DNA of 64,000 bases from Comamonas sp. Y33R10-2 (GTDB lineage: Bacteria > Pseudomonadota > Gammaproteobacteria > Burkholderiales > Burkholderiaceae_C), in NCBI RefSeq assembly GCF_019355935.1, contig NZ_CP079925.1:3658001-3722000 (forward strand), given 5' to 3'. Shown one piece after another: positions 1 through 64,000 of the stretch (within the stretch, counting starts at the first letter, position 1; each line of letters starts with the position of its first letter). The translations under genes were made by a program, and so were the position numbers. A model generated the notes under the pieces. The model searched no databases, was not told the origin of the DNA, and saw only the letters and a program-made list of their open reading frames with translations.

Positions 1-2
1 CG

Positions 3-2075
3 CTGGGCTTGAAGCTGGGCGATAGATTGCTTTTGGGGGATGCCAGCTTTCACATCTCTCACATCATCGCCATCGAGCCAGACCGTGGCTCAGGCTTTAT
101 GAGCTTTGCACCGCGCGTGATGGTCAATAGTGACGATTTGCTCGCAACCAAGCTGGTGCAACCTGCCAGCCGCATCACGTATCGCTTAGCCGTTGCATCT
201 GTTGCAGAGATGGGGCGTGAGGGCGAACAAGCGGCGCAGAACTATTTGAATTGGGCCCAAGAGCAGGCTAAGACTGAGCATGGCCTGCGCATTGAGTCGC
301 TAGAAAGTGGCCGCCCTGAAATGCGCCAGACCTTGGACAGGGCCGAGAAATTTTTGAGCCTGGTGGCGCTGCTGTCTGCCTTGCTCTCTGCCGTTGCTGT
401 GGCGTTGGCTGCGCGTGCGTTTGCCAACAGTCACTTGGATGCATCGGCCATGTTGCGTGTGCTGGGTCAAAGCCAGCGCCGCATTGCCATGACCTATGTG
501 GTGGAGTTTGTCTGTGTGGGCTTGGCCGCCAGCCTTGCGGGTGTGCTGCTGGGCTGGGGCGTGCACCATGTCTTTGTCTTGCTGCTGGCGGGGCTGGTCG
601 ATGCCAGCTTGCCTGCCGCTGGCATGGCACCCGCCTTGCTGGGCATGGGCATGGGATTGACCTTGCTGCTGGCTTTTGGTCTGCCGCCGGTTTTGCAATT
701 GGCACAAGTGCCGCCGCTGCGCGTAATGCGGCGTGATTTGGGTGCGGTTAAACCCGCTTCATGGCTGGTGCTGGCAGTGGGTGTGGCGGGCTTTGCTGCG
801 TTACTGCTGGCAGCGAGCCGAGACATCAAGTTGGGGCTGATTGCTGTGGGGGGCTTTGCCGCTGCCACCCTGCTGTTTGCGGGGCTGGCTTGGCTGGCTG
901 TGAAGCTGCTGCGCCGCGTAGTTAATGAAGCCACCGCACCGCGCTGGCTGGTGATGGCGACGCGCCAGATTTCTGCCAAGCCGGTGTATGCCGTGGTGCA
1001 GGTCAGCTCGCTGGCGGTGGGCTTGCTGGCGCTGGTGCTGCTGGTCTTACTGCGCACGGATTTGATCGCCAGCTGGCGCAAGGCTACGCCGGCTAATGCC
1101 CCCGATCGTTTTGTCATCAATGTGCAGCCCGATCAGGCGCAGGATTTTCAGGCCACGCTCAAAAAAGCGGGCGTGCAAAGCTACGACTGGTACCCCATGA
1201 TTCGCGGCCGCCTGATCGCGGTCAATGGCAAGGAAGTGCGCCCCGATGACTATGCCGAAGACCGCGCCAAGCGGATGGTGGACAGAGAGTTCAACATCTC
1301 CACCGCTGAAACCATGCCAGAGCACAACCAAATTACAGGTGGCAACTGGACTGCGGGAGAAAAGGGCGCCATCAGCTTAGAAGAAGGCATTGCCAAGACG
1401 CTGGGCCTGAAGCTGGGCGATACCTTGCGCTTTGATGTGGGCGGTGAAGAAAACGAGGCGCGCATTACCAGCTTGCGCAAGGTGGACTGGAGTTCTATGC
1501 GGGCCAACTTCTTTGTCATCTACCCGGTCCAGCAGCTTGAAAACGTGGCTGTCACCTACTTGGCGGCCTACCGAGCGCCTGCGCAGCAGGGCTTTGATAA
1601 CGCGCTGGTCAACCAATTTCCCAACATCACCAATGTGGACTTGAGCAGCACGCTGGTGCAGGTGCAGCAGGTGATGGATCAGGTCATTCGTGCGGTGGAG
1701 TTTTTGTTTGGCTTCACGCTGGTGGCCGGGCTGGTGGTGTTGTTCGCCTCCGTCACGGGCACGCGCGAGGAGCGTGCGCGTGAATACGCCATCATGCGCG
1801 CCGTGGGTGCCAGGTCTGGCTTGCTGCAGCAGGTGCAAAGTGCAGAGTTGGCAGGCGTGGGTTTGATGGCCGGTTTTCTGGCCAGCTGCGTGGCGCTGGC
1901 GGTGGGCTGGGCACTGGCGCGCTGGGTGTTTGACTTTGAATGGGCGCTAATTTGGTGGGCGCCCATAGCGGGCGCTTTGGCGGGCGCGCTGCTGGCTTGG
2001 CTGGCCGGCTGGTGGGCGCTGCGCGAGGTGGTCAAGCGCCCGGTGATGCAGACGCTGAGGCAGGCCCAAGAGTAG
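3..2075 (+). CDS. ABC transporter permease, FtsX/MacB type (5' end outside window)
   Basis: The reading frame is open from the first bases, so the gene begins upstream; about 690 codons are visible. The product is a polytopic inner-membrane permease of the FtsX/YbbP kind. Hydrophobic clusters lie near visible residues 115-140, 155-235, 250-300 and 330-350, followed by a long soluble periplasmic stretch (about 355-560) and a C-terminal group of three membrane segments. The phrase LGLKLGD occurs at the very start and again near residue 465. This suggests two related periplasmic domains, as expected for the duplicated permeases that export lipids or lipoproteins with a separate ATPase. The ATPase would be upstream. 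The substrate cannot be told from sequence. The stop codon is followed at once by an intergenic hairpin repeat. Confidence 0.85.
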   Translation: MGLKLGDRLLLGDASFHISHIIAIEPDRGSGFMSFAPRVMVNSDDLLATKLVQPASRITYRLAVASVAEMGREGEQAAQNYLNWAQEQAKTEHGLRIESLESGRPEMRQTLDRAEKFLSLVALLSALLSAVAVALAARAFANSHLDASAMLRVLGQSQRRIAMTYVVEFVCVGLAASLAGVLLGWGVHHVFVLLLAGLVDASLPAAGMAPALLGMGMGLTLLLAFGLPPVLQLAQVPPLRVMRRDLGAVKPASWLVLAVGVAGFAALLLAASRDIKLGLIAVGGFAAATLLFAGLAWLAVKLLRRVVNEATAPRWLVMATRQISAKPVYAVVQVSSLAVGLLALVLLVLLRTDLIASWRKATPANAPDRFVINVQPDQAQDFQATLKKAGVQSYDWYPMIRGRLIAVNGKEVRPDDYAEDRAKRMVDREFNISTAETMPEHNQITGGNWTAGEKGAISLEEGIAKTLGLKLGDTLRFDVGGEENEARITSLRKVDWSSMRANFFVIYPVQQLENVAVTYLAAYRAPAQQGFDNALVNQFPNITNVDLSSTLVQVQQVMDQVIRAVEFLFGFTLVAGLVVLFASVTGTREERAREYAIMRAVGARSGLLQQVQSAELAGVGLMAGFLASCVALAVGWALARWVFDFEWALIWWAPIAGALAGALLAWLAGWWALREVVKRPVMQTLRQAQE

Positions 2076-2082
2076 GTGTTCT

Positions 2083-2136
2083 CAAAATTGATAGCTGCTA
2101 GTGCTTTGACTCAAAGGACTAGCAGCTATTTTTATG
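2083..2136. repeat. Intergenic hairpin repeat (ATAGCTGCTAG family), best copy
   Basis: An 18-base arm at 2091-2108 (begins ATAGCTGCTAG) pairs with 2112-2129 (ends CTAGCAGCTAT) with one mismatch and a 3-base loop, flanked by A- and T-runs. It follows the permease stop and may act as a transcription terminator. Related, more degenerate copies lie at about 7438-7520, 14480-14545, 22262-22316, 24938-24985, 27904-27960, 32018-32120, 50358-50445 and 57856-57925, all between genes. Confidence 0.75.
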
Positions 2137-2213
2137 CTCAATTGCCTTGCCTCAGCGCAGGGGAAGCGGTGGCTAGGACAATTGCGCCATTAAGCTCGCA
2201 ACCCACTCACACC

Positions 2214-2618
2214 ATGCAGATAGAAGAAAAACCGCCGTTCGATACCCCCTATGAATGGATTGGCGGAGAAGAAAAAGTCCAGCAACTGGCCAGCCGCTTT
2301 TATGACCTGATGGACTTGGAGCCCGGCTACAAAGAGCTGCGCGCCGCGCATGGCAGCACGCTGGATGACGCACGCCAGAAGCTGTTTTGGTTTCTCAGCG
2401 GCTGGCTGGGCGGCCCTGATTACTACCAAGAGCGCTTTGGTCACCCGCGTTTGCGTATGCGCCATATGCCGTTTTCCATCGGCATTCAAGAGCGCGACCA
2501 GTGGGTGGCTTGCATGGATCAAGCTATGGGCGAGACCGGGGTGCCTGAAGCCCTGCGCACCCGTCTTAAAGCCAGCTTTATGAACACGGCAGACTGGATG
2601 CGCAACCGCGGCGTTTGA
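2214..2618 (+). CDS. Group II truncated haemoglobin (TrHbO type)
   Basis: 134 aa, the usual length for a 2-on-2 truncated globin. The segment GHPRLRMRH is the group II signature. By alignment in memory with Mycobacterium GlbO, H84 is the proximal haem ligand and W97 the conserved G8 tryptophan. Family members bind O2, and NO or peroxide detoxification is commonly proposed; the role here is inferred only. The open frame extends upstream to 2076, but that part is the intergenic hairpin repeat. The ATG at 2214, from which homology begins, is therefore preferred. It stands alone between the permease and lemA, with no obvious operon partner. Confidence 0.88.
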   Translation: MQIEEKPPFDTPYEWIGGEEKVQQLASRFYDLMDLEPGYKELRAAHGSTLDDARQKLFWFLSGWLGGPDYYQERFGHPRLRMRHMPFSIGIQERDQWVACMDQAMGETGVPEALRTRLKASFMNTADWMRNRGV

Positions 2619-2739
2619 TGCGTTAATGCGGCCGCTCAGAAATCCATTTTTGTGCCCTTGAGCCAAGCTGAAGTCGCTGTGACACGCGTGGTCGCAGCGA
2701 CTTTTTTATATGATGCAATGAATTTTTCAGGAGCGGGAA

Positions 2740-3327
2740 ATGGCTGCATACATTGCATTGGGGTTGGCGGTTGTGATCGTGTTTTGGGCGGTCGCCATCT
2801 ATAACCGTCTACGCACGCACAAAAATCAGGTGGAAAACGCCTTTGCTCAGATCGACGTGCAGCTCAAGCGCCGCCATGATCTGATCCCGAATCTGGTGGA
2901 AGTGGCACGCGGCTATATGCAGCATGAGGCGACCACGCTAGAAGCCGTGATTCGCGCCCGCAGCACCGCAGTCAGCGCGGCAGACAAGGCTCGTCAGTCC
3001 CCAGGTCAAGCGCAGGCCATGGGTGCGTTGATGGTGGCCGAACAAGCGCTGGGCGGCCAGATGGGTCGACTGATGGCGCTGGCTGAGGCCTACCCCACGC
3101 TCAAGGCCGATGCCCGCATGCAGCAGCTGAGCGAAGAAATCACCAGCACCGAAAACCGCATTGGCTTTGCGCGGCAGGCCTATAACGATCAGGTGCTGGA
3201 TTACAACAACGAAGCGGGCCAGTTCCCCGACTTGGTTGTGGCGCGCTTGGCCGGTTTTGCGCACATGGAAATGCTGCAATCCACCCAGAACGAGCAAGAG
3301 CGCGCAGTGCCGCAAGTGAAGTTCTAA
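2740..3327 (+). CDS. lemA: LemA family membrane protein
   Basis: 195 aa. An N-terminal membrane anchor (about residues 4-22) is followed by the LemA signature: YNRLRTHKNQVENAF, then LKRRHDLIPNLVE. The rest is predicted helical and coiled-coil. LemA proteins are anchored with a short external N-terminus; their biochemical role is not settled. A good Shine-Dalgarno (CAGGAG) precedes the ATG. The next gene, an M48 protease, begins 27 bp after the stop. LemA next to an M48 HtpX-like protease is a recurrent pair, which suggests a shared membrane-protein quality-control function (inference). Confidence 0.92.
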   Translation: MAAYIALGLAVVIVFWAVAIYNRLRTHKNQVENAFAQIDVQLKRRHDLIPNLVEVARGYMQHEATTLEAVIRARSTAVSAADKARQSPGQAQAMGALMVAEQALGGQMGRLMALAEAYPTLKADARMQQLSEEITSTENRIGFARQAYNDQVLDYNNEAGQFPDLVVARLAGFAHMEMLQSTQNEQERAVPQVKF

Positions 3328-3354
3328 GTGAAGCTCTAAAGTGAAGTCTTAATC

Positions 3355-4383
3355 ATGCGTTTTTGGGAGAAGCAGCGCGAGGCCCGGCGCAGCACGCGCT
3401 GGCTGCTGCTGGTGTTTGGGCTGTGTGTGCTGGCCGTGGTGGCATCCGTTCACCTAGGGTTGGCGCTGGCTTGGTGGCTGGGAGCTATGATTTTTGGCGG
3501 CTGGGATTACCCCACAGGCTTTACCGCTGTGAATGTCGGCGTGACCTTGCTGCTGGTGCTGGGCGGCAGCTGGATTGAACTCGATCAGCTGCGTCACGGC
3601 GGGCGTCAACTGGCGGTGCGCGTGGGCGCGCGTGAAGTGCGCCCCGGCGGGTCGCTGGCCGAGCAGCAGCTTTGCAATATCGTCGATGAAATGTGCATTG
3701 CTGCGAACTGGCCTGCGCCGCAGGTCACGGTGCTGGCGCGCACTGAAGCCATTAACGCTTTTGCGGCAGGCTGGGATGCGCAAGACGCCATCATCGCCGT
3801 AACGCAAGGCGCGTTAGAGCAGCTCAATCGCGAAGAAATGCAGGGGCTGGTGGCGCATGAGCTGTCTCATCTGCGCGAAGGCGATACGCGGCTGAACATG
3901 CAGCTGGCCAGCATGGTTTATGGGCTGGAGCTGATTCACAATTTTGGCCAAAGCCTGCGCGAGCGCGACAGCATTTTTACGCAGTGGTTTGGGGCTTTTA
4001 TTCAGGCCGCAGGCTTTGTGGGCTGGCTGTGTGGTCAGTTGCTCAAGGCCGCTGTTTCGCGCCAGCGTGAATATCTGGCCGATGCCCGCGCCGTGCAATG
4101 GACGCGCAGCAAAGACGGTTTGGGCGGCGTTCTGCGCAAGGTGCTAACCCAGCGTGCAATAGCGCAGCAGCAATACGGCAGCTGGCAGGCCGATGTGCGC
4201 AGCCATGTGGGGCTGGATCACCGCACCGTGCAGCACATGCTGCTGACCGAAACCCCACATGCCAGCCGGCTTGAAGACTGGCTCGAATCACACCCCACGG
4301 TGCCAGAGCGCATACGCCGCATCTATGGCCGGGACATGCGGCCCCTGCCTTTGCCTTTCAATACCGTCCCGCAGGGGCGTTAA
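3355..4383 (+). CDS. M48 family membrane metalloprotease (HtpX-like)
   Basis: 342 aa. Two N-terminal membrane segments (about residues 17-40 and 55-75) precede a zinc-protease domain. The HEXXH motif is HELSH at 168-172, and the expected third ligand is E239 in REYLAD. Together with the downstream helix this is a complete M48 active site facing the cytoplasm. The family degrades damaged or misfolded membrane proteins. It follows lemA closely and is probably cotranscribed with it. No truncation is seen. True HtpX is shorter and begins differently, so no gene symbol is given. Confidence 0.88.
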   Translation: MRFWEKQREARRSTRWLLLVFGLCVLAVVASVHLGLALAWWLGAMIFGGWDYPTGFTAVNVGVTLLLVLGGSWIELDQLRHGGRQLAVRVGAREVRPGGSLAEQQLCNIVDEMCIAANWPAPQVTVLARTEAINAFAAGWDAQDAIIAVTQGALEQLNREEMQGLVAHELSHLREGDTRLNMQLASMVYGLELIHNFGQSLRERDSIFTQWFGAFIQAAGFVGWLCGQLLKAAVSRQREYLADARAVQWTRSKDGLGGVLRKVLTQRAIAQQQYGSWQADVRSHVGLDHRTVQHMLLTETPHASRLEDWLESHPTVPERIRRIYGRDMRPLPLPFNTVPQGR

Positions 4384-4451
4384 TGGTATTTAATGCCTGA
4401 AGTCCAATCAATGAAAGGACGTGGCGCTATCAAAAAAGATATGTTTAGGCG

Positions 4452-5108
4452 TTAAAACAGCTTGCGCTTACCCGGCTGCAGCAGCACAACCAAAGCGCCT
4501 GCACCTCCGTCCGCCGGGCGGGCTTGCACAAAGGCCAAAACTTCTTTTTTTTGCACCAGCCAGCTATGCACCTTGCCCTTGAGCACGGGCGTGCGCCCCG
4601 GCGATCCAAGCCCTTTGCCATGCACCACGCGCACGCAGCGCACGCCGGTGCGGTGCGACAGGCGAATGAACTGGCCCAGCGCCTCGCGGGCCTCATCAGA
4701 CCTAAGGCCGTGCAGGTCTAGCTGGCGCTGAATACTCCAGTGGCCGCCGCGCAGTTTGCGGGTGACATCAAGCCCAATACCCCTGCGGCGAAAACTCAGC
4801 TGATCATCCACGTCGAGCAAGGTGCTCACGTCAAACTCGTCGCTCATGGCTTCGCGCAGCACGCTTTGCTCGTCAAGCACCAGTTGCAGCGGCAAGGGGG
4901 AAGGCGGAGGCTCTTGAAAACTGACTTCGTTGCGCTCGCGCAGCGGCGTAATTTTCCCGACGGTGATGGCAAACAGATTGCGCTCACGCTCGCGCGCTGC
5001 TTTGGCCTCGGCCTTGGCTTGAGCTAGCGCTTGGGCTTGCTCACGGGCCAGCTTGAGGTGGCGCGAGACGCCGGCCAAGTCTTGCAAAGAGCGGTGGGCG
5101 TGGTTCAT
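4452..5108 (-). CDS. Smr/MutS2-type domain protein
   Basis: 218 aa. The N-terminal third is charged and coiled-coil-like, rich in Ala, Arg and Glu. The C-terminal Smr domain shows the family motifs LDLHGL (near 131), [10 protein letters not shown] and [10 protein letters not shown]. Stand-alone Smr proteins are proposed to be nucleic-acid endonucleases; MutS2-type Smr domains act on branched DNA or collided ribosomes. The start codon overlaps the radC stop by 4 bp (ATGA), so the two are translationally coupled. Function beyond the domain is not known. Confidence 0.88.
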
Positions 5109-5785
5109 ACCTGCCCCTCTTCGGCCATGGAGTGGGCAGCGCCAGGCGCCACGATGATGTGATCGAGCACGCGCACATCCACCAGTGCCAGTGCAGCCTT
5201 GAGCGTGGCAGTCAGAGACAGATCAGCAGGGCTGGGTAGCACGCTGCCGCTGGGGTGGTTGTGGGCCAAGATGACGGCGCCGGCCTGATGGTGCAGGGCG
5301 CGCAGCACGACTTCTCTGGGATAAACCGAGGTTTGCGTCAAAGTTCCGCGAAACATTTCTTCTAAAGCCAGCAAGCGGTTCTGACTGTCTAAAAACAGCA
5401 CGGCAAACACTTCATGGCCTTTGGCTGCAATGTGCAGCTGCAGATAGTGTTTGACGGCTTCGGGTGATGAAAAAACTTCTCGCTCGCGCAGCTGCTGAGC
5501 CGTGGCGCGGCGGGCTAGCTCCAGCACGGCCATCAGCTCGGCGCGCTTGGCGGGGCCAAGGCCTTTGACGCTGCCCAGCGCCTTGTAATCGGCAGCCAGC
5601 AGGCCTGCTAAGCCGCCAGCGCCGGGCAGCTCCAGCAGCTCTTGCGCCATTTTCAGCACGGTCTTGCCGGCCATGCCAGTGCGCAAGATGATGGCAAGCA
5701 ACTCCGCATCAGCCAGCGCAGCAGGGCCCCGCTGCGCGAGCTTTTCGCGCGGCTGTGCATCCGGTGGCAGGTCTTTGATGGGCAT
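5105..5785 (-). CDS. radC: RadC family JAB/JAMM protein
   Basis: 226 aa, full length. An N-terminal helix-hairpin-helix region is seen around residues 70-85 ([14 protein letters not shown]). The C-terminal JAMM metalloprotease-like motif is complete: E124, H175-x-H177 in HNHPSG, then S185-x2-D188. RadC proteins are traditionally called DNA-repair proteins, but direct evidence for that role is weak; the fold is that of zinc isopeptidases. The gene is the first of a two-gene minus-strand unit with the overlapping Smr gene. The divergent fkpB begins about 150 bp away. Confidence 0.92.
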
Positions 5786-5932
5786 GTGTTTAGCGCGGGC
5801 TTGGGCTGGCTTGGGAAGCTGGGGCGTGAGGTCTTAGAGGCGAAATCTTAGAGGGGAGAGCGCAATCTCAACGCAGCAGCGAAGAGGTTATCGGTGCGCT
5901 CTTACAATGAAGCCCAGTTTATCGGGACTTTC

Positions 5933-6415
5933 ATGACCACAAGCGCAACCCCCACCGTCGCTGCCTCGGACCTGCCCGTTGTGCAGGCAGGCTCTTTTCT
6001 CACGCTGCATTACCGCCTGGCCGGTCCTGCGGGCGATGTGATCAACACCTTCAACGAAAAGCCTGCGACGCTGTCGCTGGGTGCGGGTGAGCTGTCTCCT
6101 GCCATGGAAGACAAGCTGATCGGCCTGACTGAAGGCACGCACACCACCTTTGAGCTGGCTGCTGGCGAGGCTTTTGGCGAAGGCAACCCGGACATGATGC
6201 AGTGGGTAGCCCGCAAGCTGATGAACGAGCTGGGTGACCCTTACGAGAAGTACAGCGCTGGCGATGTGGTGCAGTTCCCCACGCCTGACGGCTTGGGCAG
6301 CTACGCTGGTGCCGTGGTGCAGGTGCGTGAAGATGGCGCCGTGCTTTTTGACTTCAACCACCCGCTGGCAGGCCAGCCCGTGACGTTTGAAGTGAAGTTG
6401 ATCGGAGTGCTCTGA
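5933..6415 (+). CDS. fkpB: FKBP-type peptidyl-prolyl cis-trans isomerase (SlpA/FkpB)
   Basis: 160 aa from the ATG at 5933; 13 more in-frame codons exist upstream, but they do not look like the family. The FKBP fold begins at LTLHYRLAG and has the long insert-in-flap (about residues 75-130) typical of SlyD/SlpA-type enzymes. The C-terminus lacks the SlyD His-rich tail, pointing to SlpA/FkpB. It catalyses prolyl isomerisation and acts as a cytoplasmic chaperone. The stop is 1 base from the GTG of ispH. The fkpB-ispH pairing is widespread in proteobacteria and implies one transcript. Confidence 0.92.
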
Positions 6416-6416
6416 C

Positions 6417-7406
6417 GTGCTGGGCGGCAAAGAAGTTCTGCTGGCTGAACCACGCGGCTTTTGCGCCGGTGTGGACCGCGCCATCGAAATCGTTGAGCGT
6501 GCGCTCACCAAGTTCGGTGCGCCCATTTATGTGCGCCACGAGATCGTGCACAACACCTTTGTGGTCAACGACCTCAAGGCCAAAGGCGCTATCTTTATTG
6601 AAGAACTGGACGATGTGCCTGAAGGCGCGACGCTGATTTTCTCGGCGCATGGCGTCTCCAAAGCCGTGCAGCAAGAGGCGGTGCGCCGCGGCTTTTCCAT
6701 CTTTGATGCGACTTGCCCGCTGGTCACCAAGGTACACGTCGAAGTCGCCAAGCTGGCCAAGGAAGGCTACGAATTTCTGATGGTGGGCCACAAAGGTCAC
6801 CCAGAAGTCGAAGGCACCATGGGCCAATTGTCCGAAGGCATTCATCTGGTTGAAGATGAAGCGGACGTAGCCACAGTGGCTCCGCGCCAGACTGAAAAAC
6901 TGGCCGTGGTGACGCAGACTACTTTGTCGGTCGATGATGCTGCAGGCATCGTGGCGGCTATTCGTGCGCGTTTTCCGAATGTGCGTGAGCCCAAGCAGCA
7001 AGACATTTGCTACGCCACACAAAACCGCCAAGATGCCGTGAAGATTCTCGCGCCACAGGTGGATTTGGTGATCGTTGTGGGCAGCCCCACCAGCTCTAAC
7101 AGCAACCGCTTGCGTGAATTGGCGGCCCGACTGGGTACGCCTGCCTATATGGTGGACAACGCCAGTGAGCTTAAAGAAGAGTGGTTTGCTGATACCTCCC
7201 GCGTGGGCCTGACTGCGGGTGCCTCGGCTCCTGAAGTGCTGGTCAATGACGTCATCGCCCGTATCAAACTGCTGGGCGCTGTGGCTGTGCGCAAGATGGA
7301 CGGTATTGAAGAGACCATCAAATTCCCGCTGCCCAAGGGCCTGAAGATCGACGAGGCTACGGGCCTTGAGATCGAAGTGCGTAAGGCGCCCGAGACCGGA
7401 CACTAA
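6417..7406 (+). CDS. ispH: 4-hydroxy-3-methylbut-2-enyl diphosphate reductase
   Basis: 329 aa, starting at a GTG directly after the fkpB stop. This is the last enzyme of the MEP isoprenoid pathway: it reduces HMBPP to IPP and DMAPP with a [4Fe-4S] cluster. The three cluster cysteines are visible as C16 ([10 protein letters not shown]), C100 (DATCPLV) and C198 (DICYAT). The catalytic Glu region and the SSNSNRL motif near residue 222 are present. Cytoplasmic. Translational coupling with fkpB is likely. Confidence 0.97.
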
Positions 7407-7435
7407 GCCGTCGTTACACGATTGCTTTGTATTTC

Positions 7436-8905
<1,470 letters not shown>

Positions 8906-8915
8906 ATTTTTAGGT

Positions 8916-8936
8916 TAGAATAGATGCTTCGACACA
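8916..8936 (+). promoter_or_regulatory. tRNA-Ser promoter -10 element and leader
   Basis: TAGAAT (8916-8921) lies 15 bases before the tRNA. The extended sequence TTAGAATAGATGCTT recurs before two of the three tRNA-Arg genes (13406 and 13637 regions), suggesting one ancestral tRNA promoter type. No strong -35 is seen; it would fall inside the end of serS. Confidence 0.5.
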
Positions 8937-9027
<91 letters not shown>

Positions 9028-9068
9028 TCGCTCTAAGTCCTTGTTTTTAAAGGATTTATAGCAGAAAC

Positions 9069-9111
9069 GGCTTCAAGAAGGTATACCAAAAGGTGTATTA
9101 GTCTTGAAGCC
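9069..9111 (+). promoter_or_regulatory. Perfect inverted repeat over the integrase start
   Basis: GGCTTCAAG (9069-9077) and CTTGAAGCC (9103-9111) form a 9-bp stem with a 25-nt loop, followed by TTTTCTATTTT. The proposed TTG start codon (9104-9106) is inside the 3' arm, and the likely ribosome-binding site AAAGGTG (9088-9094) is in the loop. It can be read as a terminator for the tRNA transcript, as a structure limiting integrase translation, or as a recombinase-binding dyad. Confidence 0.55.
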
Positions 9112-10441
9112 TTTTCTATTTTCTAAGCGCCAACGTCACTACGTTAGATTCTTTGTTCCTACTGCGCTTCAGGAACACCTAGGCAAAAAATACCTGTTCT
9201 TTCCTTTGGGCACCGGAGCAGGGCACGAGGTGAGGCTCAAAGCCCATCAAATCGCCTACAACCTCACGAATACTTGTAATCAATTGCTAGAAAATCTAGC
9301 AATGAACAAGCCACGCCAAGACTTCGATTTGTCCAACATCCGAACCTATGAGATAGACCTCAAAAATGGCTACCTCAAAACGGATGGCACACCCGAAGAC
9401 CACCAAAGAGCCATAGAGGCCCTAAATACTCTCAAAGGGTTACAGGGGCTACAAGCACCCCAACCAGCCACACAAGCGCCAGAAACACCCCTTAAAACGG
9501 CTTCTAGGGGTATCAAGGTTGCGGAACTGGTAGAGCAATACTTCAAATTAAAGAAGCAACTCAAACCAGCAACCGCCATTGCCTATGGCAACGTGGCAAA
9601 AGAGTTTGCTCAATACATACGTAAGCAACACGTTGCAGACATTACGGAAAGCGATGTATTGCGCTATCAAAATTGGCTTGCTGAAAAAGGCAATGCAACA
9701 AGAACCATAGATAATAAACTTATCAATCTGCACGCATTGTTTAAGTTTGCTATCCAGCAAAAGCATTACGAAGGTGAGAACCCTGCTGCTAACAAAGCAT
9801 TGATGACAAAGAAGCAAAGGCTTAAAGAAGGCTATGGCATCTTTGAACGTGAAGAAATAGAAGCAATCTTTAATAGCGACTTTATGAAAGTTGCAAAAGA
9901 AAAAGATAAAGATTACTTTTATACATTGTTCATCACATTGTTCACAGGTATGCGGATCGGTGAAGTTACAAGCCTAGAAAAGAACCAATTTAAAACATCA
10001 GAAAACGGAACGCATTACATTCACATTCGTGATAGTAAAACACTTGCAGGACAGCGAGAAGTTCCAATTTTTAAAAAGTTCTATTACTTCATTAAGCCTT
10101 TTATTGATAGCAAGGAAGACAAGATTTTTAAGTATGAAGCAAAAGATGGTAAAGGCTCAGGAAATGCAGTAGGAAAGAAGTTTCCGAGGCATTTAAAAGC
10201 AGCAGGTGTTACACGTCAAAAATTAGTTTTTCATAGTCTGCGCAAGTTCGTAAACAATGAAATGAAAAGATTTAGCGTTGATGTTGAAGCGCGTTGCCAA
10301 CTTTTAGGACACGAGTTTGATAACGTAAATTCTAATATTTATTCTAATGAATTTACAATTGAATATTTAGAAGAAGCAACACAAGAGACTTTTAAAAGTA
10401 TCTATGAACTCAGCAAGAAACATATAACTATTGATTTTTGA
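9104..10441 (+). CDS. Tyrosine recombinase / site-specific integrase
   Basis: 445 aa with a TTG start preceded by AAAGGTG at good spacing; the frame is open upstream to 9062 without an ATG, so the start is uncertain. The N-terminus (RQRHYVRFFVPTALQEHLG) resembles the arm-binding head of phage-type integrases. A SAM-like core-binding domain lies at about 140-240 and the catalytic domain at 260-440. Active-site residues are visible: R284 (TGMRIGE), H377-x2-R380 (HSLRKF), H403 (LGHEF) and nucleophile Y413. It is complete and probably active. It is transcribed away from the adjacent tRNA-Ser att site. Its codon usage is A/T-rich compared with neighbouring genes, indicating acquisition. Confidence 0.95.
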   Translation: MKPFLFSKRQRHYVRFFVPTALQEHLGKKYLFFPLGTGAGHEVRLKAHQIAYNLTNTCNQLLENLAMNKPRQDFDLSNIRTYEIDLKNGYLKTDGTPEDHQRAIEALNTLKGLQGLQAPQPATQAPETPLKTASRGIKVAELVEQYFKLKKQLKPATAIAYGNVAKEFAQYIRKQHVADITESDVLRYQNWLAEKGNATRTIDNKLINLHALFKFAIQQKHYEGENPAANKALMTKKQRLKEGYGIFEREEIEAIFNSDFMKVAKEKDKDYFYTLFITLFTGMRIGEVTSLEKNQFKTSENGTHYIHIRDSKTLAGQREVPIFKKFYYFIKPFIDSKEDKIFKYEAKDGKGSGNAVGKKFPRHLKAAGVTRQKLVFHSLRKFVNNEMKRFSVDVEARCQLLGHEFDNVNSNIYSNEFTIEYLEEATQETFKSIYELSKKHITIDF

Positions 10442-10445
10442 AAAC

Positions 10446-10476
10446 TTGACAAGAAATTAAATATTGCTACTATAAA
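10446..10476 (+). promoter_or_regulatory. Candidate sigma-70 promoter after the integrase
   Basis: A perfect TTGACA at 10446-10451 is followed after 16 bp by TACTAT (10468-10473), or after 19 bp by TATAAA (10471-10476). It starts 4 bp after the integrase stop and points into the non-coding region. Sequence match only. Confidence 0.5.
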
Positions 10477-10479
10477 GAA

Positions 10480-10622
10480 ATAAAGACAGCCGAAAACTGT
10501 CTTTATAAAGCAAGTTTGATAACGCAACTATCAAAACTAACTGTTAAATAAAGATTAGCAGAACAGTTTTTAAAAGTCAAGAATATATAGAGCACGTTAT
10601 CAAATTTGATGACGTGTTTTTT
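10480..10622 (+). ncRNA. Candidate small structured RNA of about 140 nt
   Basis: Directly after the candidate promoter, four stem-loops follow with no open frame. The first is a perfect 10-bp stem (10480-10489 with 10497-10506, loop CCGAAAA). The second is 10513-10521 with 10529-10538, with one bulge. The third is a 7-bp stem (10539-10545 with 10562-10568). The fourth is a strong intrinsic terminator at 10593-10616 followed by six T. TTTGATAACG (10515-10524) is also complementary to CGTTATCAAA (10595-10604) in the terminator stem, so an alternative fold that would open the terminator is possible. It could instead be only the integrase 3' UTR. No known RNA family is recognised. Confidence 0.45.
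10593..10622 (+). terminator. Intrinsic terminator
   Basis: CACGTTATCAAATTTGATGACGTG folds back on itself through a palindrome (one T-G wobble), followed by TTTTTT. It is oriented to end plus-strand transcripts from the integrase or the candidate small RNA. Confidence 0.75.
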
Positions 10623-11640
10623 ATTGTCCAAAAAGTTTTTAAGCATTGTTCTAGGTAAAAATAAATGCCAATCTTATATTTAAGCGTCTGAAATCACGGT
10701 TCGGTATAAGTTAAATTAAGTTGCAAGAATGAGATACTGGCAAAGCAATAAGGGAAGACTAAAGCAAAACCCCGCTAGTTTGGAATGAAGTCCAAGAATT
10801 TGTCGAGTTGATACGCTTCATTAAGTTATCAATGCCTTTCAGTCATACGGGCGTAAGAAATTACAAACATAGAAGACAGAAAAAGGTAAAGTCCCACCAA
10901 AGTTTTTTAACTGCGGTAAGGGAGACTTTGCCTTTAATCTCCAAGCGTAAGTGCGGAGATTGAAGGCAATAATACAGAATACAAAGATAGATAAATATTA
11001 GCGTAAGCAATGTATTAGTTAACAACAAAATAATAAGAAATAAAAAATTGAACAGAGCAGTATAAAACTATGAGTGAAGAATGAACGAATAGATTTTATA
11101 TCTCTCTGTTGTCCTGCTGACCAAGCAGTCCCCCGGAGGGGCGGAGGGGAGAAAACCGCGCGTATACGTGTGTATGTGTGAATACGCAGGCACATACACA
11201 AGCACAATACACAGATATAAGAATAAAACAGCAAGTAGTCAAATTAAGCCAAATAACGCCATAAATTTGAAAAATTATTGTCTAGGTGGGTAAATTATCA
11301 ACTTGGGTATAAATAAGCGCTTAAATGTCTTTAAATTGTTCTTGTTCATCTTTTAGAACGACAAGGCGTTATCCTTAGATAGCCGAACAGTGCGTAAGCA
11401 CCCATAGCGGAGCGAAAAAAATAACCATATTAAAAGTGTTACTTTTACGTTGGAAGAAAACACAACAAAAAAGAAATAAAGAAGGTTTTCGGCTGTTTAG
11501 GGGGGGAGTTACTTTCACGACTTTGGAAGTGGAAGTAACCCCCCAGACCTCCGCTTAGGAGGTCTTCAACTCGCAGAGTTGATACAGAAAATTTTCTAAT
11601 AGAAAATTTTTTGAAATAACTTATAAACTAATCAAGGCTA
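10623..11640. other. Hairpin-dense non-coding region, candidate large structured RNA or origin
   Basis: About 1 kb without a credible gene; the only longer frame (11019-11234, minus) is low-complexity. Inverted repeats seen by eye: 10784-10790 with 10816-10822, interleaved with 10808-10813 and 10827-10832; 10882-10893 with 10924-10935; 10930-10942 with 10955-10967 (13 bp, one wobble); 11051-11067 with 11094-11110; 11169-11178 with 11191-11200 (10 bp perfect); 11381-11387 with 11488-11494; GTGC-GTAA-GCAC at 11390-11401; 11431-11437 with 11441-11447; 11501-11518 with 11529-11544; 11545-11552 with 11558-11565 (8 bp perfect); 11567-11572 with 11576-11581; 11588-11596 with 11602-11610. The heptamer GCGTAAG occurs four times. 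Function is not known; the structure calls are not from a folding program. Confidence 0.5.
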
Positions 11641-11644
11641 TGTC

Positions 11645-11840
11645 AAAAGAAACATCAAAGTAAATTGCTTTGACTATTGCAATGAAACATCAAAGTAAAT
11701 TTCAAGGTAAATTGCTTTGACTATTTTAATGAAACATCAAAGTAAATTTCAAAGTAAATTGCTTTGACTATCTCAATGAAATATCAAAGTAAATCTCAAT
11801 CTAAATTGTTTTGACAATCTCATTGAAGCATCAAAAAAAC
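11645..11840. repeat. Tandem 47-bp iteron-like repeats
   Basis: Three full 47-bp units start at 11681, 11728 and 11775 (to 11821), each beginning AATGAAACATCAAAG or a close variant. A shortened unit precedes them (11645-11680) and a partial one follows (from 11822). Inside each unit TCAAAG and CTTTGA (or TTTTGA) form an inverted pair about 30 bp apart, so each unit can be a hairpin or a protein-binding dyad. There are no unique spacers, so it is not a CRISPR array. Similar arrays are iterons of plasmid origins or recombinase/regulator binding sites. Confidence 0.8.
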
Positions 11841-11956
11841 ATCCTAATTCTTATACACACTTGCAATTTACTGACGTAAATCGCGATGGTTTTTTGTCTT
11901 TAACTCTTGCTAATGCTGGTTGTTTTTCAAAGTTGGTTGAAATTTTTTAAAAATTA

Positions 11957-12023
11957 AAACCAAGTTTTAAGTTCTTTGAAAGTCTTGTAAATATTGAATA
12001 AACTTGGTTTCAACTTCCAAGTT
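11957..12023. repeat. Competing inverted repeats
   Basis: AAACCAAGTTT (11957-11967) is a perfect 11-bp complement of AAACTTGGTTT (12000-12010). The second arm can also pair with CCAAGTT at 12017-12023 (7 bp, 9-nt loop). Only one of the two hairpins can form at a time, as in attenuators; as DNA, they are three copies of one binding motif. Confidence 0.55.
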
Positions 12024-12071
12024 AATACTAATTAAAGATGAATTAAATAGATTAGAAAGAAAAATATAGAT

Positions 12072-12144
12072 GTGAATTTTTTGAGTGGTTCGCAAAAATT
12101 CACGAAAATTCATAAGCGAACCACTTGTCCAATAAAAGTATTGG
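12072..12144. repeat. Interlocked inverted repeats with pseudoknot geometry
   Basis: GTGAATTTTT (12072-12081) pairs perfectly with AAAAATTCAC (12094-12103). The 10 bases just before the second arm, AGTGGTTCGC (12084-12093), pair perfectly with GCGAACCACT (12116-12125). The order a-b-a'-b' with no base between b and a' is an H-type pseudoknot layout. A further 6-bp hairpin, CCAATA with TATTGG, follows at 12129-12144. GAACCA recurs at 12119, 12167 and 12174. Confidence 0.6.
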
Positions 12145-12219
12145 AAACATTGAATAGTTCACTTTTGAACCATGAACCACCACCTAAAGAGTAAAAAACT
12201 CTAATGTGGGGTGATTGCT

Positions 12220-12678
12220 CTACACCCCATTTCTTTGGAAATATTGGTTCCATTCATTCATACATTCTTGAGCCAATGCAAAACAACACTCCTCTCCTCG
12301 CTCAGTTTCAATTGTTGCTTTATCAAGGCGAGCCATACTGTGGCTTTTATCTTCCGGCATAGAGACTGAGATGGTGCTAGTAATTTGAAAAATTCCTATT
12401 TCTGAATTACTTCTTCTTCTTGTAAGAGTTTTATGCTTTAGACGATTACATATATCAGCACATATCCTTAATGCTGGGGTGTCTTTAATAAAATTTTCTA
12501 CATCGCTGAATGAAGAGCATTCTGGAGAGTTTTTGACCCAGTCTTTTAGGTGGTAGCAAATTTCAAAGAATGAAAATAATTCAAACTCGACGTTTCCACC
12601 ATATTCTAAAGATACTCCTTCTCTAATAAAACGGAGTTTGCTGAATTGATATTGAAGCCTTGCTCTCTGGTATCTCAA
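12220..12678 (-). CDS. Small HEPN-like hypothetical protein, island cargo
   Basis: 152 aa. The start is a TTG at 12678, only 4 bases after a perfect AGGAGG ribosome-binding site (12683-12688), which argues that the frame is real although no ATG fits. The sequence is not firmly recognised. The helical segment FFEICYHLKDWVKN and the later ADICNRLKHKTLTRR resemble a family of small HEPN-like proteins found in accessory regions (helix with His-Leu-x-Asp-Trp, then Asp-Ile-Cys-Asn-x2-Lys-His). HEPN proteins are often RNases in toxin or defence systems, but the canonical R-x4-6-H motif is not clearly present. It is the only cargo gene seen in the island. The function is an open question. Confidence 0.65.
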   Translation of the reverse strand: MRYQRARLQYQFSKLRFIREGVSLEYGGNVEFELFSFFEICYHLKDWVKNSPECSSFSDVENFIKDTPALRICADICNRLKHKTLTRRRSNSEIGIFQITSTISVSMPEDKSHSMARLDKATIETERGEECCFALAQECMNEWNQYFQRNGV

Positions 12679-12688
12679 AATGCCTCCT

Positions 12689-13111
12689 AATAAAAAAAAC
12701 CGATAATCCTACAATCATCCTCTATAGCTGGATAACTTGCACAGGCTTACACATTTTTGTGTCGTAAGCAATTGGGAGGCGAATAAATCGCCGTTTTTGA
12801 GTGTGGTTCCTGTCAGCGACGTAGGGTAACTAGCAAACAAGAGCAGCAAGACACTTGCGCACTTCGTTTGCCTGCTCGCTCATTTTTTTGATGAACAAAA
12901 AAACAAACGACCTTTGTTTACTCTTGTATCTTATGTCTTATATAAGATATATGATTTTATGGAGAATAAGAATTATTCAAATAAATGTAGGCAAAATTCC
13001 TAAGATTTTTGGTGTTCTACCAAAAGTTCTACCAATTTTTGGCATACAATAGCGTCTTCAACAGCGGCAAGTCCTTGTTTTAACAAGCCTTCTTGTTGGG
13101 TATGACATCTG
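12689..13111. other. Non-coding right end of the island
   Basis: No credible gene. A hairpin at about 12749-12773 has GCTTAC/GTAAGC arms, and a terminator-like GGCGA-ATAAA-TCGCC-GTTTTT (plus strand) lies at about 12778-12798. TCTACCAA occurs twice near 13018-13035, and TACCAAAA matches the left end near 9084, so these may be recombinase arm sites. A TACAAT box at 13045-13050 is a possible promoter toward the tRNA-Arg genes. Confidence 0.4.
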
Positions 13112-13129
13112 TCCCACCCTCTCCGCCAA
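13112..13129 (+). other. attR, right attachment repeat
   Basis: Copy 2 of the 18-bp repeat identical to the tRNA-Ser 3' end. It ends 2 bases before the first tRNA-Arg gene. Confidence 0.85.
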
Positions 13130-13131
13130 AT

Positions 13132-13208
13132 GCGGCTGTAGCTCAGTTGGATAGAGTACTTGGCTACGAACCAAGGGGTCGTGGGTTCAATTCCTGCCAG
13201 CCGCACCA
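13132..13208 (+). tRNA. tRNA-Arg(ACG), copy 1
   Basis: 77 nt with encoded CCA. Acceptor GCGGCTG/CAGCCGC; anticodon stem CTTGG/CCAAG with loop CTACGAA, anticodon ACG (inosine-modified, reads CGU/CGC/CGA). Only 2 bases separate it from attR, so the promoter used before the island entered was probably that of tRNA-Ser; it must now depend on an island promoter. Confidence 0.96.
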
Positions 13209-13214
13209 AACGTT

Positions 13215-13247
13215 AAATCCCAGAGTAGAAATGCTCTGGGATTTTTT
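13215..13247 (+). terminator. Terminator of tRNA-Arg copy 1
   Basis: AAATCCCAGAG and CTCTGGGATTT form an 11-bp stem with an 8-nt loop and a T-run. Confidence 0.85.
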
Positions 13248-13406
13248 CGTTTTTCTGTTCAGTTTTTACTTGGCTTTTTTGTATGGAGCATGTGCTGCAA
13301 CCCACACTTTGCATATGAGCAAGGCATGTAATCAAAAAATCGTCGCTTAATTGACCTCCTGAAGGTGGAGATCGATGTTTTTGAAAAACGGTTTCTAAAA
13401 ATATAT

Positions 13407-13412
13407 TAGAAT
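13407..13412 (+). promoter_or_regulatory. -10 element of tRNA-Arg copy 2
   Basis: TAGAAT, 10 bases before the tRNA, within TTAGAATAGATAGCTT, nearly the same as before tRNA-Ser and copy 3. Confidence 0.45.
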
Positions 13413-13422
13413 AGATAGCTTA

Positions 13423-13499
13423 GCGGCTGTAGCTCAGTTGGATAGAGTACTTGGCTACGAACCAAGGGGTCGTGGGTTCAATTCCTGCCAGCCGCACCA
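13423..13499 (+). tRNA. tRNA-Arg(ACG), copy 2
   Basis: Identical in all 77 bases to copy 1, CCA encoded. It has its own upstream TAGAAT box and downstream terminator, so it is a separate transcription unit. Confidence 0.96.
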
Positions 13500-13505
13500 A
13501 ACGAC

Positions 13506-13538
13506 AAGCCTCAGAATTTTCTAGTTCTGAGGCTTTTT
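13506..13538 (+). terminator. Terminator of tRNA-Arg copy 2
   Basis: AAGCCTCAGAA and TTCTGAGGCTT stem followed by a T-run; nearly the same as after copy 3. Confidence 0.85.
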
Positions 13539-13637
13539 CGTTGGGATACTGCTTTCGGTAGTTTTAGCTTTTCCGGCCACATCGATGTATTTTTAAGAAA
13601 ACTTCGGGTTTTTACTAGGTTGGCTTAAAAATCCGAA

Positions 13638-13643
13638 TAGAAT
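13638..13643 (+). promoter_or_regulatory. -10 element of tRNA-Arg copy 3
   Basis: TAGAAT, 10 bases before the tRNA, in the same context as copy 2. Confidence 0.45.
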
Positions 13644-13653
13644 AGATGGCTTA

Positions 13654-13730
13654 GCGGCTGTAGCTCAGTTGGATAGAGTACTTGGCTACGAACCAAGGGG
13701 TCGTGGGTTCAATTCCTGCCAGCCGCACCA
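13654..13730 (+). tRNA. tRNA-Arg(ACG), copy 3
   Basis: Identical in all 77 bases to copies 1 and 2. The repeat between copies 2 and 3 extends from the -10 box through the terminator, indicating a recent tandem duplication of about 231 bp. Confidence 0.96.
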
Positions 13731-13736
13731 AACGAC

Positions 13737-13769
13737 AAGCCTCAGAACTGAAAAGTTCTGAGGCTTTTT
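13737..13769 (+). terminator. Terminator of tRNA-Arg copy 3
   Basis: AAGCCTCAGAAC and GTTCTGAGGCTT stem with a T-run. Confidence 0.85.
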
Positions 13770-13833
13770 CGTTTGTACTCTTGCTTGGTGCATTGCGCTG
13801 AGCGTTACCTGATCTGTGTGAAGATTGCAGCCT

Positions 13834-14400
13834 ATGAGCAAGGCTTTCACTAAAGAATCAGATGCCGACGAGGATGACGACGTTGGTGGCTTACCGCCGT
13901 TGCCCTCTGGCGGCAAAAATTACATCACCCCTCAAGGCTATTTGCGGATCAAGACAGAGCTGCTTGATCTGATTGATAACAAGCGTCCAAAAGTTGTGGA
14001 GATCGTGCACTGGGCGGCCAGCAATGGGGACCGTTCTGAAAATGGCGATTATCTTTACGGCAAAAAACGTTTGCGTGAGATTGATAGGCGTATTCGTTTT
14101 TTGACCAAACGGCTGGAAATCGCGGAGGTGGTTGATCCCGCTGTGCATGTGGGCAGTGATCAGGTCTTTTTTGGCGCAACGGTGACTTATGTGGATGACG
14201 AGGGTGTGGAGCGCACTATCACCATCATGGGCATTGATGAGGCGGAGAGCGCCAAGAATCAGGTCAGCTGGATTGCACCTGTCTCACGTGCTTTGCTTAA
14301 GTCGCGTGTCGGTGATGAGGTGGCTTTGCCTACGCCAGCCGGTGTGCGCATGCTAGAGGTGCTGGAAGTGAGCTACCCAAAGCCCATCGATCAATCTTGA
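13834..14400 (+). CDS. greB: Transcription elongation factor GreB
   Basis: 188 aa from the ATG at 13834 (the open frame begins 3 codons earlier). The N-terminus has an acidic extension (residues 5-14), then the GreA/B coiled-coil with the tip motif ASNGDRSENGDY, whose acidic residues stimulate cleavage of backtracked RNA by RNA polymerase. The GreB-type Asn-Gly-Asp is visible, and the C-terminal FKBP-like domain is complete. It stands alone between the tRNA-Arg cluster and its own terminator. Confidence 0.94.
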   Translation: MSKAFTKESDADEDDDVGGLPPLPSGGKNYITPQGYLRIKTELLDLIDNKRPKVVEIVHWAASNGDRSENGDYLYGKKRLREIDRRIRFLTKRLEIAEVVDPAVHVGSDQVFFGATVTYVDDEGVERTITIMGIDEAESAKNQVSWIAPVSRALLKSRVGDEVALPTPAGVRMLEVLEVSYPKPIDQS

Positions 14401-14415
14401 ACGAGTGAAACAGCA

Positions 14416-14455
14416 AAAAGCGCGGCTTCTTCATGAAAACCGCGCTTTTATTTTG
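14416..14455 (+). terminator. greB terminator
   Basis: AAAAGCGCGG and CCGCGCTTTT form a 10-bp stem, followed by ATTTT. Confidence 0.85.
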
Positions 14456-14479
14456 TGAGCTGCTTGTCCTCGTTATTTA

Positions 14480-14545
14480 TAGATTTCAGCTGCTTTTGTA
14501 GATAAAGCCTAGAAATATAGAAGAGTAGCTGCTATCAGTTTTTAG
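14480..14545. repeat. Degenerate intergenic repeat
   Basis: AGCTGC and GTAGCTGCTAT arms around an A/T-rich centre, between greB and the convergent transglycosylase gene; a worn member of the intergenic hairpin family. Confidence 0.4.
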
Positions 14546-14546
14546 C

Positions 14547-15884
14547 TCAGTTGGCTGCCTGCAGGCGCTGCAGAAGTTCCAGTGTGGGGTAGCCATCAGC
14601 CACTAGGCCTTGACTTTGCTGGTACTGGCGCAGACCTGCTCTGGTGGCAGGGCCCATGACGCCGTCGGCAGAACCAGTGGCAAAGCCGAGCTGGGTGAGG
14701 GCGGTTTGCATGGACTTGGTTTGCTCGCGTGTCAGCGCATTCAAATCTCGTGGCCAATCGGCAACTACGCCGCCATTGCCCGCGAGTTGTGACGACAGAA
14801 CGCTAACGCCTAGCGCATAGTTAGTGGAGTTGTTGTAGCGCAGGATGGCGCGGAAGTTTTTACCCACCATGAAGGCTGGGCCGCGAGCGCCTGCTGGGGC
14901 AATGATGCTGGCGCCTGTCATGTCTGGTAGTGCTTGGCCGTTAATGCTCTGCACGCCTTCAGCGGCCCATGAACTGCTGTTTTGGCGAATCGAAATTTCG
15001 GTGCGAGCGTAATCAAAGCTGCTGGGTAAGCGTACTTCTGCGCTCCAAGGCTCGCTAGCCGTCCAGCCTGAGCTGGCCAGGTAGTTGGCAGTGGAGGCGG
15101 CAACATCTGCCATCGAGCCCCAGATATCGCGGCGGCCATCGCCATCGGCATCTACGGCATATTGCAGAAAGACCGATGGCAAAAACTGCGTGTTGCCCAT
15201 TGCGCCAGCCCATGAGCCAATCATGTGGGCGGCATCAATATCGCCGTTGTCGATGATGCGCAGGGCTGCGATCAGTTCCTTTTGCGCCCATTCTGCGCGG
15301 CGGCCATCGAAGGCAAGGGTGGCCAGTGCATCGATGGCAGAAAAACTTCCAAAATTGCTGCCGTAATTGCTCTCCATGCCCCAGATCGCTGCAATCACCT
15401 GCGCTGGCACGCCATAGCGCTGGCTTGCTGCTTGCAAAGCTGTTGCGTACTCCTGCATCTTAAGTTTGCCGGTTTTGATGCGTTGTGCGGACACGGCGCT
15501 GTCCAAGTATTGCCAAGGTGTGCGGGTGAATTCAGGCTGAGAGCGATCAAGCCTGATGATGCTGGGCTGCAGCTTGGCGCTGGCCAATGCCTTTTGCAGG
15601 GTGCGATCTGAAATGCCGGCAGCGCTTGCACGCGGGGCAAATTCTTGTTTCCAGTGCGCGAAGCTGCTGGCTTGAATGGAGGCTTCTGCCTGTGCGTCGC
15701 TTTCGTTCGCGTTCGTGTTCGCGCTTGTGGTGGTGTTTGCACTCTCGCTGCTTTGCATCGCTGGGGGCTTAGGCGCCGCTTGAGGCTCCGGCTTACTGGC
15801 GCAGCCTGTCAATACAGTGGCAGCGACTGTGACCGCCAATAGGTGCGGGCGGGCTTTGAGGAGCGAGTAAGCGAAATGATGCAT
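14547..15884 (-). CDS. Lytic murein transglycosylase, MltB family lipoprotein
   Basis: 445 aa. The signal peptide ends in the lipobox LTGC (C28), so it is probably an outer-membrane lipoprotein. A low-complexity Ala/Thr/Ser/Asn linker (about 30-70) leads to the SLT_2 domain, with the catalytic Glu expected in WGMESNYGSNFG. The C-terminal 60 residues form a PG_binding_1 domain (LGFATGSADGVMGPATR). It cleaves peptidoglycan to 1,6-anhydro-muropeptides. Family assignment is firm; the exact Mlt type is not. It is convergent with greB. Confidence 0.92.
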   Translation of the reverse strand: MHHFAYSLLKARPHLLAVTVAATVLTGCASKPEPQAAPKPPAMQSSESANTTTSANTNANESDAQAEASIQASSFAHWKQEFAPRASAAGISDRTLQKALASAKLQPSIIRLDRSQPEFTRTPWQYLDSAVSAQRIKTGKLKMQEYATALQAASQRYGVPAQVIAAIWGMESNYGSNFGSFSAIDALATLAFDGRRAEWAQKELIAALRIIDNGDIDAAHMIGSWAGAMGNTQFLPSVFLQYAVDADGDGRRDIWGSMADVAASTANYLASSGWTASEPWSAEVRLPSSFDYARTEISIRQNSSSWAAEGVQSINGQALPDMTGASIIAPAGARGPAFMVGKNFRAILRYNNSTNYALGVSVLSSQLAGNGGVVADWPRDLNALTREQTKSMQTALTQLGFATGSADGVMGPATRAGLRQYQQSQGLVADGYPTLELLQRLQAAN

Positions 15885-15972
15885 GAATGAGATTGTCTCC
15901 TGCAGCAGGGCTTTAGCTCGGCTTGGCGAGCGCTATCAAGGCTGCAAAATGCAACAAAATTTTCAGCCCATA

Positions 15973-15996
15973 AAAAAAGGCCATCAGTGGCCTTTT
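15973..15996 (-). terminator. spoT terminator
   Basis: AAAAGGCCA and TGGCCTTTT stem; on the minus strand it is followed by a T-run, just after the spoT stop. Confidence 0.8.
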
Positions 15997-16020
15997 AATA
16001 TGGAGAGTTTGCTATCAATT

Positions 16021-18276
16021 TTAAGCAATGATGCGGCTGGCGCGAATCACTGAGTGTAGGCGGCGCAAGTTGCGCAGCGCATTTTCGAGCTGCACATTGT
16101 TTTGTATCGAGATGACAAAGCGCAGATCCGTGGTGCCCATAGCCGCTTCATCGGTCATTTCAACGCGAACAATATCGGCTTCGGCATTTGCCAGCTCTGA
16201 GGCAACGCGAGCCAAAACGCCCTTGTTGTTTTGCACGGTGACGACAATGCCGGCTTCAAAGGCGCGGGTGATGTCTTCAGCCCAGTCCACTGAGATGAAG
16301 CGGGCCACATCTTTTTCGCGCAGCTTGATGACGTTGTTGCAGTGTGCGTGGTGTACCAACAAGCCTTGCCCGCTGAGGTAGCCCTGAATCGGATCTCCTG
16401 GCACAGGGCGGCAGCAGTGTGAGTAGTGAACTGAGCTGCTCTCGTCACCATTGAGGGTGAGGGCGCCGTGGAAAGGGCGGTTATCTGTGTTGAAGCGCTC
16501 TTGCGTAATCAGCAGGGCATCGGGGCGCACACCCTGCTTGGTCATGAAGGCGGTCATGCGCGCAGCGATCAGCGAGGCAATGCGTCGTCCCATGCCAATT
16601 TCGACCATCAGCTCGGCTGGCGTGCGGTTGCCGGTAATGCGCAAGATTTCGTCCCATACGCCTTGATTGCTCTCATCTTGCGGTGGCACGCTGTTGATGC
16701 CTTCGGCGCGCAGGGCCTGAGCCAGCAAGGTCTCACCCAACTGGCCGGCCTCGGATTGGGCTGCATTCTTAAGGTAAGAGCGAATCTTGGAGCGGGCTCG
16801 GCCTGTTTTCACAAAGCTCAGCCAAGCCGGATTGGGCGTTGACGATTCAGAGGTGATGATTTGCACCACATCGCCGCTCTTGAGCTCGGTGCGCAGCGGC
16901 ACTTCTTCGTCGTTGATCTTAGCGGCCGTGGTGCGATTGCCAATCTTGCTGTGAATCGCATAAGCAAAGTCCACCACCGTGGCGCCGCGCGGCATGGCCA
17001 TGATCTCGCTTTTGGGCGTGAAGACGTAGACGGCATCCGGAAAGAGGTCCACTTTGACGTGATCCCAAAACTCGTTGGCGTCGCGGGTTTCGTTCTGAAT
17101 ATCAAGTAGCGACTGCAGCCATTGAGTTGACAGCTGCTCAGCGTCTTTTCCTTGCTGTGCTTTGTATAGCCAGTGAGCTGCAACACCTGCTTCAGCCACG
17201 ATGTTCATTTCTTCTGTGCGGATCTGAAACTCGATGTTGACGCTGGAAGGGCCGATCAGCGTTGTGTGCAGTGACTGGTAGCCATTGCTCTTAGCGATGG
17301 CAATGTAGTCTTTAAAGCGGCCCGGAAGGGGTTTGTAGTTTTGGTGCAGCACGCCCAAGGCGGTGTAGCAGTCCAAAATTTTGGGAACGATGACGCGAAA
17401 GCCGTAAATGTCAGTGACCTTGGCGAAGCTCAATTGGTTTTTGAGCATGCGCAGGTAGAGCGAGTACAAGGTGCTCTCACGACCTAGCAATCGAACCGGC
17501 AGGCCTTGCGCGCCAAAAGCTATGTTGACTTCATCTTGCACGCGCTGCACCAAATCACGACGGCGAGTGCGTGAGCGGGCAATGGCTTTTTCCAGCGTGG
17601 CATAGCGCCAAGGATGCAGGTGCTTGAAAGAAAGGTCTTGCAGCTCGCGATAGGTTTGATTCAGGCCTAAGCGATGCGCGATGGGTGCGTAAATCTCTAT
17701 GGTCTCTGACGAAATGCGGCCCCACTTGCTGCGCGGCATATCGCTCATCGTGCGCATATTGTGGGTGCGGTCGGCCAGCTTGATAAGGATGACTCGCACA
17801 TCGCGGGCCATAGCCAGCAGCATCTTGCGAAAGGACTCAGCTTGATTTTCTTCGCGGGTGTTGAACTGCAGTTTGTCCAGTTTGGTCAAGCCATCCACCA
17901 GTTCGGCCACATCTTCGCCAAAGCGATCTTTCAGATCTAGCTTGGTGATGCCGCAGTCTTCCATGGAGTCATGGAGCAAGGCGGCCATTAAGGCCGGTGC
18001 ATCCAATTTCCAGTTGGCGCAGATGCTTGTAACGGCAATCGGGTGGGTGATGTAGGGATCGCCGCTGCTGCGCCATTGGTCGGCATGTGCTTGGTCTGCG
18101 TACAGATAAGCCTGATGTACGCGCTCAGCGCTATCAGCATCTAAGTAGCTGAGGTGCTCCATCAAACCAGCAAAAGCGGCTTGAGACACGCGCGCAGCTT
18201 GCTCAGCAGGCATGCGCAAAGGCTTGGCCGCTGCCGTAGTGGGCGGAGCTATCGTCGAGTTCTGAGCCGCTGTCAT
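16021..18276 (-). CDS. spoT: Bifunctional (p)ppGpp synthase/hydrolase SpoT
   Basis: 751 aa. The HD hydrolase domain (about 45-200) has H102-D103 in LLHDSMED. The synthetase domain (about 235-370) contains YGFRVIVPK, the TGS domain covers about 400-465 (VFTPKSEIMAMPRGATVVDFA), and an ACT domain ends the protein (about 675-750). It makes and degrades the alarmone (p)ppGpp in the stringent response. The intact HD box argues for hydrolase activity. It is last in the yicC-gmk-rpoZ-spoT run; a hairpin terminator between rpoZ and spoT suggests partial read-through or a promoter of its own. Confidence 0.95.
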   Translation of the reverse strand: MTAAQNSTIAPPTTAAAKPLRMPAEQAARVSQAAFAGLMEHLSYLDADSAERVHQAYLYADQAHADQWRSSGDPYITHPIAVTSICANWKLDAPALMAALLHDSMEDCGITKLDLKDRFGEDVAELVDGLTKLDKLQFNTREENQAESFRKMLLAMARDVRVILIKLADRTHNMRTMSDMPRSKWGRISSETIEIYAPIAHRLGLNQTYRELQDLSFKHLHPWRYATLEKAIARSRTRRRDLVQRVQDEVNIAFGAQGLPVRLLGRESTLYSLYLRMLKNQLSFAKVTDIYGFRVIVPKILDCYTALGVLHQNYKPLPGRFKDYIAIAKSNGYQSLHTTLIGPSSVNIEFQIRTEEMNIVAEAGVAAHWLYKAQQGKDAEQLSTQWLQSLLDIQNETRDANEFWDHVKVDLFPDAVYVFTPKSEIMAMPRGATVVDFAYAIHSKIGNRTTAAKINDEEVPLRTELKSGDVVQIITSESSTPNPAWLSFVKTGRARSKIRSYLKNAAQSEAGQLGETLLAQALRAEGINSVPPQDESNQGVWDEILRITGNRTPAELMVEIGMGRRIASLIAARMTAFMTKQGVRPDALLITQERFNTDNRPFHGALTLNGDESSSVHYSHCCRPVPGDPIQGYLSGQGLLVHHAHCNNVIKLREKDVARFISVDWAEDITRAFEAGIVVTVQNNKGVLARVASELANAEADIVRVEMTDEAAMGTTDLRFVISIQNNVQLENALRNLRRLHSVIRASRIIA

Positions 18277-18322
18277 ATTGCTTAAATGTAGCCGTAAGTG
18301 CAGCGTGCAATTTTATAGTTAC

Positions 18323-18347
18323 AAAAAAGCACCGACTAGCGGTGCTT
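18323..18347 (-). terminator. rpoZ terminator
   Basis: AAGCACCG and CGGTGCTT stem, followed on the minus strand by six T. It lies between rpoZ and spoT and may set their relative expression. Confidence 0.8.
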
Positions 18348-18380
18348 GATTGTCTATTTTTATTGCTGCGATGCAATAAA

Positions 18381-18584
18381 TTAGCCTGGAACCTTCTTCA
18401 GCATTTCCACGCCAACTTTGCCTTCTGCGATTTCGCGCAGAGCGGTAACGCCAGCCTTGTTCTTAGTTTCAACCTTAGGCGTGTGGCCTTGGTTGAGCAT
18501 ACGGGCGCGGTAAGTCGCGGCCAGAACGAGTTGGAAGCGGTTAGGGATTTGCTCCAGGCTATCTTCAACAGTAATGCGTGCCAT
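18381..18584 (-). CDS. rpoZ: RNA polymerase omega subunit
   Basis: 67 aa, typical for the short beta-proteobacterial omega. It begins [28 protein letters not shown], with the family ARIT and NRF-LV motifs; residues after this are a basic, Lys-rich tail. It assists assembly of beta' into core RNA polymerase and is one contact for ppGpp. It starts 18 bp after gmk, in the conserved order gmk-rpoZ-spoT. Confidence 0.95.
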
Positions 18585-18602
18585 CAGGTACTCCGGGAAC
18601 GG

Positions 18603-19232
18603 TCAGTTAGATTCAGGGATATTGAGCGACTCGAAGGTCTCGGCGCGATTGCGCCGCTGGGCCGCATATTTGAGGCGTTGCGCATGAATGATCGCTTTCA
18701 GATCAAAGAGCGCACTCTCAAACAGTTCGTTGATTATAACGAAGTCGAATTCAGCGACTTGCGCCATTTCCTCTTCGGCATTTGTCAAACGAAGTTCAAT
18801 CACTTCGGGGGCGTCTTCACCACGGTTTTCCAAGCGTGCGCGCAGCTCGTCCCAGCTAGGGGGCAGAACGAAAATCAGAATGGCATTGGGAAATGCTTTT
18901 TTGACCTGCAGTGCGCCTTGGTAGTCGATTTCGAGCAGCACATCGGTGCCGGCTTGAATACGTTCTTCCAGTGACTTCTTGGCCGTGCCGTAGCGACGGT
19001 TGTGCACATTCGCCCATTCGACAAAGCCGTTATTAGCGGTCATGGCGTCGAATTCAGCGTCAGAAACGAAATAGTATTCGCGGCCATGCTTTTCTTGGCC
19101 GCGTGGAGCACGCGTGGTGTGAGAGACGGATGGATAGACGCGCGCATCGAATTCTCGCAGCGCGCGCACTAAAGAGGACTTGCCGGCGCCACTAGGGGCC
19201 GACACGACAAATAGATTACCAGGATGTTGCAT
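18603..19232 (-). CDS. gmk: Guanylate kinase
   Basis: 209 aa. P-loop [10 protein letters not shown] (residues 12-21), then the GMP-binding segment [20 protein letters not shown] and the lid. It converts GMP to GDP with ATP in purine nucleotide synthesis. Cytoplasmic. Complete, in operon order with yicC upstream and rpoZ downstream. Confidence 0.96.
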
Positions 19233-19293
19233 GGCTGGGGCGTGACTTGGGTCGTGAATTTCGGCGTATGGGCTCGTTACGCTTTGGACTGGC

Positions 19294-20202
19294 TTATTCG
19301 ATGTTCTGCACTTGTTCGCGCATTTGCTCGATCAGTACTTTCATGTCCACGCTGATGCGGGTCAGCTCTAGCGTGGCAGATTTGGAGCCCAGCGTATTGG
19401 CTTCGCGGTGCAGCTCCTGAATCAGGAAGTCCAAGCGCTTGCCAATTTCGCCACCTTTTTTCAGCAGACGTTCGATCTCGTCTAAGTGCGAGCTCAAGCG
19501 CGTCACTTCCTCGGCCACGTCGATGCGGATGGCGAAAGCCGTTGCTTCAGACAGGGCGCGATCCTGAGCGGCTTCAGGCGCGAGAGCACCTTCACCCAGA
19601 GCCATGGCGTCTTTCCAGCGCTCCAGAAATTTCTGGCGCTGCTGCTCAACGAGCAAAGGCACGAGGGGAACAGCTGACTTAGCCAGTTCACCTAACTGCT
19701 TGATATGGCCAAGCAGCATGGTGGCCAAGCGCTCACCTTCACGGGCACGGGCGGCCAGCAGATCGGTGAGGGCTTTTTCTGCCAGAGTGGGGGCGACTTC
19801 ACTCCAATCTGTGGAGGCTGTGCTGGTGCCGCTGCAAAGGCGCACTACATCGGCAACGGATAAATCACGCGCCTTGGGTAGCCATGCTTGTATGGAATCC
19901 TGCAAAGTCACCAAGCGCTGCAACTGGGCTGCGGCTGGGATAGATAGGGATTGGTTGCTGGATACGTCGATGGCGGCGCGCACTTCAACCTTGCCGCGCT
20001 TGAGACGCGCGGTGAGCAAGGTACGCAGGGCCGGTTCAAGGGCGCGTAGCTCGTCGGGAAGGCGGAAGGATAAATCCAGAAAGCGACTGTTGACCGCTCG
20101 GATCTCAAGGCCCAGACGACTGTTGGACTGGGTCTCTTGACCACCCTCAACGGATGCGCTGTGCTGTGCGCTGGCGTATCCGGTCATGCTGTAAACTGGC
20201 AT
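19294..20202 (-). CDS. yicC: YicC/YloC family endoribonuclease
   Basis: 302 aa from the ATG at 20202 ([13 protein letters not shown]); the open frame extends 8 codons further, but MTGYA at the extreme N-terminus is the family hallmark. The YicC N domain (about 1-165) and the DUF1732 C-terminal domain (about 220-302), ending [11 protein letters not shown]...MREQVQNIE, are both present. The family has been described as a divalent-metal endoribonuclease in E. coli (YicC). It precedes gmk by 61 bp on the same strand. The divergent kinase gene starts 75 bp away. Confidence 0.92.
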
Positions 20203-20276
20203 TGGGCTTTTTATGGATGCTTGCAATTATCCGATTATCCGGGTTTCGAATCATCCTTGAGGTTTACCGGTAAAAA

Positions 20277-21311
20277 ATGTCTACAAAAACCAAGCCAGCC
20301 TCTTTACCGCCGGGCAGCACAATAGGCGGTTATAGGGTGGTGCGCAGGATTTCCTCTGGGGGGTTCGGCATTGTTTACTTGGCTCTGGATTCAGAGGGCC
20401 AGCAAGTAGCAATCAAGGAATACCTGCCTGCATCGCTTGCCACCCGCGAAGCCAATGAGCTTCAGCCCGTAGTTGCGCCAGAGAAGTTGTCTCTTTATCG
20501 CCTTGGGCTCAAGAGCTTTTTTGAGGAAGGGCGCTCGTTAGCCCAAATTTCGCACGCCTCCGTGGTGAGTGTGCTTAATTTCTTCCGTGAAAACGAAACC
20601 GTTTACATGGTGATGAATTATCTTGAAGGGGCGACCCTGCAGGAGTTCATCGTCACGGCGCGTGATCTGAAGGCCGATAAAGTGTTCAGAGAGTCGACGA
20701 TTCGCTCTTTGTTTGATGAGGTGCTGCGCGGCCTGCGCATCGTGCATCAGCACAAGATGCTGCACTTGGACATCAAGCCCGCCAATATTTTTATTACCTC
20801 TGACGACAGGGCAGTTATGCTGGACTTTGGCGCGGCGCGTGAAGTGCTGTCTAAAGAAGGCAATTTCATTCGCCCCATGTATACGCCCGGTTTTGCTGCA
20901 CCTGAGATGTATAGGCGTGACTCGCAGCTAGGCCCCTGGACGGACATCTACGCGATTGGCGCTTGCATTTATGCGTGCATGCAGGGCACTCCGCCCAATG
21001 AAGCGCCTCAGCGCCAAGATAAAGATCGTCTCGCTCTGGCCTTGAACAAGCTGCGCGGCGTGTACTCGGACAATTTGATCGAGGTGGTGGAGTGGTGCAT
21101 GGCCATGGATCCGCTCTCGCGCCCGCAGTCGGTGTTTGCCCTGCAAAAAGAGCTCAGCCGTGAGGGCGAACGCCGTTACACCAAGCTCAGCGTGCAAGAG
21201 CGCATGCGTATGCAGTTTGACAATATGGTCCACGACGCTAAGAAGAATTTGCAAAAGATAGGCGGCTCCGAGCGTGCAGCGGAGGCTGACAACACCAATC
21301 GCAAACCATGA
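20277..21311 (+). CDS. Eukaryotic-like Ser/Thr protein kinase
   Basis: 344 aa. A complete kinase domain: glycine loop SSGGFG (26-31), ATP-binding K47 in VAIKEY, catalytic loop HLDIKPANI (H163, D165; HLD instead of the usual HRD), DFG at 183-185, and APE-like AAPEMY. There is no membrane segment and no PASTA or sensor domain; the tail (about 290-344) is charged. Non-RD kinases often do not need activation-loop phosphorylation. Its stop overlaps the start of the PP2C phosphatase gene by 4 bp, so kinase and phosphatase form an opposing pair. The substrates are not evident. Confidence 0.92.
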   Translation: MSTKTKPASLPPGSTIGGYRVVRRISSGGFGIVYLALDSEGQQVAIKEYLPASLATREANELQPVVAPEKLSLYRLGLKSFFEEGRSLAQISHASVVSVLNFFRENETVYMVMNYLEGATLQEFIVTARDLKADKVFRESTIRSLFDEVLRGLRIVHQHKMLHLDIKPANIFITSDDRAVMLDFGAAREVLSKEGNFIRPMYTPGFAAPEMYRRDSQLGPWTDIYAIGACIYACMQGTPPNEAPQRQDKDRLALALNKLRGVYSDNLIEVVEWCMAMDPLSRPQSVFALQKELSREGERRYTKLSVQERMRMQFDNMVHDAKKNLQKIGGSERAAEADNTNRKP

Positions 21312-22216
21312 AATTTTCCGTATTTCAGCTCAGTCGCCGCGGAGGCCGTGCGCTCAATGAAGATCGCATGGGTTACTGCTACACGCGAGAAGCGGCTTTG
21401 TTTGTGCTGGCTGACGGCATGGGCGGACACCCGGATGGCGAGATTGCGGCGCAAATCGCTTTGCAGGCGGTGTCGCTGCATTTCCAGCAAAAGGCCAAGC
21501 CTTTGCTGGCAGACCCGAGGCTGTTTTTAGAAGAGGCTTTGCTGCTGGCTCATCGCCAGATTTTGCGATATGCCGCTGCCAAAGGAATGATGGATACGCC
21601 GCGCACTACGCTGGTCGCGGCGGTGCTGCAAGAAGGGCGCGTGACATGGATTCACTGCGGTGACTCGCGCCTGTACTGGGTGCGAGAGGGCCAGTTGGTG
21701 GAGCGCACGCGAGACCATTCGTACAGCGAAATGCGCAAGGTCTCAGGCGTACTCACGCCGGCCAATCGCAACGTGCTGTTCACCTGCCTGGGCTCGCCTT
21801 CTAAGCCGATTTTTGATGTTAGTGAGACGAAGCGACTGGAAGAGGGCGATCAGATCATGCTGTGCTCTGATGGCCTGTGGGGAAGCCTGTCCACGGCGGA
21901 AATTCTCCAGCTCATGCATGGCAAGGTCGTGGCGCACTTTGTGCCCATGCTGGTCGATTCGGCGCTCAAGCGCGCTGGTGACAGTAGTGACAATGTCACC
22001 GTACTAGCACTGGTATGGGAAACGCCTAATAATTTTGAGCCGTCTTCAATCTCCACGCTGGAGATCGACGATCTGGACTTCAAATCAACGATACAGGCCG
22101 CCGGGCCTCTCGATGAGAGCGAAGATGATCTGGATGACGAAGCGATTGAGCGATCGATTGCTGAAATCAACGACGCGATACGCCGCTCGGCAGAGCGTCA
22201 AAAGACCAAGGTATGA
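21308..22216 (+). CDS. PP2C-type Ser/Thr protein phosphatase
   Basis: 302 aa. The metal-binding motifs of the PPM family are all visible: D36 in ADGMGGHPDGE, then HCGDSRLYWVREG, LCSDGLWGSL and the final SDNVTVLAL. The last 60 residues are an acidic tail outside the phosphatase fold. It is coupled by an ATGA overlap to the kinase gene and very likely reverses its action. Cytoplasmic; no membrane segment. The gene ends with its own terminator. Confidence 0.93.
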   Translation: MKFSVFQLSRRGGRALNEDRMGYCYTREAALFVLADGMGGHPDGEIAAQIALQAVSLHFQQKAKPLLADPRLFLEEALLLAHRQILRYAAAKGMMDTPRTTLVAAVLQEGRVTWIHCGDSRLYWVREGQLVERTRDHSYSEMRKVSGVLTPANRNVLFTCLGSPSKPIFDVSETKRLEEGDQIMLCSDGLWGSLSTAEILQLMHGKVVAHFVPMLVDSALKRAGDSSDNVTVLALVWETPNNFEPSSISTLEIDDLDFKSTIQAAGPLDESEDDLDDEAIERSIAEINDAIRRSAERQKTKV

Positions 22217-22220
22217 AGGT

Positions 22221-22246
22221 AAAAGCCCGCAGCGTCGGGCTTTTCT
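22221..22246 (+). terminator. Terminator after the phosphatase gene
   Basis: AAAAGCCCG and CGGGCTTTT stem followed by CTG; 5 bp after the stop codon. Confidence 0.75.
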
Positions 22247-22317
22247 GTTCTTTGTTTTCACTACTAAATTAATAGCTTATTGTGTAGGTGCTGTATGCAC
22301 CTGCTTGGATTTTTATC

Positions 22318-22917
22318 ATGAAAATTGTGCTGGCATCCAACAACCGCGGCAAGCTCGTCGAGTTGCAGGCCATGTTTGCGTCTTTGGGTGTAGAGCTGAT
22401 TGCCCAAGGCGATCTGTTTGAGGGCGAAGCGCCCGAGCCCTATGGCACGTTTGTTGAAAACGCCTTGTCCAAAGCGCGCTTTGCGTCTGAAAAAACGGGT
22501 CTGCCCGCCATTGCCGATGATGCCGGCATGTGCATCGATCATTTTGGCGGCCTGCCCGGTGTGGATACGGCGTACTACTGCACCCAGTTCGGCTACGAAA
22601 AAAGCGACGACAACAACGTGCGTGCGTTGCTGGAACAGATGCAGGGCGTAGCCAACCGCCGTGCGGCCATGGTCAGCACGCTGGTCGGTGTGCGCAACCC
22701 CAAAGACCCAGAGCCTTTGATTGCGGTGGGCCGTGTGCAAGGTTTGGTGACGACTGAGCGCCAAGGCTCGAACGGCTTTGGCTTTGATCCGGTAATGTTC
22801 ATCCCCGAGGTGGGTATGACTTTTGCCCAGATGACGCTTGAGGCCAAGCACGCAAATAGCCACCGTGGCCGCTCTTCGCAGAAGATGCTGGCAATGATTG
22901 AGGAATGCTGGTTGTAA
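22318..22917 (+). CDS. rdgB: dITP/XTP pyrophosphatase (RdgB/HAM1)
   Basis: 199 aa from the ATG at 22318; upstream in-frame codons belong to intergenic repeat sequence. It begins MKIVLASNNRGKLVELQ, the HAM1 N-terminal motif, with GTFVENALSKAR and the catalytic-region ADDAG (near 62-66) next, then GFGFDPVMF. It removes non-canonical purine nucleoside triphosphates (dITP, ITP, XTP). Followed about 180 bp later by hemW, a common gene neighbour. Confidence 0.95.
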   Translation: MKIVLASNNRGKLVELQAMFASLGVELIAQGDLFEGEAPEPYGTFVENALSKARFASEKTGLPAIADDAGMCIDHFGGLPGVDTAYYCTQFGYEKSDDNNVRALLEQMQGVANRRAAMVSTLVGVRNPKDPEPLIAVGRVQGLVTTERQGSNGFGFDPVMFIPEVGMTFAQMTLEAKHANSHRGRSSQKMLAMIEECWL

Positions 22918-23100
22918 ACCAGCATCACCCGTATCACCTGCTTAGGCGCTTTGCGCCTTCCCCCTCTTTCGGCGCGCTGCGCGCTATGGGAGGGGGACGA
23001 TGCCCTCGCTGCGGGGCGGCCCTTGTTTGGCATCTCTTGCTAGGGGCGTGCTAGTTTTAGCAGCGTCAGTTTTGTTTGCGCTAGAAAAGCATATTTCCCC
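22918..23100. other. GC-rich intergenic hairpin region
   Basis: CCCCCTC (22960s) and GAGGGGG (22990s) are inverted around a GCGCGCTGCGCGC palindrome. It resembles a dispersed GC-rich intergenic element. No gene is seen. Confidence 0.4.
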
Positions 23101-24333
23101 ATGATTCCTATTCAGCCTCAATCATCTGAGACTGCCGAAGCTGCAGTCCAGCGCGATATTCAGCATTACATGCGCCCCGGTACGCTGCAACTGAGCAGCT
23201 TGCCGCCGTTGTCGCTGTATGTACACCTGCCCTGGTGCCTGAAAAAGTGCCCTTACTGCGACTTCAACTCGCATGGCTGGAGCAAGAACGATGCGCTGCC
23301 AGAAGATCGCTACATCGATGCGCTGATGGCCGACCTGGAAAGCGCGCTGCCGCTGATCTGGGGGCGCACGGTGCACAGCGTCTTCATGGGCGGTGGCACG
23401 CCCAGTTTGTTTTCGCCAGAGTCTATTGACAAGCTGATTGCAGGTTTGCGTGCACGGCTACGCATGGAGCCAGACTGCGAAATCACCATGGAGGCCAACC
23501 CCGGCACGTTCGAGAAAGACCGCTTCAAGGCCTTTCGCGCGGCGGGTGTGAACCGTTTGTCGATTGGTGTTCAAAGCTTTGATGACCGCTTTTTGCAGGC
23601 CGTGGGGCGCGTGCATGATGCGGCGCAGGCCAAGGCTGCTGTGCGCGAGGCGGCTGACAATTTCGAGACCTTCAATATCGACTTGATGTATGCACTGCCC
23701 GGCCAGAGCAAGGCCGATTTGCAGCGCGACGTGGATACGGCGCTGTCATTTGCGCCGCCGCACCTGTCGATTTATCACCTGACGATCGAGCCCAATACTT
23801 ACTTTGCGAAGTATCCGCCGGTGATTCCTGAAGACGATACGGCTTACGACATGCTGGACTTGATTACGGCCAGCACCGGTACGGCGGGCATGAGTCGCTA
23901 TGAAGTCTCGGCCTATGCCAAGCCCGGCCACCAGTGCTTTCACAACAGCAACTATTGGCAGTTTGGCGACTATTTGGGTATTGGTGCGGGCGCGCACAGC
24001 AAACTGAGCTTCGCGCACCGAATCGTGCGCCAGGTGCGCTTTCGTGATCCGAATCGCTATATGGACATGGCGCTGGCAGGCACGCCGCTTGCGCAGGACA
24101 ATGAAGTCAAGCGCGCTGATCTGCCGTTTGAGTACATGCTCAACGCGCTACGCCTGCGCGGCGGCTTTGCGCTGCAGGAGTTCATGGAACGCACCGGCCT
24201 GCCCATGTCATCCATCGCCAAGGGCTTGGAAGAGGCGCAAGCCAAGGGCCTGATTAGCCGCGATATGGGCCGTGTGGTGCCTACAGAGCGCGGATTTGAC
24301 TTCCTCAACGACTTGCAAGAAATGTTCTTGTAA
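23101..24333 (+). CDS. hemW: Radical SAM haem chaperone HemW (HemN-like)
   Basis: 410 aa. The radical SAM CX3CX2C cluster is C46, C50 and C53 (PWCLKKCPYCDFN), with GGTPS near 97 and the HemW-type C-terminal domain. It lacks the extra N-terminal Cys context of true HemN (which has CX3CX2CXC), so a haem-trafficking chaperone role is more likely than coproporphyrinogen oxidation. Cytoplasmic. It stands downstream of rdgB, the usual order in proteobacteria. Confidence 0.93.
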   Translation: MIPIQPQSSETAEAAVQRDIQHYMRPGTLQLSSLPPLSLYVHLPWCLKKCPYCDFNSHGWSKNDALPEDRYIDALMADLESALPLIWGRTVHSVFMGGGTPSLFSPESIDKLIAGLRARLRMEPDCEITMEANPGTFEKDRFKAFRAAGVNRLSIGVQSFDDRFLQAVGRVHDAAQAKAAVREAADNFETFNIDLMYALPGQSKADLQRDVDTALSFAPPHLSIYHLTIEPNTYFAKYPPVIPEDDTAYDMLDLITASTGTAGMSRYEVSAYAKPGHQCFHNSNYWQFGDYLGIGAGAHSKLSFAHRIVRQVRFRDPNRYMDMALAGTPLAQDNEVKRADLPFEYMLNALRLRGGFALQEFMERTGLPMSSIAKGLEEAQAKGLISRDMGRVVPTERGFDFLNDLQEMFL

Positions 24334-24476
24334 ATGTGAAGCTGCCAAGTTGCTTAGCGCGGCTAACGCAACCGAGTTAACCGGAGGTTTACGGTTAGTG
24401 CGATGCGCCAAGCCGCAGCTAGTACTTCTATACGTCAGCCATCGCGCGACGTATCAAGGCTTGTGTTGATCGGGTC

Positions 24477-24848
24477 TTAACCGCAGCGCAGGGCGGTGAT
24501 TTTTCCCTCTGCGTTGGTGATCACGTTGAGTCGCTCTTGATTGAAGTCAGTCGTGGCAGGCTGGTTCTCGCGCAGCACGCGAACCATATAGGAGCCGGAT
24601 TTTTGGCGAATATTCTCCAGCGTCGATGCCACGGTGTTATGCCCGATAAACATCTTGACCGGCTCGACATGGCAGACCTGCAGTTGGCGTACTGGCGGAG
24701 CCGATGTGCCGTTGCTGCTGGCTGAAGGTGCTAAGCTATTGCTGGCGCAGCCTGCCATCATCAATGCCATCACGCTTGCGGCAGCAGTGCTGGCCAAGCC
24801 AGAGGCAGAGTGTGTGGGGGTGGGCGCAGTGAAGGTATGACGTTTCAT
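24477..24848 (-). CDS. Peptidase inhibitor I78 family lipoprotein
   Basis: 123 aa from the ATG at 24848 (the open frame starts 7 codons earlier). The N-terminal signal has a lipobox-like MAGC (near residue 34). The mature part has the I78 pattern: Cys in VCHVEP, VRVLRENQPATTDFNQERLNV, and a last Cys in ALRCG, presumably disulphide-bonded in the periplasm. I78 proteins are small serine-protease inhibitors. Here it is a single gene with no protease partner nearby. Confidence 0.8.
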   Translation of the reverse strand: MKRHTFTAPTPTHSASGLASTAAASVMALMMAGCASNSLAPSASSNGTSAPPVRQLQVCHVEPVKMFIGHNTVASTLENIRQKSGSYMVRVLRENQPATTDFNQERLNVITNAEGKITALRCG

Positions 24849-24937
24849 GCTCACACCATAGCGCGGCATTGGGCGCTGTAAAGCGGCGCTAGGCTTTCAA
24901 TATGCAAGCGGGTGCAACGGCAGAGCTTGCAAAAATA

Positions 24938-24985
24938 ATAGCTGCATGTCCTTTTAAATTAAGGACTAGAAGGTAATTTCTTAGT
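24938..24985. repeat. Intergenic repeat copy
   Basis: AATAATAGCTGCATGTCC and GGACTAGAAGG arms around an A/T-rich centre; a member of the intergenic hairpin family. Confidence 0.5.
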
Positions 24986-25010
24986 GATTTTTATCCCAAG
25001 CCACGCTTGC

Positions 25011-26135
25011 TCATGGCGCAGCAGCTTTGCCGGAAGACTGAAAAATGCTGGCGTCGATCTTGGCTGCTTTTAGCTTTCGCGCTGCTCTTTCGGCGCGTTT
25101 GCGGCTTTCAAACGGGCCGCTGCGCAGGCGGGTTACCTCCCCCTTGTTGCTGGTCATTTTTTGCGAAAGAGCAGGCAGTTTGGATTTTTGCAACTGGGCC
25201 AGCACCTGTTCAGCATTGACAGGCTCGGAATACACGCCCACATTCAAATAGAATTTTCCGGGTATCAAATCGCTTGCTGGTACTTGTACAGAAGCTGCTT
25301 GCGCTTTAACGGGTTCAGTGATCGCAGGTGCGGGCTCAGGAAGGGGTACAGGTGCAGGTACCGGTACAGGTGCAGCTACAGGCTTATTGCCTGTAACTGG
25401 CTCATCTGGGCGCGCAGGGGTGACGGTTGTGCTGAGTGCTATTGCTGAAGCAGCAGCCGCAGGCTCAGCCTGCACCAAAGGTGCTTTTGTCGGCCCAGAT
25501 CCTGTGCGCTGTGGCAACAAAGCAAGGCTCGCACCGGCGATGGCCGCTGCGGGCAGGGCCAGCATTAGCAAGGCTGCAATTTTGTTTTGACTGGGGCAGG
25601 CTTGCGCTTTAAGCGCTGCATGGGCCTGCGCCATATTGGGTGCGGCGGCAATCGCTTGCAGGGTTTGCGCCCTAACCTTGCGCCAATACCAGCCGTTGCC
25701 CAGTAAACCGGGCACGGCCATGGTGACAAGCAAAAACGCAGCGCCTAGCCCCGCAGTCATGGCAGGCGGCAAAGTGCTCGCTAGGGCGGGCCCAATGCCA
25801 AACCACCAAACAAGTGCAAGCGCTGCGACGGCGGCTACGTATTGAGCAGCTTCCAGCCACAAACCGCGCAGGCAGCACCAAGCCAAGGTGAAAAAAGCAG
25901 CTGCCATATTCCAGCTAGGCAAGCTGCGATCCAGTGCGTCAAAGCGTTTGAATTGCTTGAGGTAAAAAACCTGTGAGTGTGGGCCTATGCGGCTGGCGTA
26001 GAGCTGGGGCAGTAGGCCGGGGTCTTGTTCCTCGGGCAGCTCGTCATTTTGCAGATTGCTTTGCAAAGCGTATGCGGCGGCGGCAAACGCACCGGCGATG
26101 GACGCAGGTAGCCGGCTAGGGCTGGAGTTCAACAC
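25011..26135 (-). CDS. SPOR-domain membrane protein with DUF2628-like N-terminus
   Basis: 374 aa. The N-terminal half resembles DUF2628: YFKQFKRFDALD-like segment (YLKQFKRFDALDRSLPSWN), then membrane segments at about 85-125 and 130-160. A further hydrophobic segment at about 190-210 is followed by a Pro/Ala-rich linker (about 220-285; VPVPAPVPLPEPAP). A SPOR domain (about 290-365) ends the protein, binding denuded septal peptidoglycan in other proteins. The topology places SPOR in the periplasm, suggesting a cell-envelope or division role. It is a monocistronic gene. Confidence 0.8.
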   Translation of the reverse strand: MLNSSPSRLPASIAGAFAAAAYALQSNLQNDELPEEQDPGLLPQLYASRIGPHSQVFYLKQFKRFDALDRSLPSWNMAAAFFTLAWCCLRGLWLEAAQYVAAVAALALVWWFGIGPALASTLPPAMTAGLGAAFLLVTMAVPGLLGNGWYWRKVRAQTLQAIAAAPNMAQAHAALKAQACPSQNKIAALLMLALPAAAIAGASLALLPQRTGSGPTKAPLVQAEPAAAASAIALSTTVTPARPDEPVTGNKPVAAPVPVPAPVPLPEPAPAITEPVKAQAASVQVPASDLIPGKFYLNVGVYSEPVNAEQVLAQLQKSKLPALSQKMTSNKGEVTRLRSGPFESRKRAERAARKLKAAKIDASIFQSSGKAAAP

Positions 26136-26361
26136 GGGCTCTTTTCATTGTGCTTGGGCGGCAAGAGTGATTGCAGGCGTAGGCGTGTCCGAAGCGGAGG
26201 GCATGACAGAGATTGTGTCATGACGTTACAAGTGAGTAATCTGCAATTGGGCGGTGATTACGGCTCTACAGAACGCTTCTAGATTGCGCTGTCACCGCTT
26301 AATGCGATGCGAGGAGCGCCATTAAAGCGGCGTGAGCTCAGGTTCAGACCCTCTGATCAGC

Positions 26362-26367
26362 TATACT
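26362..26367 (+). promoter_or_regulatory. -10 element of tRNA-Arg(TCT)
   Basis: TATACT, 11 bases before the tRNA. The -35 is not convincing. Confidence 0.45.
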
Positions 26368-26378
26368 TTTGGACTCGT

Positions 26379-26455
26379 GTCTCGTTAGCTCAGCTGGATA
26401 GAGCAGCGGTCTTCTACACCGTAGGTCAGTGGTTCGAATCCACTACGGGACGCCA
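26379..26455 (+). tRNA. tRNA-Arg(TCT)
   Basis: 77 nt with encoded CCA. Acceptor GTCTCGT pairs with ACGGGAC (one T-G wobble). The anticodon stem GCGGT/ACCGT holds loop CTTCTAC, anticodon TCT (reads AGA/AGG). Single transcription unit with a strong terminator. Confidence 0.95.
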
Positions 26456-26463
26456 CAAATACC

Positions 26464-26494
26464 AAAGGCAACGTCGTTTGACGTTGCCTTTTTT
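26464..26494 (+). terminator. Terminator of tRNA-Arg(TCT)
   Basis: AAAGGCAACGTC and GACGTTGCCTTT form a 12-bp stem with a 4-nt loop and T-run. Confidence 0.9.
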
Positions 26495-26567
26495 ATTGGT
26501 TCAGCGTTTTTGGATGCACTCTAGTTCGAGCACCCTTATAGCTGCTGGATTTTGAGGGTGCAGCGCA

Positions 26568-27881
26568 TCAAGCCTTATGCGCAGGCAGCACCGTAGCGCG
26601 CACCTCGCCAAAGCCGATGCGGGCTGCTCCGGGCTTTTCGCACCAGCCGGTAAAGACCACGGCGTCCCCGTCCAGCAAGAAGGTGCGGTTTTCGCCATTG
26701 CTCAGTTTCAGGGGGTTCTTGCCGCCTTCGGTAATTTCCAGCAGCGCGCCAGCTTCAGCCATGCTGGGGCCAGACAATGTGCCTGTGCCCATCAGGTCGC
26801 CGGGCTGCAGGTCGCAGCCGTTGACGGTGTGGTGGGCAATCAGCTGTGCCATAGTCCAGTAGGCGTGACGGTAGCTGGTCTGGGTGATTTGCTCAGCAGC
26901 CTTGCCTTCGGCGCGCATTTTCTCGGTCTGAATGGCGACGGTGAGCTGCACATCCAATGCGCCTTGCTGCGAGTTGGCCTCAGAGCTGAGGTAGGGTAGG
27001 GGCTGCGGGTCTTGCTCGGGACGAGTGAAGGCTGTGCGGTAGGGGGCTAGCGCTTCCAGCGTCACAATCCACGGCGAGATGCTGGTGGCAAAGTTCTTGG
27101 CAAGGAATGGGCCTAGCGGCTGATATTCCCAAGCCTGCATGTCGCGGGCCGACCAGTCGTTGAGCAGGCACAGGCCGAAGATGTGGTTTTCGGCGTTGTC
27201 CATGCTGATGGCGTCGCCCCATGGGTTGGCGGTGCCGGCGTAGATGCCCATTTCCAGCTCATAGTCCAGACGGTTGCAGGGCTTGAGCACCGGATTCGCA
27301 TCAGGGGCTTTGATCTGGCCATTGGGGCGCTTGAAATCTACGCCGGAGATGCGGATGCTGGACGCACGACCGTGGTAACCAATGGGCACCCACTGGTAGT
27401 TTTCCATCAGCGGGTTGGTGGGGCGAAACAGCTTGCCCACATTGGTGGCGTGATAGATGGAGGTGTAGAAGTCTGTGTAGTCACCGATTTGCGCGGGCAC
27501 GGCGTACTCCACATCGGCCTGCGGCACGAGGCAGGCTTTGAGGGCGGCTTCTTGCGCCGAGCCTGAGCGCAAAGCACGTGACAGAGCCAGACGCAGAGCA
27601 GACCACTGTGCGTGGGTCATGCCCATCAGCGTGTTGAGCTGGCTTTGCGCTGCGGCTTCGATCTGGGGTTGCACATCGCTGCTTAGCGCCTTGGCGTCGC
27701 GCACTGCGGCCATGTCCAGCACCTGATCGCCAATAGCGACGCCACCACGAAAGGCTTCGGTGCTGGCTTTGCGGCGAAAGACGGCAAAGGGCAGGTTCTG
27801 GATGGGAAAGTCGCTCTTGCCGGTGTTGGCGCTGGTCACCCAGCTTTGCAGGCCTGCGTCGTGGGTTTCGTTCAAAGTCAT
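26568..27881 (-). CDS. fahA: Fumarylacetoacetase
   Basis: 437 aa, full length. The N-terminal SH3-like domain is followed by the FAH catalytic domain with DYTDFYTSIYHATNVGKLFR, the metal-binding EMGIYAG segment, and GTGTLSGP near residue 365. It hydrolyses fumarylacetoacetate to fumarate and acetoacetate, the last step of tyrosine/homogentisate catabolism. The homogentisate dioxygenase gene usually paired with it is not in the window. Upstream on the same strand, after an 86-bp gap, is a hydroxybutyrate dehydrogenase; acetoacetate is a shared metabolite, which makes the grouping sensible. Confidence 0.95.
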   Translation of the reverse strand: MTLNETHDAGLQSWVTSANTGKSDFPIQNLPFAVFRRKASTEAFRGGVAIGDQVLDMAAVRDAKALSSDVQPQIEAAAQSQLNTLMGMTHAQWSALRLALSRALRSGSAQEAALKACLVPQADVEYAVPAQIGDYTDFYTSIYHATNVGKLFRPTNPLMENYQWVPIGYHGRASSIRISGVDFKRPNGQIKAPDANPVLKPCNRLDYELEMGIYAGTANPWGDAISMDNAENHIFGLCLLNDWSARDMQAWEYQPLGPFLAKNFATSISPWIVTLEALAPYRTAFTRPEQDPQPLPYLSSEANSQQGALDVQLTVAIQTEKMRAEGKAAEQITQTSYRHAYWTMAQLIAHHTVNGCDLQPGDLMGTGTLSGPSMAEAGALLEITEGGKNPLKLSNGENRTFLLDGDAVVFTGWCEKPGAARIGFGEVRATVLPAHKA

Positions 27882-27903
27882 GTTGTCTCCTCTAATATTT
27901 AAT

Positions 27904-27960
27904 GAAATATGCCTCCAGTCCTTATTTTGTAAGGACTAGTAGCTATTTATTTGATAGTTA
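27904..27960. repeat. Intergenic repeat copy
   Basis: AGTCCTTATTTTGTAAGGACT is a perfect hairpin (AGTCCTTA / TAAGGACT), followed by AGTAGCTATTT of the intergenic family. It separates fahA from the dehydrogenase gene. Confidence 0.6.
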
Positions 27961-27967
27961 ACAGGGC

Positions 27968-28771
27968 TTAGGCGGCGGTAAAGCCCCCGTCCATATTCCA
28001 CTGCGCGCCGCGCACTTGGGCCGCGTTGTCGCTGGCCAGAAAGCTGCACAGTGCGGCCACTTGCTCTGCCGTCACAAAGGCTTGGGAGGGCTGCTTTGCC
28101 CCCAACAATTGGGCGCGGGCCGCTGCTTCATCCAACCCTTCGCGTTGCGCCAAGCTATCGATTTGCTTTTGAACCAAAGGCGTCAGCACCCAGCCAGGGC
28201 AAATAGCGTTGCAAGTCACAGGCGTGGTGGCTAGCTCCAGCGCCACCGATTTGGTCAGGCCCAGCAGGCCATGCTTGCTGGCCACATAAGCGGGCTTGTG
28301 GGCCACGCCGACCAGGCCGCTGACAGACGCCATATTGATGATGCGCCCCCAGCCGCGTGCCAGCATGGCGGGCGCGCAGGCCTGAATGGTGTGAAAGGGG
28401 GCGGACAGGTTCACGGCCATCAGGGCATTCCACTTTTCAGCTGGAAATTGCAGCACCGATTGCACATGCTGCATGCCGGCGTTGTTGACCAGAATGTCGA
28501 TCGCGCCCAGCTCGGCGGCAATGCGGCGGGCTAGCGGGGCAATGGCCTGGCCGTCAGCCAGATCAAGTGCGTAGTAGCGCGCAGGCACACCTATGCTGTG
28601 GAGTTCAGCCAGTTGAGCATCGGTGCTGGCAGATGCGGCCTTGCTGCCGTGCAAGGCAATGGCTGCGCCTTCGCTGGCCAGTTGCTTGGCAATGGCCCAG
28701 CCAATGCCGCTGGTGGAGCCGGTAATCCATGCCACGCGGCCGCTATGGGGTTGGGTGGGTGGCGCGCTCAT
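27968..28771 (-). CDS. 3-hydroxybutyrate dehydrogenase (SDR family)
   Basis: 267 aa. The classical SDR layout is complete: TGSTSGIG (17-24), NNAG (96-99), Ser near 149-151, Y162-x3-K166 in AYVASK, and CPGW near 192. The sequence VNNAGMQHV and the C-terminal QWNMDGG match D-3-hydroxybutyrate dehydrogenases, which convert 3-hydroxybutyrate to acetoacetate with NAD. Its start overlaps the stop of the GntR gene by 4 bp, so they are translationally coupled. A related SDR substrate is possible. Confidence 0.82.
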   Translation of the reverse strand: MSAPPTQPHSGRVAWITGSTSGIGWAIAKQLASEGAAIALHGSKAASASTDAQLAELHSIGVPARYYALDLADGQAIAPLARRIAAELGAIDILVNNAGMQHVQSVLQFPAEKWNALMAVNLSAPFHTIQACAPAMLARGWGRIINMASVSGLVGVAHKPAYVASKHGLLGLTKSVALELATTPVTCNAICPGWVLTPLVQKQIDSLAQREGLDEAAARAQLLGAKQPSQAFVTAEQVAALCSFLASDNAAQVRGAQWNMDGGFTAA

Positions 28772-29502
28772 TTGAGTAATTCCATTTCCATGTGCACGTA
28801 CTCGCTGATAAAGCGCACCTTGGCCCAGTAAACGATCAGCCCCTGCGGGTTGCAGGCCCAGCGCAGTGCCTGCATTAGCGGTGTGCCCAGCGGCACGCCC
28901 AAGTGCTCGGCAATTAATTCATCGGCAGGGGCCACGCTCAGGTATTGGCGGGCCGTGGCGATTTGGCCGGAGTCATTGCCCAGCGCCTGCGCCAGCGTGG
29001 CGCGCTCCAGCTGCTCTTGCAGCTTGGGGTAAAGCTCTTGCTCCAGATACAGCTCAGACAGGCAAAACCGCGCATCGCCATAGCTGTGTACGCGCAAAAA
29101 GTGCACATAGGCAGAAGCCAGCTCACCGGGCAGGGGGAAGCCGGCAGGAATGGGCGGCACGCAATCGTTCGCATTGTGCAACGTGGTTTGCTGAATCTGC
29201 TCGCCAAAAGCCACCAGCTCTTGCCAACTGGTAGGTAGCAAAAAAGAGGGGGGCTTGTAGGGCTGGCCCATCACTTTGGTGCCGCCGCGCTTGCGGGTTT
29301 CAAGCAGGCCCTCATCAACCAGCGCATGCACTGCCATGCGCACGGTGGTGCGTGAGACGTTGTGCAGGGCTTCAAGCTCTTGCACCGTGGGAATGCTTTG
29401 CCCTACCGGCCATTCGCCGGTCGTAATTTTGTTGCGAAACAGCCTGGCTAGCTGTAAATGCAGCTTGTCGCGGGACTGAGAGACGTTGGGCGCGGGTGTC
29501 AT
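28768..29502 (-). CDS. GntR family regulator, HutC/UTRA type
   Basis: 244 aa. A winged-helix DNA-binding domain (about 10-80; ALHNVSRTTVRMAVHALVDEGLLETRKRGGTKV) is followed by a UTRA ligand-binding domain (about 95-240). It lies first in a minus-strand unit with the dehydrogenase gene, and probably controls that unit and fahA. A 7-bp dyad 34 bp upstream is a candidate operator. The effector is not known; a hydroxybutyrate or aromatic intermediate is a guess. Confidence 0.9.
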   Translation of the reverse strand: MTPAPNVSQSRDKLHLQLARLFRNKITTGEWPVGQSIPTVQELEALHNVSRTTVRMAVHALVDEGLLETRKRGGTKVMGQPYKPPSFLLPTSWQELVAFGEQIQQTTLHNANDCVPPIPAGFPLPGELASAYVHFLRVHSYGDARFCLSELYLEQELYPKLQEQLERATLAQALGNDSGQIATARQYLSVAPADELIAEHLGVPLGTPLMQALRWACNPQGLIVYWAKVRFISEYVHMEMELLK

Positions 29503-29535
29503 GGGCAGATTTTTAGCGAAATCAGTGTAGCAAAT

Positions 29536-29557
29536 AAAGTATCTGAATAAATACTTT
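29536..29557. promoter_or_regulatory. Candidate GntR operator dyad
   Basis: AAAGTAT and ATACTTT are perfect inverted 7-mers separated by 8 bases, in the region between the GntR gene and the divergent membrane protein gene. Confidence 0.4.
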
Positions 29558-29746
29558 AACTTCGCGAATGCAAAAAATGGGCTACTTCTTAGTCGGTCGC
29601 TGAATGCATCAACAGTTCACAAATGTCACCATTTACAGGGTTCAAATGACTTTTAAAATTACGGTTTTGATAGCGGATGGTGCAAGTGATCATTAGGCTC
29701 ACGGCACTTTGACATGGGCAAGTCTTGCTCGGGAGTTGATGGTTTC

Positions 29747-31951
29747 ATGCAGCAGAGTTATGAGTGGCAGTTTTTTCGTGCCGGTGATGTGGATCAGGTC
29801 GTCATACGCACCGGTCAAGACATTGCCCACATCGGTGAGTTAGACAAAAAGCTTTGGGTGGCGCTGGCTTGCCCTACACGCGGAATTGAATTTGACAGCG
29901 CAACGCTGGATTTGATTGACGAAAGCAAGGACGGCCGTATTCGCCCGCCCGAACTGGTTGCCGCCTGCGAGTGGGCCGTAGCGCGTGTGCGCGACCCACA
30001 GGTGTTGGCCGATGGGGGCGACGCGCTGCAACTGAGCAGCATCAATGACGCCACCGCAGAAGGCGCAACGCTGCTGGCCGAGGCCCAGCGTGTGCTGGAG
30101 TTGGCGGGCCAGCCGCAGGCCCAAGTTATTACGCTGGCGCAGGTGCAAGAGCGTCTGGCTTCGCTGCAGGCGCTGCGCTTTAATGGCGATGGTGTGGTCA
30201 GTGCTGCAACGGCTGAAGGTAACGAAGCGCTGGCAGCTTTGATTGCCCGCATTCAAGAGCTGTATGGCGCGGTGGATGGTCACGATGGCGTGCCTGGCAT
30301 TGATCGCGCCAAGGCGGCTGCCTTTTGGGCCGATGTGCAAAGTCTGCAAGACTGGTTTGGCAAGGCCGCTGAGCTGGGTTGCCACCTGCAGCCGCGCGCG
30401 CTGGCGCTGGCTGCGGCTGAAGCAGTGAACGCCGTGCAAGCGAAAGTTGATGACTTTTTTGCCCGCACCCGCTTGGTGGAATTTGATGCCAATGCCAAAG
30501 CGCCGCTGAATCCCACGCAAGAGGGCTACGCCGCCTTGGGTGCGCAGGTGCTGAGCAATAGTTCTGAATCGCTGGCTGCCTTGCCTTTGGCCGCGGTAAC
30601 GGGTGAGCGTATCTTGCCCTTGGTGCACGGCGTCAACCCCGCATGGGTTGCGGCGCTGCAAACTCTGCGCGAGCAGGCGGTGCAGCCCGTCTTTGGCGAT
30701 GCCTTGACGGCGCTGACCGAAGAGCAATGGGATCAACTCAAAACCATGTTGGCCCATTGCCAGCAATGGCTGGCCGAGTGCCCCGCCACGCCGTTGGGTT
30801 CTATCAGCGAAGCCGAAGTGCACGACTTGCTCAGCAGCGGTCTGCAAGATGCGCTGACGCAGTTGCTCGACCATGACGACGCTGAAAAAGAGCATAGCTT
30901 GCAAGCCATGGCTCTGGAAAAGCTGATTCGCCTACAGCGCGATCTACTGCCACTGCTCAACAACTTTGTCTCTTTTTCCAGCTTCTACCGCCGCGAAGGC
31001 GCTGCGTTTCAGGCGGGCACATTGTTCCTTGATGGCCGCAGCTGCGATTTGACGGTGGAAGTGGCCGATGCGGGTGCTCATTCGGCATTGGCTGCCATGG
31101 CCAAGACCTATCTGGCGTATTGCGAATGCAAGCGCGAGGGACAAAAGAAAATCATCGTGGCCGCGTTCACCGCGGGCGATGTGGACTTTCTGTTCGTGGG
31201 CCGCAACGGCGTGTTTTACGACCGTGCGGGCAATGATTGGGATGCCACCATCATCAAGCTCATCGACAACCCGACCAGCATTGCGCAAGCCTTCTCATCG
31301 CCGTACAAAAAGTTCTTGCGCATGATTGAGGAGCAGGTTGCCAAGCACGCTGCAGCCAAGAACGATGTGGTGAACACTAGCTTGAGCGACAACGCGAGCA
31401 AGTTGGTCACGGCGCCTAAAGATCTGGCCCCCGCACCTGTTGCCGCAGGTGCGCCGCGCAAGACCGATGTGGGCACTGTTGCTGCCATTGGCGTAGCGCT
31501 GGGCTCGTTGAGCGCGGTGATGGTCGGAATTTTTGGCAAATTCATTGAGCTGGGTCCGTGGATTCCGGTCGCTCTTTTGGGCCTGATTTTGGCCATCTCT
31601 GGCCCAAGCATGTTGATTGCCTGGCTCAAGCTGCGTCAGCGCAGCTTGGGGCCGATTCTGGACGCCAGCGGCTGGGCGATTAATGGACGCATGAACATTA
31701 ATTTGGGACTGGGTCGCAGCCTGTCGCAAACGGCCAAGGTACCGAGCAATGCCAAGCGCAACTATGTCGACCCCTACGCCGACACGCATGGCCTGCGCAA
31801 CACCATGTGTGTGCTGGCGCTGGTCGTGGTGGCTGTGCTGCTGGCCTGGCGTATGAGCTGGTTGGATGCGGTGCTGCCCTCGGCTATCAAGGCAGCAGCG
31901 GCGCAAACCGCTGTATCCGCTGCACCTGCGGCTGAGGCAGTCGTGAAATAA
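29747..31951 (+). CDS. Large membrane protein of unknown function with an EF-hand loop
   Basis: 734 aa from the ATG at 29747, chosen because GGGAG lies 13 bases upstream; an in-frame ATG at 29714 has no ribosome-binding site. I do not recognise the family. Near the N-terminus a canonical 12-residue EF-hand loop is seen at 58-69 (DESKDGRIRPPE: D1, S3, D5, G6, I8, E12). Two weaker D-G loops (FNGDGVV near 150 and DGHDG near 181) may be degenerate. A long Ala/Leu-rich helical middle follows. The C-terminal third has two close hydrophobic segments (about 575-635) and a last one near 695-715. It is monocistronic with its own terminator. The likely theme is a calcium-responsive or structural membrane-associated protein. 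Confidence 0.8.
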   Translation: MQQSYEWQFFRAGDVDQVVIRTGQDIAHIGELDKKLWVALACPTRGIEFDSATLDLIDESKDGRIRPPELVAACEWAVARVRDPQVLADGGDALQLSSINDATAEGATLLAEAQRVLELAGQPQAQVITLAQVQERLASLQALRFNGDGVVSAATAEGNEALAALIARIQELYGAVDGHDGVPGIDRAKAAAFWADVQSLQDWFGKAAELGCHLQPRALALAAAEAVNAVQAKVDDFFARTRLVEFDANAKAPLNPTQEGYAALGAQVLSNSSESLAALPLAAVTGERILPLVHGVNPAWVAALQTLREQAVQPVFGDALTALTEEQWDQLKTMLAHCQQWLAECPATPLGSISEAEVHDLLSSGLQDALTQLLDHDDAEKEHSLQAMALEKLIRLQRDLLPLLNNFVSFSSFYRREGAAFQAGTLFLDGRSCDLTVEVADAGAHSALAAMAKTYLAYCECKREGQKKIIVAAFTAGDVDFLFVGRNGVFYDRAGNDWDATIIKLIDNPTSIAQAFSSPYKKFLRMIEEQVAKHAAAKNDVVNTSLSDNASKLVTAPKDLAPAPVAAGAPRKTDVGTVAAIGVALGSLSAVMVGIFGKFIELGPWIPVALLGLILAISGPSMLIAWLKLRQRSLGPILDASGWAINGRMNINLGLGRSLSQTAKVPSNAKRNYVDPYADTHGLRNTMCVLALVVVAVLLAWRMSWLDAVLPSAIKAAAAQTAVSAAPAAEAVVK

Positions 31952-31972
31952 GCACTTTGCTGCCCCATAAGA

Positions 31973-32007
31973 AACACGCTGGATACGCAAGTGCCAGCGT
32001 GTTTTTT
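31973..32007 (+). terminator. Terminator after the EF-hand protein gene
   Basis: AACACGCTGG and CCAGCGTGTT form a 10-bp stem followed by TTTT. Confidence 0.85.
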
Positions 32008-32017
32008 GTTCCTGTTG

Positions 32018-32120
32018 CTATGCAATAAAGAGCTTATTACCGATATTTTTAATAGATTTCAGGCTATTAATGGCCTGAAGTCAATGATTCATAAAGACAA
32101 GCAGCTCTTGTTTTTGAAAA
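32018..32120. repeat. Long degenerate intergenic repeat
   Basis: AAGAGCTTATTACCG near 32028 and GACAAGCAGCTCTTG near 32096 are partly complementary, with TTTTTGAAAAC at the end. It is an enlarged or compound copy of the intergenic family. Confidence 0.4.
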
Positions 32121-32139
32121 CTAGCAAGGCCTGCCCAAG

Positions 32140-33180
32140 TCACGCACCTGATAGCAGCGGCATTCCCGTGCGACGCGTAAATTCTTCGTAGCTGATGGGC
32201 GAGCCCATGCGTGCGTCTGGGCTGTTGGCCTGCCAGTGCACCCAGCTCTTGCGGGTGCTGGCGTCATAGACCAGCTTGAAGATGTAGTCCGGCACAGCCA
32301 CCTTGCCCGGGCCAATAGCGGCTGCATTTTGGGTAAATACGGGGCCCGTGAAAACGTAGACATCGCCCTTGGCGCGCAGCGCATATTTGCGCGTGGCTTG
32401 CTCCACTTGGCTCCATGCACCCGCATTGTGAATTTGGTTTTGCGGCACCATATTCGCCAGACTAAAGCTTTGCGCCATCGCTTCTGGTGTGCTCATATCT
32501 GCCGCTGGAGCCATGTGTCCGCGTGAGTAGCCGGAGTGTTTGTAGTCGTCTAGCTGCGAGCGATCAGCAAACGGCAGGCGCGCATCGGCATAAAACTTAT
32601 CGGTGCGTTTGAGGCCTTGAGCTTGCTCTAGCAGGCGGCGATTCAAGCGCTGTGCGACGAACACCGGCGTTTTGGTTGCGCCGTTGTGCAGCACCGCAAA
32701 ACTGCTGAAGCACAGCTCGCGTTCTCGCTGCTGTAGTTGCAAAGTCGGAGCCTTGCCGCCGGGGAAAAACTGCGAGCAATTGGCAAAGCTCGTGGAGCCG
32801 CCAGAAGTGCTGGCGTCCGTCCTAGCTACCTTGCCTGGGGGGCTATTCGCTGTGCCATCGCCATCGAAGTTAGGCCAGCCATTTTTGCGAAAGGCGCTGA
32901 GGGTATCGCTGATGGAGCTCAGTGCCGGGATTTGCAGCGATGCAATATCCACAGAGGGAAGATTCAGCGAAGGAATATGCAGCGTTGCTAGCGCCTGATT
33001 GAGCAGCTTTTCAGCCGATGAGGCAGGGTCGAAGCTGCAGCTGACAATTTGAAAGCTAGCAAGTGCCGAAGCCCCAGCAGACAGCACAAAGCGCTTGATG
33101 CGAAAGAGGCCAAAGGCTGCAATCTTGGAGGCAATGCCGCGCTTGCGCGCTGGCGATTTCTTTTTCTTGGCGGACGTCAT
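32140..33180 (-). CDS. DNA/RNA non-specific endonuclease (NucA/NUC1 type)
   Basis: 346 aa. The nuclease domain occupies about 130-345, with the catalytic DRGH-like motif as SRGHMAPAADMS (first D replaced by S, as in some members, His retained), followed by NMVPQNQIHNAGAWSQVE with the metal-binding Asn. The N-terminus is basic (KKKKSPARKRG) with a weak hydrophobic stretch near 33-50, so export is possible but not certain. The middle (50-120) is low-complexity. Such enzymes are used for nutrient DNA or as toxins; no immunity gene is seen. Confidence 0.87.
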   Translation of the reverse strand: MTSAKKKKSPARKRGIASKIAAFGLFRIKRFVLSAGASALASFQIVSCSFDPASSAEKLLNQALATLHIPSLNLPSVDIASLQIPALSSISDTLSAFRKNGWPNFDGDGTANSPPGKVARTDASTSGGSTSFANCSQFFPGGKAPTLQLQQRERELCFSSFAVLHNGATKTPVFVAQRLNRRLLEQAQGLKRTDKFYADARLPFADRSQLDDYKHSGYSRGHMAPAADMSTPEAMAQSFSLANMVPQNQIHNAGAWSQVEQATRKYALRAKGDVYVFTGPVFTQNAAAIGPGKVAVPDYIFKLVYDASTRKSWVHWQANSPDARMGSPISYEEFTRRTGMPLLSGA

Positions 33181-33213
33181 TCAGGCGGCAATAGTACGCC
33201 GAATGCGTGCTCT

Positions 33214-33244
33214 AAAAAGCATAGTGCAGCCCTTAGGCTGCACT
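33214..33244 (-). terminator. Terminator of the XdhC/CoxI-type gene
   Basis: AGTGCAGCC and GGCTGCACT form a 9-bp stem; reading the minus strand it ends in ATGCTTTTT. Confidence 0.7.
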
Positions 33245-33306
33245 TTATGTTGCGCCGAATGTAATCAATATTTTTTGACGGATTTTCAGCGTGCCTAGCC
33301 GGTGCT

Positions 33307-34368
33307 TTAAGTGCGCAAAATTGAAGGCGTTGCGCAATGTGTGCTGGCCGCATTCATGGCGATCTCATGCTCGTGCTTGGCCGCTTCTACCGACATGGCT
33401 TGAGGCAGCGCCACGGCATTTTTAACGGCCAAAATTTCGGCCATCACACTCACTGCAATCTCGGCCGGGGTCTTGCTGCCGATGTACAGGCCAATAGGGC
33501 CGCGCAGTCTTGCCAGCGTTGCTTGCGTCTCGCCAAAGTGCTCCATCATCCGCTCGCGCCGCGCTTGGTTGTTGCGGCGTGAGCCGATGGCTCCCACGTA
33601 GAAGGCGGCGCTGCGCATGGCTTCGAGCAGGGCTAAATCATCTAACTTTGGGTCGTGGGTCAGGGCCACGATGCAGCTGCGCGCATCGGGCTTGAAGGCG
33701 GTGACGGCGTCATCTGGCATGTCCATCACCTTGCTGACTTGCGGCACAGACCAGCTGCCCATGTATTCATCGCGTGGGTCGCAGACGGTGACGGTGAAGC
33801 CATTGAACAGCGCCATGGTGGCCAGATACTCGGCCAGTGCGCCCGCACCAATCAACAGCATGCGGTAGCCGGGGCCGAGATGGTTGGTGAGGGTGAGGCC
33901 GTCAAACTCTAGTGCATGGGGCTGCTTTGCCGTTTGCAATTGAACGCCGCCAGTTGCGCAGTTCACGATGCGCTTGACCAGAGAGCCGGCTTCAAGCTGG
34001 GTGACTAGCTCTTGCAGGCTGGCTGCGTCGGGGTTGAACTCCAGTAGCAATTCAAGTGTGCCGCCGCAAGGCAGGCCAAAGCGGTGGGCTTCATCAGCGC
34101 TGACGCCATAGCGCACCAATTGCGGTGGACCTTCAGGAATGCCTTTGTGTTTGTTGAGCGACTGCGTGTGGCGAGCAATTAGGTCGTCTTCAATGCAGCC
34201 ACCAGATACTGAGCCAATGGCGCGGCCGTCTTCACGCAAAGCCATCATGGAGCCTACAGGGCGAGGTGATGAGCCCCAGGTGCGCACCACGGTTGCCAGC
34301 AAGGCGCGTTGCCCATCGCTTCGCCAGTCGCGCAGGGCTTTGAGAACCAAAACGTCGATGTTGTCCAT
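33307..34368 (-). CDS. XdhC/CoxI family protein
   Basis: 353 aa. The N-terminal XdhC_CoxI domain (TVVRTWGSSPRPVGSMMALREDG, then SGGCIEDDLI) and C-terminal XdhC Rossmann domain (about 165-320; LLIGAGALAEYLATMA, VGAIGSRRNN) are both present. Such proteins insert or mature the sulfurated molybdenum cofactor in xanthine or carbon-monoxide dehydrogenase-type enzymes. No such enzyme gene is in the window. A second, shorter homologue lies on the other strand at 35.4 kb, on the far side of tRNA-Pro. Confidence 0.9.
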   Translation of the reverse strand: MDNIDVLVLKALRDWRSDGQRALLATVVRTWGSSPRPVGSMMALREDGRAIGSVSGGCIEDDLIARHTQSLNKHKGIPEGPPQLVRYGVSADEAHRFGLPCGGTLELLLEFNPDAASLQELVTQLEAGSLVKRIVNCATGGVQLQTAKQPHALEFDGLTLTNHLGPGYRMLLIGAGALAEYLATMALFNGFTVTVCDPRDEYMGSWSVPQVSKVMDMPDDAVTAFKPDARSCIVALTHDPKLDDLALLEAMRSAAFYVGAIGSRRNNQARRERMMEHFGETQATLARLRGPIGLYIGSKTPAEIAVSVMAEILAVKNAVALPQAMSVEAAKHEHEIAMNAASTHCATPSILRT

Positions 34369-34405
34369 TCGCTATCCCTTCTTAGATATCGAGTGTTCAG
34401 ACGGA

Positions 34406-34438
34406 CAAAAGGGGCTAGATTTTTCAATCTAGCCCCTT
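34406..34438 (-). terminator. Terminator of tRNA-Pro
   Basis: AAGGGGCTAGATT and AATCTAGCCCCTT form a 13-bp stem; the minus strand continues with TTTGTCC. Confidence 0.85.
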
Positions 34439-34444
34439 GTCGTT

Positions 34445-34521
34445 TGGTCGGAGCGGCGGGATTCGAACTCGCGACCCTCTGCTCCCAAAGCAGATGCGCT
34501 ACCAGGCTGCGCTACGCTCCG
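34445..34521 (-). tRNA. tRNA-Pro(TGG)
   Basis: 77 nt on the minus strand, CCA encoded. The acceptor begins CGGAGCG and pairs with CGCTCCG; the anticodon loop in CTGCTTTGGGAGCAG gives TGG. Single gene. Confidence 0.95.
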
Positions 34522-34657
34522 TAAGCCTCAATTCTAGCGCAGTTTTGAGTACTCATTTTTGAGTGAGCGACTTTTCTTGAAAAGTTGATGCTCGTGGCCG
34601 CGATAGAGAAGACTTTGCACGATCAAGGCGCTTACTCAATGCGCTTACTTCAGGCGC

Positions 34658-35137
34658 TCACTCACCGCGTTGCCCTTCGGTCAGTGTGTCGAGCTGAAAG
34701 CGACCTGATTTGTCCCACAGCCAAGTATCGGTGTAGGTCACAGATTGCCCTGAAGTGGGGAAGGGGGCTGCGGCTCGCACGGAGCGTTCAATCTCGGCCA
34801 CTACCTCCGGGGCATGGCTGGGTTTGCGCATCCAATTGAGGTTTTTCACACGGCCCTGTCCGTCGATTTGAACTTGTAGCACGCCAATCGCATACAGCAT
34901 GGGGGGCAGCATGCCTTTGTAGATGCGGTTGGAGTTGCGCTCATACAGATGCAGCGCCACTTGCTTGCGGTAGCTGGGGCTGGCCTTGTCAGCAGGCGTT
35001 TTCCCAATGGAGGGGCTTTGCGGAGCAATCTGGCAAGCCGTCAGCACGGCTGCTGCGGCGGTCATGAGTGCCGCGCGCAGCCATTTCAGGGGACGCTGAG
35101 GTGGAGTGCTGCGGGTGTGTTCAGGGGTATCAGGCAT
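34658..35137 (-). CDS. Lipoprotein with TonB C-terminal-like domain
   Basis: 159 aa. The signal region (18-35) ends with lipobox LTAC (C35). The mature part has a TonB-type fold signature (YAIGVLQVQIDGQGRVKNLNWMRKPSHAPEVVAEIERSVRAAAPFP), which in other proteins binds outer-membrane transporters. There is no transmembrane helix or Pro-rich linker, so it is not a full TonB. Role unknown; probably a periplasmic face lipoprotein. Confidence 0.78.
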   Translation of the reverse strand: MPDTPEHTRSTPPQRPLKWLRAALMTAAAAVLTACQIAPQSPSIGKTPADKASPSYRKQVALHLYERNSNRIYKGMLPPMLYAIGVLQVQIDGQGRVKNLNWMRKPSHAPEVVAEIERSVRAAAPFPTSGQSVTYTDTWLWDKSGRFQLDTLTEGQRGE

Positions 35138-35376
35138 GTCGCTAAGCGTAGCCGTAAATGATGCAGGGTCAACGCTGCTGCGGCGATACCGGGCAGGCCG
35201 GAGTGAAAAAACTGCAACCAGTCGTCAATCTGCTTGTGAATATGGGTCTACTTAGCAAGCGATGCGTTCATAAGCGTCAGGTTAGGCTGCTCATACAGCG
35301 GCACGACTTTTCTTAAGCGAACTTCACTTCAAAATACAGGCATATCGTTAACTCTTGAAGCTAAAAGCCTGTCGCC
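35138..35376. other. Intergenic, no gene seen
   Basis: 239 bp between divergent genes. No convincing promoter or open frame beyond short background. Confidence 0.5.
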
Positions 35377-36198
35377 ATGTGGAGTGAAACCCAGCAGAAA
35401 ATTTTGACCTGTTTAGTGCAGCAGCCGCTGTGCTGGGTGCGGGTGCAAGCCGCTCGCGGCTCTGTGCCGCGCGAAGACGGTGCTTGGATGGCCGTGTTTG
35501 CCGACGATGTCATGGGCACGATTGGCGGCGGGCATTTGGAGTGGCAGGCCATTGCACAGGCTCGGCAGTTATTGCTGCAATGGAAAGCCGAGCCTTTAGT
35601 AACCCGTGAGCATGTACAGCGCTATGCCTTGGGGCCCAGTCTGGGGCAATGCTGCGGTGGTGCATTAGAGCTGCATTACGAAGGGTTTGATGCTGTTGAT
35701 ATGCAGCGAGTGCGCGCTTTGCTGATCGAGCCATCGCAGAGCGTGGCCTTGTTTGGCGCAGGCCATGTAGGTCATGCCTTGGTTCGCATATTGCGCAGCC
35801 TGCCGTACAAGGTTATTTGGGTCGATAGCCGCGATGCGGTCTTTCCGCAGCAAGAGCAAATTGGCGTGCAATGTGAGCATTCCGACCCAGTGCAGGCCGC
35901 AGTGGCGCAACTGCCTGCGCAATCTCAGGTACTGATCATGAGCTTTAGCCATGCAGAAGATCTGGAGGTGGTGGCGCAATGCTTGCTGCGCCAGCGTGAA
36001 CGGGGTGATCTGCCTTTTGTGGGCCTGATTGGAAGCAAGACTAAATGGGCGAGCTTCAGTAGCCGTCTGCGCAGCCGTGGTTTCAGCGATGAGGAGTTGG
36101 CCCACATCACTTGCCCAATTGGCGTGCCGGGCATTGCAGGCAAAGAGCCCGAGGTAATTGCGGTGGCGGTGGCCGCTCAGCTTTTGCAGCGCAGGTAG
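35377..36198 (+). CDS. xdhC: Xanthine dehydrogenase accessory protein XdhC
   Basis: 273 aa, the normal XdhC length. N-terminal domain WVRVQAARGSVPREDGAWM and GTIGGGHLEWQAI; Rossmann-like C-terminal domain (VALFGAGHVGHALVRIL near 120-136, then GLIGSKTKWASF). It binds molybdenum cofactor and helps its sulfuration and insertion into XdhB. It is followed after 280 bp by the urate hydroxylase gene, so a purine-degradation context is clear, though xdhA and xdhB must be elsewhere. Confidence 0.9.
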   Translation: MWSETQQKILTCLVQQPLCWVRVQAARGSVPREDGAWMAVFADDVMGTIGGGHLEWQAIAQARQLLLQWKAEPLVTREHVQRYALGPSLGQCCGGALELHYEGFDAVDMQRVRALLIEPSQSVALFGAGHVGHALVRILRSLPYKVIWVDSRDAVFPQQEQIGVQCEHSDPVQAAVAQLPAQSQVLIMSFSHAEDLEVVAQCLLRQRERGDLPFVGLIGSKTKWASFSSRLRSRGFSDEELAHITCPIGVPGIAGKEPEVIAVAVAAQLLQRR

Positions 36199-36478
36199 TT
36201 TGCATGGGTTGACGCTGCAGCACCATAAGCGACGCAATCCTTGTGGCTTTACTCCACGCCAGTCGTTAAGTCTGCCCTTGGCTTTGGCGTAAAGAAAATA
36301 ACTGGCTGGCCTTGGATTCCAGTCAGATAGCAAAAAATTGTATACACTTTGTGCTGACAGAATGGTCGCAGCGGTGCCTTGAAGCGTTTGCTTTTGGTGC
36401 GCGGCCTTTTCTTCTGCTCAGAGCGCCCGCAGTGGTGAGCAGCTTGCACGGCAGCCCTTCGCTGCCAAGGGTAGAGCT
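36199..36478. other. Intergenic between xdhC and puuD
   Basis: 280 bp. TTGTATACACTTTGTGCTGACA (near 36339) contains TTGTATAC, resembling sites of GntR or LysR regulators, but the assignment is not secure. No gene is seen. Confidence 0.3.
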
Positions 36479-37756
36479 ATGGAAAGCTACATTCTCGACT
36501 GGGCCGGCCTGCTTCTCAGGTGGCTGCACGTCATTACCGCCATTGCATGGGTCGGCTCTTCCTTTTATTTCGTGTTCTTAGACAGCAGCTTGACGCCGCC
36601 CTTGGATGAAGATCTAAAGAAGCAAGGCGTGAGCGGTGAGCTATGGGCGGTGCACGGCGGCGGTTTTTACCACCCCGTCAAGTTCAACGTATCGCCCCCC
36701 AAGATGCCAGATCACCTGCACTGGTTTTATTGGGAAAGCTACAGCACATGGTTGTCTGGTTTTGCGCTGCTGACGGTTTCTTACCTGTGGAATGCCAACA
36801 TCTACCTCGTAACCCCGGGTGATCCCAATGCGATGAGTTCGGCTGCCGCGATTGCTTCGGCGTTGGCCTTCTTAGTGGTCTTTTGGCTGCTGTATGACTT
36901 GATCTGCCGCTGCTTCGGTCAAAAAAAGAACGGCGATGCTACGGTGGGGGCTCTGGTATTCGTCCTCGTCTGCATTAGCGCTTACTTGGCTTGCCACATT
37001 TTCCCTGGTCAAGCGGCTTTCTTGCTGATGGGGGCCATGCTGGCTACCTCAATGAGCGCGAATGTGTTCTTCTGGATCATTCCCGGCCAGCGCAAGGTGG
37101 TTGCCGCTTTAAAGGCGGGTGATCCCGTCGATCCACGCCACGGCCAGCGCGCCAAGCAGCGCAGCGTGCACAACACCTACTTCACCTTGCCCGTGCTGTT
37201 TGCCATGTTGTCGAACCACTATGGCTGGTTGTACAGCCACAAGATGAACTGGGCTGTGCTGATTTTGATGATGTTTGCCGGTGCCGCGATTCGTCAATTC
37301 TTTGTGATGCGCCATGGCTACAAGCTGGGTCGCAACAGCCACCCCTTGCCTTACGCCGTAGTGGGTGTTATTGCCCTGATGGCTGTGTTTGTTTGGCTAA
37401 AGCCTCCTGTTGCTTCATCTATCAAGGCTTCTATTGCTACCACTTCTATAGCTGCGCCTGCTGCAGATCAGCCTGTGACAGCCGCCGCGCCCGTCGCGTC
37501 CGTCCCAGTAGGGGGCAATGACTTTGCCAAGGTCAATGCAGTCTTTCAGCAGCATTGCGTGCTGTGCCATGGCGCAGCTATTCAGCAAAAGGGGATTCGT
37601 ATGGATTCGCCCGAAGCAGTGAAGTCGCACGCTCAGCAGATTTATCAGCAGGTGATTCAGCTGCGAAAAATGCCTTTTGGTAACCCAGATGCCTTGTCTG
37701 GCGAGGAGCGCAAGCTGATTAAGACTTGGTATGAGTCTGGCGCTGCGGTGAACTGA
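36479..37756 (+). CDS. puuD: Urate hydroxylase PuuD (membrane, with cytochrome c domain)
   Basis: 425 aa. The N-terminal part (1-300) is a membrane domain with about eight hydrophobic segments and the family beginning WAGLLLRWLHVITAIAWVG. A Ala/Pro-rich linker (about 305-345) leads to a C-terminal cytochrome c domain with haem motif CVLCH (near 360). PuuD oxidises urate to 5-hydroxyisourate and passes electrons to the respiratory chain, replacing soluble uricase. The next gene is a Crp/Fnr regulator after a terminator. Confidence 0.9.
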   Translation: MESYILDWAGLLLRWLHVITAIAWVGSSFYFVFLDSSLTPPLDEDLKKQGVSGELWAVHGGGFYHPVKFNVSPPKMPDHLHWFYWESYSTWLSGFALLTVSYLWNANIYLVTPGDPNAMSSAAAIASALAFLVVFWLLYDLICRCFGQKKNGDATVGALVFVLVCISAYLACHIFPGQAAFLLMGAMLATSMSANVFFWIIPGQRKVVAALKAGDPVDPRHGQRAKQRSVHNTYFTLPVLFAMLSNHYGWLYSHKMNWAVLILMMFAGAAIRQFFVMRHGYKLGRNSHPLPYAVVGVIALMAVFVWLKPPVASSIKASIATTSIAAPAADQPVTAAAPVASVPVGGNDFAKVNAVFQQHCVLCHGAAIQQKGIRMDSPEAVKSHAQQIYQQVIQLRKMPFGNPDALSGEERKLIKTWYESGAAVN

Positions 37757-37780
37757 GCGCCTGTTTTTAAAGAACTCAAG

Positions 37781-37806
37781 GCCGCAGTTTCGACTGCGGC
37801 TTTTTT
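37781..37806 (+). terminator. puuD terminator
   Basis: GCCGCAGT and ACTGCGGC stem, loop TTCG, followed by six T. Confidence 0.9.
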
Positions 37807-37927
37807 CATGGAAGTGAAATTTTTCACCGCTGCTACGCAAAGGTGACGTCTATTGCCTTGATGACCTGCTTCGATTGTTGACTTGGCTCAATGCGCAGCA
37901 GAGCAAAAATCGGCAAAGTTCAGGCAT

Positions 37928-38590
37928 ATGTTCACCATGCCATCCATGTCGCAAGTGGCCACCACCTTTGGGCAGCCCGAGAGTTTTGCTCCCGGTGCCT
38001 GGCTCAGGCAGCGTCGCCAACCCATAGATTCGCTGCTTTATTTAGAAAGCGGCAGCGTCATGCTGGGCGTGGAGCAGGATTTATCCATGCGCCACCAGCT
38101 TTGGCGGGTGGATGGCCCGACTTGGCTGGATGCAGCTTTTGCCCTGCAAGGGCGAGCGTCCTGTATTGATATGCAGGCTCAGACGGCAGGGCGCCTTTAT
38201 GTGATTCCTCTGACTCGCTTTGAGGCATCGGTAGCCAACCTGCCTGAGGCGGCCCAAGAGTTGCTCAAGGATTTGGCCAAGTCCTATTGCATGCAGACCG
38301 AGATGGCTGTGAGCCGGCTAGCTCAGGGGGCTGAAGCCCGCTGCGCCCAGTGGTTGCTGAGCCATGCAACAGTTGATCCAACCCCGCATACCAATCCCCA
38401 TGCTGAGGGCGCAAGTCTGCGCGTCACGCTCAACGCCCGTAAGCGCCTGATTGCGGCGCAGCTAGGGATTGCCCCAGAAACTTTCTCCCGCGTGCTCAGG
38501 CAGTTGCGTGAGCACGGATTGATCGCTGGACGTGGCAACGTCATTGAGTTGCCCCAGCCGGGAGCGCTGAAAATGCTGGCGCTGGGGTAA
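37928..38590 (+). CDS. Crp/Fnr family transcriptional regulator
   Basis: 220 aa from the ATG at 37928 (the frame is open from a TTG at 37883). An N-terminal cNMP-binding-type beta-roll (about 20-120) is followed by a helix-turn-helix with RKRLIAAQLGIAPETFSRVLRQLREHGLI. There is no N-terminal Cys cluster as in Fnr. The cNMP pocket residues RSA are not evident, so the effector may not be cAMP. It lies between puuD and a GGDEF protein and has no tight operon mate. The precise start is uncertain between 37928 and 37937. Confidence 0.88.
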   Translation: MFTMPSMSQVATTFGQPESFAPGAWLRQRRQPIDSLLYLESGSVMLGVEQDLSMRHQLWRVDGPTWLDAAFALQGRASCIDMQAQTAGRLYVIPLTRFEASVANLPEAAQELLKDLAKSYCMQTEMAVSRLAQGAEARCAQWLLSHATVDPTPHTNPHAEGASLRVTLNARKRLIAAQLGIAPETFSRVLRQLREHGLIAGRGNVIELPQPGALKMLALG

Positions 38591-38723
38591 GTCCCGGGGC
38601 ACGCTGTAGGCCATATAGCGCTTGGTTTTGCGCCTCATAGGAGGTCGTTGAAGGAGTGCGGGACGACAGCCTCCGGGGTTTCCTCTCGTGAGGCTGAGTG
38701 CATGGGCTCTCTATATTGAAGCC

Positions 38724-40934
38724 ATGTCAGACACTGTTCCATTCATGCAAGCAGGATCCTCATGGGCTCAGACGCAGCCTGAGGAGGCCGCTTTGGGTGC
38801 GCATGTGGGCATGTTGAGCAAAAAACCCGGCCCCATGCTGCGCAGCATGGTGTTGCTTGCCATGATTGCGGTGCTGTTAGTGGGCGCGGGCACAGCGGCA
38901 TGGATGGCCTACTCCATGCGCCAAGTGGTGCTGGATGGCGTGCTGCCTGCGCATACCAAAGCGTTGGAGTATTCGGCGCGCTCCTTGGTGTTTCGGGTTG
39001 AGCAGCAGCAAAAGCCTTTGCAAAGCCTGGCCGCTCTGTTGTCAGAGCATATGCAGGATTCTCCGGAAGCGATGGAGGTCATGCTCAGGCAGCAGGCGTT
39101 TTGGGGGCAGCAGTTTGAACAAGTTCAACTGGCCAATGCCAAGGGGCAGTTGCTGCTGAATCTGCACAAGCAGCAAGCCAAGCCACTGCACCAGCTCGAT
39201 GAGTCGCAGCGTGATGTACTTAAGCGGGCAATGGCTGCGGGTAAACCGATGACTCAGGCGTGGGTGCGCCCAAGTGATGCGGGTTTAAAGCTGGAGTTTT
39301 ATAACGTGGTGCCGCTGCGCAACGCGCAAAGCAAACTCGTGGGGGTGCTGGGCGGCAGTTACACCGTGCCGCTGGCTATGCTTTTTTCACTGGAGAGCGA
39401 TTCCAGCAATACCGGCAGTCAACTACTGCTGGTCGATCGTGAGTTCAAGCCTTTGGCGATCAGCGTCAAGGCGGAGTGGCAAATACCTGCGGCTGCAAAT
39501 GTTGCAGCACTGAGCAAAGAGCTTGAGCCAGCTTGGATCAATACCGCGCAGGCTGGCGCTGTCAGCGAGCAGCGCAATAACAAAATTATCAGTGCCATGC
39601 CCTTGCCTTGGGCGCAATGGACGCTGCTTAAAGTCAGCGATGTGCAGGACTGGGCACCCGGTATTTCGTTTACCAAAATGGGCTGGCTTGCTGCGGCATT
39701 GCTGGTGGCGGCGCTAGTGCTCGGCGCGGTGTTGTGCTTGATTGCTTATCCGCTGACGGCCTTGTACCGCACGGTTGAGTGGGCAGGGCATCGCGGCTTG
39801 ATGCTGGAAGTAGATTCATCCGTTCGCGGAGCCCACTGGTGGCAGGCCCTGTCTGCACATGATTGGGGCGAAGCGCAGACTTTGCGCACCGCATTGCAGG
39901 CATTGGGCGGCGGCTATGAGGTGCATGGCGAGCGCGAGCGTCAGCTGGAGCTGCAACTGCAAACGCTAATGGACTATGCGCCTGTGGGCTCGATCGTCAC
40001 GCATGGCCTGAAGGTGCAGCGGGTGGGCCTGCAGGCGGCCAGAGTTTTGGGCTATCAGCCCAGAGAAATGCTGGACCTGCCAATACGCGACCTGTGCGCT
40101 ACAGATGCGGATTTCATCAGCTTGACGCAGCGCGTTCACCGAGAGTTAGAGACTTATGGAAAATTTAATAGCGAAGTCTGCTTGATGCGTAAGGACTTGA
40201 GCCCGATATGGGTTCGAATCCACGGGCAAAGCATGCGACGTATGAGCATGAACACGGATAGAGGGCCGGCAGTTCAGGAGTCAGATGAGCCCTACCTCGT
40301 CTGGGAGCTCGAAGATGCCAGCGCGCAGCGCCAATTGCGAGAGCAGTCCCGTTGGAAAGCCATGCACGACCCGTTAACGCGGCTGCCCAACCGTGAAGCT
40401 TTTGTCTTGCACCTGCAAGAGTGGCTGGGTGAATATCACTCGACTGGCGATCATGGCGGCTCTGATGCCTCTAGTGTGCTGAGTGCAGCGAAGGCGGCTA
40501 GCCTTACATCGGCAGATCCGGCGATGCATGGCGTCGTGCTCTACGTGGATATTGACCATTTCTCTCAGGTCAACCGCCAAGGCGGGCGAGAGGTGGGGGA
40601 TGAAGTACTGGGCCATATTGCCCGGCTCATTGAAGCCACTGTGCGCCCGCATGGCTGGGTCGCCCGTGTGGGAGGCGATGAGTTTGGCATTCTCATGGCC
40701 GGTGTGGGTCGCGAAGAAGGTATGCGCCAAGCACAGCTGCTGTGCATGGCGATTCAGGATTGGGACGGAAACTATCAAGGCCAGCGCTACACCTTAAGTG
40801 CCAGCATTGGCATGCTGCTACTAGACGCGAGTTATCACACGGGAGAGTCGGCCTTCAAGTCTGTCGATATGGCTTGCTATGTTGCCAAGCGCAAGGGGCG
40901 AAATCGCGTCGAGGTAATGGCTGCTGCCGTGTGA
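38724..40934 (+). CDS. Diguanylate cyclase with extracellular sensor and PAS domains
   Basis: 736 aa from the ATG at 38724 (MSDTVPFMQ). Membrane segments at about 45-70 and 315-345 flank a periplasmic ligand-binding domain of Cache type. A PAS domain covers about 415-540, then a GGDEF domain (about 575-735) with an intact RVGGDEFGIL active site, and VDIDHFSQVN for substrate binding. It would make cyclic-di-GMP from GTP upon sensing an external signal. There is no EAL domain. No inhibitory RxxD site was looked for exhaustively. Confidence 0.9.
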   Translation: MSDTVPFMQAGSSWAQTQPEEAALGAHVGMLSKKPGPMLRSMVLLAMIAVLLVGAGTAAWMAYSMRQVVLDGVLPAHTKALEYSARSLVFRVEQQQKPLQSLAALLSEHMQDSPEAMEVMLRQQAFWGQQFEQVQLANAKGQLLLNLHKQQAKPLHQLDESQRDVLKRAMAAGKPMTQAWVRPSDAGLKLEFYNVVPLRNAQSKLVGVLGGSYTVPLAMLFSLESDSSNTGSQLLLVDREFKPLAISVKAEWQIPAAANVAALSKELEPAWINTAQAGAVSEQRNNKIISAMPLPWAQWTLLKVSDVQDWAPGISFTKMGWLAAALLVAALVLGAVLCLIAYPLTALYRTVEWAGHRGLMLEVDSSVRGAHWWQALSAHDWGEAQTLRTALQALGGGYEVHGERERQLELQLQTLMDYAPVGSIVTHGLKVQRVGLQAARVLGYQPREMLDLPIRDLCATDADFISLTQRVHRELETYGKFNSEVCLMRKDLSPIWVRIHGQSMRRMSMNTDRGPAVQESDEPYLVWELEDASAQRQLREQSRWKAMHDPLTRLPNREAFVLHLQEWLGEYHSTGDHGGSDASSVLSAAKAASLTSADPAMHGVVLYVDIDHFSQVNRQGGREVGDEVLGHIARLIEATVRPHGWVARVGGDEFGILMAGVGREEGMRQAQLLCMAIQDWDGNYQGQRYTLSASIGMLLLDASYHTGESAFKSVDMACYVAKRKGRNRVEVMAAAV

Positions 40935-41108
40935 GTGCTTTGTATGAGCACTGTGTGTCTAGCGCGCAACCCTGGCGTCTCTCATTTGACGAAACCGCAT
41001 GACTGGCTGAGTTACGCTCTGATACTGCTTTTTGAAAACACAGGAATAGGGCGGCCGGACTTGAGTAAGTGCTTAGGTAAGTGCTTAAGTTTTAGAGGCC
41101 CGAGACTC

Positions 41109-42041
41109 ATGCGCGACCAGACCTTGTTTGACAAGATAGACCTGCACCTGATTCGGGTGCTGCACACGGTGCTGACTGAGCGCAGTGTCTCACGGGCTGC
41201 GCTGCGTTTGGGCATGCACCAGCCGGCGGTGTCTGCATCATTGCGCCGCTTGCGTGAGTTGGCGGGCGATCCTTTGCTGGTGCGCTCGGGCGCGCAGATG
41301 CAACCTACCGATGTGGGGCTGGCCATGCTTCAGCCCTCTGCAGATATTTTGCGTGCGGCTGAAGGTCTGTTTAGCGATGCGCGTCCTTTTGATCCCCGCA
41401 CTGCAACTCGCACGTTTCGCATTGCCGCCAGTGACTATTTAGATCCGCAGTTTCTGCCTCGGCTGATGGCCACCCTGAAAGCGCAGGCTCCCAATTGCCC
41501 GGTGGATTTGTTGCCGTTGACGGCAGAAGCGCACTACGAAGGCCAATTGGCCAATGGTGAGATGGATGTGGTGATTGGCAACTGGCCCCAGCCGCCTGAA
41601 GGCTTGCACATGGCCAAGCTTTTTGAGGACGAGGTGGTCTGCCTCGTCAGCCCCAAGCACCCGGCAGTGCGCCGCGGCTGGGATGTGCCGCAGTGGCTGC
41701 AGGCAGAGCATATTGCCCCCACCCCTGCGTATCCCGGTGCTTTGGGTGTGATTGATGAGCAATTGGCAGGCATGGGCTTGAGCCGCCAAGTGGTTGCACG
41801 CTGCGGGCATTTCAGCCTGATACCGGACATGGTGGCATCAAGTTTGCTTGTGATGACATCGGGCCGTTTATTCTGCGAGCGCTTTACACAACGCCTGCCT
41901 TTGGCCATCTTGCCTTGCCCTGTGGAGTTTCCGCCACTGGTGTATTACCAGCTCTGGCATGCCCGTTCGCATGCGGGTGCCGCCACGCGCTGGCTGCGCG
42001 ATGTTGTGAAAAGCGTGGCGCTAACGCTTCGAAATCAATAG
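41109..42041 (+). CDS. LysR family transcriptional regulator
   Basis: 310 aa from the ATG at 41109 (MRDQTLFDK). The frame is open up to 40935, but the first 58 codons do not resemble the family. An N-terminal winged helix (about 5-65; AALRLGMHQPAVSASLRRLRELAGDPLLVRSG) and the PBP2-type effector domain (about 95-305) are present. It lies 76 bp upstream of the purine ABC transporter genes on the same strand, and is a likely local regulator. Confidence 0.88.
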   Translation: MRDQTLFDKIDLHLIRVLHTVLTERSVSRAALRLGMHQPAVSASLRRLRELAGDPLLVRSGAQMQPTDVGLAMLQPSADILRAAEGLFSDARPFDPRTATRTFRIAASDYLDPQFLPRLMATLKAQAPNCPVDLLPLTAEAHYEGQLANGEMDVVIGNWPQPPEGLHMAKLFEDEVVCLVSPKHPAVRRGWDVPQWLQAEHIAPTPAYPGALGVIDEQLAGMGLSRQVVARCGHFSLIPDMVASSLLVMTSGRLFCERFTQRLPLAILPCPVEFPPLVYYQLWHARSHAGAATRWLRDVVKSVALTLRNQ

Positions 42042-42117
42042 CTTGTACTCCCTTACTGGTCAGCGTAGAGAGCCTGTTTGAGTCAATTTGTTATTTGAAT
42101 TGAGAGACAATCCAGCG

Positions 42118-43680
42118 ATGAATCCCCCACCAACACAATCTTCAGCTGCGAGTGCCCCATTGCGCTTGCAGTTGGAGGGTATTACCAAGCGATACCCCGC
42201 TGTTGTTGCGAACAACAAGGTATCGTTGAAAGTGAAGCCCGGCGAAATCCACGCCATCTTGGGCGAGAACGGCGCGGGCAAGTCCACGCTAATGAAGATC
42301 ATCTATGGCGCTGTCAAGCCGGACGAAGGCGCCATTTTGGTGGATGGCAAGCCAGTACAAATTCGCAACCCGCAAGAGGCGCGTGCGCTAGGCGTTGCCA
42401 TGGTGTTCCAGCATTTCAGCTTGTTTGACACGCTGACCGTGGCTGAGAACGTGTGGCTGGGCCTGGACAAGAGCATGTCTTTGGCCAAGGTGACTGAGCA
42501 AGTTGAGGCCACGGCGCGTGACTACGGCTTGGAAGTCGATGCGCATCGCCCGGTTCACACCTTGTCTGTCGGCGAGATGCAGCGCGTAGAGATCATCCGC
42601 GCTTTGCTGACCCGCCCGCGCGTGCTGATTTTGGATGAGCCTACGTCAGTGCTCACTCCTAATGCGGTTGAAAAGCTGTTTGTCGTGCTGCGCCGCTTGG
42701 CCGCCGAGGGCTGCTCCATTCTCTACATCAGCCACAAGCTGCATGAAATTCGCTCGCTGTGCACGGCTTGCACCGTGCTGCGCGGCGGCGTGGTGACGGG
42801 TGAGTGCAACCCGGCCGAAGAAACAAATGCCTCGCTATCGCGCATGATGATTGGCTCGGAGCCGCCAGAGCTGGAGCGCCGCAGCGCCAACACGGGCGAT
42901 ACCGTGCTGCGCGTGCAGGCTCTGTCGATAAAGACGCAAGACGCCTTTGGCGTGGATCTGCAAGACATCGCACTGCAGGTCAAGGCCGGCGAGGTCGTGG
43001 GTATTGCAGGTGTTTCTGGCAATGGCCAAAAAGAGCTGATGTACGCGCTGTCGGGGGAAGACACGCGTGCCGAGCCTGAAATGGTGCAACTGCTAGGCAA
43101 GGGCGTGGGGCGTATGGGCCCCGGTCGCCGCCGCGGCATGGGCTTGCACTTTGTGCCTGAAGAGCGCTTGGGCCGTGGTGCCGTGCCCAGCATGAGTCTG
43201 GCGCACAACATGCTGCTCACCCGTAAAGACTCTTTGGGCAAGGGCGGCTGGATTCGCATGAGTCAACTGCAGACCCATGCCAAAAACATCATTGCGCGCT
43301 TTAACGTTAAAGCCGGGGGGCCTGCGTCGCCTGCGCAGTCACTGTCTGGCGGCAACCTGCAGAAGTTCATTGTGGGACGTGAAATTGACGCCAAGCCGCG
43401 TTTGCTCATCATCTCTCAGCCCACCTGGGGGGTGGATGTGGGAGCTGCTGCACAGATTCGCGGTGCGATTTTGAAATTGCGTGACGAAGGCTGTGCCGTG
43501 CTGGTGCTCAGCGAGGAGTTGGACGAGTTGTTTGAGATATGTGACCGCCTGCACGTAGTGGCCAAGGGCCGCTTGAGCCCTTCAGTGCAAAGAGCAGATG
43601 CCACGGTGCAGCAAATTGGTGAATGGATGAGTGGTCTTTGGGAAGTGCCCACTGTAGCTGAGGGAGCAACTCATGCTTAA
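42118..43680 (+). CDS. Purine/nucleoside ABC transporter, ATP-binding protein (double module)
   Basis: 520 aa from the ATG at 42118. Two ABC modules, as in the NupA/BmpC-RbsA type. The first has Walker A GENGAGKST (near 56-64), signature LSVGEMQR and Walker B VLILDEP. The second is degenerate (GVSGNGQKEL for Walker A; signature LSGGNLQK; LLIISQPTWGVDVG for Walker B with Q in place of the acidic residue). It powers the import by the two permeases downstream. The stop overlaps the next start by 8 bp. Confidence 0.92.
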   Translation: MNPPPTQSSAASAPLRLQLEGITKRYPAVVANNKVSLKVKPGEIHAILGENGAGKSTLMKIIYGAVKPDEGAILVDGKPVQIRNPQEARALGVAMVFQHFSLFDTLTVAENVWLGLDKSMSLAKVTEQVEATARDYGLEVDAHRPVHTLSVGEMQRVEIIRALLTRPRVLILDEPTSVLTPNAVEKLFVVLRRLAAEGCSILYISHKLHEIRSLCTACTVLRGGVVTGECNPAEETNASLSRMMIGSEPPELERRSANTGDTVLRVQALSIKTQDAFGVDLQDIALQVKAGEVVGIAGVSGNGQKELMYALSGEDTRAEPEMVQLLGKGVGRMGPGRRRGMGLHFVPEERLGRGAVPSMSLAHNMLLTRKDSLGKGGWIRMSQLQTHAKNIIARFNVKAGGPASPAQSLSGGNLQKFIVGREIDAKPRLLIISQPTWGVDVGAAAQIRGAILKLRDEGCAVLVLSEELDELFEICDRLHVVAKGRLSPSVQRADATVQQIGEWMSGLWEVPTVAEGATHA

Positions 43681-44767
43681 GCTAGAACTACGCCCTCAAG
43701 TCTCCAAGTTCTGGACTTATGGCTCGCCCATTTTGGCCCTGCTCATCACGGTGTTGGTGGGTGTGTGCCTGTTTGCCCTGTTAGGCAAAGACCCGGTCAA
43801 GGGGTTGCAGGCCTTTTTCTGGGAGCCCATCAAATCGAGCTATGCACTGGGCGAGCTGGCCATGAAGGCCACGCCGCTGCTGCTGATTGCGCTGGGTTTG
43901 GCGGTCTGCTTTCGCTCCAATGTCTGGAATATTGGTGCCGAAGGCCAGTTCGTTATTGGCGCTGTAACCGCTGGCGGCATGGCGCTGCTGGCAGACAAAA
44001 GCACAGGGCCATGGATTGTGCCGGCCATCATGCTGGCCGGTATCTTGGGCGGCATGGCTTGGGCGGGCATTGTGGCGCTGCTGCGAGACCGCTTTAACGC
44101 CAATGAAATTTTGGTCAGCCTGATGCTGGTCTATGTGGCTGTGCTGGTGTTGGGATATCTGGTCTATGGGCCCTGGAAAGATCCCATGGGCTACAACTTC
44201 CCGCAAAGCAAGAGCTTTGAGCGCGTAACGCAGATCCCGCGCCTTGTGCAGGGCATGCGCATGAACATCGGCGTTGTTATCTCGCTGGTGGGCGCAGGCT
44301 TGCTGTGGGCCTTTTTGTTCCGTACCCGTGCAGGCTTTGCGCTGCAAGTGGGCGGCTTGGCCCCGGCTGCTGCGCGCTACGCCGGTTTTTCCTCGCGCAA
44401 AGCGCTGTGGGTTGCTTTGCTAATCTCTGGCGCTACAGCTGGTTTGGCTGGCGCGCTGGAAGTAGCTGGCCCTCTGGGTCAGCTCACGCCTTATGTGCCT
44501 GCAGGCTACGGCTTTGCCGCAATCATCGTGGCCTTTGTGGGGCGCTTGCACCCCATAGGCATGATTTTCTCGGCCATTTTGATGAGCATGTTCTATATCG
44601 GCGGTGAGCTGGCGCAGTCGCGCTTGGGCCTGCCAAAAGCGCTGACTGGCGTGTTCCAAGGCTTGCTGCTGTTTGCATTGCTGGCCTGCGATACCTTGGT
44701 GGCTTACCGCATTCGCTGGGTGGGGCAAAAAGCCAGCGTCGCTATTTCCAACGTTAAAGGGGCCTGA
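43673..44767 (+). CDS. Purine/nucleoside ABC transporter permease 1
   Basis: 364 aa, BPD_transp_2 family, about eight to ten membrane segments. The motif NIGAEGQFVIGAVTAGG (near 85) is a hallmark of the family paired with BMP binding proteins. It forms half of the channel with the following permease. Starts inside the ATPase gene and ends 2 bp before the next gene, so translation is coupled. Confidence 0.92.
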   Translation: MLKLELRPQVSKFWTYGSPILALLITVLVGVCLFALLGKDPVKGLQAFFWEPIKSSYALGELAMKATPLLLIALGLAVCFRSNVWNIGAEGQFVIGAVTAGGMALLADKSTGPWIVPAIMLAGILGGMAWAGIVALLRDRFNANEILVSLMLVYVAVLVLGYLVYGPWKDPMGYNFPQSKSFERVTQIPRLVQGMRMNIGVVISLVGAGLLWAFLFRTRAGFALQVGGLAPAAARYAGFSSRKALWVALLISGATAGLAGALEVAGPLGQLTPYVPAGYGFAAIIVAFVGRLHPIGMIFSAILMSMFYIGGELAQSRLGLPKALTGVFQGLLLFALLACDTLVAYRIRWVGQKASVAISNVKGA

Positions 44768-44769
44768 AG

Positions 44770-45690
44770 ATGGAATCCTATGCACTGCTTTTAGGTTCCA
44801 CTTTGAGCGCCGGTACGGTTTTGGCACTGGCTGCTTTAGGACTGTTGATTAGCGAAAAAGCGGGCATCGTCAACCTCGGTGCCGAGGGCATGATGCTTTG
44901 CGCCGCGCTGGCCGGTTTTATTGTGGTGGTTTACACCGGCAATGAGTGGGCTGGTTATGCGGCTGGCATGGCCGCTGGCGCTTTGCTGGCGGGCATTTTT
45001 GGTGTACTGGTGATTTGGCTCAACACCAATCAGTACGCCACAGGCTTGGCGCTCAGTTTGTTTGGGGCGGGGTTTTCTGCCTTTGCGGGCCTCAATTTTG
45101 TGCAGGCCAAGATGCCTGAGCTGGCTCCAGATGGCATTCCTTACCTCAAGGATCTGCCCTTGATCGGCCCGGCTTTGTTCGATCATGACCCCTTGGTCTA
45201 TCTGACGATTTTGCTGGCTGCGGCCATGGTCTGGTTTCTGTACCGCTCGCGCGCTGGCTTGATATTGCGCGCCGTGGGTGAGTCGCCTTCGTCCGCTCAC
45301 GCGCTGGGCTACCCCGTGCGCCGTATCCGCCTGATGGCGGTGATGTTTGGCGGCGCCATGTGTGGACTGGCGGGTGCTTACATTTCTACCGAGTACACAC
45401 CGCTGTGGGTGGAGGGCATGGTCTCTGGCCGCGGCTGGATTGCGCTGGCGCTGACGACTTTTGCTACTTGGCGTCCTGCCCGTGTTTTGCTGGGTGCTTA
45501 TTTGTTTGGCGGCGTGACCATGCTGCAGTTTCAACTACAGGCCACAGGTGTGCAGATTCCGAGCCAGATTCTGTCCATGCTGCCCTACATCGCCACTATC
45601 GTGGTGCTGGTGCTGATCTCGCGCAACCCGACTTGGATTCGCGCAAATATGCCTGCATCCCTAGGAAAACCTTTCTATCCCGGGGCGTGA
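44770..45690 (+). CDS. Purine/nucleoside ABC transporter permease 2
   Basis: 306 aa, BPD_transp_2 family with the motif NLGAEGMMLCAALAG (near 37) and about eight membrane helices. It makes the second half of the channel. A BMP binding-protein gene follows after 64 bp. The protein is complete. Confidence 0.92.
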   Translation: MESYALLLGSTLSAGTVLALAALGLLISEKAGIVNLGAEGMMLCAALAGFIVVVYTGNEWAGYAAGMAAGALLAGIFGVLVIWLNTNQYATGLALSLFGAGFSAFAGLNFVQAKMPELAPDGIPYLKDLPLIGPALFDHDPLVYLTILLAAAMVWFLYRSRAGLILRAVGESPSSAHALGYPVRRIRLMAVMFGGAMCGLAGAYISTEYTPLWVEGMVSGRGWIALALTTFATWRPARVLLGAYLFGGVTMLQFQLQATGVQIPSQILSMLPYIATIVVLVLISRNPTWIRANMPASLGKPFYPGA

Positions 45691-45754
45691 TGCCCAGATA
45701 TGGTGCCCAGATGTGGTGCAATTCGCTTTTTTTAAAATCATGAGGACAACTTCG

Positions 45755-46903
45755 ATGAACACTCTCGGTAAGCGCGCTCTGATCAAAATGATTGGCCTGT
45801 CGGCTGTTTCCATGGCTGTCCTGACAGCTTGCGGCAAGAAGGAAGAGGCTCCTGTAGCCCCCGCTGCTGCGCCAGCGGCTGCCGCTCCTGCTGCTGACAA
45901 GCTCAAGGTTGGCTTCATGTATGTGAGCCCCATCGGCGACGGCGGCTGGACTTTCCAGCACGAGCTGGGCCGCAAGGCGATTCAAGAAAAGTTCGGCGAC
46001 AAGATCGAGACCTCCATGGTTGAGAGCGTGCCCGAGTCCGCTGACGCTGAGCGCGTAATGCGCGACATGATCGGTCAGGGCAACAAGCTGGTGTTTGCGA
46101 CCAGCTTCGGCTATCAAGACTTTGTGCAGCGCGTTGCGACCGACAACCCCGGTGTGAAGTTTGAGCACGCTACCGGCTACAAGACCGCTGAGAACGCTGC
46201 CGTGTACGACACCAAGACCTTTGAAGGTGCTTACTTGGCCGGTATCGTGGCGGGTGCCATGACCAAGACCAAGACCGTGGGTGTGGTGGCATCGGTGCCA
46301 ATCCCCGAAGTGGTGCGTAACATCAACGCCTTTGTGCTGGGTGCACAAAGCATTGACCCATCCATCAAGGCCAAAGTGGTTTGGGTGAACGAATGGTTTG
46401 CACCTCCTAAGGAATCCGAAGCTGCCAACAGCCTGGTCAACGGCGGTGTTGACGTGATGTACCAAAACACCAACTCCCCTGCTGTGCTGAAGACGGCTGA
46501 AGAGCGCGGTGTTCGCGCCTTCGGCAAAGACGGCGACATGAGCGGCTTTGCACCCAAGGCCCATTTGGGATCGGCAGTGATCGATTGGGCTCCTTACTAC
46601 ACCAAAGTGGTGCAAGACCAGCTGGATGGCAAGTGGCAAACTGGCAACTTCTGGTGGGGCGTCAAGGAAGGCGCTATCGATCTGAAGAAGATCGCTGACG
46701 ACGTTCCTCAAGAGATCAAGGACAAGGTCGAAAAGGCCCGCGCTGGCATGAAGGACGGCACATTCTCCGTCTGGACTGGTCCTGTCAAGGACAACGCAGG
46801 CAAGGAAGTGCTGGAGGCTGGAAAGGTCGCCGATGACGCTTGGCTGCGTAGCATCAATTTCTATGTGAATGGTGTCGAGGGCAATGTGCCCGGTGCCAAG
46901 TAA
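45755..46903 (+). CDS. BMP family purine/nucleoside-binding lipoprotein 1
   Basis: 382 aa from the ATG at 45755. The signal peptide ends with lipobox VLTAC, then an Ala-rich linker (about 30-52). The BMP domain (PnrA/Med type) follows from KLKVGFMYVSPIGDGGW, with ESADAERVMRDMI and NTNSPAVLKTAEERG. The domain binds purine nucleosides or purines in related lipoproteins. It follows the permeases. It is about three quarters alike with the next gene, which is a tandem duplicate. Confidence 0.92.
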   Translation: MNTLGKRALIKMIGLSAVSMAVLTACGKKEEAPVAPAAAPAAAAPAADKLKVGFMYVSPIGDGGWTFQHELGRKAIQEKFGDKIETSMVESVPESADAERVMRDMIGQGNKLVFATSFGYQDFVQRVATDNPGVKFEHATGYKTAENAAVYDTKTFEGAYLAGIVAGAMTKTKTVGVVASVPIPEVVRNINAFVLGAQSIDPSIKAKVVWVNEWFAPPKESEAANSLVNGGVDVMYQNTNSPAVLKTAEERGVRAFGKDGDMSGFAPKAHLGSAVIDWAPYYTKVVQDQLDGKWQTGNFWWGVKEGAIDLKKIADDVPQEIKDKVEKARAGMKDGTFSVWTGPVKDNAGKEVLEAGKVADDAWLRSINFYVNGVEGNVPGAK

Positions 46904-46916
46904 GCATTTTTTGCAG

Positions 46917-46961
46917 GACGTCTGACAGACGTCCATTCAAGGCTCCTCGGAGCCTTTCTTT
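46917..46961 (+). terminator. Double hairpin between the two BMP genes
   Basis: GGACGTC (46917) with GACGTCC (46928), then AAGGCTCC with GGAGCCTT (46939-46956) and CTTTT. The second hairpin is a terminator; it leaves the second BMP gene with a separate or read-through transcript. Confidence 0.75.
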
Positions 46962-47093
46962 TGCGCTGTCGTTTCAAAGCTACCTGTCTACAAATTGGCT
47001 CAATTTTTGCATATATTGACCAAAGCGCGATGAGGTTAGTTTGACATCGCGTTTGCATTCAATAACTACCTCAACCTCTCCAAGGAAACATGA

Positions 47094-48251
47094 ATGACTG
47101 ACTTCAACAAGCGTTCATTGATTAAAGTTGCCGCTTTGACGGCCGTGGCCTCGGCTGCTCTCATGGGCTGCGGCAAAAAGGAAGAAGCAGCAGCTCCTGC
47201 TGTTGCGCCTGCTGCAGCTCCTGCACCTGCTGCAGTTGAGCCTTTGAAGGTCGCTTTTGCGTATGTCGGCCCTGTGGGTGACGGTGGTTGGACTTTTGCC
47301 CATGACCAAGCGCGCCTGGCTTTGGAAAAAGAGTTTGGTGACAAGATCAAGACCAGCTATGTCGAAAGCGTGCCCGAAGGCGCTGACGCTGAACGCGTGC
47401 TGCGCGACTTGGCTTCGCAGGGCAACAAGCTGGTGTTTGGCACCACCTTTGGCTATATGGATGTGATCCAAAAGCTGGCCCCCGAATTTGCGGATGTGAA
47501 GTGGGAACACGCCACCGGCTACAAGACGGCAGCCAACGTCAGCACCTATGACAGCCGTACCTACGAAGGTGCGTATCTGGCCGGCATTATTGCGGGCGGC
47601 ATGACCAAGTCCAACACGCTGGGCGTGGTCGGCTCGGTGCCAATCCCTGAAGTGATCCGCAACATCAACAGCTTCACGCTGGGCGCTCAGTCCGTGAACC
47701 CCAACATCAAGACCAAGGTGGTTTGGGTCAACGAATGGTTCAGCCCACCCAAGGAAACTGAAGCGGCGACCAGCCTGATCAACGGCGGCGCTGACATTCT
47801 GTTCCAAAACACCGACTCCCCAGCCGTGTTGAAGACTGCTGAGGAAAAGGGCAAGCGCGCCTTTGGTTGGGATTCGGACATGACCGCCTACGGCCCCAAG
47901 GCTCATCTGGGCTCGGCCATCATCAACTGGGCTCCTTACTACATCGAGACCACTCGCAACGCCTTGGAAGGCAAGTGGAGCAGCCGCCAAACTTGGGGTG
48001 GCGTCAAGGACGGCACGATCGACATCGTTTCTTTGGCTGACGACATCCCTGCCGAAGTCAAGACAAAGGTTGAGCAAGTGAAGGCTGGCTTGAAGGACGG
48101 TACATTCTCCATCTGGAAGGGCCCAATCACCGGTCAAGATGGCAAGGTGCTAGTGGCTGCTGATGCAGTGGCTGACGATGGCTTCCTTAAGGGCGTGAAC
48201 TTCTACGTTAAGGGCGTTGAAGGTAAAGTACCAGGTGGTGAGGCTAAGTAA
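47094..48251 (+). CDS. BMP family purine/nucleoside-binding lipoprotein 2
   Basis: 385 aa. Signal with lipobox LMGC (C23), Ala/Pro-rich linker, then the BMP domain (VAFAYVGPVGDGGW...). AAGGAAAC precedes the ATG. Near-identical motifs to protein 1 (ADAERVLRDLASQGNKLVFGTTFGY) show a tandem duplication followed by some divergence. A different purine specificity is possible, sharing the same permease. TTGACA at 47040 may be a promoter. Confidence 0.92.
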   Translation: MTDFNKRSLIKVAALTAVASAALMGCGKKEEAAAPAVAPAAAPAPAAVEPLKVAFAYVGPVGDGGWTFAHDQARLALEKEFGDKIKTSYVESVPEGADAERVLRDLASQGNKLVFGTTFGYMDVIQKLAPEFADVKWEHATGYKTAANVSTYDSRTYEGAYLAGIIAGGMTKSNTLGVVGSVPIPEVIRNINSFTLGAQSVNPNIKTKVVWVNEWFSPPKETEAATSLINGGADILFQNTDSPAVLKTAEEKGKRAFGWDSDMTAYGPKAHLGSAIINWAPYYIETTRNALEGKWSSRQTWGGVKDGTIDIVSLADDIPAEVKTKVEQVKAGLKDGTFSIWKGPITGQDGKVLVAADAVADDGFLKGVNFYVKGVEGKVPGGEAK

Positions 48252-48285
48252 GCACTACCTCTATAAGCTCGCTTGAGCTGTGACA

Positions 48286-48312
48286 GGGCCGCCCTAGGGC
48301 GGCTCTTTGTAT
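48286..48312 (+). terminator. Terminator after BMP 2
   Basis: AGGGCCGCC and GGGCGGCTCT palindrome followed by TTTG. Confidence 0.6.
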
Positions 48313-48334
48313 TTGAATAATGAAGAGTGATCCC

Positions 48335-50355
<2,021 letters not shown>

Positions 50356-50357
50356 TC

Positions 50358-50445
50358 TTTTGATAGCAGCTAGCGCTTGAATTTCAATGGGTTTGGATGC
50401 TTTAAGTGCTGAAACTCATGAAAGACACGGGCAAGCAGCTATTGA
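50358..50445. repeat. Intergenic repeat copy
   Basis: TGATAGCAGCTAGCGCTTG near 50363, with AAGCAGCTATTGAATTG near 50432; a member of the intergenic hairpin family. Confidence 0.5.
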
Positions 50446-50453
50446 ATTGAATG

Positions 50454-50480
50454 AAAACGGCGTCTAAGGACGCCGTTTTT
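50454..50480. terminator. Bidirectional terminator
   Basis: AAAACGGCGTC and GACGCCGTTTT form an 11-bp stem with loop TAAG, between the convergent deaminase and HIT genes. Confidence 0.85.
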
Positions 50481-50499
50481 GTGGCTGCGATTGACGCGC

Positions 50500-50943
50500 T
50501 TAGCGGGCCAGTTGCGCACGAATTTTCTCAGCCAGCTCGCCTAGCGCGGCAAAGCCCGGCTCCTGGCGCTGCCAAACCACAGACAATCCATCGCCCTCAA
50601 AACGCGGCAGTACATGCAGGTGAAAGTGAAACACCGTCTGCCCCGCAGGTGCGCCATTGGCCTGAAAGATGTTGATGCCGTCTGGATCAAAAGCCTTGTT
50701 CACCGCATCAGCCACGCGCTGGGCCGTCTGCATCACGGCGCCGGCTTCCTCAGTCGTCAGCTCCAGCAGGTTGACTGCATGGCGCTTGCTGGCCACCAGC
50801 ACATGGCCGCGCGTGGCCTGACCAATGTCCATAAAGGCGATGGTCAGCTCATCTTCATAGACTTTGGCGGATGGAATCTCACCGTTGACGAGCTTGCAGA
50901 AGATGCACTCGCCCGCAGGCGAGTGGTCTACAAACATGGGCAT
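50500..50943 (-). CDS. HIT family protein (histidine-triad nucleotide hydrolase)
   Basis: 147 aa, somewhat longer than HinT. It begins CIFCKLVNGEIPSAKVYED, the HIT-family N-terminus with Cys pair, and the histidine triad is FHFHLHVLP (near 101-109). It hydrolyses nucleoside phosphoramidates or related adenylyl compounds. Monocistronic; ATG followed upstream by AGGAG. Confidence 0.92.
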   Translation of the reverse strand: MPMFVDHSPAGECIFCKLVNGEIPSAKVYEDELTIAFMDIGQATRGHVLVASKRHAVNLLELTTEEAGAVMQTAQRVADAVNKAFDPDGINIFQANGAPAGQTVFHFHLHVLPRFEGDGLSVVWQRQEPGFAALGELAEKIRAQLAR

Positions 50944-50998
50944 GACGCTCTCCTTTTTGAAGGTTTGAGCGTCTTATCTTAGAGGCTGATGCGCCTGA

Positions 50999-52237
50999 TT
51001 AGCGTTGAGCAGGGCGCAAACAATTCTTGGTGATTTCCGCCATAGAGTTCGCACCCAGCATGGCCATGTTGCGGTCCACTTCATCGCGCAGCAGCGTGAT
51101 GGCGTGGTCTACGCCTTGCGCGCCGCCCACTGCAGCGGCGTACATAAAGGGTCGGCCCAGGAAGACCATGCGTGCGCCCAAAGCTACGGCCTTGAGCACA
51201 TCGCTGCCGCGGCGAATGCCGCTGTCCATCATCACGGCGGTGCGGTGGCCTACGCGGTCCACCACATAGGGCAGCATTTGCAGTGGTGCGACGACGCCAT
51301 CCAACTGACGGCCGCCGTGGTTAGAGACCACGATGCCTTGCGCGCCAATGTCTGCGGCCATTGCGGCGTCGTCCTCGTTCAAGATGCCCTTGATGACGAG
51401 GTTGCCCTTCCAGCGCTGACGAATGCGCTCAATGTGCTTCCAGTTCAAGTGGTCACGGCCCGTGGTGTCGCGAATGGCGGTGCCTGAGAGCAAAGGCGCG
51501 CCGCGTGTGGCGAATGAATTTTCAAAGTGCGGCATACCGTGGTTGATCAGCGTGCGCAGCATGGTGCCCACCATCCAGCGCGGGCGGGTGATGCCGTCAT
51601 AAGCCAAGCGCAGCGAAGGGCGCAGCGGCATCGAAAAACCGGTGCGCACATTGTTTTCGCGGTTGGCCCAGACGGGAATGTCCACGGTGATGACCAGCGT
51701 GCCAAAGCCTGCGGCTTCGATGCGGTCGATCAGGCCATCAATGCGCGTGGTGTCGCCGGGCAGATAGGCCTGGAACCAGGTGGAAGGTGCGGCCTTGGCC
51801 ACGTCTTCCATGGGAATAAGAGAGGTGCCGCTCATGATGGCGGGAATGCGGTTGGAAGCCGCCGTTTGTGCCAGCACCAGATCGCCACGGTAAGCGTTGA
51901 TGGCGCTGATGCCCACGGGGGCCACGCCAAAGGGTGAGTCCCAAGTCTGGCCAAACAGCTCTACCTGTTGGCTGCGCTGCGAAACATCGACCATCACCTT
52001 GGAGCTAAAGCCGTACTGCTGAAAACTGTCGCGGTTGGCTTGCAGCGAAACGCAGTCTTCCGCCGCGCCAGAGACATAACCGAAAAGAGGGCGCGGCAGG
52101 TGCTTGCGGGCTGCGGTTTCAAAGTCGGGCAGCGACAAGATGTTCTGCAGATGACGGGGCAGCCCTGCGCGCTGGCCATAGGCGGCGGCTTGCGCCTTGG
52201 GTGCGGGGGTTGCAGAAGGGGCTTGTGACGGTGCCAT
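50999..52237 (-). CDS. FMN-dependent alpha-hydroxy-acid oxidase/dehydrogenase
   Basis: 412 aa. A long Ala/Pro-rich N-terminal tail (1-25) precedes the FMN barrel of the lactate/glycolate oxidase family. Motifs: GYVSGAAEDCVS, VVSNHGGRQLDG (catalytic His and Arg), MMDSGIRRGSDVLKAVALGA for the flavin phosphate. It oxidises an L-2-hydroxy acid to the 2-oxo acid with electrons to quinone, cytochrome or O2. It lies 113 bp downstream of the CsiD-like gene on the same strand, hinting that its substrate is L-2-hydroxyglutarate; lactate is the alternative. Confidence 0.88.
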   Translation of the reverse strand: MAPSQAPSATPAPKAQAAAYGQRAGLPRHLQNILSLPDFETAARKHLPRPLFGYVSGAAEDCVSLQANRDSFQQYGFSSKVMVDVSQRSQQVELFGQTWDSPFGVAPVGISAINAYRGDLVLAQTAASNRIPAIMSGTSLIPMEDVAKAAPSTWFQAYLPGDTTRIDGLIDRIEAAGFGTLVITVDIPVWANRENNVRTGFSMPLRPSLRLAYDGITRPRWMVGTMLRTLINHGMPHFENSFATRGAPLLSGTAIRDTTGRDHLNWKHIERIRQRWKGNLVIKGILNEDDAAMAADIGAQGIVVSNHGGRQLDGVVAPLQMLPYVVDRVGHRTAVMMDSGIRRGSDVLKAVALGARMVFLGRPFMYAAAVGGAQGVDHAITLLRDEVDRNMAMLGANSMAEITKNCLRPAQR

Positions 52238-52279
52238 GGTGAAAACTTCGAAAGCGAATGTCGGACAAATAACTGGCTA

Positions 52280-52310
52280 CGCCCCCGCACACTTTGCGTG
52301 TACGGGGGCG
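52280..52310 (-). repeat. GC-rich hairpin between csiD-like and FMN oxidase genes
   Basis: CGCCCCCG and CGGGGGCG form an 8-bp stem with an inner ACAC/GTGT hairpin. It has no T-run, so it is more likely an mRNA-stabilising or attenuating structure than a full terminator. Confidence 0.5.
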
Positions 52311-52350
52311 CAGCATCAACAGCAAAAGCTCAAATCTGATCGAGCAGATC

Positions 52351-53274
52351 TTATCGAGCAAATGTGCCGCGCTGGCGCATCAGTTCACGCTGGAGCTTTT
52401 CATTGACTTCAAACGGAGCACGGCCGTGCACGTAGAAGTAGTTGTTCAGCACCACCAAGTCGCCGGTGGGCAGGCCCACAGTGCGGGTGCCGGGGGAATT
52501 TTCCATCGATTCGGACAGGTTTTGCAGATATTCGGCTTCTGCATCGTTAGCCGGTTGCACGAACTGGTCGATGAAGGACATGGACAGGCCGAACTCGCCG
52601 TGGAAGAACACGGGGCGCTCTACACGCTCTTCCACATTCTTGGAGCCGGGAGCCTTGTACAGCAGGGGCTTGGCGCCCAGCGGGTCTTGCACAAAGCGGT
52701 CCAGCTCGCTCCAGTCGTCCAGATGCAAAAAGCGCGACTCGCCGCCCACGGCATTTTGCTCGTCGAACTTCATCATCAGCAACCAGTCGGTGGCTTCGGT
52801 CACGAAGGTGCCGTCAGTGTGCATGGTGAACAGGCGATAGGCTTGACGCAGGTATGAATCGCTAGCGTCCGTGTGCTTGACCAAGAAGCGCGCGTAGTAC
52901 TTGTTGGACATGGAGTCGTGGTTGCTCGGGCCCAGCAGGTGGCCGATGGCAGTGCCAAACTTCACGTATTCGTTGTTGTCTTGTGTCAGGCCTTCCATAC
53001 CCAGCACAAAGCCGCCGTGCTTGCGGTCTTTGAGGATGCGCACCAATGTGTCCGCAAAGTCTTGACCCAGATGCGCCTTCAGGCGACGCGCCAGGTGAAA
53101 GCGCATAAACGGCACGTATTCCAGATTCTGCACGTCGATGTCTTTGACATCGTCCAGATAGGCAGACAGCGCTTCGGGGTTCAGCTTGAGCTTGAGCAGG
53201 CGTGGGTGCTCTGGGTGAGTGCTGATCTCGTAAGCGGCAGACTGAATCAATTGCTGGGGTGTAGTCGCGTTCAT
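52351..53274 (-). CDS. glaH: Glutarate 2-hydroxylase-like dioxygenase (CsiD/GlaH)
   Basis: 307 aa from the ATG at 53274 (6 more in-frame codons upstream). It belongs to the CsiD family of Fe(II)/2-oxoglutarate enzymes: LTQDNNEYVKFGTAIGHLLGPSNHDSMS, metal ligands H-x-D in MHTDGTF (near 156-158) and a distal His in YFYVHGR near the C-terminus. The enzyme hydroxylates glutarate to L-2-hydroxyglutarate, the lysine-degradation branch. A divergent LysR gene sits 109 bp away. The usual partner LhgO is not seen; the FMN oxidase downstream may take its place. Confidence 0.88.
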   Translation of the reverse strand: MNATTPQQLIQSAAYEISTHPEHPRLLKLKLNPEALSAYLDDVKDIDVQNLEYVPFMRFHLARRLKAHLGQDFADTLVRILKDRKHGGFVLGMEGLTQDNNEYVKFGTAIGHLLGPSNHDSMSNKYYARFLVKHTDASDSYLRQAYRLFTMHTDGTFVTEATDWLLMMKFDEQNAVGGESRFLHLDDWSELDRFVQDPLGAKPLLYKAPGSKNVEERVERPVFFHGEFGLSMSFIDQFVQPANDAEAEYLQNLSESMENSPGTRTVGLPTGDLVVLNNYFYVHGRAPFEVNEKLQRELMRQRGTFAR

Positions 53275-53383
53275 AGTGGGTGGATACTTCAATCAGGAAT
53301 AGGGTGATTGGACACGGCTTGTTTGATACGATCTACGGGTTGAAATGCATTGTTTAATCATTAATTCAGATTAAAAGGATTGG

Positions 53384-54280
53384 ATGCTTAGCTATAGGCA
53401 ACTAGAGCACTTTGTGACCGTGGCTCAAGAGCTGCATTTTTCTCGCGCTGCAGACAAGTTGGGCGTGGCCCAGTCCGCCGTTAGCGTTCAGGTGCAGCAG
53501 CTAGAGCAGCAACTCGGTGTGCGCCTGCTGCAGCGCAACAAGCGCAAGCCCATCACGCTGACCGATGCAGGCGAGCTGCTGTATGAAGAGGCCATAATCG
53601 TGCTGCGCCACATGGAGCGGGCGCAGCAAATTGGTCAGCTGGCGGCGCAGGGCATGAGTGGTTACGTCAAGCTGGGCTATATCTCATCGGCCGTTACCTC
53701 GGGCATGCTAGCGCGGGTGCTGACCGCGTTCAGGCCCGGCCATGAGCAAGTGCATATGCAGGTGCTGGCAATGGAAACCCCGCGCCAATTGCAGGCGCTA
53801 CAGCTGGGCGAGATTGATGCGGGGCTGCTGCGCCCACGCCGCCGCTACCCTGAGGGCGTAAAAGCCGTGATCGTGCACAGCGAACCTTTTATGGTGGCCA
53901 TGGCTGAGAACCACCCGCTGGCGCGCAATGACAGCATCAGCGCCGCCGATTTGCGCGGCCAAACCTTTATTGCGCCGCAGTTTGTCAATGAAAGCGAAGG
54001 CTTTGCCGATGTGCTGGCCCGCTTGGCAGACGCAGCAGGCTTCTCAGCTCGTGAGGCTTACCGCGTTAATGACTTTGTGACCGCCACCAGTTTGGCTGCA
54101 GCAGGCTACGGAATTGTGGTGTTGCCAGAGTCAAACCGCCTGATTAATCAGCCCGGCGTTGTCTTCAGGCCGCTGCGCGACTTCAAAGAGCAGGTGCACA
54201 TGGCACTGGCCTACCGCGAGCGGGAAAACTCACCGGCTGTGCGCGCCTTTTTGGCCGTAGCTAAGGCTTGCATTGAGTAA
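53384..54280 (+). CDS. LysR family regulator, divergent from glaH
   Basis: 298 aa. HTH at the N-terminus (LHFSRAADKLGVAQSAVSVQVQQLEQQLGVRLLQRN) and the effector-binding domain from about residue 90. It is divergent from the glaH-oxidase unit, the classic place for its regulator, with the shared control region 53275-53383. Autoregulation and glutarate (or 2-hydroxyglutarate) response are expected but not shown. Confidence 0.92.
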   Translation: MLSYRQLEHFVTVAQELHFSRAADKLGVAQSAVSVQVQQLEQQLGVRLLQRNKRKPITLTDAGELLYEEAIIVLRHMERAQQIGQLAAQGMSGYVKLGYISSAVTSGMLARVLTAFRPGHEQVHMQVLAMETPRQLQALQLGEIDAGLLRPRRRYPEGVKAVIVHSEPFMVAMAENHPLARNDSISAADLRGQTFIAPQFVNESEGFADVLARLADAAGFSAREAYRVNDFVTATSLAAAGYGIVVLPESNRLINQPGVVFRPLRDFKEQVHMALAYRERENSPAVRAFLAVAKACIE

Positions 54281-54715
54281 GCGCAGTGCGCTGCGGCAAA
54301 GCGACGGGCTTTCTCTGTGGAAATAGTTGCAGCTCGCCACTTACAGTCTGAATTGGCGAGACAATAGCGGCTCGTGTCTGCGCGCTCTGCCGCGCAGACT
54401 GTCCCATTCGCTATCCCGTCGAGGTAGTCCCATGAAGAGCGTCACTTCTAAAATACGCAGACAAATCAACCACCTGTGCGTGGGCGATGATCTCTGCATC
54501 CGATTTGTCTTTCAAGCTGCCGCTGCGCCACCCTCTGCTGGCCGCGCCGCATAACCACCTCACGTTCAAACCCCGCTTCTGTTCGTGAGGTGTGCATGGC
54601 TTTTGCACTACCGCTTGTTCGCCCTTATGGCGCGGCACCTGCTGTTTTCCCTCTGGTGCGTGCTTTGGCGCGACTACTTGCCGCTTTGTGCAGCCATTTC
54701 CCAGCTCCGAACGCT
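54281..54715. other. Intergenic with a 9-bp dyad; no firm gene
   Basis: A short frame at 54432-54554 (40 aa from MKSVTSKIRR) lacks support. CACCTCACG (54556-54564) and CGTGAGGTG (54584-54592) form a perfect hairpin with a 19-nt loop in the leader of the BMP gene, a possible control element. Confidence 0.35.
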
Positions 54716-55819
54716 ATGAGTTACATCATGATGTTCAAAACCATTCGTCGCATTCCCCTGCTTACCACCACGCTGCTGCTAGCTTCCAGTATCGGTATGG
54801 CCGCCGCCGCGCAGCCGCTCAAAGCCGCCTTTGTCTACGTCACCCCCGTACTGGATGCCGGCTGGACGCGCCAGCACGAAGACGGGCGCAAAGCCATGCA
54901 GGCCGCGCTGGGGGCGCAGGTGCAGACCACGGCCGTCGATAACGTGGCCGAAGGCGCAGATGCCGAGCGCGTGCTGCGCGACTTGGCCGCCAGCGGCAAC
55001 AAACTGATCTTTACCACCAGCTTTGGCTATATGGAGCCCACGATCAAGGTGGCCAAAGACTTTCCGGATGTGAAGTTTGAGAACCTCACCGGCTACAAGC
55101 GCACCGCTAATGTGGCCACGGCCAATGCGCGGCATTACGAGGGGCGCTATCTCTCGGGCATTGCCGCCGCACGAGCGAGCAAGACCGGCGTGGCGGGTTT
55201 TGTGGCGGGCTTTCCCATTCCTGAAGTGCTGCAGGGCATCAATGCCTTTGCTTTGGGCATGCGCAGTATCAACCCCAAGGCGCAGGTGCGCGTGATTTGG
55301 CTCAACAACTGGTTTGACCCACCACGCGAGCGCGAGGCGGCGATGACGCTGTTCAACCAAGATGTGGATGTGGTGGCGTTTCAGGTCGCATCCACTGCTG
55401 TGATGCAGGCCGCGCAGGAGCGCGGCAAGATGGCGATTGCCTTTCATACCGACATGCGCAAGGTGGCGCCCGATGCGCAGTTGCTGGCCGTGACCCACCG
55501 CTGGGGCAAGTATTACGATCAGCGCGCCAAGGCGGTGCTGGACGGCAGCTGGAAGAGTCAGGACTTCTGGGGTGGCGTCAAAGACGAGATGGTGGGCGTG
55601 GAAGGCTTTGGCCCCAAGCTCAGCCAATCTGTGCGCGATGAGGTGCTGATGCGTGAAAAACAAATGGCCAAGGGCCAGCTTTTGCCTTTTGCCGCAGGCA
55701 AGCAGCCGGTGCGCGACAACGCTGGCGCTGTGCGAATCCCTGCGGGAACATCATTGACCGATGCGCAGATTCTGGACATGAATTGGCTGGCTGAGGGTGT
55801 GATTGGGAAAATGCCCTAA
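54716..55819 (+). CDS. BMP family substrate-binding protein 3, diverged
   Basis: 367 aa from the ATG at 54716; starts at 54728 or 54731 are also possible, and the frame is open to 54590. The signal peptide (LTTTLLLASSIGMAAAAQ) has no lipobox, so unlike the two other BMP proteins it is a free periplasmic protein. The BMP domain keeps DAERVLRDLAASGNKLIFTTSFGYM. It has no adjacent ABC genes and could use the permeases 10 kb upstream. Confidence 0.85.
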   Translation: MSYIMMFKTIRRIPLLTTTLLLASSIGMAAAAQPLKAAFVYVTPVLDAGWTRQHEDGRKAMQAALGAQVQTTAVDNVAEGADAERVLRDLAASGNKLIFTTSFGYMEPTIKVAKDFPDVKFENLTGYKRTANVATANARHYEGRYLSGIAAARASKTGVAGFVAGFPIPEVLQGINAFALGMRSINPKAQVRVIWLNNWFDPPREREAAMTLFNQDVDVVAFQVASTAVMQAAQERGKMAIAFHTDMRKVAPDAQLLAVTHRWGKYYDQRAKAVLDGSWKSQDFWGGVKDEMVGVEGFGPKLSQSVRDEVLMREKQMAKGQLLPFAAGKQPVRDNAGAVRIPAGTSLTDAQILDMNWLAEGVIGKMP

Positions 55820-55844
55820 GGGTAGCCATAGATGTTGAGCGCGA

Positions 55845-56792
55845 TCAGCGTTGCTGTTCTGGAGCGCTTTGCGGAGCTCTTTCTGGCGTGTTTTCCGCTA
55901 ATCGCATGTCGCTGTGCGAAAAGTCTTGAACCAAAAAGTCCAGCAGGGCTCGCATCAGCGGCGATTGGTGCTCTTTAGAGGTATAGACCGCGTGAATGCC
56001 CAGCTCCCGGGGCAAGGCCCCGGGCAGCAGCACTTCAAGAGCACCGCTGGCAACATGGGGCGCCGCTGCATACCAAGGCTGCAGACTGATGCCAATGCCC
56101 GCCAGCGTGGCTTTAAGCAGGGCCGTGCTGTCATTGGCGCTGAGGTTGCCGCGCACGGGAATATCGGTGCTGACACCTGCTTGTGCGAACTGCCACTGGC
56201 TGCGGCCAAAGTAGGCAAAGCTCAGGCAGTTGTGCCCGCTGAGATCAGCCACCATGAGTGGCCGACCATAGCGCTGCAGATACGCAGGCGCTGCGCACAC
56301 CACGGAGCGGCAAAGCCCCAGAGGCCGGGCAAAGAGTGTGGGGTCTAGCTCGTTGGAGATGCGGATCGACAGGTCAATGCGCTCCTCCACCAGATCGACG
56401 GTTTTCTCTGTCGTTTGCAGATCGATATGAGCCTGCGGGTACAAGGCTAAAAAGCGCCCCAGCATCTCAACCAAAACCGCTTGCGCGAGCGATTGTGAGC
56501 AGGCGACGCGAAGCTGGCCGCTGAGCTGCGTGGGCGAGCCATTGGCAGGCTGAGCCAGTTGCTGCGAGAGAGCTAGCAGCGCTTGGCTTTGCTCCAGCAC
56601 GCGCTCTCCTGCTGCCGTCAATCCAATGCGGCGGGTGTTGCGATGAAACAAGCGCGTACCGACCCATTGCTCCATTTCAGCCAAGTAGCGGCTGGCCATG
56701 CTGCGTGACATATCCAGCGCATCTGCCGCAGCCGTCAGGCTGCCGCGCTGGGCGATGGTGACAAAAACCTGGGCGGCAGTAATACGGTCCAT
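55845..56792 (-). CDS. LysR family regulator, AaeR-like
   Basis: 315 aa. HTH (RGSLTAAADALDMSRSMASRYLAEMEQWVGTRLFHRNTRR) and the effector domain from about residue 90; the tail (295-315) is Glu/Pro-rich. It is divergent from the metallo-beta-lactamase-fold gene and the two share a 123-bp region with three GATC-containing patches. It may regulate that gene. Confidence 0.9.
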   Translation of the reverse strand: MDRITAAQVFVTIAQRGSLTAAADALDMSRSMASRYLAEMEQWVGTRLFHRNTRRIGLTAAGERVLEQSQALLALSQQLAQPANGSPTQLSGQLRVACSQSLAQAVLVEMLGRFLALYPQAHIDLQTTEKTVDLVEERIDLSIRISNELDPTLFARPLGLCRSVVCAAPAYLQRYGRPLMVADLSGHNCLSFAYFGRSQWQFAQAGVSTDIPVRGNLSANDSTALLKATLAGIGISLQPWYAAAPHVASGALEVLLPGALPRELGIHAVYTSKEHQSPLMRALLDFLVQDFSHSDMRLAENTPERAPQSAPEQQR

Positions 56793-56915
56793 AGCGTTAT
56801 CTGGTCGATCTGTGCAACAAACTGTTGATCATTGTGCTGTTTATTGATCGAGTCTGAATGACTAAGCTGTGGTTTTACCGCGCAAATCATTCATCTTTTT
56901 TCAGGAGATCACACC

Positions 56916-57806
56916 ATGAACCGTCGTCAAACCTTGGCCGTCTCGGGCCTGATGGCCATCACCAGCTTGCTGGGTACCAGCGTGGCGCAAGCCAAGGGCG
57001 CTGCCCTTGAGGTGCAGACCTATAACCCGGGCAGCCAGTCGGTGTTCCCGGTGTCTGCCTCGCTCATTAGCGGGCCTAAAGAGGTGGTGCTGGTTGATGC
57101 CCAGTTTCAGCGCAACGATGCACAGGCGCTGGTTGAGCAGATCAAGCGCAGCGGCAAGGCTTTGAAGATGGTGTTCATCACCCGGGCTGACCCGGACTAT
57201 TACTTTGGGCTGGACACGATACAGGCGGCCTTTCCCCATGTCGCCATCGTTGCAACACAGCAGACGGTCGATGCAATTGAAAAGCAAATGCAGGGCAAGC
57301 TGGCCTATTGGGGCCCAATTTTGAAAGACAACGCCCCACAAAAGCTGGTGCTCCCCACGGCGTGGAAGGCTGAGCACTTCACGGTGGACGGCCAGCGCGT
57401 GGACATCAAGGGCTATGCAGCGAAGGGCGCTCCGGGTTATTTGTGGGTGCCATCCACTAAGGTGGTTTTGGGTGGCGTGGCTGTGTCTAGCGGCATTCAT
57501 CTTTGGATGGCTGATGCACAGACCCCGGCAGCGCGCGCTGCATGGGTGCGCAATTTGGATACCATCACGCAGCTGCACCCAACCAAGGTCGTACCCGGTC
57601 ACTATCTGGGCGATGTGCCTGAGGGTGTGGAGGCGGTGCGCTTTAGCAAAAGCTATATCCAGAACTTTAAAAAACAGTCTGCCAAGGCTGAAAACGCCGC
57701 CGCTTTGGTGCAAGCCATGCAAAGCGAATACCCGGCATTGGCAGGCGCTGAGTCGCTGAATCTGTCGGCCAAGGTGTTTAAGGGCGAGATGAAGTGGCCG
57801 CAGTAA
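56916..57806 (+). CDS. Metallo-beta-lactamase-fold protein with degenerate metal site
   Basis: 296 aa with a cleavable signal (ends SVAQAK, residues 1-27), so it is periplasmic. The fold elements of the MBL superfamily (VVLVDAQF, LKMVFIT, VLGGVAVSSGIHLWMAD, KVVPGHYLGD) are present. The normal metal motif T-H-x-H-x-D-H is TRADPDYYFG (near 89-98) here, losing all three metal-binding His and leaving the Asp, while the later GH is kept. It is either inactive as a hydrolase or has a changed site. The gene is divergent from a LysR gene and otherwise intact. Confidence 0.85.
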   Translation: MNRRQTLAVSGLMAITSLLGTSVAQAKGAALEVQTYNPGSQSVFPVSASLISGPKEVVLVDAQFQRNDAQALVEQIKRSGKALKMVFITRADPDYYFGLDTIQAAFPHVAIVATQQTVDAIEKQMQGKLAYWGPILKDNAPQKLVLPTAWKAEHFTVDGQRVDIKGYAAKGAPGYLWVPSTKVVLGGVAVSSGIHLWMADAQTPAARAAWVRNLDTITQLHPTKVVPGHYLGDVPEGVEAVRFSKSYIQNFKKQSAKAENAAALVQAMQSEYPALAGAESLNLSAKVFKGEMKWPQ

Positions 57807-57855
57807 TTCTTGGGGCAGCGCCCGCCCGAGATTGAAGAATGGAGAATGTGCAAAA

Positions 57856-57925
57856 AAGCTAAAGATGCTTCAAAAATGATAGCTTTTAGTCCTTGCAAAT
57901 TAATGGCTAGATTCGTTTTTTGATC
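57856..57925. repeat. Intergenic repeat copy
   Basis: AAAAATGATAGCTTTTAGTCC and TGGCTAGATTCGTTTTTTG, the intergenic family, before the guanine deaminase gene. Confidence 0.5.
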
Positions 57926-58058
57926 ATTTTTCGGCCGTAAAGAGCGGACCAGCAGGTTCCGTTTTACGAACTGGCTTGGCGATTTTTTGCCAATTCATAT
58001 AGCTCATATAACTACAGCGATGTACTGCGCTTTGGCGAGGCCGCTTAAGCTCAAGCCT

Positions 58059-59351
58059 ATGAAAATCTACCGTAGTGCTTTGCTGCGCTTTGCTGATAAC
58101 GGCCAAGCGGTTTATGACTCCGACGCTTTGCTGGCTGTGGCTGCCGATGCAGCAGGCGTGCAGCGCGTCGTGGCGGCAGGCAGCTGGCAGGCGCTGGCTG
58201 ATCAATATGTTCATCGCGAAGGGGCGGAACTCATCCAGCTGCCCGGCAAGCTGCTGGCGCCGGGTTTTGTGGATATGCACATCCACTACCCGCAAACCGA
58301 TGTGATTGGCGCACCGGCTGCGGGTCTGCTGCCTTGGCTGGAGAACTACACCTTTCCGCATGAGTCGCGTTTTCATGACCGCGAGTATGCCGATGCAGTG
58401 GCCGAATTCTTCATGGATGAGCTGCTGCGCAATGGCGTGACCACGGCGCTGGCCTTTGCCACATCGCACCCTGCTTCGGTCGATGCCATCATGACCTCGG
58501 CCCAAAAGCGCAGCATGCGAATGATTGCCGGCAAGGTCATGCAAGACCGCAACAGCCCCGATGGCGTGCGCGATGAGACTGAGCAAAGCCTCATAGATAC
58601 AGAAACCCTGATTCAGCGCTGGCATGGCGTGGATAGGTTGGGTTACGCCATCACCCCGCGCTTTGCGCCCACCAGCACGCCCGAGCAGTTACGTGGTGCG
58701 GGTGAGCTGGCGGCTAAGTATTCAGATGTCTGGATTCAATCCCATGTCGCTGAGAATTTGGACGAAATCGCCTGGGTTAAAGAGCTGTTCCCGGCAGCGC
58801 GCAGCTATTTGGCTGTGTACGACGACTTTGGTTTGATGCGCGAGAGGGCGGTGTATGCGCACAGCATCTGGCTCGATGAGACCGATCGCCAATTGATGCG
58901 CGATACGCGCTCGTCGGTGGCCGTGAGCCCGACCAGCAATCTGTTCCTGTCCAGCGGCTACTTTGATTACCTCAAGGCCGACGCGTCAAACATGCTCTAT
59001 GGGCTGGCCAGCGATGTGGGCGGCGGCATGAGCTTTTCGCCGTTTCGCACTATGCAGGCGGCTTATGTGGTGGGGCGTGAAAGCCATGCCAAACAGGGCC
59101 AGAGCTTGTCGCCGCAAAACCTGTGGTGGCAGCACACAGCGGGCGCAGCGCGGGCGCTGGGCTTGCCGGGTATGGTGGGTAATTTGCAGCCGGGCTGCGA
59201 GGCCGATTTTGTTGTCATCAACCCCGCTTGCACGCCTTTGCTGGCGCGCAAGACCGCGCAGGCGGGAAATCTCGATGAGCTGCTGTTTGCCATGATCATT
59301 TTGGGAGATGACCGCTTGATTGAGCAAACCATTGTTTCTCAAGCAAAATAG
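58059..59351 (+). CDS. guaD: Guanine deaminase
   Basis: 430 aa from the ATG at 58059 (MKIYRSALLRF); the frame is open further to 57987. Zinc ligands H74-x-H76 in GFVDMHIHYPQ, then the HEs in IQSHVAE, AHSIWL and the final D in SDVGGG region. It deaminates guanine to xanthine, feeding xanthine dehydrogenase and urate hydroxylase. It is single but functionally linked with the purine cluster. Confidence 0.93.
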   Translation: MKIYRSALLRFADNGQAVYDSDALLAVAADAAGVQRVVAAGSWQALADQYVHREGAELIQLPGKLLAPGFVDMHIHYPQTDVIGAPAAGLLPWLENYTFPHESRFHDREYADAVAEFFMDELLRNGVTTALAFATSHPASVDAIMTSAQKRSMRMIAGKVMQDRNSPDGVRDETEQSLIDTETLIQRWHGVDRLGYAITPRFAPTSTPEQLRGAGELAAKYSDVWIQSHVAENLDEIAWVKELFPAARSYLAVYDDFGLMRERAVYAHSIWLDETDRQLMRDTRSSVAVSPTSNLFLSSGYFDYLKADASNMLYGLASDVGGGMSFSPFRTMQAAYVVGRESHAKQGQSLSPQNLWWQHTAGAARALGLPGMVGNLQPGCEADFVVINPACTPLLARKTAQAGNLDELLFAMIILGDDRLIEQTIVSQAK

Positions 59352-59415
59352 CACTCTTGCGCTGGTTGCATAGCCGTATAGCGCTATCAAAAAATCAAGC
59401 GAAACAGGATTAGCA

Positions 59416-59982
59416 ATGAGCATCAAGAGCGACAAATGGATCCGTCAAATGGCGGAGCAGCACGGCATGATCGAGCCCTACGAGCCCGGCCAGGTGCGCC
59501 AGGTCGACGGCAAAAAGGTCATCAGCTACGGCACATCGAGCTACGGCTACGACATCCGCTGCTCGCGTGAATTCAAGGTCTTCACCAATATTCACAGCAC
59601 CGTGGTCGACCCCAAGAACTTCGACGAAAAAAGCTTTGTCGATATGGATGGTGACTACTGCATCATCCCGCCCAACAGCTTTGCGCTGGCCCGCACGGTG
59701 GAGTACTTCCGCATTCCCCGTGATGTGCTGACCGTGTGCCTGGGCAAGAGCACTTATGCGCGCTGCGGCATCATCGTCAACGTGACGCCGTTTGAGCCAG
59801 AGTGGGAAGGCTATGTGACGCTGGAGTTCTCCAACACCACGCCGCTGCCCGCCAAAATTTATGCGGGCGAGGGCTGCGCTCAGGTGCTGTTCTTCCAAGG
59901 TGATGAGCAGTGCGAGACCAGCTACAAGGACCGCAATGGCAAGTATCAAGGCCAGCAGGGCGTGACCTTGCCCCGCGCCTGA
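59416..59982 (+). CDS. dcd: dCTP deaminase
   Basis: 188 aa. Trimeric dUTPase-fold enzyme: [13 protein letters not shown], the catalytic Glu-bearing [15 protein letters not shown] (near 125-139) and the C-terminal [10 protein letters not shown] lid. It makes dUTP from dCTP for thymidylate synthesis. Single gene; the terminator follows. Confidence 0.95.
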
Positions 59983-60008
59983 TGGCCTGAAGCCTCATTA
60001 GCCTCATT

Positions 60009-60042
60009 AAAAAAGCCCGTTATTTTTACAGCGGGCTTTTTT
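60009..60042. terminator. Bidirectional terminator between dcd and nadB
   Basis: AAAAAAGCCCG and CGGGCTTTTTT form an 11-bp stem with T-runs on both strands. Confidence 0.88.
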
Positions 60043-60057
60043 GTACTCAAGTCGAAC

Positions 60058-61617
60058 TTATGCCGTGGCCTCTTCAAGAGCGGGCCAATCTAAGTTGTAG
60101 TGCGCGCCTGCGCTGACGTGGCGCTGCAATGCTGCATCCACCATCAGGCTGCACAGCGTCAGCTGGTTGCGCACGGCGTGATCTGCAGCCCGCCACTGAG
60201 CTCTCCAAAGCACGAGCTGCTTGGCTGCGGTAATCAGGCTGTGGTTGCTGCGCACAATACCCACGTTTTGTTGCATGAGCTGCTGCAGAGATTGCTGCAT
60301 CTCCAATGGCGTAATAGGGCTCAAGCCTTTAGGCTCATTGCGTTTGCTGCTATGAATGATGCAGTGCTTGGGCAAGGGCTGCGCTGCCATCGCATGCGCT
60401 GCAGCGCGGCCCATGACCACGCATTCCAGCAGAGAGTTGCTGGCCAGTCGGTTGGCGCCATGCAAGCCGGTGCGGGCCACCTCGCCAATTGCCCAGAGCC
60501 CAGCCATGCTGGTGCGCCCATTCACATAGGCCTGTACGCCGCCGCAGGTGTAGTGGGCGCAGGGCGCCACAGGAATCGCTTGGGTGGCAATGTCTATGCC
60601 ATGTGCGGCGCACAGGGCCATTACACCGGGGAAATGGTGCGCCAGCCACTCACGACTTTGGTGGGTGATGTCTAGCAGCACATAGGGCAGATGCCGCTCG
60701 CGCATTTCTGCATCAATAGCGCGAGATACGATATCGCGCGGAGCTAGCTCGGCTCTAGGGTCGTGGCGCAGCATGAAGCGCTCGCCGGGATTGCCATCTT
60801 TTTTGGGCAAGTAAAGCAGCGCACCTTCGCCGCGCAGGGCTTCGGATATCAAGCCCACCGCTTTGCCGTGGATATGCAGCGCCGTGGGGTGGAACTGCAT
60901 GAACTCTAAATCACGCACCGCGCAGCCTGCGCGCCAAGCCATGGCAATACCGTCGCCAGTGGCGCAGGTGGGCGTGGTGGTGCTCGCGTAAATCTGCCCC
61001 ATACCGCCTGTGGCTAAAGCGGTGTGGCTCGCGCGTAGCTGCTGCACGCGCCCATCGGCATGGCGCACGGCGGCGCCTATGCAGCGCTGCTGCGCGTCTT
61101 GTAGCAAGTCGGTGGCGGTGCAGTGTTCCAGCAGTGTGATGTGCTTGCGCAGCTTGCAGGCCTGCAGCAAACGTTGGTGCACGGCGTGGCCGGTGCGATC
61201 TGCCGCATGTGCAATGCGCCGGGCGCTATGGCCGCCTTCGCGGGTTAGGTGCAACTTGTGCAATTGACCATTGACTTCTGTGGTGAAGGGCACGTCGTGG
61301 CCCAGCAGCCATTCAATGGCGGCAGGGCCTTGCTCCAGAATGCGGCGCACGGCGGTTTCATCGCATAGGCCTGCACCGGCGGTGAGCGTGTCTTGCACAT
61401 GTGCTTCTATGCTGTCGCTGGCATCAAGCACAGCGGCAATGCCGCCTTGAGCCCAGGCGCTGGCACATTCATGGGCAGCGCCTTTGCTCAGCAGTGTGAT
61501 GCGCAGCGTGGGCGGAAGGCTGAGCGCCAGCGTCATGCCGGCCAGCCCGCAGCCGATGATGAGCACATCGCTGTCAGTGTCAGTGACTTTGTCGGTGACT
61601 GTTTGGGAGTGAGGCAT
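60058..61617 (-). CDS. nadB: L-aspartate oxidase
   Basis: 519 aa from the ATG at 61617 (the frame is open to 61749, but those codons overlap the nadA end and do not match the family). FAD motif IIGCGLAGM (20-28), HSARRIAHAADRTGHAVHQ near 145, and the C-terminal helical domain. It oxidises aspartate to iminoaspartate in NAD synthesis. Downstream of nadA by 11 bp on the same strand. Confidence 0.94.
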   Translation of the reverse strand: MPHSQTVTDKVTDTDSDVLIIGCGLAGMTLALSLPPTLRITLLSKGAAHECASAWAQGGIAAVLDASDSIEAHVQDTLTAGAGLCDETAVRRILEQGPAAIEWLLGHDVPFTTEVNGQLHKLHLTREGGHSARRIAHAADRTGHAVHQRLLQACKLRKHITLLEHCTATDLLQDAQQRCIGAAVRHADGRVQQLRASHTALATGGMGQIYASTTTPTCATGDGIAMAWRAGCAVRDLEFMQFHPTALHIHGKAVGLISEALRGEGALLYLPKKDGNPGERFMLRHDPRAELAPRDIVSRAIDAEMRERHLPYVLLDITHQSREWLAHHFPGVMALCAAHGIDIATQAIPVAPCAHYTCGGVQAYVNGRTSMAGLWAIGEVARTGLHGANRLASNSLLECVVMGRAAAHAMAAQPLPKHCIIHSSKRNEPKGLSPITPLEMQQSLQQLMQQNVGIVRSNHSLITAAKQLVLWRAQWRAADHAVRNQLTLCSLMVDAALQRHVSAGAHYNLDWPALEEATA

Positions 61618-61627
61618 GGCGGCTCCT

Positions 61628-62773
61628 TCAGGCGGGACCGAAGTTTTTGAATAGGGCGGTGTCGCGCTGCATATCGCCGCTGGCCTGCACGCGCTGGCGT
61701 TGGGCGGCGGCGAAGTCCAGCATGCGCTGTATGGGCTTGCGGGCGGCAAGCCCTAGAGTGGCATCCAATTCAATAGCGCCGCTGCTGTGCAACAAAGCCT
61801 GCTCCACGCCTTGCAAACTGTTCATCGCCATCCAGGGGCAGAAGGCGCAACTTTTGCAGCTGCCGCCTGTGCCTGCTGTGGGGGCGGCCAGAAAAATCTT
61901 GCTCGGATAGCGCTGGCGCATATCGTGAAGAATGCCTTGATCGGTGGCGACGATGAAGGTGTTGGTAGGCAACTTGCCCACGGCGGCAATCAGCTGGGTG
62001 GTGGAGCCCACCACATTCGCCAGCGCGGTGACGGCGGCCGGTGACTCGGGGTGCACCAAGATTGCGGCTTCGGGGTGGGCATCAGCCAGTGCTTGCAGCT
62101 CGTCAGCCTTGAATTCATCGTGCACCACGCAGCTGCCTTGCCACAGCAGCATGTCAGCGCCGGTCTGTTTTTGGATATGGCCGCCTAGATGGCGATCAGG
62201 TGCCCAGAGAATTTTTTCGCCGCGCGCATGAAGCTCGGCCACGATGTCTTGCCCTACCGATGAGGTAACTACCCAGTCAGCCCGTGCTTTGACGGCGGCG
62301 CTGGTGTTGGCGTAGACGACCACGGTGCGGTCGGGGTGGGCGTCGCAAAACTGGCTAAATTCGTCTGCCGGGCAGCCCAAATCGAGTGAGCAAGTGGCAT
62401 CACCATCAGGCATGAGTACGGTTTTTTCGGGGCTCAAAATTTTGGCCGTCTCGCCCATGAAACGTACGCCTGCAACTACCAAAGTCTTAGCAGGGTGCTC
62501 AGCGCCAAAGCGTGCCATCTCCAGCGAATCGCCCACGCAGCCACCGCTATCACGGGCTAAGTCTTGCAGCGCTCCATCCACGTAGTAGTGGGCGACCATG
62601 GCGGCGTTGCGCTCCTTGAGCAAAGCTTTGATGCGCTGTGCAGTTTGGCGCTGCTGCTCCAGATCTTGCTCTGGCAGCACTCTGGCCCAAGCCTGACCGA
62701 TGCTGCATTGAGCGCTGTTGTTGTGGCTGCCGCTGAGGGTGGGCTGGTCGAATTCCACAGTCTTGATTGGCAT
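61628..62773 (-). CDS. nadA: Quinolinate synthase A
   Basis: 381 aa. [4Fe-4S]-dependent enzyme: [24 protein letters not shown], the Cys in [11 protein letters not shown], and the second cluster region [14 protein letters not shown]. It condenses iminoaspartate with DHAP to quinolinate. First gene of the nadA-nadB unit. A 17-bp palindrome upstream is a likely operator. nadC is not in the window. Confidence 0.94.
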
Positions 62774-62806
62774 TGTCTCTATCCTGAATTGCGTTGTTGA
62801 ATATTT

Positions 62807-62823
62807 ATACTCAGACTGAGTAT
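62807..62823. promoter_or_regulatory. Palindromic operator candidate upstream of nadA
   Basis: ATACTCAGACTGAGTAT: two perfect 8-base half-sites around one A, 34 bp before the nadA start. The place and symmetry suit a repressor of NAD synthesis genes (NadQ or NrtR type). The regulator is not in the window. Confidence 0.6.
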
Positions 62824-63055
62824 TATTAGAACGTGTTTTTCAGAATTTGTCATCTGCTCAGCCGGCTTGGTGATGCATCAGGGAGAGTCCGTATTTCATT
62901 GAAATATGGCTGTAGTGCTTATGGATAAAGAACTAAATGCTTCCAAAGTGTGAGCAATTAGCAACGTCCTCTTTAACGTCATTTGTAAGCCTTATGGCGG
63001 GGCATGAGCACAGCGCACAATATGGCTTGTCATATTTATCTATTTTTTTGCACGC
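62824..63055. other. Intergenic, no gene seen
   Basis: 232 bp, divergent genes on both sides. No convincing open frame or dyad apart from the nad palindrome beside it. Confidence 0.4.
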
Positions 63056-63358
63056 ATGTTTGGCTCTTCCTCTCGTTCAAAACCACGCAAAGATCCGTCT
63101 TGGACGCAGTCGCCTTCGAGTTATGGCTCGATTGAGCCAGCTTGGAAGGATGACGGTGTCAAGCAGAGCTATGTGCCGACCCGGCAGCAGACGGCAGCAC
63201 CTAGCAAGTCTTCATCCGGTAAGTTCTGGATGTCGATCATCCTTGCCATCGTCGGCTTGCTGATCGTGGCCTTTTTGCTGGTGAGCATGGTGGATGTGGT
63301 GCAAGAGCAGATGATGCGTAACCAGCCTGTAGCGGCTCCAATCCCCGTTGGGCGCTGA
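63056..63358 (+). CDS. Small single-span membrane protein, unknown
   Basis: 100 aa. The N-terminal 55 residues are polar, rich in Ser, Lys and Pro; one membrane helix (about 58-80; FWMSIILAIVGLLIVAFLLV) follows, then a short tail ending PVAAPIPVGR. No ribosome-binding site is obvious. No domain is recognised. It may be cotranscribed with the following metallopeptidase gene. Confidence 0.6.
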   Translation: MFGSSSRSKPRKDPSWTQSPSSYGSIEPAWKDDGVKQSYVPTRQQTAAPSKSSSGKFWMSIILAIVGLLIVAFLLVSMVDVVQEQMMRNQPVAAPIPVGR

Positions 63359-63516
63359 AGAACTTTTTAAAGGTCAACAATGGTGACTAAGGGCTGGCCT
63401 TGGTTGAAAAGCGAAGTTGGAGTCGTCAAATTGCGGTGGCAGCACTTAATATCGCCACCCAAGCGCAGGCCCGGTACAACATGTACATCGCGTACAGCAC
63501 AACAGGAGTAAGCATC

Positions 63517-64000
63517 ATGAAATGGGAAGGCAACCGCGAATCAGATAACGTCGAAGATCGCCGGGGCGACGGTGGTGGCCGTGGCGGTGGAGGCTTTCCC
63601 ATTGGGGGGCGCAGCATTGGCATTGGCACCGTGGTGCTGGCGCTGGTTGGCTGGGGCGTTTTTGGCATCAACCCGTTGACGACGATTGGCATGCTCTCTG
63701 GCGGTGGCTCGCCCCAGGTGCAGCAGCAAGCGCCTGCGCAGCACCCTGCGGCCAATGATCAAGGGGGCAAGTTTGTCTCTACAGTATTGGCCTCGACCGA
63801 AGATGTCTGGACTCAAGTCTTTCGTGAAGCCGGCGCCACGTATCAAAGCCCCAAGCTGGTTTTGTTTACCGGCGTGACGCGCACAGCATGCGGTACCGGC
63901 CAGTCAGCGATGGGCCCGTTTTACTGCCCGGGTGACTATAAGGTCTACCTTGACATGGACTTTTTCAACACCATGAGTCGCCAATTGGGCGCTCCTGGTG
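63517..64000 (+). CDS. Neutral zinc metallopeptidase (YpfJ family), 3' end outside window
   Basis: At least 161 aa, cut at the window end. AGGAG at 63504-63508 precedes the ATG. A Gly/Arg-rich N-terminus (about 10-30) leads to a membrane segment (about 32-58; GIGTVVLALVGWGVFG) and the start of the catalytic domain (VLASTEDVWTQVFREAGATYQSPKLVLFTG, then GTGQSAMGPFYCPGDYKVYLDMDFF). This layout is that of YpfJ/KPN_00928 predicted zinc proteases. The HEXXH motif would lie beyond the end. Confidence 0.87.
   Translation, partial: MKWEGNRESDNVEDRRGDGGGRGGGGFPIGGRSIGIGTVVLALVGWGVFGINPLTTIGMLSGGGSPQVQQQAPAQHPAANDQGGKFVSTVLASTEDVWTQVFREAGATYQSPKLVLFTGVTRTACGTGQSAMGPFYCPGDYKVYLDMDFFNTMSRQLGAPG

What the first reader, a model, noticed from the sequence alone, without database searches (positions are those of the whole stretch)
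10623..11640. One kilobase of hairpin-dense non-coding DNA, candidate new large structured RNA
At least a dozen inverted repeats of 6-16 bp were seen by eye in about 830 bases, many perfect, with a GTAA (GNRA-class) tetraloop at 11390-11401 and long-range pairing 11381-11387 with 11488-11494. No credible coding frame exists on either strand. Large ornate RNAs found in mobile elements (for example GOLLD or ROOL types) are a precedent, but I cannot match this sequence to any of them.
Basis: partly seen in the sequence, partly recalled or inferred. Interest (0 to 1): 0.75.

Follow-up and report, generated by a model that had tools for sequence, protein, structure and literature searches.

The report
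Antisense-controlled structured RNA of mobile islands
Next to the integrase of a tiny bacterial mobile island lies a real, previously uncatalogued, pseudoknotted non-coding RNA that relatives carry in other mobile islands, apparently made under a switch of the kind small plasmids use to count their copies, which suggests that the RNA helps the island live outside the chromosome.

Summary
Window 9010-13129 is a 4.1 kb element in tRNA-Ser(CGA) with 18-bp att repeats, a tyrosine integrase and one small ORF. Segment 10672-10965 encodes a structured RNA. Covariance models found 13 more loci in 12 other Burkholderiales genomes, in integrative elements and on plasmid-like contigs. In the 14 sequences all 24 core pairs change on both sides, 98.5% of cells pair (slid controls at most 41.1%), and two interlocked pseudoknots left out of the models covary as strongly. 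G-U outnumbers A-C 20 to 2, so the integrase-sense strand is the RNA. No Rfam match at the RNA in the 11 loci scanned. In front lies a leader with opposed sense and antisense promoters and a sense terminator, the layout of pT181/pIP501 attenuators; the antisense site precedes 8 of 14 RNAs and the rolling-circle rep gene of a sister element in the same tRNA, where rep takes the RNA's place. Best guess: the RNA serves replication or copy control of the excised element; a mobilization RNA is the main rival. The rest of the claimed 1 kb is variable or shared too narrowly to test.

The parts
8937..9026 (+). tRNA-Ser(CGA), the integration target
   Evidence: ARAGORN and Rfam tRNA
9010..9027 (.). att repeat TCCCACCCTCTCCGCCAA (left end of element)
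   Evidence: exact 18-bp direct repeat with 13112-13129
9104..10441 (+). tyrosine integrase (445 aa)
   Evidence: Pfam PF00589 E 8.6e-13, phrog_1 E 2.8e-37
10446..10473 (+). sense promoter of leader, TTGACA-16-TACTAT
10552..10580 (-). antisense promoter TTGACT-17-TAATCT
   Evidence: one such site in each of 9 leaders, in 1.2-5.2% of their shuffles; coordinates; its -10 box is too weak for the stricter scan
10480..10506 (-). intrinsic terminator of the antisense RNA (also 5' hairpin of the sense leader)
10511..10524 (+). pre-emptor-like segment, 13 of 14 nt complementary to terminator 5' arm 10595-10608
   Evidence: inverted repeat I17; duplex as low in 24 of 500 shuffles
10589..10620 (+). intrinsic terminator of the sense leader (attenuator)
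10673..10710 (+). RNA 5' domain: P1 and motif CGTC-N-CWCGRTTCG (10685-10703)
   Evidence: motif pattern in 11 of 14 loci, not in G401, G057a, G057b
10718..10807 (+). RNA core: P2 10720-10724/10745-10749; PK 10736-10741/10774-10779; P3 10752-10754/10771-10773; P5 10764-10768/10799-10803; P4 10780-10784/10791-10795
   Evidence: 14-sequence covariation
10885..10932 (+). RNA 3' domain: stem GGTAAAGTC/GACTTTGCC around GGTAAGGG (10915-10922)
   Evidence: GG-TA-GGG type motif in 13 of 14 loci, in G034 only by a pattern made for it; arms complementary (selection-biased)
10971..11337 (.). variable segment
   Evidence: no blastn match in L007, L008 or L009
11358..11424 (+). module 3 with GTGCGTAAGCAC hairpin; also in G011, and right behind rep in G020
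11500..11618 (+). four hairpins in a row, the last rich in T
11830..12014 (.). stretch 76% identical to DNA upstream of the coupling-protein and relaxase genes of the Delftia ICE; candidate oriT
13112..13129 (.). right att repeat

Best explanation
The element encodes, on the integrase-sense strand, a non-coding RNA of about 300 nt (300-420 nt in relatives, by eye) with a core of two interlocked pseudoknots, an undescribed RNA family of small integrative and mobilizable elements of Burkholderiales. Its synthesis is gated by a countertranscript-driven transcription attenuator: a short antisense RNA started near 10545 pairs with the leader, frees the terminator's 5' arm from its pre-emptor and stops transcription at 10620; when antisense RNA is scarce, transcription runs into the RNA. 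This is how pT181-type plasmids limit rep mRNA, and in a sister element a rolling-circle rep gene stands where the RNA stands. I infer that the RNA acts in the excised, circular phase as a copy-controlled replication or maintenance factor, perhaps as an initiating or priming RNA. Shown by sequence: RNA structure, strand, distribution, leader layout, rep/RNA exchange in one sister element. Inferred: transcription, antisense action, function.
For: RNA: 24 pairs in 14 sequences, 98.5% of cells paired, 24 of 24 pairs with changes on both sides (shuffle mean 14.7, slid versions at most 11), covariation 0.963 against at most 0.124 slid. PK and P5, in none of the models that fitted the alignments, give 1.010 against at most 0.152. 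G-U 20, A-C 2 of 336 cells. Leader: exactly one antisense site in 8 of 14 RNA loci and in the G020 rep leader; their shuffles have it in 6-26 of 500; the antisense -35 box starts 10-18 nt before the terminator arm in 9 of 9; sense terminator by scan in 8 of 9 and sense promoter in 8 of 9. Pre-emptor duplex as low in only 0-12 of 500 shuffles in 5 of 9 leaders. Rep_1 gene behind the same kind of leader in G020, same tRNA-Ser, related integrase, same module 3 downstream. Attenuation of rep mRNA and the pre-emptor are described in PMC5703833 (passages).
Against: No transcript data. Function rests on one rep/RNA exchange and on analogy. One plasmid-like contig (L057) has the RNA together with a GPA-type Rep, so the RNA need not replace a Rep. 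Six of 14 RNA loci lack the antisense site. An antisense terminator at the leader's first hairpin was found by scan in 5 of 9 leaders only. The pre-emptor duplex is weak in G025 (103/500), G651 (60/500) and G011 (47/500). Of the five covariation measures, the number of further pair types is not above shuffles for PK and P5 alone (182/500) nor in the 7-sequence set (179/500). Three of the small plasmids with relatives of the G020 Rep lack this leader. Blastn with four of the RNAs found none on PLSDB plasmids.
Confidence: 0.4

Rival explanations
1. The RNA is a transfer (mobilization) factor: a trans-acting or oriT-linked RNA needed for conjugal transfer, as sgm-sRNA is for Salmonella genomic island 1, with the attenuator setting its dose.
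For: In 9 of 14 RNA loci a relaxase-family protein was matched nearby: MobA/VirD2-type in six (one, L047, just below the Pfam cut-off), Mob_Pre in two, TrwC in the Delftia ICE. SGI1 sgm-sRNA is required for transfer, derives from a longer transcript that also covers a small ORF, and has a terminator-like sequence near its promoter (PMC9299015, passages including part of the abstract).
Against: The two smallest elements (window, G011) keep the RNA with no relaxase seen; the RNA goes with three relaxase families; the leader precedes rep in G020, which suggests copy control.
Confidence: 0.27
2. The RNA is a leader or riboregulator of the variable small ORFs behind it (cis-acting 5' UTR).
For: Small ORFs follow the RNA in G011 (101 aa), G005 (123 aa), G002 (91 aa) and, some 600 nt further on, in the second G020 locus (109 aa) and G432 (103 aa).
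Against: Apart from the G020/G432 pair the ORFs look unrelated by eye, and the three that were scanned have no Pfam match; no ORF of 80 aa or more stands in that place in the window.
Confidence: 0.13
3. The hairpins act as folded single-stranded DNA (oriT, single-strand origin) and not as RNA.
For: Minus strand folds nearly as well; 11338-11620 has the strongest hairpins, could not be tested for covariation, and lies next to a candidate oriT.
Against: In the core G-U outnumbers A-C 20 to 2, and it lies behind a promoter and attenuator. For 11338-11620 this rival stays open.
Confidence: 0.08

Closest known systems
pT181 / pIP501 countertranscript-driven transcriptional attenuator of rep (PMC5703833, passages)
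   Same: sense leader promoter, opposed antisense promoter, pre-emptor-like repeat in part of the leaders, intrinsic terminator before the controlled product
   Different: in 8 loci the product behind it is a structured non-coding RNA, not a rep mRNA; integrative elements of Burkholderiales; antisense action not shown
ColE1 RNA II / RNA I (recalled, no call)
   Same: long structured non-coding RNA with an antisense RNA encoded over its 5' end
   Different: an intrinsic terminator separates antisense target and RNA; no primer function or origin shown; no sequence relation tested
SGI1 sgm-sRNA (PMC9299015, passages)
   Different: one island family; no double-pseudoknot core mentioned in the passages seen; no sequence comparison made
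GOLLD and ROOL RNAs (PMC12286853, passages)
   Same: large pseudoknotted RNAs of mobile elements, often near tRNAs, function unknown
   Different: larger (a 659-nt ROOL, many GOLLD over 800 nt), phage- or prophage-borne; no Rfam match here

Membership tests
GOLLD (RF02032) / ROOL (RF03087); accessions recalled | match to the Rfam covariance model | tested here: not met
   no match at the RNA in the window at gathering score, neither family among the matches at E up to 10 in window 10440-12210 and L008 10700-12430, none at the RNA in nine other loci; L007, L024, L036 not scanned
pT181/pIP501-type attenuator | antisense promoter opposed to the leader | tested here: met
   one site in 9 of 9 leaders (8 RNA loci and the G020 rep locus); none in the other six RNA loci
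pT181/pIP501-type attenuator | antisense RNA ends at its own terminator within the leader | tested here: inconclusive
   found by scan at the first hairpin in G000, G011, G002, G025 and G020rep; in G005, G018, G651 and G401 the only ones found lie outside the leader
pT181/pIP501-type attenuator | intrinsic terminator between antisense target and product | tested here: met
   found by scan in 8 of 9 leaders, read by eye in G401
pT181/pIP501-type attenuator | pre-emptor that pairs with the terminator 5' arm | tested here: inconclusive
   as low in 0-12/500 shuffles in 5 of 9 leaders, 24 and 47/500 in the related G000 and G011, 60 and 103/500 in G651 and G025
pT181/pIP501-type attenuator | antisense RNA shown to cause termination | not testable with these tools
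   needs RNA work
ColE1-type RNA-primed replicon | RNA primes replication at a downstream origin without Rep | not testable with these tools
   no replication data
group I / group II intron, RNase P, tmRNA | Rfam match | tested here: not met
   the group II hits in L058 lie at 7-9 kb, away from the RNA at 1305-1409

The most novel reading that the evidence does not exclude
Rep-less integrative elements whose extrachromosomal replication is started by a double-pseudoknotted RNA, exchangeable with a rolling-circle Rep gene and held under the same kind of antisense attenuator: an RNA-based initiator class unrelated to ColE1 RNA II.
Probability: 0.25. Interest if true: 0.93.

Novelty: new variant of a known kind. 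Interest (0 to 1): 0.74.

Why it matters
It adds a strongly supported RNA family (two-sided changes at every core pair, two interlocked pseudoknots) to the short list of large RNAs of bacterial mobile elements, and it comes with a regulatory context that points to a testable role. If it drives replication of the excised islands it would show that a structured RNA can stand in for a Rep protein, and explain how very small islands without any Rep gene persist outside the chromosome.

Tried and rejected
Searches that gave nothing: blastn of 10440-12200 against phages and plasmids; exact and degenerate patterns in IMG/VR (0 hits each); blastn of three other RNAs against plasmids; Rfam at E up to 10 (14 and 9 matches, all below the families' gathering scores); G432's own genus, 1 of 6 genomes, G432 itself. 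The 18-mer scan of genome contigs gave 4 stretches: the Comamonas and Delftia copies, and two others (WOR-3, Melainabacteria) that score 13.2 bits with R2 (18 and 10 bits with R1) and were dropped.

Rows dropped before the counts: G827 (L060), G833 (L061) and G855 (L063/L064) passed the search thresholds (E 0.009, 0.035, 0.003) but lie inside protein ORFs; they were in alignment A9, which was not counted. The 14 others were all kept. The class search found no true copy in 67 other genomes. In the model searches of 399 genomes only 8-9 candidates per genome were scored, so frequencies are lower limits.

Rejected ideas: group I intron or RNase P-like RNA (no Rfam match); MAFFT alignment A7 (misplaced G025 and G034) was not used for counts; the first RNAalifold model of three sequences missed the pseudoknots. 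The idea that the attenuator came with the Rep from small plasmids: 155 plasmid records hold a relative of the G020 Rep; three of them were examined, 420 nt upstream of the match, and show no such leader. The arm test (124 of 126 pairs, swapped arms mean 62) is biased because the best arms were chosen first, and for some loci it picked different stems.

Papers: PMC5703833, PMC12286853 and PMC9299015 were seen as passages; others only in search listings. That this RNA is not in print rests on the papers listed by those five searches (4, 15, 8, 12 and 12 rows, judged by title and start of abstract; one search drowned in 13,130 mostly unrelated papers) and on Rfam 15, nothing wider.

Full report
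Setting. Window 8937-9026 is tRNA-Ser(CGA). Its 3' end TCCCACCCTCTCCGCCAA (9010-9027) recurs at 13112-13129, so 9010-13129 is an integrated element of 4.1 kb. It holds a tyrosine integrase (9104-10441), a 152-aa ORF without family match (12220-12678), and long non-coding DNA. A related integrase was found in 5 of 53 genomes of the genus, the window's included: in G011, G020 and G002 it lies behind the same tRNA-Ser, in G006 no tRNA lies in the stretch fetched. G432, of another genus, has one behind tRNA-Ser too.

Observation. The region folds far better than shuffles on both strands, the GTAA hairpin and the named complementary segments exist, and no frame is open.

From blast to covariance. 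Blastn matched 4 of 53 genomes of the genus: the window's, G011, G005, and G020 with module 3 only. Small ORFs of 101 and 123 aa follow the RNA in G011 and G005, the 5' leader recurs, and G002 has a homologue that blastn had not reported. A covariance model of the 5' part (R1) found G018 and a second G020 locus (6 of 53) and G432 (3 of 399). A core model (R2) gave 8 of 53 genomes of the genus, adding G025 and G034. R3 gave 4 of 399 in the family, adding G401, and 7 of 399 in the order, adding G692, G651 and two loci of G057; G827 and G833 of those seven lie in protein ORFs and were dropped. A class-wide draw gave 2 of 68, the window and one match in a protein ORF. In all there are 14 loci in 13 genomes.

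Structure. The core is P2, PK, P3, P5 and P4 in the order P2a-PKa-P2b-P3a-P5a-P3b-PKb-P4-P5b: PK pairs the loop of P2 with a later strand, P5 pairs the loop of P3 with a strand behind P4, so two pseudoknots interlock. On the 7-sequence MAFFT alignment the five helices pair in 100% of cells; a sixth, P6, in 71%. On the model-fitted 9-sequence alignment 99.5% of cells pair, and PK plus P5, which the fitting model did not hold, 99.0% with 9 of 11 pairs changed on both sides. On 14 sequences: 24 of 24 pairs with two-sided changes, 98.5% paired, covariation 0.963 against 0.302 shuffled and at most 0.124 slid; PK and P5 alone 96.8% and 1.010 against at most 0.152 slid. One of the five measures, further pair types, does not exceed shuffles for PK and P5 alone (182 of 500) nor on the 7 sequences (179 of 500). 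For P2, P3 and P4 the fitting leans towards the structure; PK and P5 are the cleaner test. G-U 20 and A-C 2 of 336 cells make the integrase-sense strand the RNA. Flanking motifs recur: CGTC...CWCGRTTCG before the core, by pattern in 11 of 14, and a GG-TA-GGG motif inside a closing stem behind it, in 13 of 14, in G034 only by a pattern made for it.

What is not supported. 10971-11337 has no blastn counterpart in G011, G005 or the G020 sister element. 11338-11620 is the most stable part (z -8.4) but is shared at length only with G011, with one two-sided change among 82 pairs. It could be the RNA's 3' part, an origin or an oriT. The stretch 11830-12014 is 76% identical to DNA upstream of the TrwB-like coupling protein and TrwC relaxase genes of the Delftia element and may be a borrowed oriT.

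Control region. Between integrase and RNA lies a leader: promoter TTGACA-16-TACTAT (10446-10473), hairpin 10480-10506 that read from the other strand is a terminator, and sense terminator 10589-10620. On the minus strand a promoter TTGACT-17-TAATCT (10580-10552) would make an antisense RNA ending at that first hairpin. Such an antisense site occurs once in 8 of the 14 RNA loci (G000, G011, G005, G002, G018, G025, G651, G401) and in the G020 rep leader, and in none of the other six RNA loci; over all 15 stretches shuffles have it in 2-26 of 500. Its -35 box starts 10-18 nt before the terminator arm in all nine. By scan the sense promoter is found in 8 of these nine leaders (not G651), the sense terminator in 8 (not G401, where I read it by eye), and an antisense terminator at the first hairpin in 5. 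The terminator's 5' arm is complementary to a leader segment under the antisense RNA (10511-10524 with 10595-10608), like the pre-emptor of pT181; the duplex beats most shuffles in G018, G020rep, G005, G401 and G002 (0, 2, 4, 7, 12 of 500 as low), less so in G000 (24) and G011 (47), and weakly in G651 (60) and G025 (103). PMC5703833 describes this mechanism for pT181 and pIP501 (passages).

The rep/RNA exchange. In G020 the element in the same tRNA-Ser has a related integrase (53% aa), the same kind of leader, then a Rep_1 rolling-circle initiator, and directly behind its stop codon the 70-nt module that in the window lies behind the RNA. Rep and RNA thus occupy the same slot in this one pair of elements. 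In the ORFs scanned from the RNA elements no replication initiator was found, except a GPA-type Rep on the plasmid-like contig L057, which also has a ParA-type ATPase and a resolvase. Not every ORF was scanned.

Mechanism. Shown by sequence: a conserved, pseudoknotted RNA on the plus strand, its spread in mobile elements, the attenuator layout, and one exchange with rep. Inferred: that antisense RNA stops transcription at 10620, that read-through makes the RNA, and that the RNA serves replication or upkeep of the excised circle. A transfer role like that of sgm-sRNA of SGI1 (PMC9299015, passages) is the main rival; relaxase-family matches stand near 9 of the 14 loci, but the smallest elements keep the RNA with none seen.

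Novelty. No Rfam family matches at the RNA in the 11 of 14 loci scanned, and none of the papers listed by five literature searches of the held library describes it by title or start of abstract. In kind it joins GOLLD- and ROOL-like RNAs of mobile elements; the antisense attenuator in front of a non-coding RNA, and its exchange with rep, set it apart.

Noticed in passing
window 11643-11830: About four copies of a 47-bp AT-rich direct repeat behind the RNA region; could be iterons or a binding array.
   Followed up: no
window 10486-10506 with 11476-11496: The 3' region holds a 21-nt stretch 90% complementary to the leader hairpin, also present in G011; perhaps a decoy or second target of the antisense RNA.
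   Followed up: partly
window about 11126-11151; L036 about 8927-8952; L034 about 9728-9755; L033 about 8135-8160 (minus): By eye, a motif of a C-run, a G-run, ACGGA or CGGA and another G-run recurs behind the RNA in these loci; not tested.
   Followed up: no
L009 2573-13571 (G020): 10.9 kb sister element in the same tRNA-Ser with integrase, a C5 methyltransferase-like ORF (by eye), a Rep_1 initiator and a TrwC relaxase.
   Followed up: partly
L055 6353-8405 (G692): The RNA lies beside a DNA methylase and a protein with a BsaWI-type endonuclease match below the Pfam cut-off, a possible restriction-modification cargo.
   Followed up: no
L057 6817-7980 (G057): ORF with a TNT-type toxin domain (Pfam PF14021) on the plasmid-like contig that carries the RNA.
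   Followed up: no
L058 7106-9397 (G057): Group II intron pieces and an ALIL pseudoknot on the contig with the second G057 RNA copy, several kb from the RNA.
   Followed up: no
window 13132-13730: Three tRNA-Arg(ACG) genes in a row just beyond the element's right end.
   Followed up: no
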